31,493 nt of DNA from a virus, in IMG/VR virus record IMGVR_UViG_3300009610_000062, positions 1 to 31,493 of that record; one strand, given 5' to 3'. A program made the translations under genes and the position numbers. A model generated the notes under the pieces. That model was given only the letters and a program-made list of their open reading frames with translations, made no database searches and was not told where the DNA came from. Position 1 is the first letter of the stretch. Every line of letters starts with the position of its first letter. Of this stretch, positions 1-31,493 are shown piece after piece.

Positions 1-123
1 ATCACTCGCTACTACCACTGCTAATGTCTCATCTTCTATCACCTCAAGTGGCAGCTTACCACTCTCCTGATCTGTGTCTGACCCCACCTCATACAACACA
101 ACCCTAATCTCGTAGTGTTTCAT
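1..123 (-). CDS. small hypothetical protein, 3' end off the window
   Basis: An open frame on the minus strand begins with ATG at 123 and is still open at base 1, giving at least 41 residues (starts MKHYEIRVVLYEVG). A second in-frame ATG lies three codons upstream, at 132. An AGGAG sits about 10 nt before the 123 start and almost touches the 132 start, so 123 is preferred. The visible part alternates hydrophobic and polar residues as in a small beta-rich protein and is acidic (DTDQES, EDE). It follows the 70-aa gene by about 24 nt and so belongs to the same leftward operon. The family is not recognised. Confidence 0.7.
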   Translation of the reverse strand, partial: MKHYEIRVVLYEVGSDTDQESGKLPLEVIEDETLAVVVASD

Positions 124-147
124 GCTAGACATTCTCCTGCGTCTCAA

Positions 148-360
148 TCATAGACCTAACCTCCTGAAATAGAACGAAACTCTACCGATTGTTACTCGCC
201 AGTATATATGGCCGTATATTCCCATTGTAAACCACTTGCCATTTGTAGACAGCATACTCTCACGCCACGATAGATTGAACAGGCATCCCTTGTTCTTTGG
301 ATGTTGTATTAACAGTCCGTAATACCCACCATTATTAGGGGTCCTTATATATACGCCCAT
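148..360 (-). CDS. small basic hypothetical protein (70 aa)
   Basis: A 70-aa protein, rich in aromatic residues (many Tyr, Phe, Trp) and basic overall. No membrane span, signal peptide or known motif is visible. Its ATG overlaps the TAA of the upstream 85-aa gene as TAATG, a junction used repeatedly in this phage, so translation is probably coupled. The function is unknown. Support for it being a real gene comes from its place in the gapless operon and the precise stop/start overlap. Confidence 0.6.
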   Translation of the reverse strand: MGVYIRTPNNGGYYGLLIQHPKNKGCLFNLSWRESMLSTNGKWFTMGIYGHIYWRVTIGRVSFYFRRLGL

Positions 361-617
361 TACCCATTCTCTCCATCCCTAGGGTCAGTGTTCCGACCCC
401 GATTCATACTCTTAACCAACTGCCTTGCCACTTCCCTTTTCGGGTATGCCGCCGTAAAGGGTACCACTATCCTCGTATCCCCGAACAAGTCGAACACCTC
501 ACCCGCCGACTCATGCCCTGCATAATCCACATGCCACATACCATCCACATCCACAAGGTGTTCGAGTATCCAGTCCTCACTAAAGTAATACGTTGCACCA
601 TCTGAATTCATGACCAT
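360..617 (-). CDS. small acidic hypothetical protein (85 aa)
   Basis: An 85-aa protein with an acidic aromatic first half (YYFSEDWILEHLVDVDGMWH) and a basic tail. It resembles small soluble accessory proteins of phage early operons, but no family is recognised. It starts 6 nt after the stop of the 60-aa zinc-ribbon gene, and its stop overlaps the next start (TAATG). An alternative ATG two codons in gives an almost identical product. No membrane segment is visible. The function is unknown. Confidence 0.65.
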   Translation of the reverse strand: MVMNSDGATYYFSEDWILEHLVDVDGMWHVDYAGHESAGEVFDLFGDTRIVVPFTAAYPKREVARQLVKSMNRGRNTDPRDGENG

Positions 618-623
618 AATCTG

Positions 624-806
624 TTACCTATGCTCCCTTGCTATTAACTCTCTAGTCTCACGTTCTCTCTTGTCTATCTCGCACTGTGCATGTGTGGTAA
701 ACCTGCGTGTATAATCATCCGGCTTACCTCCGAACTTCTTAGCTCTCTCTACTGCGCTAGGATTCAGCTCGATTGGGCCGCCACATATAGTACACTTAGC
801 TTTCAT
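624..806 (-). CDS. small zinc-ribbon-like protein (60 aa)
   Basis: A 60-aa protein beginning MKAKCTICGG. Cys5 and Cys8 form a zinc knuckle, and a second pair, His39-x2-Cys42 (HAQC), lies about 30 residues later. This C-x2-C / H-x2-C arrangement is common in tiny phage proteins. The C-terminus is a charged helix rich in Arg and Glu. Its start overlaps the upstream gene's stop as ATGA. Zinc binding is inferred from the residues. The partner (nucleic acid or protein) is unknown. Confidence 0.75.
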   Translation of the reverse strand: MKAKCTICGGPIELNPSAVERAKKFGGKPDDYTRRFTTHAQCEIDKRERETRELIAREHR

Positions 807-1141
807 AGGTTCTCATCACTTGGTAAATCTCCATTCGCTATGTAAATCACACAATCTACACACACATACATATGAATCATATGCCCATTCAAGAACCCAT
901 GCGCCACCTCTCTATTACCGCCTAACCCTGATCTACACCCCTCGCACGCATTCCAGCTAAAGAACGGTTCGCATACTGCTACCCCCTGCTCCCATGCATA
1001 TATACCCTGAGTATCGTTATACTTAGGGCAGTTACCACACCCATCTATATAACTCCCCGTACTTAGGTGCTCTATACCCTTAGTACATTCCTCGAACCTC
1101 TCTTGCCATTCTCGCTGCTTAATAGTCGGTGTCTCTACCAT
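803..1141 (-). CDS. cysteine-rich double zinc-knuckle protein (112 aa)
   Basis: A Cys-rich protein with two clusters: CGNC early on, then CEGC paired with CVDC about 25 residues later, the latter flanking an HGFLNGHMIH segment. The C-terminal half (CEGC, GLGGNREVAHG, VCVDC, IANGD) resembles a conserved small protein seen in many environmental phages. That comparison is from memory and was not searched. The start at 1141 overlaps the upstream TAA as TAATG, like other junctions here. An in-frame ATG at 1156 would add five residues and is the main alternative. Likely a zinc-binding accessory protein of unknown role. Confidence 0.75.
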   Translation of the reverse strand: MVETPTIKQREWQERFEECTKGIEHLSTGSYIDGCGNCPKYNDTQGIYAWEQGVAVCEPFFSWNACEGCRSGLGGNREVAHGFLNGHMIHMYVCVDCVIYIANGDLPSDENL

Positions 1142-1377
1142 TATACTTTCAACCATGCCTTGATAAACCCTAAGTGCCTGCTTGTGGTGATACTCGACCT
1201 GAACCCTGGCTTCTCATCCCACCATCCAAGACTACCATCCCCTAGCCTAGTTACTAACGGTTGCCCGTAGCTAAAGATAGTAACCCCATTAGTCCATAGG
1301 TTCAACCCACTAAACTTTTTCTCTTTACCCTGCTTGAATGCTTCGATTATTACCCGCTTGTTATCATGGTAACTCAT
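1141..1377 (-). CDS. small hypothetical protein (78 aa)
   Basis: A 78-aa soluble protein with a basic N-terminal helix followed by a beta-type segment (LWTNGVTIFSYGQPL, then DGSLGWWDEKPGFRSS, then TTSRH). The pattern of a named substrate strand, a glycine turn and a tryptophan pair looks like a compact beta fold. Similar short proteins occur in phage early operons, although no function is known to me. The ATG overlaps the TGA of the upstream 34-aa ORF as ATGA, and its own stop overlaps the next gene's start. This argues for translational coupling along the operon. Confidence 0.75.
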   Translation of the reverse strand: MSYHDNKRVIIEAFKQGKEKKFSGLNLWTNGVTIFSYGQPLVTRLGDGSLGWWDEKPGFRSSITTSRHLGFIKAWLKV

Positions 1378-1478
1378 GCCTCATTATCCTCCCATTCCAT
1401 ACGTGGTGGTGTATACCCTTTAGCATACCCCTTTATAGCTTCGACTAATCCATCTAGAAAGTGCTGACTAATTACCAT
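1374..1478 (-). CDS. micro-ORF, 34 aa, coupled to the next gene
   Basis: A 34-aa reading frame (starts MVISQHFLDGLVEA, ends WEDNEA) whose TGA overlaps the ATG of the 78-aa gene as ATGA. The first 20 residues form an amphipathic helix and the tail is acidic. No clear Shine-Dalgarno precedes it, so initiation may depend on readthrough from the zinc-finger gene 12 nt upstream. It is supported by the overlap and by operon continuity. It could be a leader for the next gene rather than a functional protein. Confidence 0.5.
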   Translation of the reverse strand: MVISQHFLDGLVEAIKGYAKGYTPPRMEWEDNEA

Positions 1479-1490
1479 AGTAGGCCATCA

Positions 1491-1625
1491 CTACTTAATC
1501 CACCTACTCACAGGACGCCGCTCATTCACACACCCTCGCTCATGGCATACCTTGCCGTTAACCCGCAACATGACACACTGACCACATCGCCTTACTCTCT
1601 TGACGTTCGCCGCTTTAGATACCAC
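1491..1625 (-). CDS. tiny zinc-finger protein (44 aa, GTG start)
   Basis: A 44-aa basic protein with CGQC, then about ten residues, then CHERGC, a compact set of four cysteines plus histidine that would bind one zinc. CHExGC-type knuckles recur in very small phage proteins. The flanks are Arg/Lys-rich, which would suit nucleic-acid binding (inference). The GTG start shares its G with the TAG of the upstream ORF (TAGTG), and purine-rich GGAGAGGA lies about 10 nt before it. Confidence 0.65.
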   Translation of the reverse strand: MVSKAANVKRVRRCGQCVMLRVNGKVCHERGCVNERRPVSRWIK

Positions 1626-1729
1626 TACCTTATTCCTCTCCTAATCTGTAGTGCCCTGAATCTTTGCACTCTCGCGCTAAACCTAGTACTTAACTGTATC
1701 CGTTCATATCTACCATGCACCATAATCAT
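1625..1729 (-). CDS. possible micro-ORF, 34 aa, arginine-rich
   Basis: A 34-aa reading frame (starts MIMVHGRYERIQLS) with about a quarter arginine and no acidic cluster. Its stop overlaps the GTG of the zinc-finger gene (TAGTG), and its start overlaps the TGA of a 9-aa frame (ATGA). No Shine-Dalgarno is visible. If translated, it would probably be a coupled basic peptide. It may equally be an untranslated stretch between real genes. Confidence 0.3.
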   Translation of the reverse strand: MIMVHGRYERIQLSTRFSARVQRFRALQIRRGIR

Positions 1730-1751
1730 TCTGCTATTGGGCACTCACCCA

Positions 1752-2006
1752 TCATACTAGCTGCCCTGTTCCCTTCCATATCCCTACTGCTGCCACTCTG
1801 CTACCCGTCCCTAACTCTAGTCCTAATCCTATCACCTTTCGCGGTACCTGTATACACCTGTCTTTGCTATGGTCTACCCGTTTCCTTATGCTTCGGTACT
1901 CTCCCTCTCTCACCTTGGGATTCTTCCGCTTCCATAGCACCCGCCTACTCCTGACCGTATTCGTATGCCTGCGCTGCGATTGATGGGTAACTGAGTCCTG
2001 TCTCAC
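1752..2006 (-). CDS. doubtful ORF, 84 aa, basic
   Basis: A frame starting with GTG overlaps the TGA of the 57-aa gene (GTGA) and stays open for 84 codons. The first 50 residues are strongly basic and disordered-looking (many Arg, Lys, His, Gln), and the rest is Gly-rich and hydrophobic. No motif is visible and the ribosome binding site is poor. The other two minus frames here hold only fragments of 22 aa or less, so if this interval codes on this strand, this is the likeliest frame. It could be a basic accessory protein or a chance frame. Confidence 0.35.
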   Translation of the reverse strand: MRQDSVTHQSQRRHTNTVRSRRVLWKRKNPKVREGEYRSIRKRVDHSKDRCIQVPRKVIGLGLELGTGSRVAAVGIWKGTGQLV

Positions 2007-2176
2007 CTATCTATCCCAATCCTTGCTACGTTGTACACTGTGACGAAACTCTGATGATAGTGGAATTGCAATATCCCTTCCTCACCACTGTAATCGATGG
2101 CGTAACTGTCAGCCCATGCCGTAAACGCCACGCCATTCTTGAAAACTATTGTGATACTTACCGCCTGATTAGCCAT
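2003..2176 (-). CDS. small hypothetical protein (57 aa)
   Basis: A 57-aa protein starting MANQAVSITIVFKNGVAF. The ATG is preceded by GAGGTAAGG at good spacing. The sequence alternates hydrophobic strands with turns (SITIVF, AFTAWADSY, GILQFHYH, SFVTVYNV), as expected for a small beta-sheet protein. It is the first convincing gene of the leftward operon. About 40 nt upstream of the ATG lies a strongly structured element (2220-2323) that could control it. The function is unknown. Confidence 0.7.
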   Translation of the reverse strand: MANQAVSITIVFKNGVAFTAWADSYAIDYSGEEGILQFHYHQSFVTVYNVARIGIDR

Positions 2177-2219
2177 ACCTTACCTCGCTATCCTGTAACC
2201 TGTAGCTTGTTAAGTGCTA

Positions 2220-2323
2220 CTAGCTAGGGATAAGGGTCAAAGTTACAGACTCTAGATGCCTCACTCACACGGGAGGTTTGCATCCGACTAACTGTAAGAG
2301 ACTCGCCTTGAATCCCTAGCTAG
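2220..2323. other. 104-nt multi-stem structured element
   Basis: Outer arms of 11 bp pair perfectly (2220-2230 with 2313-2323, core CTAGCTAGGGA). Nested inside are GGGTC/GACTC (2234-2238 with 2300-2304, one G-U), TTACAG/CTGTAA (2243-2248 with 2292-2297) and GATGC/GCATC (2255-2259 with 2280-2284). The inner part can pair further. The strand is not decided by the sequence. On the minus strand the element would lie in the 5' leader of the 57-aa gene. The interior does not fit a tRNA cloverleaf. A structured non-coding RNA, cis-regulator or replication structure are all possible. Confidence 0.55.
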
Positions 2324-2772
2324 CAACACTCACCCTATATCTACTATCTGCTAGCCTTATCATCATATGTTTAGAGTCGCCGCTTTGTTTGCCTATCCCT
2401 TACTCTCGCAAAGCCATTGACGATTATCATTTCGGTAAACCCTACTCTGATACTTCCGTTACCTAATCACACCCATACAGGCTACACTTAGGATTCCTAT
2501 AGCATCGGACGGCCGCACGCCTTGACGCGACTATGATATGCTTTATCGAGTAGCCTACCGGATGTAGTACTCTAATCTCGTCGTATCCTTTATCCTTATC
2601 CTTTGTCTATTACCATCCTTTATCTAATCTCATAGTCAACTTGACTACATAGGGATTATCGCACCGTCTACCCTAGCGTGCCGGATTATTATGACAACTT
2701 GAAAACTTTTTTTCTGAATCTACTCATAACTAACCGTCAAGTAGGCGGACATAACGGCACCTATCCCACGTC
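2324..2772. other. gene-free stretch with short repeats and palindromes
   Basis: No frame longer than about 20 codons on the minus strand looks coding. One plus-strand frame starts here but covers the downstream repeats and is not convincing. The stretch contains ATCCTTT repeated three times within 2580-2630, the 11-bp palindrome TAGGATTCCTA near 2489-2500, a perfect 15-bp palindrome at 2633-2647 and a run of seven T near 2707-2713. CATAAC boxes begin at 2725. It is probably a control region. Confidence 0.4.
2633..2647. promoter_or_regulatory. perfect 15-bp palindrome, possible operator
   Basis: TAGTCAA-C-TTGACTA is a perfect 7+1+7 inverted repeat in the gene-free region. Its arms contain TTGACT on both strands, resembling a -35 hexamer, but no good -10 hexamer follows at normal spacing on either side. 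A binding site for a dimeric regulator is the simplest reading (inference). Confidence 0.35.
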
Positions 2773-2885
2773 TACAACTGGACATAACACTATACTTATT
2801 GTAAAGCTATGCGTGATAGTGCGAAGATGCTACAGCTACACGACCATTAGTTGCTTTACAATAAGTAATATAGTGCGAAGTTGTA
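2773..2885. repeat. 113-nt imperfect cruciform
   Basis: Three nested helices pair across a loop of about 45 nt: TACAACT/AGTTGTA (2773-2779 with 2879-2885), CACTAT/ATAGTG (2788-2793 with 2870-2875), and a perfect 14-bp arm, 2794-2807 with 2853-2866 (ACTTATTGTAAAGC). A bulge of three bases separates the last two. The sequence ATAGTGCGAAG occurs twice as a direct repeat, near 2816 and 2870. One CATAAC box lies inside the left arm. The size is larger than a usual terminator, and an origin or recombination structure is possible. Confidence 0.6.
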
Positions 2886-2899
2886 CAGGCTTACATATT

Positions 2900-3023
2900 G
2901 TAGACATAACACTGTACGTTATGTTAATGGATATATGTTCGACACGTATGTTCTAAGTGGTAGACATAAGGGTCTCGTTATGTTAAGCGAATATAGTAGA
3001 CATAATGTAGTTAGTTATGTAAA
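2900..3023. repeat. three copies of a GTAGACATAA/TTATGT dyad
   Basis: The motif GTAGACATAA-N8/9-TTATGT followed by (T/A)AA occurs at 2900-2927, 2960-2986 and 2996-3023. The spacers differ completely while the arms and flanking bases are kept, so the arms are what is conserved. Extra half-sites (CATAAC) lie at 2725, 2750 and 2783. This pattern suits a dimeric DNA-binding protein, either as operators or as origin iterons. The irregular spacing (60 and 36 bp) and short arms rule out a CRISPR array. Confidence 0.6.
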
Positions 3024-3089
3024 GTATGGGGCGAGAGGGGAGGGGCTACGCAGCCATGACCGGTAGACGGACGTCGGAAGGTAAGGGAT

Positions 3090-3122
3090 GAGTAGGAGAG
3101 GGGTGGTGGGGGACTCCTACTC
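3090..3122 (-). terminator. 9-bp hairpin after the leftward gene trio
   Basis: GAGTAGGAG (3090-3098) pairs perfectly with CTCCTACTC (3114-3122) around a G/C-rich 15-nt loop. It lies about 50-85 nt beyond the stop of the 47-aa minus-strand gene, a natural place for termination. No T tract follows on either strand, so it may be a factor-assisted terminator or an mRNA 3'-end stabiliser. Confidence 0.35.
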
Positions 3123-3174
3123 TATACCTATCCTGGAATTGGGTTTGATATCGTTTACGATGTATATGGACTGA

Positions 3175-3318
3175 TCAGAGCTTAACCAGATCACCATTGC
3201 AGATGATCCGCAAGAACCGGAATAGAGGATAAACCGGATGCCGACTATAGCAGAGCTTACAGACAGAGCAAATCACCCGACCATCAGCCCTATAGAACTC
3301 GTTATTAATTAATGGCAT
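3175..3318 (-). CDS. tiny cysteine-cluster protein (47 aa)
   Basis: A 47-aa frame starting MPLINNEFYRADGRV. Cys17, Cys20 and Cys23 (CSVCKLC) cluster near the middle, and Cys40 is near the end, giving four possible zinc ligands. The rest is hydrophobic and basic. AGGA precedes the ATG by a short spacer, and an overlapping ATG four bases upstream opens only a 5-aa frame. It starts 16 nt after the stop of the 149-aa gene, so it is probably the last gene of that leftward trio. The function is unknown. Confidence 0.6.
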   Translation of the reverse strand: MPLINNEFYRADGRVICSVCKLCYSRHPVYPLFRFLRIICNGDLVKL

Positions 3319-3334
3319 CCATCCTAGAGTCATA

Positions 3335-3784
3335 TTACTTAACCCTATTCTTAACTAATACCTGTAATGCTTCTATCTGCTCCGGTTTTAGCTCCACTAG
3401 TATGTCATTTCCAACAGCTACGTAATCTAGACCGAGCTTTGTCGCGTGTTGTATAGCTCTGTTACTTCTGTATGATCTAAACGACCGACTCTTATTCATA
3501 ATAGCCTGATATATATGTCTGTATAAGTCTAATGATTCATCATCCAGGTTAATATCCCTTGTAGTGATCTTTAGGCAGAAGTTAATTGTGGCTATTACCT
3601 TTGACCATTTGTCTGAGAAAGACCGTCCTCGCTTCCTACTCATGGGACGAGGATGCCTAACCGGTTCTGTAGCCTCTATGTATACAGGAGGAATATCCTT
3701 TAGCTTCTTCCTTACCTGTATCAGCGTTCCATCCGCCGTCATATAGTCAGTATTGTCAACACTACGAGCATTATCAACACCCAT
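3335..3784 (-). CDS. hypothetical protein (149 aa)
   Basis: A 149-aa protein with a polar N-terminus (residues 1-30), a basic stretch near 42-58 (RHPRPMSRKRGRSFSDKW) and a helical C-terminal half. The last 50 residues (RSNRAIQHATKLGLD, ELKPEQIEALQVLVKN) look like packed helices and could form a small DNA-binding or coiled module, but no helix-turn-helix is clear. The ATG lies inside the end of the upstream zinc-ribbon gene (11-nt overlap) and GGAGA precedes it by about 10 nt. Its place at the head of the leftward transcripts would suit a regulator (inference only). Confidence 0.75.
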   Translation of the reverse strand: MGVDNARSVDNTDYMTADGTLIQVRKKLKDIPPVYIEATEPVRHPRPMSRKRGRSFSDKWSKVIATINFCLKITTRDINLDDESLDLYRHIYQAIMNKSRSFRSYRSNRAIQHATKLGLDYVAVGNDILVELKPEQIEALQVLVKNRVK

Positions 3785-3998
3785 TTGTTATTGTCTCCGA
3801 AAAATACTCACTATCAGGGAAGAAGGTTAAGCATCTCATACACATCCGGCCAATCCTTACCCATTTTCTACTCCGGTTGATATACACCGTACGAAGCAGG
3901 CCATTACAGACCGAGCCGTCTATCTCCTCCAAACATACATCAGATCGTCTTTCCTGGGCAAAGCTGCCTAACTTACTGTAATTAGAAGTGGATTCCAT
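3774..3998 (-). CDS. zinc-ribbon-like protein (74 aa)
   Basis: A 74-aa protein with Cys22, Cys31, Cys53 and Cys56 (the last two as CMRC) arranged as in a zinc ribbon, with beta-type basic sequence between the pairs (TVYINRSRKWVRIG). The ATG has a strong AAAGGAG about 10 nt upstream. It is the first gene behind a good leftward promoter at 4056-4084, and the next gene starts within its end. The motif suggests nucleic-acid or protein binding. The target is unknown. Confidence 0.75.
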   Translation of the reverse strand: MESTSNYSKLGSFAQERRSDVCLEEIDGSVCNGLLRTVYINRSRKWVRIGRMCMRCLTFFPDSEYFSETITNGC

Positions 3999-4055
3999 TA
4001 ATTGTTTACTCCTTTAGATACTTAATAGGGAAGAGTGGGTATAGGTGGTATAGGT

Positions 4056-4084
4056 ACTATAGGGCATCTGTCGCCCTGGGTCAA
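4056..4084 (-). promoter_or_regulatory. leftward sigma70-type promoter
   Basis: Read on the minus strand, TTGACC (4084-4079) is followed after exactly 17 nt by TATAGT (4061-4056), five of six matches in each hexamer. It points at the three-gene leftward operon starting at 3998. Directly upstream of the -35 lie two perfect tandem copies of an 11-bp repeat, so the promoter is probably regulated. Confidence 0.6.
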
Positions 4085-4110
4085 GGGATGTTACGGGGAT
4101 GTTACGTAAC
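4085..4110. repeat. 11-bp tandem repeat plus palindrome next to the promoter
   Basis: GGGATGTTACG occurs twice without a gap (4085-4095, 4096-4106). The second copy runs into the palindrome GTTACGTAAC (4101-4110). The block abuts the -35 box of the leftward promoter, and the inverted pair CATCTGTC/GACAGATG (4065-4072, 4113-4120) encloses both. This is a likely binding site for a phage or host regulator. Confidence 0.55.
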
Positions 4111-4353
4111 TTGACAGATGGGCATGCTGCTGATACGCTTAGGCGGCCAAGCCGACAGGTGTGTCCGTCGTCCCTACTACCCATACTATATTACTATACG
4201 CACTCTCCCCTATTATATCTCTATATGAGTATACATTTAGATTGACCGTAGTTAGAATCTAGTATGTATATATACAGGGATACGGGCGCATTTACCCCAT
4301 CGATTTCCACGAATATTCCATAAAATGCGAATTGTAGTATGGGCGTGAGATAC

Positions 4354-4386
4354 ATATTGACATTTATATACTGATCTGTACTCAAT
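4354..4386 (+). promoter_or_regulatory. promoter-like motif before the terminase gene
   Basis: ATATTGAC (4354-4361) is followed after 11 nt by GATC (4373-4376) and then TCA. The same arrangement with identical spacing lies upstream of the scaffold gene (15999-16021). TTGACA at 4357-4362 resembles a -35 box, but the matching -10 (TACTCA, 16-nt spacer) is weak and very close to the ATG. It may be read by a phage-modified or phage-coded polymerase (inference). A second candidate, TTGACC-17-TGTATA, lies at 4242-4270. Confidence 0.4.
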
Positions 4387-4392
4387 CTATAT

Positions 4393-6144
4393 ATGGTTGA
4401 AGTAACGGCTGTTGATGAGTTTTATGATGCACTCCTGGATTCCGATGAGGAATGGGTAGAAACACTCCTATCTATCTTGGATAAGGAATCACAGGAGATT
4501 AGGGACTTTACCCTATCATTCTTACAGCGGGAGTATCTACGCCTACGCCGAGAGGGTATGGAATCGGGTAAGAGGCGCAGAGTTATCCTCAAGCCACGTC
4601 AGGCTTTTATCTCTACAGGTATTCAGGCTAAGAACTTCAAGGATTTCAATAGTATCCCTGGTACTAGGGTGCTGGTAGTTGTGCAGTCTGATGAGACTAA
4701 GGCGCTGTTTAGGAACCAGATAGATGCATGGGCTGACCAGCTAGCTCTATTCGGTAAGAAGCCGAAGTATGATATTGATAACGCGGGGATGATCGAGATC
4801 AAATCCATGCAGTGTGCGTATGTGATTGTCACTGCGGGAAGTAAGTTTGGGGGAAGAGGCGGTAACTTTAACAGGGTACACCTGTCTGAGGTAGACTTCT
4901 GGCAAGGTGATCCGCATCAGTTGATGAGAGGTATTCTACCCGCGTTGACTCAGAATGCAGAAGTAGATATCGAGTCCACTGCTAACCTCGCTGATGGTGT
5001 ACTACATGACTACTATACGTCTGCCAAGAACGGTGAGAATGAGTGGCAGGCAATCTTCTGGCGTTGGTTCGATAATCCGGAGTACACAAGAGAGGTACCT
5101 GAGGGGTTTAAGCCAACACTAGAAGAGATGGAATTGATGAGTAAGCATCATCTGAGCTTAGATCAACTATCCTGGCGTAGGTGGATGCAGTCTGAGATGA
5201 AGAATACCGAAAAGGGCGGGCAGGGTATTAAGGCTTCGTTTGTGAAGGAGTACCCTGAGGATGATATCCGGCCCTTTATCGCCGGTGGTGATCAGGTATT
5301 GGATGAGAATGCGCTGTTGACGTATACCAATATCGTGGTGCCTTTCCTGGCTGAGTATGAGGGGTGGAAGTTTTGGAAAGGGCCGATATCAGGGGTACCT
5401 TTTGCTCTAGGTTCCGACCCATCAGAGGGTAAGAACGACTATACAGGTATGCATCTTATGGATGCTAGGAGTAAAGAGCAGTACGGGGTCTATAGAGAGA
5501 AGGTAGATCCGAGTCAGGTAGCGGCATCTATTAACATGGTAGGCCGGATGTACCATGATGCGCTTGTGGCAGTGGAGACTCCTGGCCCTGGGACTAGGGT
5601 TAACGACCGGCTTATAGATCAGTACCATTATCCGAATCTGTACTACTACTATAATGATGTGACCGGCGACTTTAGTGAACAGCCTGGATGGCCGGAAAAC
5701 GTCAAGACCCGCAACATTCTAATGGACTTAATTCAGGAATGGACAAGGGCATTAGGCTATCGGATATATGATGAGCAAACGTTGAGGGAATTAGCGTCGC
5801 TTACATGGCGTAAGGTTGGCAGTATGCGTAGGGCTAGGGCTGAGGCCGGTGCAGGGGCGCATGATGACCTAGTGTTTTCCTTGGCTATCACGTTGGTTAT
5901 ATGTGCCGAAGCTGTTAAGCGTTGGGATTTGAAGTATGGGGGAGTGATCGGCCCTAGAGCGATCAGTATAGATCAGATTAGATACGAGGCTGAGATGGGA
6001 TTGAGGCCACCGAGTCAGGCTAAAGGGTCAGAACAATGGGATAGCTGGAAATGGGATGGCGTAGTCCCTGGTGAATTGGACAGAGAAACCAATAAGAGCT
6101 ATGAAACTGAGGATTCGCGCGTAAGGAGAGTCTTATATGGCTAG
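4393..6144 (+). CDS. terL: terminase large subunit (TerL)
   Basis: The packaging motor: it hydrolyses ATP to drive DNA into the prohead and cuts the concatemer. The 583-aa length is usual. The ATPase part shows a Walker A of the terminase kind (KPRQAFIST, residues 67-75), a Walker B with catalytic glutamate (LSEVDFW, 164-170) and a coupling motif EST (194-196). The C-terminal nuclease shows the expected acidic ligands: Asp342 in GSDPSEGKNDYTG, a glutamate in VAVETPGPG (about 395), and HDD near 490-492. All key residues are present, so it should be active. No Shine-Dalgarno is obvious before the ATG. No small terminase subunit is recognisable beside it. The stop overlaps the portal start by 8 nt. 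Confidence 0.95.
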   Translation: MVEVTAVDEFYDALLDSDEEWVETLLSILDKESQEIRDFTLSFLQREYLRLRREGMESGKRRRVILKPRQAFISTGIQAKNFKDFNSIPGTRVLVVVQSDETKALFRNQIDAWADQLALFGKKPKYDIDNAGMIEIKSMQCAYVIVTAGSKFGGRGGNFNRVHLSEVDFWQGDPHQLMRGILPALTQNAEVDIESTANLADGVLHDYYTSAKNGENEWQAIFWRWFDNPEYTREVPEGFKPTLEEMELMSKHHLSLDQLSWRRWMQSEMKNTEKGGQGIKASFVKEYPEDDIRPFIAGGDQVLDENALLTYTNIVVPFLAEYEGWKFWKGPISGVPFALGSDPSEGKNDYTGMHLMDARSKEQYGVYREKVDPSQVAASINMVGRMYHDALVAVETPGPGTRVNDRLIDQYHYPNLYYYYNDVTGDFSEQPGWPENVKTRNILMDLIQEWTRALGYRIYDEQTLRELASLTWRKVGSMRRARAEAGAGAHDDLVFSLAITLVICAEAVKRWDLKYGGVIGPRAISIDQIRYEAEMGLRPPSQAKGSEQWDSWKWDGVVPGELDRETNKSYETEDSRVRRVLYG

Positions 6145-8155
6145 TAGGAAAAAGGTAGAGACAGACGCGAGTGCTCAGAGTAGTAAGCGTGGACTGTTTA
6201 TCGGGGATAACGATAAGAGCGCAACCAGGATATATGAGGAAATAGTAAGAAGGAATAGGCGATTAGTCCCTAGGCATGCACGTATGGACTATTGGCTTAG
6301 TATGTACCTGTTGTATGACTATTGGCAGGACAATAAGCCTTTGGGTGAACGGCGGTTTGTATCTAATGAGCCTATGGTGGTAATTGATACGAGTCATAGG
6401 ATTATTAGCCGATACCCTATTAAGTGGCAGATTGCCTACGATACACAGGATAAGTCCGATGATAAAGAGCAGCGGGTATATGGGGATATAGAACGTGCCC
6501 TGTATGGGTTTGCCGAGGATATCGATGATAGCCTGATGGAGATCGGAGATATGTCGGCGAGGAAGTGGGCCGCTGGTCAGATTCTGTTGAGAGGGATGGT
6601 GGTGTCAAAGACTCACCTAACCGAATTGGCAGAACGTGACAGTAATGTGGTTCACGCAAACTATGATAGCCGGTTTGTATTGCCTGAGTATTACATGGGC
6701 GGTATTGACTCGATTATCTGTATGACGCCGATGGATGCAGGGGAGTTGGCTTCCCAATACCCCCATCTAACATCCTTGGATAACTCAGACCCTAGTGTAC
6801 AGGTTATGAAGGTAGAAGCCTGGGATAGAACGCACATGGGAGTCGGGTATAGCGTAGGTCAGAACGTAACAGGGATCGTTGATTGGTGTATTCCGCCAGT
6901 AGAGCACGGATTTTTTGGGGCAGAAGGCCAGAAAACAGAGAATACCCTTAATAGGCTCCCCTTTGTAGTCCGTAATGCTAACGGTGTCGCTATCAGGGAA
7001 AAGATCATTGGCCCGTTTAGTCTGAGAAGCAATGATGTGCCGAGAGATCGGCGGTCTATGCTGGATAATAGACTAGCTACGTGGAGGAATACACGCCGAG
7101 CTACGTCGGAACATGGACGTAGTATGCTGGCAGCGATTGAAAGGCACTATAGTCAGTTTAATGAGGCTGTGGCGAGTATATGGCAGCACTTCTCATTAGA
7201 CACATTTGGGGTCTACTTCCTTAAGACTAGGGGTGGGTATGTTCCGGAATCCGTACAACAGGCTATTGGTAGTGGTGGAGTGGTGGGGATTGAGCGCACA
7301 GATGATGTACAGAAGTTCCAGCCTACGCCGGTTAATCAGGCGGGTGTTACCTTCCTACAGATTATCAGTGATGAGAGGGAGAAGGGAACGATTAGCCCTA
7401 TCCTACAGGCGATGGGTAACTTCGAGTCTGGCTTCCAGATGGCTAGGGCTGAACAGGTAGCGCTTACGTCGCTTGAACCGTTCCTTGATGCGCAGAAGGA
7501 ATGGGCTGGTGGTACAGGGCAGCTTATCCTGGATCAGATTGCATTAGGTGGGCTTAGTAAAACGATCAAATTAACCTACAGTAGTGAGACTAGTACGGGT
7601 GGACGTAAATATAGTAGGGTTGAGTTTGATCCTAATGTATTGAAGAAGCTGGGTAGGTTAATTGTAACTGGTGAGATCGAACCTGCGTTGCCTACTGATA
7701 TGATGGAACGGGCGCAGATTGCTAATCTCCTTACTAACAGTAGAAGGCCGCTGTTGTCGCGTACTACCGCACAGGAGAGGATTCTTAAGATTCCCGATCC
7801 TGCGGGTGAGAATGACCGTATTTGGGAAGATGTTGCCGAGACTGATCCGACAGTTATTATGATGAGACTTGCGGCAGCAGCCAGGGCTAGAGGAGACGAA
7901 GAACTAGCCAAGATGTTTGAGGATAAGCATCAGTTTGCTATGGCTATGGAGATGGCACAACAGATGATGATGATGGCTCAGATACAGGGAATGGGACAAA
8001 TGGGTAATAGAGGCGGTATGGGAGCTGGTAGAGGCTCTAATCAGGCTACAGATGGTAGTGGTAGTGGGGCGGCTAATCCTGCTCCACAAGTACAGAGTCC
8101 TGAAATGCGCGGAGAAGGTAGGGAGCAAGGTGGCGCAGATGGAGGTGCTGTCTAA
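6137..8155 (+). CDS. portal protein
   Basis: A 672-aa protein directly after TerL, with AAGGAG 8 nt before the ATG. The portal is the dodecameric ring at the capsid vertex that docks TerL and later the tail. The assignment rests on position, length and overall pattern: a helical, aromatic-rich N-terminal third (residues 45-180) with the LLRGMVV segment and a FVLPEYYMGG strand, then a long helical stem and crown region. The last 90 residues are low-complexity, first rich in Met and Gln, then Gly, Ser and Pro. No single diagnostic motif was found, so an unusual virion protein remains a less likely alternative. The stop shares a base with the next start (TAATG). Confidence 0.8.
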   Translation: MASRKKVETDASAQSSKRGLFIGDNDKSATRIYEEIVRRNRRLVPRHARMDYWLSMYLLYDYWQDNKPLGERRFVSNEPMVVIDTSHRIISRYPIKWQIAYDTQDKSDDKEQRVYGDIERALYGFAEDIDDSLMEIGDMSARKWAAGQILLRGMVVSKTHLTELAERDSNVVHANYDSRFVLPEYYMGGIDSIICMTPMDAGELASQYPHLTSLDNSDPSVQVMKVEAWDRTHMGVGYSVGQNVTGIVDWCIPPVEHGFFGAEGQKTENTLNRLPFVVRNANGVAIREKIIGPFSLRSNDVPRDRRSMLDNRLATWRNTRRATSEHGRSMLAAIERHYSQFNEAVASIWQHFSLDTFGVYFLKTRGGYVPESVQQAIGSGGVVGIERTDDVQKFQPTPVNQAGVTFLQIISDEREKGTISPILQAMGNFESGFQMARAEQVALTSLEPFLDAQKEWAGGTGQLILDQIALGGLSKTIKLTYSSETSTGGRKYSRVEFDPNVLKKLGRLIVTGEIEPALPTDMMERAQIANLLTNSRRPLLSRTTAQERILKIPDPAGENDRIWEDVAETDPTVIMMRLAAAARARGDEELAKMFEDKHQFAMAMEMAQQMMMMAQIQGMGQMGNRGGMGAGRGSNQATDGSGSGAANPAPQVQSPEMRGEGREQGGADGGAV

Positions 8156-9402
8156 TGAGTGAGTATAACCCTGGAGAAGTTAATCAGACTAAGGTTATTG
8201 ATCTAAAGACTAAGGCACTGAATGATAGCGTTAATTCTATCAAGGCAAGGATAGAAGAGATTATCAGGGAAATAGAATCAGGTGTTACTCCTGGTAGGGC
8301 TTTCGACCTTATCGGTCTACTAACTACTACGAATTCGGTGGCCGGTGGTACTCAAGGATTACAGCAGCTTGGATTCGAGATTGATAGCCAGATTAATGAC
8401 CTGATTAATGCAATCAGGGGTATGTCTGCCGATCAGTCTTTTGGTGACATTATGACGTTGAATTTATCTCTTGAGCAGTTGCAGGAGATGAGGCGGGTAT
8501 TACAGTCTAATCTGGCTCAGGCTACTACGGTGGCCGATCAGGAAAGCAGGAAGGGTAAGGCGTTTCAGACTCAGGTTGCCGGTATTCAGGAGCTACTAAA
8601 GGCCGGTAATCTGGAGTTTATGCCTGAGATCTGGTCGAATATGAGTACGTATGATAGGGAAGTATATTCAAGGTATGACCCTGAGGGTGCTCAGTACCTT
8701 AATAGTCTAGCTCCTGCACCGAGTGGATCTGTTACTCAATCAAGTACTAAGACGGCTACAGGGACAGGAACAGGGACTGGTACAGGTGGAACTACAGCAC
8801 CTAAGACTAGTGCGCCTGTTGCACCACAGCCGACTAGAGCACCATTTCCTATCGTAGGTAATCTCGCGGGTAAGCCTGTATATGGTAGAGATGCGGATGG
8901 TATGCCACCTAGTGATAAGACTATTCAGGAAAGTATGCAGGGTGGAGAGGGGTTTACATTCGTCCAGAAGAGTAATGGGCTAGAGTTTATTCCTCTAGGT
9001 GGCGGCCCTGGTATGGGGTTTAGCTATGATTATCTTAAAAATGCTGACCTGGATGCTTTGGGATTTACTGGTGAACTTAAGGACTCATTAGCTAATGTAC
9101 AGGCTGCATTACAGGAAGAGGAATCCTACTATAATCAGGTAATGCTAGAGCGTAATGAACAGGCGATGGTCTATGAGAGAGAGGCAGCCGAACAACAAAG
9201 AGGTGATCTACTCGATCAGTTAAGCCCTGGTAGTAGAATGCGATTACAGTCACAAGATAATCTCACTAATACTCAGGCTATTATTGACATGCTAGGTAGG
9301 GAACAGGCACAGCAGGCTGAGGATGAAAGAAAGACAGAGGAACAGAAGAGGCATGATGCCAGATATCTGCCAGGTAACGCGCCGATTGTGAGTAATCCGT
9401 AG
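8155..9402 (+). CDS. hypothetical virion-associated protein (415 aa)
   Basis: A 415-aa protein of unknown family. Residues 1-170 are helical with heptad-like spacing. A low-complexity linker follows (about 190-225, a run of alternating Thr and Gly, then Ala, Pro and Thr). A short globular segment comes next (about 230-300, with a GGGPGMGFSYDYL turn) and a Gln/Glu-rich coiled coil ends the protein (about 315-400). No signal or membrane segment is seen. Its position after the portal and before the giant protein suggests an internal head or ejection component or an assembly factor (inference). TAATG coupling to the portal gene implies matched synthesis. Confidence 0.7.
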   Translation: MSEYNPGEVNQTKVIDLKTKALNDSVNSIKARIEEIIREIESGVTPGRAFDLIGLLTTTNSVAGGTQGLQQLGFEIDSQINDLINAIRGMSADQSFGDIMTLNLSLEQLQEMRRVLQSNLAQATTVADQESRKGKAFQTQVAGIQELLKAGNLEFMPEIWSNMSTYDREVYSRYDPEGAQYLNSLAPAPSGSVTQSSTKTATGTGTGTGTGGTTAPKTSAPVAPQPTRAPFPIVGNLAGKPVYGRDADGMPPSDKTIQESMQGGEGFTFVQKSNGLEFIPLGGGPGMGFSYDYLKNADLDALGFTGELKDSLANVQAALQEEESYYNQVMLERNEQAMVYEREAAEQQRGDLLDQLSPGSRMRLQSQDNLTNTQAIIDMLGREQAQQAEDERKTEEQKRHDARYLPGNAPIVSNP

Positions 9403-9404
9403 TC

Positions 9405-9632
9405 ATGAGTAATCTATACGCTAGGGAAAACAAGCTATTTGATAAGTTTAATGTGCCTAGGTTGCCAGATGTAATGAAACGTCCGTCAGTATCAAAACCT
9501 AGATTGCAGGATATTCAAGACAGTATGGGTAAGAGAGAAATCAGTATAGGTAAAAGAGACTCTGTTCAGCAGGCGCATCTACTTACTCGTGATATGCGAC
9601 GATCAAAAAATAAAATGAGGTATGGATTATAG
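9405..9632 (+). CDS. small basic hypothetical protein (75 aa)
   Basis: A 75-aa protein, very rich in Lys and Arg, with two similar short segments (MGKREISI and IGKRDSVQ). It starts 2 nt after the previous stop. Its own stop shares bases with the GTG of the next micro-ORF (TAGTG). Small basic proteins between portal and ejection-type genes may be packaged with DNA, but nothing identifies this one. Confidence 0.65.
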   Translation: MSNLYARENKLFDKFNVPRLPDVMKRPSVSKPRLQDIQDSMGKREISIGKRDSVQQAHLLTRDMRRSKNKMRYGL

Positions 9633-9712
9633 TGGAAGTAAATGGATTAATAGAGTTAGTAATTATTGTTGGTGTGATTGTTATTATAATAGCTATTATT
9701 AAAAGAGTTTAA
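9632..9712 (+). CDS. 26-aa single-span membrane peptide (GTG start)
   Basis: A 26-residue frame (starts MEVNGLIELV, ends IIKRV) that is one continuous hydrophobic helix of about 17 Ile, Val, Leu, Gly and Ala residues, with an acidic N-terminus and a positive KR at the C-terminal side. The GTG overlaps the preceding TAG as TAGTG. It would insert in the inner membrane as a single span. Its place among probable ejection genes suggests a small virion or membrane-channel peptide, but the function is unknown. It is easily missed because of its size. Confidence 0.5.
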   Translation: MEVNGLIELVIIVGVIVIIIAIIKRV

Positions 9713-9727
9713 GAGAGAGGGAGAGAG

Positions 9728-10306
9728 ATGCCTGATAGCTTTAGTAATAGTGGTAGTAGACTAGCACAGATCGCGGCGGAAAAGACGCGAGATAGTAAGG
9801 TACTGGATGTGCTGGCGGGACTGAGCACTGGTAGGGCCGCATATAGTCCTGTACCACCATTGCCTAGACCTAATGGTAGTCAGTCACCTACAGTATCACA
9901 AGGTAAATCTGTGGCTGGGTCTTATGATAAGCGTATTGGGCCTTATGATAAGCGCCATGGAGAAAGCTCTATACAGGATTATCCACGACAGAACCATAAT
10001 CTTACACAGCAATGGGTCGAGGGCGCGGGTGGGGGAGAAAGAGGATTCAGCGAGTTTAATTCTGCGTCAGCGTCTGTAGTACCCACTGATTTTAGATCTA
10101 GTATTAACCTTGACTTACAGAGTGCTGATGATTTCTATCAGACAGTCGGTAGGTGGCCTACTCAGCTAGATAACATGATCATTGAAGCTAGACGGAATTG
10201 GATGATTAATAGAGGATATAACCCTAGTAAACAAGAGCTTATGTACGCTGTTAATCAGGGAATGTTGGGATATAGAGACTCACAGCTTGGGGGCAATAAG
10301 CTCTAA
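9728..10306 (+). CDS. hypothetical protein (192 aa)
   Basis: A 192-aa protein behind a purine-rich GAGAGAGGGAGAGAG. The N-terminal 110 residues look disordered, rich in Ser, Pro, Gly and Asn, with a short repeat (YDKRIGPYDKRHG). The C-terminal 70 residues (DDFYQTVGRWPTQLDNMIIE onward) form an ordered helical segment. The stop overlaps the start of the giant protein (TAATG), so the two are probably made together and may interact. The family is not recognised. Confidence 0.7.
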   Translation: MPDSFSNSGSRLAQIAAEKTRDSKVLDVLAGLSTGRAAYSPVPPLPRPNGSQSPTVSQGKSVAGSYDKRIGPYDKRHGESSIQDYPRQNHNLTQQWVEGAGGGERGFSEFNSASASVVPTDFRSSINLDLQSADDFYQTVGRWPTQLDNMIIEARRNWMINRGYNPSKQELMYAVNQGMLGYRDSQLGGNKL

Positions 10307-13300
10307 TGGTACAAGACCCGCTAGCACAGTCAGATGTTAACTTCTTTAGTGGTGGGTTGGTGCTGGACTTACAGCGATTCCAGCAGACCCCTGGAGAAGA
10401 ACGTAGAGAGACACCTAGTTTAATACAGATTATCAATGAGAGTAAGGTGTTGCCTAGTGTGTTGGGATCGCCCGAGGTTAGCGGGGTTGTATCTGCACCG
10501 GAAGCACCATATGTGGATGTAAGTAGTATATTTGATGAGGGTGTAGAGACTTACATTGAATCCTTATCGTACAGGGATCAGGATGCTTTTTTCAGTCTGT
10601 TTGATACAACTACTAGAACGAATACTATTGTCCCAGAATTGAGCTTGAAAACCGGTCAGAGTGGTAGCTTATTTGGACTAGTGAAGTCTATTACTGGTGA
10701 TCCTTTTGGGATTATTGGTGAGGGATTTAAGATACTAGATGTAGCTAGTCAGGCTACGGAACAGGCGCAGGGATTCCTATTCTCATACCTTACGCAGGGT
10801 TGGGGTAATGACCTCAGTATGGGTGAGCGTTGGGATGCTGGTAAGCTGTATTATGAGGGTGTATTTAATGGCTTAGATGAGATGAAAACGGCCTGGAGTT
10901 TGGCTGCTAGGGATGATAAGGGGTTTGATGAGTACCTGAAAGCCCAACAAGGTGGTTGGGTTGATATGGGTTTGAAGATGATACTTGATCCCTTATGGCT
11001 AGTCGGTGGTATGCCGCTGGTTCCTGGCGCTATTAGGATGACTAAGATATCAAAGTTGGAAGGGGTAGCGTCGTTCCTTCAAACAGGTATTAGGGCGGAC
11101 TCTATTGGAGGGGTATTAACTGGATTACCGGTAGCAGGTAAGTTGTTTAGTAAAGCTGGTACTACTCTAGATGCTATGCCGATAGTGGGTAGTGTTTTAC
11201 GAGGTACTATCGGTGCCTTTGGTATGCCTATTGAGTCAAAGGCTGCACGCGAGACTCTACAGGAAGTAGCCGTAGCTCTTAATGTGTCGAAAAAACTAAC
11301 GGATAGTGTAGAACTAAGTAGAGCGCTAAAAGAGGTTGGTAATCCTGGGTGGATTAAGAGTCTATTCAGTATACAACCACAGCGGGCAAGCGAAGATATA
11401 GCCGGACAAGTGGACCGGTTAATGACGATAGCTGCTAAGAATGTAGAATCACCGGCAGACCTACGTATCTTAATGACGGATTGGAAGAACGGTGTAAACC
11501 TACCTAATGCGCTTAGTAATCAGCGTGTAGGTAAGATGTTCCAGATCATTAATAGGATGGAGTTTGAGAAGTTTGACTCATTGAACCCCAAGAGCTTCTA
11601 TGCTGGTGATGATTGGCGTTTGAAGTTTATTGATGAGGTTAGACACGGTGCAGGTAGAGCTACTGGTACGCCTGGAAATACACTACTGGATATCAGTAAG
11701 GGTGTGTATGGAGCCGAGAATATCGGGGCGTTGAATCGTATGTTAGGGCCTATTAAATGGGGATTGGGAGTCACGTTGTTGAACCGACCCGCCTATACGG
11801 TGCTTAATATCATGAACAACACCTTTACTACGATGTTTGACGCCATCGATAGTTTCGACAATGCACCGTATGAAAGCCTTGGTGTTATCAGTAGTAGATT
11901 TGGTGTGTTTAGAGGTAGGCATAATGACTTTATGACTGCCAAATTTGATGAGGGGTGGAAAGAAACTCGTGATGGTGTGGCTCTTGGACGTGACTGGATG
12001 GAGAGGGAATTCGGTCTAGTCCGAGATAAGAAGGGTGCGCCTAAACATCTATGGGATAACGCTGCTTTTAACTTCGGGGTAAGGACTGCATCATTCTTCG
12101 ATAGTGCGGCAAGAAGAACAAGTGCGGAGTTTGCTATGCTTAGGGCTGATCATTATACAGCTAAAGCTGGTGCAGTATTCCCTAATATAAAAGATGAATT
12201 TACATCTATTATAGATAAAGATTACCATATGCCTACACTTGTGAAGAATAGAGATAAGATTTCACGAGGTGAGGTCTTTGGTGAATTTGCAGCCGTTAAG
12301 ATTCGTAATGAGATGTTTTCTGGTATAGATGATACTAATACTAGGCATGCTATGCAGGAGACACTAGAGACACATCTAGGTGGTCAGATGAGGGCTATAG
12401 AGGATGAGATAGTATCCCTTATACAGGCTAATGACTTGGAAGGTGCAAGGAATGTGCTGGCTAAGTCTAAGGCTGAAATGAAGATGTATGCACAGCGGGC
12501 GAATCGTATCAGTAACGTCGGAACATCTTCCCCGCCGGTTAAGTATGAGAGTATATTCGATGCTCATGTAATGGACTATGCGCAGCAGGCGGATGAGTTT
12601 ACCCATTGGACTACACAGATGGGTCTGATGATGCGTGCTAGTGGCGCTATTGATCCAATGGGTGTTGGATTGGTAATGAACGGTATGACGTACAAGTGGG
12701 GTGCATACAGTGAGATGCGGCAGCAGTTGGTAGATGATTTTACTGCCACACTAGCTGAGGGTAATATTAATGCTAGTAGGTTAGCTCTCGATGAGCTAGA
12801 GAATCAGACTAAGGTATTCCATGACCGTATCAAAGCGGACATTGATAGTATAGTGAATCGGTTAGCTAAGGTGGACATTACTCAAGCGAGGGCTTTCAAT
12901 GATGCATCAAGACGGTATCTTGACAGCCTTAGAGCGCCTGAGGATGCATTTAGATCGGCGTTACGTAGAACTTACCATCCCAGACGGGTTGGAGAAGAAG
13001 AAGCGTTTAATGCGATTAAAGACGCAATGGACACAAGAGCTACTGAGGTTAGAGGACTATTCGATCAGAACATCGAGGACTTTAGAGTCGGAGGATTCGC
13101 ACCCGATCCAGTCCTGAGTGAAGCCCCGATGATGAGTGATAGATTTAATACATATGAGAGGGTGTGGGAAAAGTACGCCAATCATATGGAAGCGAATCTA
13201 GGTAGACTGGCCGGTGAAGCGGATAACTTGAGGTCTACAACAGACCTTGAATCTCTCGTTAAATGGATTGATGAAGAAGTAGCCCCTCGTATGATAGATT

Positions 13301-15969
13301 ATCAATTCGCTAATGAGCGGTTTGTCAGGCATATGACCGACTTTAGTATGCTGGATTATACCCATCAGTACGGGTTTGAGAAGTACACACAGATGGTGTT
13401 TCCGTATGAGTTTTGGCCGACTAGGACAGCATGGCATTGGGCACAGAGGGCATGGGCTAAGCCTGGGGCAGTTAACGGTCTATATAATATTCTCGAATTC
13501 CAGCAGGAATGGCAGGCTCAGGTTGATGAGCGGTATATGAATCAGATTAGGGAACAGCTTAAGGATGTTAATCTGTCTCCTGAGGTAAGACTACAGTTGG
13601 AAGCTGAGCTTGAGAATGGTAGTGGATTAGCTGCCCGTATGAGGAAGCTAACTATACCCGTACCGTTTCTACAGGCAGGGTTAAACGCCATCGGTATATC
13701 CGGTGACTACAACACCGCGCCTATCCCGTTTATTGGCGGTAGGGGTATTGAGGTGGCATTCGACCCTTATGCTGCTATGTTTCCGCTGGCTGATTGGAGC
13801 AGGGATTTTGAGGACTATACCCCTAGGGCTGATAACTGGCTTGGTAGGCAGTGGCAGGGATTGAAGAATACTGGTCTATCATTGAATCCATTTGTCAGTA
13901 CAGTAGGACAGCTAACCGGCATACTACCTGAGGGTGAAGAGGCCTTTAGTTGGCTCCGTAATGGTGGGCCACCGGCGTTTATAGCATTAGGACAGTCAGC
14001 GGCAGGTAGAGCCTTTTATCGTTGGGCGAGCTTAGGTGATGAAGGCCCGATGGCTAAGTTAGAAGAGGCGGTAGGTGTACCGATTAGAGAGTTCTTCTTT
14101 GAGAACGGGTATGGGCCAGAAGGTCTACTCTCGTATTTGGCAGCGGAAATCACAGGGGCAGACCCTAGAGATAAAAAGAACTTTGAGCTATTCGGTACGT
14201 CTCGCTTGCTTGCTTCACTTGCGGCGGAAGATACGCGGTTATTGGCCCTCGAACAAGAGCGTAAGAACCGGAAGATGGCTGGTGAAAACGCCAGTATGGT
14301 TGACGCAGATATCAACGCTAGACGTGAGGGTATCTCGATGGAATACGTCAAGGCGTATCATGATCAGTCAGGCCCGTTGTGGGAGAAAGCACGCAAAGGT
14401 TATGCGGATGTTGAGGGGCTGAGGAATCTTACCTCTTATTTCATGGGTATGGGTGGTATTAACGTATGGCAAAGAGGGGAAGTGATTCAAGAGGGGTTGG
14501 ACTTCCTGAATAATGCTGTTATGCAGGCAGGGAATGATGCTGAGAGGCAGGCGTTCTTTGATCTGTTTCCGGAATATACACCTAAGAGGATTCAGGATAC
14601 GGTGCTGAATGACCAGGTTGGTGCGCGTGAGATAGCACGACAATCTCTATGGTTCCATAATAGTGAGTTAATCCAAAAGACTTACGAGGGTAGGATTACT
14701 GAGCTTAATGGACAGATAGAGGCTATAGACCAGCAGATTGCAGGGATTGAGTCGGCTGGATTAAATCTACGGGTGAACAGAGAAGCGCGGTCTGGTCTAT
14801 TTGACACTAAGGATGCACTACGGTCGAAGCTAGACGACTTGTATGATCAGCGTAATAAGGACTATGACCAGTTGGATGCCTTGTATGGTAAGCCGATCAA
14901 TAGTCTGAGTAAGAATCCGTGGGAACGGGCGTTGGATAACTACGCTGAGGAATGGTATGCAACGTACAGGATTGAAGATGATACGGCCCGTAAAGCTGCA
15001 CAAGACAAATTCCTTGCTAGTTTCGCTCCTAATACTCAAGGTAATACTCATCTTGATTGGCTTAGTCTAGGTGTACAAGCGGCAGCAGTGAGGGAGCAGA
15101 CACGTCGTAGTTCGTTCGGTATAGAGAATGAGGCCGCAAGGAAGTTAAGAGAGAAAATGGGTATGGATATCGAGGCGCTAACCAATGAGGCTGCGGCCAG
15201 GGTTAATGCGCGTGATATTCGTGAACACTTGGGCCTTAAGGAATCTGGGCCACCATCTGCTAGCGTAGCTGAGTACCGTATGGCTGTAGGTCTATTCCAA
15301 CAGTATAAAGCATTGGAGTTGCTAGGATTAAGTAAGGAAGAGGAACGGAAACAGAAGAAAGAATTCTGGGATAGTAACCCGCTGTTGGAACGATACTACG
15401 GTACTGAGTCTTACTTTGGGAGTATTCCAGATGCTATATATGGGTCACTACAGCGTTGGAATGAGATATTTGATGGGGCACCGGCGGAGGAAGGGGATGC
15501 GAGGTCGGCATACTTCAAGGCGTTGAATAAGGAGATAGAACAGTTAAGGGCTGTATTGGAGCCAGAAGGTCTAGTTAAGCCGGAAGATCCTAATAGTGTA
15601 AGACTAGGGCAGCTATGGGATGAGTACTTCTCACTGCCAGAAAAGAGTCAGGCACGTCGGGACTTTATGACGGCTAACAAGGAAGAGATCGATAGACTGA
15701 ATAATGTCCTAGGTAATAAGCCTATGAGTGAGAGTCAGTCGTTTAAGGATGTGAGTAGAGAGGGACAGATATGGGATCATTACTACTCACTTCCATCTGG
15801 TGATGCTAGGACGGCTTATCTATTAATGGTACAGGGTGAGCTTAATGGTATCAGGGCACGACTAGGTAAAGAGCCTATTAATAATGTCGGGTTTATCTAT
15901 CGTGACCCACGTATGAGCGAGAGTGCTCCGGTTACGTCGAGAGACTTAATAGGAGCGCTACCTCAATGA
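10306..15969 (+). CDS. giant virion protein (1887 aa), probable ejection/internal protein
   Basis: The largest gene in the window. The protein is mostly helical with long charged coiled coils. Several hydrophobic stretches lie around residues 220-300 (LDPLWLVGGMPLVPGAIR; GGVLTGLPVAGKLF) and 480-510. An aromatic segment near 1030-1055 reads MVFPYEFWPTRTAWHW. The C-terminal 170 residues hold three degenerate repeats of 45-50 aa with a W-(N/D)-x-(I/Y)-(F/Y) start, then A-R and a Glu/Leu-Arg helix, at about 1714-1755, 1767-1806 and 1818-1858. No protease, lysozyme or polymerase motif was found. It is placed between portal and scaffold rather than after the capsid, so a tape measure is less likely than a DNA-ejection or internal core protein (inference). 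Confidence 0.75.
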   Translation: MVQDPLAQSDVNFFSGGLVLDLQRFQQTPGEERRETPSLIQIINESKVLPSVLGSPEVSGVVSAPEAPYVDVSSIFDEGVETYIESLSYRDQDAFFSLFDTTTRTNTIVPELSLKTGQSGSLFGLVKSITGDPFGIIGEGFKILDVASQATEQAQGFLFSYLTQGWGNDLSMGERWDAGKLYYEGVFNGLDEMKTAWSLAARDDKGFDEYLKAQQGGWVDMGLKMILDPLWLVGGMPLVPGAIRMTKISKLEGVASFLQTGIRADSIGGVLTGLPVAGKLFSKAGTTLDAMPIVGSVLRGTIGAFGMPIESKAARETLQEVAVALNVSKKLTDSVELSRALKEVGNPGWIKSLFSIQPQRASEDIAGQVDRLMTIAAKNVESPADLRILMTDWKNGVNLPNALSNQRVGKMFQIINRMEFEKFDSLNPKSFYAGDDWRLKFIDEVRHGAGRATGTPGNTLLDISKGVYGAENIGALNRMLGPIKWGLGVTLLNRPAYTVLNIMNNTFTTMFDAIDSFDNAPYESLGVISSRFGVFRGRHNDFMTAKFDEGWKETRDGVALGRDWMEREFGLVRDKKGAPKHLWDNAAFNFGVRTASFFDSAARRTSAEFAMLRADHYTAKAGAVFPNIKDEFTSIIDKDYHMPTLVKNRDKISRGEVFGEFAAVKIRNEMFSGIDDTNTRHAMQETLETHLGGQMRAIEDEIVSLIQANDLEGARNVLAKSKAEMKMYAQRANRISNVGTSSPPVKYESIFDAHVMDYAQQADEFTHWTTQMGLMMRASGAIDPMGVGLVMNGMTYKWGAYSEMRQQLVDDFTATLAEGNINASRLALDELENQTKVFHDRIKADIDSIVNRLAKVDITQARAFNDASRRYLDSLRAPEDAFRSALRRTYHPRRVGEEEAFNAIKDAMDTRATEVRGLFDQNIEDFRVGGFAPDPVLSEAPMMSDRFNTYERVWEKYANHMEANLGRLAGEADNLRSTTDLESLVKWIDEEVAPRMIDYQFANERFVRHMTDFSMLDYTHQYGFEKYTQMVFPYEFWPTRTAWHWAQRAWAKPGAVNGLYNILEFQQEWQAQVDERYMNQIREQLKDVNLSPEVRLQLEAELENGSGLAARMRKLTIPVPFLQAGLNAIGISGDYNTAPIPFIGGRGIEVAFDPYAAMFPLADWSRDFEDYTPRADNWLGRQWQGLKNTGLSLNPFVSTVGQLTGILPEGEEAFSWLRNGGPPAFIALGQSAAGRAFYRWASLGDEGPMAKLEEAVGVPIREFFFENGYGPEGLLSYLAAEITGADPRDKKNFELFGTSRLLASLAAEDTRLLALEQERKNRKMAGENASMVDADINARREGISMEYVKAYHDQSGPLWEKARKGYADVEGLRNLTSYFMGMGGINVWQRGEVIQEGLDFLNNAVMQAGNDAERQAFFDLFPEYTPKRIQDTVLNDQVGAREIARQSLWFHNSELIQKTYEGRITELNGQIEAIDQQIAGIESAGLNLRVNREARSGLFDTKDALRSKLDDLYDQRNKDYDQLDALYGKPINSLSKNPWERALDNYAEEWYATYRIEDDTARKAAQDKFLASFAPNTQGNTHLDWLSLGVQAAAVREQTRRSSFGIENEAARKLREKMGMDIEALTNEAAARVNARDIREHLGLKESGPPSASVAEYRMAVGLFQQYKALELLGLSKEEERKQKKEFWDSNPLLERYYGTESYFGSIPDAIYGSLQRWNEIFDGAPAEEGDARSAYFKALNKEIEQLRAVLEPEGLVKPEDPNSVRLGQLWDEYFSLPEKSQARRDFMTANKEEIDRLNNVLGNKPMSESQSFKDVSREGQIWDHYYSLPSGDARTAYLLMVQGELNGIRARLGKEPINNVGFIYRDPRMSESAPVTSRDLIGALPQ

Positions 15970-15998
15970 GATAAAAAATATATATAGACCATATATAG

Positions 15999-16021
15999 AT
16001 ATTGACTTTGTATAAAAGATC
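15999..16021 (+). promoter_or_regulatory. promoter-like motif before the scaffold/capsid genes
   Basis: ATATTGAC (15999-16006), 11 nt, then GATC (16018-16021) and TCA repeats the arrangement found before the terminase. It sits in the AT-rich 79-nt gap after the giant gene, next to a direct repeat ATATATAGA at 15980-15988 and 15991-15999. It could give the scaffold and capsid genes their own strong transcript. Confidence 0.4.
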
Positions 16022-16048
16022 AGATTCAGTTTGTATAGGAGGTTTCTA

Positions 16049-16768
16049 ATGACGATGCAGAACGCTGGTAATGGTGCTGGTGGTCAAAGTGGTAACGGTC
16101 AAGGCGGTAATGCAGGTGGTGGTGGTAATAACCCCAATAACCAGACTGTATTGACTGACCAACAGGCGGCAGATGCCCTTAAGCAACAGCAGCAGAACCA
16201 ACAGCAGACTCAGCAGAATCCGAATGGTAACGGTCAGGGTAATCAGCAGCAACAGCAGCAGGCTACACCAGATCCCAAGACGGCTGAACTAGAGGCGGCT
16301 CTAGAGGCGGCTAGGGATCACAACAAGACGCTGATGGAGCGGTTGGAAATTCTGGCTATTGAGTCGCTTCCACCAGAACAGAAAGAACGGGCTAGGCAGT
16401 TGATTGCCGAAGCTAAGACCGAGGCAGAAAAGGAAATCAAAGAGACTAATGTAACAGAGCGTGAGTTGGTACTAGATCGGCGTGAGATTGCCGGTGAGTA
16501 CGCGACTTATGGTCTGACAGCAGAAGCTCTTAAGGATGCTAAGAGTAAGGGCGAGATGGAAGTTATTGCTCTTAGGGCTAAGGCGGACTTTCTGGAAAAG
16601 GGTGGCAAGCCTAATCCCGCGCATATTCCTAGTGATAGGGGTGGTAGTCAGTCGGGCGGTGGTGGTACGAATGGTAACGCTAATGACCCGAATAGAAATG
16701 TACCGCAGCGTGGGGATAAGACGGCTGCACTTATTGGTGAGAGATTCAATCAGGCACGTGGTCAATAG
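16049..16768 (+). CDS. capsid scaffolding protein
   Basis: A 239-aa protein immediately before the major capsid gene. It has the usual scaffold composition: a disordered Gly/Asn/Gln-rich first third with polyglutamine runs, a charged coiled-coil centre (about residues 75-185, Glu/Lys/Ala-rich) and a basic, Gly-rich tail. The scaffold guides capsid assembly and is lost afterwards. The ATG at 16049 has AGGAGG 6 nt upstream. A TTG at 16031 would extend the frame but puts that binding site inside the gene, so 16049 is chosen. No prohead protease motif is visible. Confidence 0.8.
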   Translation: MTMQNAGNGAGGQSGNGQGGNAGGGGNNPNNQTVLTDQQAADALKQQQQNQQQTQQNPNGNGQGNQQQQQQATPDPKTAELEAALEAARDHNKTLMERLEILAIESLPPEQKERARQLIAEAKTEAEKEIKETNVTERELVLDRREIAGEYATYGLTAEALKDAKSKGEMEVIALRAKADFLEKGGKPNPAHIPSDRGGSQSGGGGTNGNANDPNRNVPQRGDKTAALIGERFNQARGQ

Positions 16769-16809
16769 TAGTATAGTTAGTTTATAGCAGGATATAGGAG
16801 TTACATATC

Positions 16810-17982
16810 ATGGTTATGGAAGCCACAAGGGTTGTTGGTAGCCCTGATAGTGGGTATCCAAGTCAGCCTGATTCGCAAGCTATTGTGATGCAGGTTGATA
16901 ACGAGCTTATTGAGACGATGGATATCAGCATTCCGCTGCTTACTATGGTAGGTGGTGTGAGTGGTGAACAGGTGAGGCAGAACAAGTTCTTCTGGCCTCT
17001 TGGTGATAACTGGACGCGTCGGCCTACGCATGGCGGTTTGGCTGCCGTAGGTACTGCGACTATTACGGTTACAGCGCAGGCTTTCCGGTACCCGATTGGT
17101 ACGATCTTTAAGCTGGAGTCTGAGCTTGTACGTGTGACTGGTATTCCGGACGTTAACACGCTCAGTATTACCCGTGGTTATGCTGGTACTACTCCGGCTA
17201 CACATGCCTCTACCGTCGAAATGATCGTCGCCGGTTCGTCTATGCATGAGGGTGACACTTGGGTCTATCGACCTACGCCTACCGTCACGCTTCCGTTCAA
17301 CTATACGATGGTTGATAACGCAGCGCTTCGGAACACGTGGAGCCGTAGGGATTCACAGTTTTACGGTGTAGACGGCTCGCAGGAGTTGGATAAGTACACC
17401 GCCGATACTCTCCGTCAGAAGATGGTGGGTATTGAAGAGGCGCTTATCTCAAGTAGAAGGTTTGCCGGTGAGGCTAGCGAACCTCGTACCTCTGGTGGTA
17501 TGGAATACTTCATTACCTCGGCTAATGGTGCCGATGTAACGGATAAGTCCGGTGCGGCTATTCAGCTTGCTGACTTCCATGGTGCAATGGACAGGCGGGC
17601 TAAGTCTATTGGTGTAGAGAACCTGCCCGATACATTCATCATGGACTCGTGGGCTAAGCAGAAGATTAGTGCATACTTCCAGGGTGCAAGGCGACTGACT
17701 AATCAGGAGAAGATTGGTAACTCAGTCGTTGATAGTATCGAAACGGAATGGGGAGTTAAGAAACTCCTTATGCACTATAGCCTACCGTTTGGTAATGTGT
17801 ACGGGTTTAAGGCCGGTGATATTGAAGTAGTCCACTTGGGTAGCTCTGGTATGCCCCATATTGGCGAGACTATGGAGAATACTGGCCCGTTCCAGGGCCG
17901 ATATTACTACGCTGAGATCGGCTTCCGTATTAAGCACATTGAGCGGATGATCCGTTTTCACAACTATTCGTTGACTAGTTAA
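16810..17982 (+). CDS. major capsid protein (SU10/DUF5309-like, HK97 fold)
   Basis: A 390-aa protein, the expected size, with AGGAG about 10 nt before the ATG. The order of elements fits the SU10-type major capsid family: N-terminal arm, a beta insertion (residues about 75-140 with VRVTGIPDVNTLSITRGY and AGTTPATH), a long helix (SQELDKYTADTLRQKMVGIE) and a C-terminal beta section ending IERMIRFHNYS. The family assignment is from pattern memory. The position after the scaffold, high expression signals and dense Gly/Thr use support the role independently. Many copies would form the icosahedral shell. Confidence 0.85.
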   Translation: MVMEATRVVGSPDSGYPSQPDSQAIVMQVDNELIETMDISIPLLTMVGGVSGEQVRQNKFFWPLGDNWTRRPTHGGLAAVGTATITVTAQAFRYPIGTIFKLESELVRVTGIPDVNTLSITRGYAGTTPATHASTVEMIVAGSSMHEGDTWVYRPTPTVTLPFNYTMVDNAALRNTWSRRDSQFYGVDGSQELDKYTADTLRQKMVGIEEALISSRRFAGEASEPRTSGGMEYFITSANGADVTDKSGAAIQLADFHGAMDRRAKSIGVENLPDTFIMDSWAKQKISAYFQGARRLTNQEKIGNSVVDSIETEWGVKKLLMHYSLPFGNVYGFKAGDIEVVHLGSSGMPHIGETMENTGPFQGRYYYAEIGFRIKHIERMIRFHNYSLTS

Positions 17983-18008
17983 GTAGAGTTTGAGGAAGGT
18001 ATAAAGTA

Positions 18009-18956
18009 ATGAACAACTTCCAGAATACTCTGACGATTAACACGCTTGATAGGCTGCTTGCATTCTTTCAAGCTACGTCGAGTAGACCGTCTATTGGTGA
18101 CACCCTTTATCAGGGTACTAATATGCCTCAGGTAGTGTTTGTATCATCTGATAACGGTAGTAATAGTAACGATGGTCGTGATCCTAGGACGCCACTGGCT
18201 ACGCTTGAGGAAGCCTTGGATCATGTGCAGGCTAACAGGGGTGATGTTATCTTCATCATGCCTGGACACACTGAGGCGTGGACTGCCGATGTAGTTATCG
18301 ACGTTGCCGGTATCACTATCATCGGTCTTGGTCAGGGTGTTGATAGGCCGACATTTACCATTGGTGATGCCGCTGGTGAATCGTTGGATATTGCTGCGGC
18401 TAGTGTGATCCTTGAGAACCTTGTGTTTGTTTGTGGAGTTGATCAGCAGACTTGGATGATTGGTATCCGAGCTACAGACTGTTCTATTCGTAACTGTGAA
18501 TTCAGAGAAGGTACCGCACTACAGCCATTGATTATGCTGGATATTGGTGCCGGTGCTGCCGCTAATGCTGCGGATAGAGCTTCGGTTATCAACTGTGTAT
18601 TCAAGTCACCTACAGCCGGTGATGGTGACTCGGCTATCAAGCTGAGTGCAATTAGTAATGCGGTAAGGATTAGTGGTTGTAACATCTGGGGTGATTACGA
18701 TGATGCCTGTATCCACAACCCCATTGGTTTCGTGTGTACAGACCTTGAGATTAGTGACTGTATCTTGTCTAATGTACTGACAGGTCAGCACGCTATTGAG
18801 TTGGTTAGTGCATGTACGGGTAATCTGATTAGGAATCTGTATCACAGTGACTTGACTCAGGCTACGGCTTCTGACCCTGGTAGTTGCTTTAGTTACGAGT
18901 GCTATCACGATGATGTGGTTGATACATCAGCTATTATCTCACCGGCTGTAACGTAA
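18009..18956 (+). CDS. beta-helix virion protein
   Basis: A 315-aa protein with GAGGAAGG before the ATG. After a 45-residue head comes DNGSNSNDGRDPRTPLATLE, a start typical of phage right-handed parallel beta-helix proteins, then coils of the pattern V-x-I-x-x-(C/N/G) (ITIIGLGQG, VILENLVFVCG, CSIRNCEF, VRISGCNIWG, LEISDCILS). Such folds occur in tailspikes that cut sugars and in capsid-surface proteins. No catalytic Asp/Glu pair stands out. Because it lies directly after the capsid gene, a capsid decoration or vertex protein is as likely as a tailspike. Confidence 0.7.
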   Translation: MNNFQNTLTINTLDRLLAFFQATSSRPSIGDTLYQGTNMPQVVFVSSDNGSNSNDGRDPRTPLATLEEALDHVQANRGDVIFIMPGHTEAWTADVVIDVAGITIIGLGQGVDRPTFTIGDAAGESLDIAAASVILENLVFVCGVDQQTWMIGIRATDCSIRNCEFREGTALQPLIMLDIGAGAAANAADRASVINCVFKSPTAGDGDSAIKLSAISNAVRISGCNIWGDYDDACIHNPIGFVCTDLEISDCILSNVLTGQHAIELVSACTGNLIRNLYHSDLTQATASDPGSCFSYECYHDDVVDTSAIISPAVT

Positions 18957-18993
18957 TAGTAACGTAGTAGAAGTAAAGGAATAGGAACGTATA

Positions 18994-19425
18994 ATGAGCG
19001 GTAGTAAGGATCTACAGCAATCTAATATTACCTATATCACGGTGCCTGCGGAGCCGATGTTTGAAACCTCCCCTACGTGGGCGGAATTGACTCTGCTTGC
19101 TTGCCCTGATAATGAGGGCGTTAGACTTGCACTTAGATCGGTTGGTGTTGTGTTCCATGTGGTGCCGGTTGATGGCTCCAATAACGTCATGGCAGACCTT
19201 GAAGTGGTCGATGATAGTGATGGCGATGCAGTTACCAACCTTGTGGCAGCGTTCGACTTCGAGGGCTTGACTGCCAGGGTATACAACGAGGTTTGGCGCG
19301 GTAAGCACATCCTTGATCCTGGTGATACCGTCAATGTTGAGGCCGATATTACCACCCCTGATACAGCGGGTGCTGGTGCAGCCTTTATCGTTGGTTACGA
19401 AGTTCTCGAACGGATGGCTGAGTAG
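18994..19425 (+). CDS. probable capsid decoration/structural protein (143 aa)
   Basis: A 143-aa beta-rich protein with alternating strands (VRLALRSVGVVFHVVPV, NVMADLEVV, DTVNVEADITTP, AAFIVGYEVLERM). No signal peptide, membrane span or catalytic motif is present. It resembles small beta-sandwich head decoration proteins of tailed phages, and it sits in the capsid cluster 38 nt after the beta-helix gene. A strong hairpin follows it at 19444-19477. The exact family is not recognised. Confidence 0.6.
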   Translation: MSGSKDLQQSNITYITVPAEPMFETSPTWAELTLLACPDNEGVRLALRSVGVVFHVVPVDGSNNVMADLEVVDDSDGDAVTNLVAAFDFEGLTARVYNEVWRGKHILDPGDTVNVEADITTPDTAGAGAAFIVGYEVLERMAE

Positions 19426-19443
19426 AAGATATAGGGACTGATG

Positions 19444-19477
19444 GACTGAGGGGGTAGGGAGACTTACCCCTTCGGTC
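19444..19477 (+). terminator. 13-bp hairpin between structural genes
   Basis: On the plus strand 19444-19456 pairs with 19465-19477 over 13 bp (two G-U pairs, core GGGGTA/TACCCC) around an 8-nt loop. No T tract follows. Instead a TATACTATAAGGAG segment leads into the next gene. It may be a partial terminator, an mRNA end-protecting hairpin for the capsid genes, or an attenuator of the next gene. Confidence 0.45.
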
Positions 19478-19497
19478 TATACTATAAGGAGAATGAT

Positions 19498-20082
19498 ATG
19501 ACTTCCGAAGTTGATACGATCTTGAAAGAGGACTCCAAGCGGCAGCTTTTATTTGAGCGCCAGCAAGAGCAGAAGATTCTTCAGACTTTCGACCCGACTA
19601 CGTGGAAAACATATGCGTGTGTAAGCGAGCCTAATACACGGATTCAAATCTACGAGGAACCGCCTGGTAATCCGCTGAATGAACCGATCCATATGGGTGA
19701 GATTATTGCCCATCGTAATAACAGGGTTGGTGACAAGTTTGTAGAGTTTGAGAATGGGCTGTTCTTTACGAATGATGATGAGTGTATTAGGTTCTGCGAT
19801 AGTCGGTACCCTCATATCGTGGATATGGCCGACCCTAGCTCGCAGACATTGGTAGCGCTAGCACGCTTGCAGACCCCTCGTGCGGACTATGAACCGGAAG
19901 TTACTACATCCAGCCTCGTTGACACGGTAGGCGCTGACCTTCTCAAGATTAAGCAGAACCTACAGGTGCAGATTGATGAGGCTATTGCAAGGGAGAAATC
20001 GAAGTGGGAAGCCGAGAGAGATCAGAGAATCCAAACGTTCGGTAGCCTCACTCCTAATCCATCGGATTTCCCCTCAGAATAG
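19498..20082 (+). CDS. hypothetical protein (194 aa) of the head module
   Basis: A 194-aa protein with AAGGAG 6 nt before the ATG. The N-terminal 35 residues are a charged helix rich in Gln and Lys. The middle (about 45-115) looks like a small beta domain (GEIIAHRNNRVGDKFVEFEN, then FFTNDDECIRFCDSRYP). The C-terminus (about 145-185) is a Glu/Lys coiled coil ending in a Pro/Ser tail. It sits between decoration and connector genes, which suggests a virion or assembly role (inference). The family is unknown. Confidence 0.65.
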   Translation: MTSEVDTILKEDSKRQLLFERQQEQKILQTFDPTTWKTYACVSEPNTRIQIYEEPPGNPLNEPIHMGEIIAHRNNRVGDKFVEFENGLFFTNDDECIRFCDSRYPHIVDMADPSSQTLVALARLQTPRADYEPEVTTSSLVDTVGADLLKIKQNLQVQIDEAIAREKSKWEAERDQRIQTFGSLTPNPSDFPSE

Positions 20083-20091
20083 AGGTGAGTA

Positions 20092-20715
20092 TTGAGCCTT
20101 ACATTAGGAGAGATTCGTAATAGAGTCAGACGAGGACTATCAGCTACAGTCTCTCAGTACGGCGATGAAGATATAGATGCGGATATAAATGAGGCGATCA
20201 GTGGTGCGAAGGCTGATCGTCTCTTTATTCGTGTGCAGGATGAAACTCTAGAACAGACAGCAGATCAATACGAATACCCGTTGACTGGTGTAGATGTGCT
20301 GGATTACGTGGTGTTCGTAACAGACTTATATCCTGAGAGTATTGAGACTGGTATATTTGAGAGTGAACCTTTGTCTAAGATGCTATGGACAATAGAGGGC
20401 GCGACTATTCCTTATATCAGTTTCCCTACTTATAACTGGTATCCTGATAATGGGAAGAAGATTAGATTGATAGGTATGAAAGAACAACCTCAGGTTAATA
20501 CGGATGATGATGTAGTGTATTTGCCTGAGTCTTATATAGTGAATAAGGCTAGAGCATTTGGGCATAACAATCTGAGTAGTGGGGCTGGTGGTGGTAGATC
20601 ATCATGGCATGGGCAACAGGTAGCTATTCGGGAGCAGTATGCCGAGCTAGCCCGTATGTCTGCCTTTGAATATAAGATACCACCGAATAGTAGAATAGTA
20701 ACAGGGAGATTTTAA
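20092..20715 (+). CDS. head-tail adaptor/connector protein
   Basis: A 207-aa protein starting with TTG behind GAGGTGAG. Its N-terminus (TLGEIRNRVRRGL, then DEDIDADINEAISGA) matches the helical pattern seen in many head-tail adaptor proteins, in which a helix of alternating Arg is followed by a D-x-D-I-x-x-x-I-N-E-A-I helix. A beta section follows (IRLIGMKEQPQVN) and then another helix. The adaptor joins the portal ring to the tail. No search was done, so the call rests on this pattern and on position. The stop overlaps the next start (TAATG). Confidence 0.7.
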   Translation: MSLTLGEIRNRVRRGLSATVSQYGDEDIDADINEAISGAKADRLFIRVQDETLEQTADQYEYPLTGVDVLDYVVFVTDLYPESIETGIFESEPLSKMLWTIEGATIPYISFPTYNWYPDNGKKIRLIGMKEQPQVNTDDDVVYLPESYIVNKARAFGHNNLSSGAGGGRSSWHGQQVAIREQYAELARMSAFEYKIPPNSRIVTGRF

Positions 20716-21107
20716 TGAATCCCGTAGCGAGGTACAACCAGCAAGAGGTAACGATTGAGGATGGTGAAAGCCTATCTAATTTTATCTCTACTGTTGGTTA
20801 CAGGATTGTTGGAGTGTATGTTCCGGCAGGGGTGGAAGGCGATGCTATTCGCTTTAAGGTAGACCCTACTGGTGAGTTAGCTGATGCAGATGTGCCAGTA
20901 GCTGAGAATCAGGCTGGTGAAGATATCAGGGCTGTACTAAGTTCCCTTCCTTCTCTACTTAATATGGTGGCTGATGATGGCACTAATCGAGGGAAGATTG
21001 TTCCTGGTGCTAGGGTGGCTGTAGAGTCACTAACTACAGGAAGTGCTCAGGCTCAGACTGGTGATTGTGTTATTACTCTGATTCTTGAGCAGTTGGAAGG
21101 CGGATAG
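20715..21107 (+). CDS. small beta-structured virion protein (130 aa)
   Basis: A 130-aa protein made of beta strands: VTIEDGESLSNFISTVGYRI, VGVYVPAGVEGDAIRFKVD, a long loop, then ARVAVESLTTGSAQAQTGDC and ITLILEQLEGG. The pattern of an N-terminal V-T-I-x-x-G-x-S-L strand followed by G-V-x-V-P-A is common in small phage structural proteins whose exact place in the virion is unclear. It is coupled to the adaptor gene and may be a stopper or a decoration protein (inference). Confidence 0.6.
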   Translation: MNPVARYNQQEVTIEDGESLSNFISTVGYRIVGVYVPAGVEGDAIRFKVDPTGELADADVPVAENQAGEDIRAVLSSLPSLLNMVADDGTNRGKIVPGARVAVESLTTGSAQAQTGDCVITLILEQLEGG

Positions 21108-21112
21108 TAGTT

Positions 21113-21622
21113 GTGAATGATGAGCTTGAGAAGATTAAAGAGGTATTCAACGCTAAGAATAATGCTAAAGAGGCAGCGTTGATTGCAGTTGGTGCAGCTA
21201 AGATTGAGGATCAAGAGAAGTATTTATCAGTCAAGAGTATTACTAAGGAAGCCTGGCGGGCTATGTCTGAAGGTGAACGCAAGGCTGGTATGGATGCTTG
21301 GTTCTCTGAGGATGAGAGCCGGTATAGCCCGTATTGGGATGAATGGAAAGCCAAAGGTATTGAAGGTGACGAGGGTAGACTACAGGCTGAATTCCAACAG
21401 CTATGCGATAAGTATGTAGCTGATCATCCTGATGAGTTTACTAACAATATCAGGGCTATGGATATAAAGCAGCTTGTTACATCTCTTAGCGTGTTTAGGG
21501 CCGCTGGATTTGAGACTGAACAGTGGATCATCGAAGTTTGGCTTAAGCACCACTTTGAACCACAGGTTATTGGTGGTCCGATTAAGGCTAGGATTCGGTT
21601 CCCGAATGGTGGTGTAGTGTAA
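21113..21622 (+). CDS. hypothetical protein (169 aa)
   Basis: A 169-aa, largely helical and acidic protein that starts with GTG 5 nt after the previous stop. It is rich in Trp and Tyr (WRAMSEGER, AWFSEDESRYSPYWDEWKAKG), and its C-terminus turns beta (IKARIRFPNGGVV). Helical proteins at this place are sometimes tail-assembly or chaperone proteins, but there is no slippery site or second overlapping frame like the tape-measure chaperones of long-tailed phages. The stop overlaps the next ATG (TAATG). The function is unknown. Confidence 0.65.
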   Translation: MNDELEKIKEVFNAKNNAKEAALIAVGAAKIEDQEKYLSVKSITKEAWRAMSEGERKAGMDAWFSEDESRYSPYWDEWKAKGIEGDEGRLQAEFQQLCDKYVADHPDEFTNNIRAMDIKQLVTSLSVFRAAGFETEQWIIEVWLKHHFEPQVIGGPIKARIRFPNGGVV

Positions 21623-22233
21623 TGCTTCTCTCAAGGGAAGAGACTAAAAGAATAGTTGGTCAATTTTCTCCTGAGTTTTGGGAGAGGATGAAGAATAGAT
21701 TTTGGATTGAGCAGATCGAAGCGGCTATTGCCGATGGCAAGATGCCGAAGTCTGCGCTTATTCGGTACTGCCTTGAGCACGGCATACCGATGGTTGGTGG
21801 TAGTGCTGTTGGGTTTTATATTACCAACGCCGAAGCCATATCAATGCTTACAGATCATGGTGTAGGTATTGATGCCGGTACTGCCGCTGTAATTAATATC
21901 TATGATAGCACGGTGCCTACTGATGCTGATACGGCATTGGGGGCTCAGGTACTCCTGGCTCAGTTGACGTGTAGTGCTACAGCGTTTACATCGGTGGCTG
22001 ATGATACGCCTGGAGCTATAGCTACATTTGCCTCTATTACGGCTGATGCTTCGGCTAATGCATCGGGTACAGCCACGTTCTTCCGTATTCTTACTCAGAA
22101 TGCTGGAACAGTAACAGATCAAGGTACGGTTGGTACGTCTAGTGCCGATCTTATTATGAACACAGTGGCGTTTACCGCTGGATCTAATGTAGCTATCTCT
22201 GCCGCGACGATTCTACTTCCTGAGGGGCCGTAG
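21622..22233 (+). CDS. virion protein with helical head and beta C-terminal domain (203 aa)
   Basis: A 203-aa two-part protein. Residues 1-60 are helical and charged (SREETKRIVGQF, FWERMKNRFWIEQIEAAIAD). Residues 80-203 form a Thr/Ala-rich beta domain (LLAQLTCSATAF, ASANASGTATFFRILTQ, SADLIMNTVAFTAGSNVAIS) of a type often found in small phage virion proteins. The helical part could anchor to neighbours while the beta part is surface exposed (inference). It is coupled to the preceding gene by TAATG. Confidence 0.65.
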   Translation: MLLSREETKRIVGQFSPEFWERMKNRFWIEQIEAAIADGKMPKSALIRYCLEHGIPMVGGSAVGFYITNAEAISMLTDHGVGIDAGTAAVINIYDSTVPTDADTALGAQVLLAQLTCSATAFTSVADDTPGAIATFASITADASANASGTATFFRILTQNAGTVTDQGTVGTSSADLIMNTVAFTAGSNVAISAATILLPEGP

Positions 22234-22257
22234 TAATCAGTTAATAGGTAACACTAT

Positions 22258-24852
22258 ATGGCTATCTCTTTTGTAAACTTTGCGTTAGGAGCATCGAATA
22301 GTACAACTTCGTTTAGTATAACGCTGCCCGCTACCCAAGATGGTGATATCATCATCCTTGAGTACACTCATAGAGGGACTGGTGATGCTACATTAGGTGG
22401 CACGTATAGTGGTGGTGGCTTTACAGAAAAGCATGATCAGCAATATGCAACTAGTACATTTAGTGGTAAGACTTTATGGGCTAGGGCTACAGGAGATCAC
22501 ACAGGACAGACAGTAACAGGTACAGGATTAACTAACTCTTGTGCTGCTATCATTACTATATATCGTGGCGCGCTAGCATCCGGTGATCCAATAGCTGATG
22601 CAACTATTGTTGGTGAGCAGAATGCATCAGGTAATGAGACACAAGCTGAAATAACTACAGTAACAAATGCTGCATGGGTTGTTCTAGTGGTAGCCAATGC
22701 TCCGGATGTGGATGTATCATCTCAGACTTGTACATCTCCTGGGTCGTTAACAGAGAGAGCAGAGAGGCTATCTACAGGTGGTTTAGATACCTCTATTTCT
22801 CATGCCAGTGCTTCAAAGGCTACGGCTGGGGCTACTGGGGCCTTTACATGGGCACAATCAAATGGTGCTGGTGGATCGTGGGCTTATGCCATTAAGCCTG
22901 CGGCTGAACCATCTCTTACTCAACTGGCTTTTCGTGGCCGCAATGATGATCATGATGAAGTTAATGCTACATGGAAGGCTGCTAATAATACTAACTTTAC
23001 TCAGGATACAGATGCCAACTTCCGTATTCGTTTTGAAGTAGAAGAAGTTAATACGGCTGATATTAGTCCTACATTCCAGTTGGAATACAATCTTAATAGT
23101 GCTGGGTGGAATGCAGTTAATGCATCATCGAGTGTAGTTAGATCTGTTGCTTCACCTCATTTAGCTAATGCTGCGGCCACTACAAACTTGGTAGATACAT
23201 CAGCCCGCGCATTTCAAGCTGGAGAGTACGACGAGGTAGATGGTCTACTAGCAGCAATATCCAACTTGAATAACGAGAGTACTAATATCGAGTATTGTAT
23301 CCAGATTAGAAGTGCTGATGTAGCAGACAGTGACACAATACAGTTAAGGGTATCGAATGCTGGTGTGGCTCTTACCACATACACACAGACCCCTACTATA
23401 ACTGTTAATGAAGTTATTGATGGTACTAGTGCGGCTACTCCTGGCACCCCTACTAACTATAATTCATCCTCTAGTAGTACTACTCATACTCTTTCCCATA
23501 CACCTTCTGGTAATAGCCGTGTTCTTATAGTAACTGTTTCTACTCGTAACGGGCCGTGTACTGGTGTAGTATTTAACACTAGTGAGGCTATGACTAAGAT
23601 TACGTCGGGAGCAAATGGAGGGCTAGATGTCTCTATATGGAGACTAATTAATCCTACTGCTACTACAGCAAATATTGTTGCTACTCTTAATTCAAGTGGT
23701 GCAGCAAAGATTTGCGCTATTACATACACAAATGCTAATCAGGATAGCCCAATCAGGTCTTTTGCTTGGCGTAATCATGGTTTTACCACGACACCACAGA
23801 TAACTACAACTAGTGTCGCGACAACAGATATATGTCAGGATGCTATTTGTGGCCCTGATAACACAGGAACTACTCCTGTAGCAGATGGCGGACAGACAGA
23901 AAAGTTTGTTAGTAATGTTAGCGGTGATACTCGTGGTGCTTCTAGTACAGAAGGTGGCGCATCTACTGTAACAATGGGGTGGACAGTAACCAACGAGAAC
24001 TGGGTTCATGTAATAATTAGTATTAGATCAGCACTAGTTTTTACTGGTGTGATGGCTGGAACGTTACAAAGAGCTACATTTAGTGGTATAGGGAATATGG
24101 CTCCATCAGGGGTGATAGCCTCAACGCTACAGAGGGCGCTTGCTAGTCTGTCTGCAATACATGGACAAACAGGTATTATTGCATCGATCCTTCGAGCTAC
24201 TACGTTTGCAGGCATAGGCACTCAGACTATCACAGGCATATTAGCGGGTATGCTAAGGGCTGCGTTGTTTAACGGTTCTGGTAGTCAAAGTCATATAGGC
24301 GCTGTAGCATCTACTATGCAGCCTGCTACATTTAATGGTAGCGGTATATCTGGTACGCTATACACAGGCGAGATGCACAGTACGATGCAGATGGCTACTT
24401 TTACGGGCTTGGGTAATATGGCGCCTACTGGTATCATGGCTGCTACATTACAAGCTATGTTAATGTCGGCATCAGGTACTCAGAATCAGGAAGGGCTTAT
24501 ACAGTCTACCATACAGACTATGGTGGCTACTTTTGAAGGGATACATGCTGAGTATCTGACTGGTGTAATACAGTCCGTACTACAGGCCAGTACATTTAGT
24601 GGTACAGGATTCATACCTAATACTGGTATTATGGCTGCAACATTACAACCCATACAGTTTATAGCTATGCTTGTAATGATGGGGATACCGATCGAGTTAG
24701 CTGCGCACTATTCTTCCTATATAAATTTAGACTCTAGTACGAAATCTGATATAATTAATCTGGCACAAAGAGCGGCCGATATTATAATGAGTGGTTCCAG
24801 TGAAAGTAATATCACTAAGGAAGCTGAAACGGAGCAGATCTCATGGCCTTAG
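22258..24852 (+). CDS. fibre-like virion protein with C-terminal tandem repeats (864 aa)
   Basis: An 864-aa beta-rich protein, high in Thr, Ser, Ala and Asn and low in charged residues. Residues 1-215 and about 395-590 look like two related beta-sandwich domains: both carry a hydrophobic strand of the type ILEYTHRG or VLIVTVSTR early on, and end in W-A-Y-A-I-K or W-V-H-V-I-I-S-I-R. Residues 216-380 form a third beta domain. From about 596 to 805 come ten degenerate units of 21-24 aa with core G-(V/I)-(M/I)-A-(G/S/A)-T-(L/M)-Q. The last 50 residues are a helical tail. The architecture suits a fibre or host-contact protein. Confidence 0.7.
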   Translation: MAISFVNFALGASNSTTSFSITLPATQDGDIIILEYTHRGTGDATLGGTYSGGGFTEKHDQQYATSTFSGKTLWARATGDHTGQTVTGTGLTNSCAAIITIYRGALASGDPIADATIVGEQNASGNETQAEITTVTNAAWVVLVVANAPDVDVSSQTCTSPGSLTERAERLSTGGLDTSISHASASKATAGATGAFTWAQSNGAGGSWAYAIKPAAEPSLTQLAFRGRNDDHDEVNATWKAANNTNFTQDTDANFRIRFEVEEVNTADISPTFQLEYNLNSAGWNAVNASSSVVRSVASPHLANAAATTNLVDTSARAFQAGEYDEVDGLLAAISNLNNESTNIEYCIQIRSADVADSDTIQLRVSNAGVALTTYTQTPTITVNEVIDGTSAATPGTPTNYNSSSSSTTHTLSHTPSGNSRVLIVTVSTRNGPCTGVVFNTSEAMTKITSGANGGLDVSIWRLINPTATTANIVATLNSSGAAKICAITYTNANQDSPIRSFAWRNHGFTTTPQITTTSVATTDICQDAICGPDNTGTTPVADGGQTEKFVSNVSGDTRGASSTEGGASTVTMGWTVTNENWVHVIISIRSALVFTGVMAGTLQRATFSGIGNMAPSGVIASTLQRALASLSAIHGQTGIIASILRATTFAGIGTQTITGILAGMLRAALFNGSGSQSHIGAVASTMQPATFNGSGISGTLYTGEMHSTMQMATFTGLGNMAPTGIMAATLQAMLMSASGTQNQEGLIQSTIQTMVATFEGIHAEYLTGVIQSVLQASTFSGTGFIPNTGIMAATLQPIQFIAMLVMMGIPIELAAHYSSYINLDSSTKSDIINLAQRAADIIMSGSSESNITKEAETEQISWP

Positions 24853-25376
24853 AAGCTAATATAGAAGTTATTGACGATTGGTTTATTGGTGAGGATAAGA
24901 CCTTAACCTTTTATATAACTACTGGTAAGAGTATCAGGGTAAGGGAAGGAGCCGCTGCTGGTGATACTACTATCAAGGTGGATGCGTTAAAGGAATTACT
25001 ACCAACTAGTACTAAGATTAGATTTGGTGGCCAAGTCGTTACACTTAGTGCAGAGGCTGACATAGGTGACACTACTGTAGCTGTGTCCGCGTTGGCTGGT
25101 GCTATCCCTAGAGGGTCTATACTTAGGAAGGTACAGGATGTTACTGGATGGTCTTTCTCATGGCGTATGAAGGCTACCCCTGGAACTACAGCTAATACCT
25201 TGAGTAAGACCCCTGCGATATCGGATGCCGATGATGGGATAGTGGTGGTAACGATTGAGGATACTGATACGGATGCCTTGAATCCTACTAAGTACTACCA
25301 TGCATTATGGCGCACTAATGCGGGTGCAGAGACAGTACTAGCTTATGGTTCAGCTACATTAAGAAGGGCGGTTTAG
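24843..25376 (+). CDS. small beta protein, baseplate/fibre connector-like (177 aa)
   Basis: A 177-aa protein overlapping the fibre gene by 10 nt, with GGAG before the ATG. The outer parts (GEDKTLTFYITTG, then WSFSWRMK, PAISDADDGIVVVTIEDTDT and KYYHALWRTNAG) read like the N-terminal immunoglobulin-like domain of baseplate upper proteins. Between them (about residues 29-98) sits an insertion with two similar units (AAGDTTIKVDALKELLP and DIGDTTVAVSALAGAIP). It probably links a fibre to the tail tip. The domain names are from pattern recognition and unverified. Confidence 0.6.
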   Translation: MALEANIEVIDDWFIGEDKTLTFYITTGKSIRVREGAAAGDTTIKVDALKELLPTSTKIRFGGQVVTLSAEADIGDTTVAVSALAGAIPRGSILRKVQDVTGWSFSWRMKATPGTTANTLSKTPAISDADDGIVVVTIEDTDTDALNPTKYYHALWRTNAGAETVLAYGSATLRRAV

Positions 25377-25377
25377 T

Positions 25378-28300
25378 ATGGTGAGTGAAGCTAGACGTCC
25401 CTGGTTTAAGCTAGGTGGTCAGTTACTATACCTGTCTGATGGTGGGAATCAGGGGAGAGGGAAGCCTATTAGTGCTGACCCTGCGTCTGACTTTAACGCT
25501 GGTATCAAGACAGGGCCGGTTGACTATGATCAGAGATTGCATACCGAGTTTATTGCTATTGATGATTATAGTGGTGGCCAGGGTTTTGACCGAGTATCTA
25601 GCAGGGAAGATATAGGCTTATATTGGAAGTCTACTAAGGGAGTAGATACTACCAGAAGCAAGCATATCATGGCTCCACCGTATTTCCAGAAGGTATTCGA
25701 GCAGGCGCATGACTATGCATTAGAGGGTAGTCAGGCTAGAAGTCCTATCCCTCATGGCAGGGCGCTGCTTAGGTACAATGATAAGCAGATATTCGGTTGG
25801 CCTGGGTTATTCCTTACTACTGATGATGGGTTGGAGTTTACACTGATACCTGAGGGTACAGGGACTCCTACAAAGCTCATAGGTAGTATGGTCGGTGTTG
25901 TAGGTGGGGCCACTAGACATTATCTTAAATTTCTGCATGGATCGACTGGCCCTAGTCTTAAGGCGTTCTATACAACGAATGGTACTAGCTTTACAGCCGA
26001 GAGTACAGTGGCCTTGTGGGATGTGATGTTTGCACAAGGGTATTTTTGGGCGCTTGATGAGGATGGTATTAGTCTGTCTACTACCTTCCCTACTACGGGT
26101 GGATTCAATGGATTACCGTCAGGGTATGGACAGTTTATTGGCCCTGGTAAGACGCCGACTGGTCGTGATGGTGTTTACTTCATCAAGGGCGGTAGGATGT
26201 TCTATGCGGTTAAGGCTGAGGACTTTGTACGTACTGAGTGGGATGAAACAGGGCAGATATGGGTTAGTACATACCTTAGTCCAGACGATCTTGAGATCAT
26301 TAAAGAGGCAATGGTAGCTCCTGGGTTTAATATTGTAGGAGCGGTCTACTACAACACTACTATTGTATTGACTAACGGATATAGTGCGTTGTCATATCAG
26401 GTGTCTGGTAGTCAGGAAGTGCCGAGGGATATCGGGTTTCAAAACTTCCGTGCTGCTACTCCTGAGATTCGTGGCGGTATGATTCGTGCTATGACCGCCG
26501 ACTCTAGCAAGGTATACGTAGCTGTACAGAATGATAGTGACACCTATATCTTGTCATGGAATGAGCGCGGTTGGAACTTGATGAAGAAGATTTCTAACTT
26601 CGTCGTTCACTACATGGATATCGGGCAGTATCCAGTTAACTCATGGCCTACTACTAAGAGAAGTTTGTATGTGGTAGGACAGGGCAATCAGGCTATATCA
26701 CTTAATGATATTAGTGTGATTAGACGTCCGAGTAGTAATGGGCCTGATACAGGGTGGACTGGCGACTTTGATGAGGTTGAAGAAGAAGTATCAGATGATG
26801 ATGGTAGTTATATCACTATCAATACGTCTGGTACTAGGGAAAGTTTTAGCTGCGTAGAGGCTAATTCGGGGAATGGGCAGATACTTAGCCCTGGTAGATA
26901 TAGTGAGTATCCGTTTGGGTTTGAATACAGGCCGGTAAAGTTAATCGTTCATGCTATCGCTAAAGAGGTTGGTGGAGATGCTACGATCGACTTGTTTATT
27001 AGGACGGCTGATACGTCTGGTAACGAGGGATTGGTAGACTCTACGGCGCATACTTTGACTACATCATATGTAGAGTATCAGTCTGAATTCTTGATTGAGC
27101 CAGATGAGTCTAAGCCCTGGATATATTCGGGATATAGCTGGTACATAGGTGTGTTGAATAACTCTAACATTGAGGTTAGGGTAAGTCAGATGTGGGTTGA
27201 AGTAGTGTATAGTCGAACGGCTATTCAGGTATGGGAAGCTAAGCTGCCGGTGCTAAGCCTGAACCCGACGTTAGGGGTCGATGAAGTTGCCTATGATTGG
27301 GACTTGTATACAGGGTGGATGGATGGTGGCTTCAAGGACTTAAGAGGGGCGTTGTACGAGTTCCTGGCTAGTGGTGACTTCTCCGAAACTGAATATGTAG
27401 ATGTTTACTATATGCTGGATAATGACGAGACAGAGATTCTACTAGGGCGTATTGACTCCGATGGTGAGGACTTACATTGGGGCACAGTTAGCCGAGAAGG
27501 TGTAGAGTTTAGGTCGTTCAGACTCAGGTTCGTTGGTGTGAACGGGCATCCAGACCTTGAATACCTTGATAGAGAAGTAAGTGATGTAAGTATTCCTGAG
27601 GGTAGTACAGTTGATACCCCTGAGGAAGATTGGTTTTATATGGTTCCGTTTAATGAGACGGCAAAAAAGAAGAAGATTGCTCAGTCATTTACACCGACGG
27701 TTGATACTACGATTAAGAGGGTAGCTTTTAGGCTAGGACAGATTTGGAATCTTGACGAATCTAACCCTGATAACGTCCCATCTTATACAGGTAAGACCAT
27801 TACGTGTAGAGTGATTGGTGACTTTGGTGGTATACCCGAAGGTCTTGAATATAGCGAGTTGGTTAGTATAGATGCTAGTAAGCTGGATGGTGCGTTTGAA
27901 GTATTAGATGGGTATGGGCTGGATGGTCATGGAATACATCAGGCGCATAGTCTGGTAGTATTCGAGTTTGAGGATGGTGGATTCGAGGTGCAGGCAGGGG
28001 ACACTATCTGGATTGTAATAGCTGGTGGTGGGGATGTATCTACATCTGTCTGGTATGGTGCTGTAGCCTATATAAGCTCACTTGATGATTGGTACGATGG
28101 CGGTAAAGCCATGTACTATGATGAGGATGAAAGTGAGTGGATCAATGTACCGACTAATGAAGAGATACATGATCTTATTGCCGCTCATTGGACTCTGCAA
28201 GAAGGTACCACAAATAATAGGTTAGATAGTACACACCATAATAATGATCTAGTGCCGTCTGCTAGTATAGCTGCTGTTGCGGCGATACAGGGAAATGGTG

Positions 28301-29301
28301 CCGACTTTGAGGAAGGTGACAGCCGGTATCTTAGTAAGGCATTGATTGATGGGTGGGATTACCAGGGTGAATGGACGATTGGATTTTGGGCTAGATTAGA
28401 GACTATTACCGGAAACGATAAAGCTATGTTTGGTTTTGGTAATTTTGGCTCAGACCAAGTTATTAGAACTAGGTATTCTCCCTCTCAAGGGTATTGGAGA
28501 GTAGCACTAACATTAGCGGATGCATCGTCTGTTAACTTCAATGAGACTAACTACGGTGTGGGTGTGATAGGGGAGGATGTGTATGTTGTCACTAGACATA
28601 GGGTAACAGGCGTAAATTCAGGATCTATTGGTATTGCTGTTTGGAAAGCTGGCACCCCTGGCACTGAAATAACTCAATCGTATTCGGGTACTACTATCCC
28701 TTCATCGAATGGGCCATTTATTGTAGGCGCAGATAATGGTGGTACTGGAGAGTTCTTTGATGGTTTAGGTGATGAGTTTACTATTATAAATGGTGTGTTA
28801 AGTGATGCAGCCATAGCAAGAATTGTGAATTCTGGCTCAGGTGTTACTTTTGAAGAACTAAGAAATATTGTTTACAGTGACCTTGCTGCGGGTAATGCTG
28901 ACCTTATGTTTAAGGTAGGATTCGACCGGAAGAGTGCATCGGATATGGAGGGGTTTGTTGTGTCATATGACAAGCGTCCACCCTTCCGCGCACAGTGGCA
29001 GCTACCTATTGATATCGGCGGCATGATTGATGATGGTGTTGAAGTAGAAGGTGAGAAGGCTAGCGTACAAGGTGTGATGAATTACCTTGAGAAGTGCTGG
29101 AATAGTAAGCCGATGCTTGAGTTTGAAATACCTGATAAGGCAGATGGTAATGGGGATTATACTGTTGTAAGGAAATCGCTGGTTAAACTTTCGGCTATGC
29201 CACTGGGGTTTGAGGTTGACACCAAGGCAGGTGCTAGGATGGATACAACGATACAGTTGTTGGAACTTACTCACCAACTAAGTCCGGATGAGGATCAGTA
29301 G
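25378..29301 (+). CDS. large multidomain tail protein with LamG/lectin-like domain (1307 aa)
   Basis: Residues 1-470 contain repeated short strands with W/F/Y-G turns (DDGLEFTLIPEG; DGVYFIKGGRMFYAV; SSKVYVAVQNDSDTYILSW) that resemble a beta-propeller. Residues 480-740 are further beta domains. Residues 766-925 (AQSFTPTVDTTIKRVAFRLG, then GDTIWIVIAGG) look like a beta-sandwich anchor domain. Residues 934-1155 match a LamG/concanavalin-like fold (WTLQEG, WTIGFWARLE, FDGLGDEFTIINGVLSDAAI), which often binds sugars. Residues 1156-1307 are a mixed C-terminal domain. It probably forms the tail tip or nozzle and contacts the host surface (inference). Confidence 0.7.
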   Translation: MVSEARRPWFKLGGQLLYLSDGGNQGRGKPISADPASDFNAGIKTGPVDYDQRLHTEFIAIDDYSGGQGFDRVSSREDIGLYWKSTKGVDTTRSKHIMAPPYFQKVFEQAHDYALEGSQARSPIPHGRALLRYNDKQIFGWPGLFLTTDDGLEFTLIPEGTGTPTKLIGSMVGVVGGATRHYLKFLHGSTGPSLKAFYTTNGTSFTAESTVALWDVMFAQGYFWALDEDGISLSTTFPTTGGFNGLPSGYGQFIGPGKTPTGRDGVYFIKGGRMFYAVKAEDFVRTEWDETGQIWVSTYLSPDDLEIIKEAMVAPGFNIVGAVYYNTTIVLTNGYSALSYQVSGSQEVPRDIGFQNFRAATPEIRGGMIRAMTADSSKVYVAVQNDSDTYILSWNERGWNLMKKISNFVVHYMDIGQYPVNSWPTTKRSLYVVGQGNQAISLNDISVIRRPSSNGPDTGWTGDFDEVEEEVSDDDGSYITINTSGTRESFSCVEANSGNGQILSPGRYSEYPFGFEYRPVKLIVHAIAKEVGGDATIDLFIRTADTSGNEGLVDSTAHTLTTSYVEYQSEFLIEPDESKPWIYSGYSWYIGVLNNSNIEVRVSQMWVEVVYSRTAIQVWEAKLPVLSLNPTLGVDEVAYDWDLYTGWMDGGFKDLRGALYEFLASGDFSETEYVDVYYMLDNDETEILLGRIDSDGEDLHWGTVSREGVEFRSFRLRFVGVNGHPDLEYLDREVSDVSIPEGSTVDTPEEDWFYMVPFNETAKKKKIAQSFTPTVDTTIKRVAFRLGQIWNLDESNPDNVPSYTGKTITCRVIGDFGGIPEGLEYSELVSIDASKLDGAFEVLDGYGLDGHGIHQAHSLVVFEFEDGGFEVQAGDTIWIVIAGGGDVSTSVWYGAVAYISSLDDWYDGGKAMYYDEDESEWINVPTNEEIHDLIAAHWTLQEGTTNNRLDSTHHNNDLVPSASIAAVAAIQGNGADFEEGDSRYLSKALIDGWDYQGEWTIGFWARLETITGNDKAMFGFGNFGSDQVIRTRYSPSQGYWRVALTLADASSVNFNETNYGVGVIGEDVYVVTRHRVTGVNSGSIGIAVWKAGTPGTEITQSYSGTTIPSSNGPFIVGADNGGTGEFFDGLGDEFTIINGVLSDAAIARIVNSGSGVTFEELRNIVYSDLAAGNADLMFKVGFDRKSASDMEGFVVSYDKRPPFRAQWQLPIDIGGMIDDGVEVEGEKASVQGVMNYLEKCWNSKPMLEFEIPDKADGNGDYTVVRKSLVKLSAMPLGFEVDTKAGARMDTTIQLLELTHQLSPDEDQ

Positions 29302-29320
29302 ATAGGACTGATGAACTAAT

Positions 29321-29908
29321 ATGGCCAGACCTTTTACCACTACTGAGGGCAGAGGTAAACCACAGGGGAGGGAGCAATCTCCTACGGTTGTTCGTGATCC
29401 TAAGATTGGTAGAGGTAGACTTCCTGGGTTGGAATTCACTAGGATTCCAGGGGTTAGAAGAGTACGAGCTTTTCCCCAAGCACCTAGGGAAGTACTCAAG
29501 CTACCTACTCCAGAAGAGGATTGGGAACAACAGTATCAGATCTGGTATAGTACATGGCGTGGAACTAGACCGGAGTATATAGTATTTGACTACCTTAGTA
29601 GAAGGAGGAAATATAAGCATGGTGTGGACTTTGCCTTTCAGAGTAGTTTCCTTGGTGGAAGGCAGAGGCTGGGTGGTAGTGTAGTAGATTTTGAGGTGTA
29701 TAAGGATCGAGTATATATCAGAGTACAGGGTGAGAGGTTCCACTTAGGCCCCGAGAAGATAGCACAAGATACCGTGCAGGCTACAAGTATTATGAGGTTG
29801 GGTTGGCCTGTCGTAGATGTATGGGCTGAACAAGTTATTGTTGCCCCACGAACTGTAATCGAGGCCGCATTAAGAGGTGTAACGCTTAGAGCAGGAGTAA
29901 ACCCGTAA
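29321..29908 (+). CDS. Vsr/PD-(D/E)XK-like nuclease-fold protein (195 aa)
   Basis: After a disordered basic N-terminus (1-60), the core reads EYIVFDYLSRRR, VDFAFQSSFLGGR, GGSVVDFEVYKDRVYIRVQG, ERFH, then a helix (KIAQDTVQATSIMRLG) and WPVVDVWAEQV. This is the order of a small PD-(D/E)XK fold of the Vsr/DUF559 sort: a strand with Asp, a strand ending V-(D/Q)-G, an aromatic-His, and a helix. The position that is usually acidic before VQG is Arg here (IRVQG), so cleavage activity is uncertain. It lies after the tail genes. A structural or degenerate nuclease role is possible. Confidence 0.5.
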   Translation: MARPFTTTEGRGKPQGREQSPTVVRDPKIGRGRLPGLEFTRIPGVRRVRAFPQAPREVLKLPTPEEDWEQQYQIWYSTWRGTRPEYIVFDYLSRRRKYKHGVDFAFQSSFLGGRQRLGGSVVDFEVYKDRVYIRVQGERFHLGPEKIAQDTVQATSIMRLGWPVVDVWAEQVIVAPRTVIEAALRGVTLRAGVNP

Positions 29909-29910
29909 TC

Positions 29911-30294
29911 ATGCTGGAAGATGTGCTTAATGTACCTTGGGAAAAAATGACCGGTATGCTGGCTTTCTTTTTACTATTAGCTGGTACCGCTGGTAAGTGG
30001 ATTCCGTTTCTAAACAAGCTAGTAGAAGCATGGCTTGATTGGATAGGCAGTGCCTTTACACGTAGTATGAGGGAGCAGGTAACTGAGCTAAGTAACAAGG
30101 TAGATACGCACATCAACGATCCCGACGCTCATCAGAATTTGTTTAGAGATTTGTTGGATGGCGTACTAAAGCTAGTATCAATTAAGGAGAAAGAAATTGC
30201 TGCAATGGATAAACGGCATGAAGCAACGGCTACTAGAGTCGATCAAATGGCTGAACGCGAAAGCTCAAGGGATGGCGCTGATCGGATTGGTTAA
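29911..30294 (+). CDS. membrane protein with coiled coil, holin-like candidate (127 aa)
   Basis: A 127-aa protein with one hydrophobic segment (MTGMLAFFLLLAGTAG, residues 13-28), an amphipathic aromatic helix (FLNKLVEAWLDWIGSAF) and a long charged helix to the end (about 55-120, TELSNKVDTHINDPD, then DGVLKLVSIKEKEIAAMDK). A single span plus a cytoplasmic coiled coil is seen in some phage holins and membrane adaptors. The start lies 2 nt after the previous stop and the gene end overlaps the next gene by 98 nt. A role in lysis is inferred from neighbours. Confidence 0.55.
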   Translation: MLEDVLNVPWEKMTGMLAFFLLLAGTAGKWIPFLNKLVEAWLDWIGSAFTRSMREQVTELSNKVDTHINDPDAHQNLFRDLLDGVLKLVSIKEKEIAAMDKRHEATATRVDQMAERESSRDGADRIG

Positions 30295-30634
30295 TACAGT
30301 AGCGTTGACGTTGGTTGTTGTGCTGGTGGTATTGCCTGAGGGCGGGATTGATACCACGCCAACGTCAGATGATGGGCCGGTGTTTGAAGTGCCATTACAG
30401 CCTGGGTTAACCGATCCTATCGTGACGTGTGAGATGGCAGCTAAGAACGATGCAGTAGGGGTACTACCGACCGATGGCGGGTTAAGATATCTGGCTCAGT
30501 ATGGTGCCAGTACTATCGAATGGGTCAGAAATCCTAACGTGAATAACAGCTTAGGATTTGTTGATGGAGTGGATCAGCCGATTAGTGAGGAGGTTAAGGA
30601 GTGTCTTATCGAAAATGCTTTGCTTCCTCAGTAG
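30197..30634 (+). CDS. membrane-anchored protein with extracytoplasmic domain (145 aa, TTG start)
   Basis: The TTG at 30197 has a textbook AAGGAG 7 nt upstream, so the gene starts inside the previous one (98-nt overlap in another frame). Later ATGs at 30218 and 30269 are alternatives. A basic amphipathic N-terminus (1-25) leads into a membrane span (GMALIGLVNTVALTLVVVLV, 25-44), then an external acidic, proline-rich linker and a small domain with two Cys (TCEMAAKND, KECLIEN). The topology is N-in, C-out. Spanin-like or surface-exposed accessory roles are possible. No family is recognised. Confidence 0.6.
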   Translation: MLQWINGMKQRLLESIKWLNAKAQGMALIGLVNTVALTLVVVLVVLPEGGIDTTPTSDDGPVFEVPLQPGLTDPIVTCEMAAKNDAVGVLPTDGGLRYLAQYGASTIEWVRNPNVNNSLGFVDGVDQPISEEVKECLIENALLPQ

Positions 30635-31493
30635 TAGCGGTAGTATCGATTCTTACTCTGGCTGTTGCGTTCCTTTATGGTGGTGGGGATAAGGCATCGG
30701 CACATCATCTAGGGTATGTATGGCCTAGGTCGTGGATACCTGAGTCATATTATACGCAGTCACTTGAGATGAGAGACAGCGGAGTATGGAGGTGGTGGTA
30801 TGAGCAGCAATGTGGGTCAGCTAATAGTAACATATATCTTGCTGTTCGTGATAGCATGGTGGACTTTACTGGACGGTATCAAGTGGGGAATCAGGAGGTC
30901 AGCAAGGGTACTATCAACAGTCAAGGCCAGATGGCTATGTGCGGATCTATATTTGTGGCGTCTTGTGGAGCGGAAGCCGCTGCATGTGTTGGTAGCGATA
31001 GCCCTGGGTATCCTAGGAATTGTGATGCTAAATATTCAGCGGCAGTAATAGCAGCATACTTCTCACTTGAAAGTCGTAAGTCAGTCGTTAAACACGAGAA
31101 GTTTCATTGTAGTAGTCAACGTGCTGAGGACTACGATGATGATCGGACTGATGGTACTAACTATCTAAGGTGTATTGTTAGTCTAAGTATCATGGGGTGT
31201 GGCCCTAACCATCCTAATGACTTTAGTGAGCTGGATGATGAGGTCTGGAAACAGGTACACTTCCCGCCTGTACTAGACAGATGTATTTATACACAGACTA
31301 AGCCGTGTGTAGGTATGTTTGGTACTACAGTGTATTGGGAAAGGGTGACGGATACTAGGGGTAGAGTGCTGTCATTTGCCTATGATGATGTTGAGGATGG
31401 ATACGGTAACGGGTATTGGGTGTATAGTATGACCAAGAAAGCGGGCGATGTATATTCGCCTTATAATAGCTCTGGTATTGTGGAAGTTGAGTA
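30601..31493 (+). CDS. secreted Cys-rich protein with HExxH motif, 3' end off the window
   Basis: A GTG at 30601, preceded by GAGGAGG with 7-nt spacing, opens a frame of 297 codons that is still open at the window end. A signal peptide is clear: SYRKC, a hydrophobic core (VVAVVSILTLAVAFLYGG) and a cleavage-like KASA-HH near residue 34. The mature part has ten or more cysteines, as in exported disulfide-bonded proteins. HEKFH (165-169) is an HExxH zinc site, and SIMG (196-199) follows at a distance compatible with a metzincin-type Met-turn. The third zinc ligand is not clear (Glu176 or Asp177 are candidates). Probably a secreted metallopeptidase or a relative. The role in infection is unknown. 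Confidence 0.7.
   Translation, partial: MSYRKCFASSVVAVVSILTLAVAFLYGGGDKASAHHLGYVWPRSWIPESYYTQSLEMRDSGVWRWWYEQQCGSANSNIYLAVRDSMVDFTGRYQVGNQEVSKGTINSQGQMAMCGSIFVASCGAEAAACVGSDSPGYPRNCDAKYSAAVIAAYFSLESRKSVVKHEKFHCSSQRAEDYDDDRTDGTNYLRCIVSLSIMGCGPNHPNDFSELDDEVWKQVHFPPVLDRCIYTQTKPCVGMFGTTVYWERVTDTRGRVLSFAYDDVEDGYGNGYWVYSMTKKAGDVYSPYNSSGIVEVE
30800..31048 (+). CDS. nested two-span membrane ORF (82 aa)
   Basis: An 82-aa frame lying wholly inside the secreted-protein gene in the +1 frame relative to it. The ATG has GGAGG 7 nt upstream. The product has two hydrophobic spans (GQLIVTYILLFVIAWWTLL, 6-24; HVLVAIALGILGIVMLNI, 62-79) joined by a basic segment (IRRSARVLSTVKARW), the layout of a small holin with both ends outside. 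If real, it is a fully nested gene. The strong start signal and holin-like topology favour it, and the overlapping long frame counts against it. Confidence 0.45.
   Translation: MSSNVGQLIVTYILLFVIAWWTLLDGIKWGIRRSARVLSTVKARWLCADLYLWRLVERKPLHVLVAIALGILGIVMLNIQRQ

Follow-up and report, generated by a model that had tools for sequence, protein, structure and literature searches.

A putative exported HExxH protein and a nested membrane-protein reading frame at the end of a phage contig

Genes at the end of the contig

The window, by which we mean the whole stretch of DNA analysed (31,493 nucleotides, positions 1 to 31,493 of the IMG/VR virus record IMGVR_UViG_3300009610_000062), ends within a plus-strand gene for an HExxH protein (30601–31493), the last gene on the record. 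Its frame starts with GTG at 30601 and runs for 297 codons, open to the contig end, with the 3′ part missing. The sequence AGGAGG (30588–30593, plus strand) lies 7 nt ahead of the start and is recognizable as its Shine–Dalgarno sequence. In terms of gene order, the gene for a large tail protein (25378–29301) is followed by a nuclease-like gene at 29321 and then by the genes starting at 29911, 30197, and 30601, the last three of which overlap one another and form a compact block. The protein encoded at 29911–30294 on the plus strand has 127 amino acids, with an N-terminal transmembrane (TM) segment and a long hydrophilic tail, and is holin-like by layout only. The plus-strand gene at 30197–30634 (TTG start, with AGGAG) overlaps both of its neighbours, and its 145-amino-acid product combines one strong TM segment (the 15-mer from residue 32) with a long further domain and has no family match. 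These two small membrane-protein genes directly precede the HExxH gene, which the first-pass annotation had accurately placed beside membrane proteins. The plus-strand gene between the tail and lysis-like genes (29321–29908) encodes a protein of the DUF559/MTES_1575 (VSR-like) nuclease type, with a Pfam match (E = 3e-4) below the cut-off.

The phage context of the gene is well supported. The capsid protein matched SU10_MCP (E = 1.5e-22), the terminase had matches to a PHROG and in 73 phage records, and a virion structural protein matched phrog_3758 (E = 1.7e-32), all in agreement with the earlier description of the gene as lying at the end of a phage structural cluster.

A second open reading frame (ORF), not mentioned in the first-pass annotation, is nested in the +1 frame within the HExxH gene (30800–31048, plus strand). 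It encodes 82 amino acids with two predicted TM segments joined by a positively charged loop, and its ATG is preceded at 7 nt by a GGAGG Shine–Dalgarno sequence (30788–30792, plus strand). With its small size and two TM segments it is holin-like (holins being small proteins with 1–4 TM segments encoded beside a lysis enzyme), although no family match was found; the loop charge suggests that both ends of the protein would lie outside. Among the 19 same-strand embedded ATG ORFs of at least 40 codons in the window, this ORF alone combines two TM segments with a strong ribosome site. When the outer gene was recoded with synonymous codons, an ORF of at least 60 codons that likewise encoded two TM segments and had a strong ribosome site appeared in 0.20% of 20,000 trials based on phage codon usage and in 0.19% of 50,000 trials in which the gene's own codons were shuffled. 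The number of two-TM nested ORFs with a strong ribosome site expected in the whole window was 0.0033. The nested ORF is, in these terms, beyond chance. The codon score of the +1 frame also climbs to approximately the level of the outer frame across the ORF and drops beyond it. No homologue of the nested ORF was found, and the RNA at its start formed no structure beyond chance.

Predicted export signal and HExxH motif

The N-terminus of the HExxH protein is signal-peptide-like. On the basis of hydropathy and motif, residues 1–34 (30601–30702, plus strand) form a predicted signal peptide, with the n-region MSYRK, a hydrophobic core at residues 11–25, and a predicted cleavage site after ASA (ASA|HH, 34/35), as expected of a Sec substrate. 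The core has a mean Kyte–Doolittle value of 2.91, and no other 15-mer encoded by the 22 scored plus-strand genes is as hydrophobic. The protein contains 11 cysteines, 10 of them past the signal peptide, whereas most of the other scored genes encode 0–3. Export of the protein is well supported by these sequence features, from which we infer that it is in fact exported.

The HExxH motif itself, HEKFH, occupies residues 165–169 (31093–31107, plus strand), with His165 and His169 as putative zinc ligands and Glu166 as the putative catalytic residue. It is followed by EDY at residues 176–178 (31126–31134, plus strand), where Glu176 or Asp177 is a candidate third ligand, and by the Met-turn-like SIMGCG at residues 196–201 (31186–31203, plus strand), in which Met198 sits 29 residues past His169. 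Everything that the first-pass annotation had stated about the sequence of 30601–31493 was correct, from the strong Shine–Dalgarno sequence, the clear signal peptide, and the many cysteines to the exact position of HEKFH, the SIMG motif about 30 residues further on, and the loss of HExxHxxG after the second His, where Ser172 stands in place of the expected Gly.

HExxH on its own is weak evidence, because it occurred in 0.26% of the shuffles of the protein and in 1.1% of 2,230 gene-like background ORFs, and because a published survey counted 151,223 occurrences where chance predicts 80,000, an approximately twofold excess (PMC3650047). A second HExxH was found within the window in an antisense ORF. 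These frequencies, together with the implication of the survey that chance accounts for about half of the known cases (PMC3650047), favour the main rival explanation, in which the HExxH arose by chance and the exported protein is a non-enzymatic, disulfide-rich component of the envelope or surface, acting, for example, in superinfection exclusion or as a regulator or partner of the adjacent membrane proteins. The missing metzincin Gly and third ligand and the lack of any profile match point in the same direction. However, a Met-turn-like SIM and an EDY in fitting places, combined with export, are jointly improbable under this explanation, which we regard as a serious contender with a minority chance of being correct. 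Specifically, the combination of two hydrophobic or small residues, HExxH, and [STC][IVL]M 15–65 residues later was found in none of the 2,230 ORFs, and a similar pattern was found in none of 20,000 shuffles; the pattern was chosen after the sequence had been seen and is therefore suggestive rather than a test. Likewise, two acidic residues and a Tyr at the positions of the M64/CLCA motif DEY have a probability of approximately 0.001 from composition at fixed positions, in a comparison that, like the other motif comparisons for this protein, was made after the sequence had been seen.

Comparison with zincin families and search for relatives

The first-pass annotation called the protein metzincin-like, and this holds at the level of the motifs (HExxH and the Met motif). 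At the level of the family it fails: the metzincin consensus HExxHxxGxxH/D is replaced by HEKFHCSSQRA, with Ser172 for the Gly and Ala175 for the third ligand, and no profile recognized the protein. Metzincins such as the matrixins (M10) and the phage-derived Listeria Mtz (PMC8235301) share with it a signal peptide, an HExxH, and, by sequence only, a Met motif about 30 residues further on, but they differ in having the Gly and the third His or Asp ligand. With an M10 profile of nine Chloroflexota M10-like sequences, the hhalign probability was 0.1%, and hmmsearch ranked shuffled sequences above the protein itself.

The M64 and CLCA families carry the motifs HExxHxxxxLxDEY and HExxHxxxGxxDEY, an acid of which has been proposed as the extra ligand (PMC3650047). 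The HExxH-x6-E-D-Y of the present protein shares with them an acidic pair and a Tyr at motif positions 12–14, and members of these families are likewise secreted, with cysteines in the domain. In contrast to these families, its acids are in the order E-D rather than D-E, and no Leu or Gly precedes them. In a search with an M64 (PF09471) profile built from loci collected here, the protein ranked far down among 500 shuffles, and the hhalign alignment with this profile fell on another region of the protein; CLCA (PF08434) gave no Pfam match at E values up to 10. A third group, the CLCA_X zincin-like family of phages and plasmids (HExxHxxxD; PMC3650047), resembles the protein in being phage-borne and containing HExxH, but Gln173 occupies the position of the consensus Asp, and many CLCA_X members exceed 500 amino acids. 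A protein encoded on the viral contig L111 (317–400) contains HEMGHGHGLKDESY and the Met-turn-like CIMSAMSYGG; it is a zincin with an intact HExxHxxGxxD and has no detectable kinship to the HExxH protein of the window.

No match to the protein was obtained in Pfam, NCBIfam, or the PDB at E values up to 10 or in PHROGs at E values up to 1, and in the 297 residues present, which lack the C-terminus, no Pfam or PHROG match to a peptidoglycan hydrolase or wall-binding domain was detected. AlphaFold predictions made without an alignment, for the mature protein and for the putative domain, had pLDDT values of 32–34, too low for the models to be of use. Because the consensus motifs are not kept, the profiles score no better than shuffles, and the database searches were empty, the protein is not assignable to any of these families, even though it may work like the M64/CLCA or metzincin peptidases. 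Judged from the motifs, a zincin using an acidic third ligand of the kind proposed for CLCA/M64 (here Glu176 or Asp177) would be a better fit than a metzincin. A zincin fold is, in our estimate, somewhat favoured, and the zincin interpretation of the first-pass annotation is plausible.

Relatives of the protein were sought widely. None was found by exact 8-mer scans of IMG/VR and 84,980 genomes, by tblastn against phages and plasmids, or with two DNA motif patterns run over IMG/VR (for the second pattern, among the matches listed). Six-frame searches at high sensitivity, covering 67 phage records that contain similar terminase or capsid genes and approximately 1,550 genomes of Chloroflexota, Actinomycetota, Acidimicrobiia, and Bacillota, also found none. 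Weak matches (E = 0.0008–0.01 per genome) were traced to other proteins or to frames containing stops, and none of the matches aligned an HExxH. The window as a whole had no close kin in the collections searched. When its genes were used as baits, the terminase identified sequences of at most 32% identity and the capsid protein sequences of approximately 25%; neither the tail protein (25378) nor the nuclease-like protein (29321) retrieved any loci, and the other genes of the window matched none of the retrieved loci.

Proposed role in lysis

The membrane proteins, the exported putative hydrolase, and the nested holin-like frame, taken together, suggest a lysis cassette. Our main reading, to which we assign a probability of roughly 40%, is that the HExxH protein is an exported zincin-like peptidase that helps to open the host envelope. 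Under this reading, the gene would lie in the late (lysis) part of a tailed-phage genome, and its product would be made late in infection, cross the cytoplasmic membrane via its own signal peptide (Sec), and fold outside the cell with disulfides. The exported domain would most likely take the fold of a zincin-type metallopeptidase, in which His165 and His169 would bind zinc, Glu166 would activate water, Glu176 or Asp177 would replace the third ligand, and Met198 would form the base under the metal. The enzyme would then cleave peptide bonds of the host envelope (in cell-wall peptides, wall proteins, or a surface layer) and so aid the small membrane proteins whose genes lie next to its own (29911 and 30197) or within it (30800) in opening the cell. 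Of the sites of action raised in the first-pass annotation, the nested frame points to the host envelope, through a role in lysis, rather than to competing phages or the environment.

Nested genes are known from lysis cassettes (hol187 in ply187, and Rz/Rz1) and offer a parallel at the level of the genes only, in that a small out-of-frame membrane-protein frame lies wholly inside an envelope-acting gene; the outer gene here differs in that its product, which has a signal peptide of its own, is a putative metallopeptidase rather than a recognized endolysin or spanin. By analogy, the nearest functional counterpart of the protein would be the Listeria metzincin Mtz, which is of phage origin, is secreted, and raises the sensitivity of cells to phage lysis (PMC8235301). 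The two also share their association with a phage and an envelope-protein gene as neighbour.

The same analogy leads to an alternative that we consider unlikely, in which the protein is an exported zincin that does not serve lysis but trims a membrane-bound partner or is released onto host surface proteins, as in the case of Listeria Mtz/Tim. Mtz cuts a lipoprotein encoded next to it (PMC8235301), and the product of 30197, directly upstream, has behind its TM segment a long domain that might serve as substrate or inhibitor. However, this product matches no family, and the nested holin-like ORF at 30800 favours lysis. A pseudo-zincin that retained the fold, lost catalysis, and now acts as a binding protein is improbable: inactive zincins are known (PMC3650047) and the glycine and third His/Asp are missing, but none of His165, Glu166, and His169 has been lost, and the M64/CLCA offset is occupied by acidic residues.

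Returning to the lysis peptidase, a bolder version would place it in a new family of phage lysis enzymes, in which a signal-peptide zincin with an acidic third ligand and a holin-like protein nested in the +1 frame constitute one dual-coded unit of envelope protease and membrane permeabiliser. We regard this version as doubtful. To our knowledge, the peptide-cutting lysis enzymes of phages come mostly from a few known families. If correct, the combination of a self-exported zincin and a holin-like frame nested in its gene would represent a further way to open bacterial cells, as well as a dual-coded gene pair of a kind overlooked by routine annotation. Should no more than the export and the nested frame be borne out, the locus would still usefully illustrate how a membrane protein can lie hidden in the late region of a phage.

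Elsewhere in the window, two adjacent plus-strand genes (21113–22233) encode proteins that share 56–58% identity, along part of each protein, with gp23 and gp24 of the cluster N mycobacteriophages, a resemblance suggestive of an actinobacterial host. Mycobacterium phage Charlie carries the relatives of these genes shortly ahead of its endolysin and holin, an order that counts in favour of the lysis reading. The window is mosaic in this respect, since the terminase and capsid protein are only 23–32% identical to anything found. Two further plus-strand genes encode a 1,887-residue protein with no Pfam or PHROG match (10306–15969) and a 315-amino-acid protein with 11 cysteines and a weak match to a baseplate wedge (phrog_13163, 2e-5; 18009–18956). 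Approximately 1.9 kb without convincing genes (1400–3330) separates the minus-strand gene block from the plus-strand block; repeated TAGACATAA-like elements occur within it, near 2773–3023, as does a perfect 15-nt inverted repeat (2793–2807/2853–2867).
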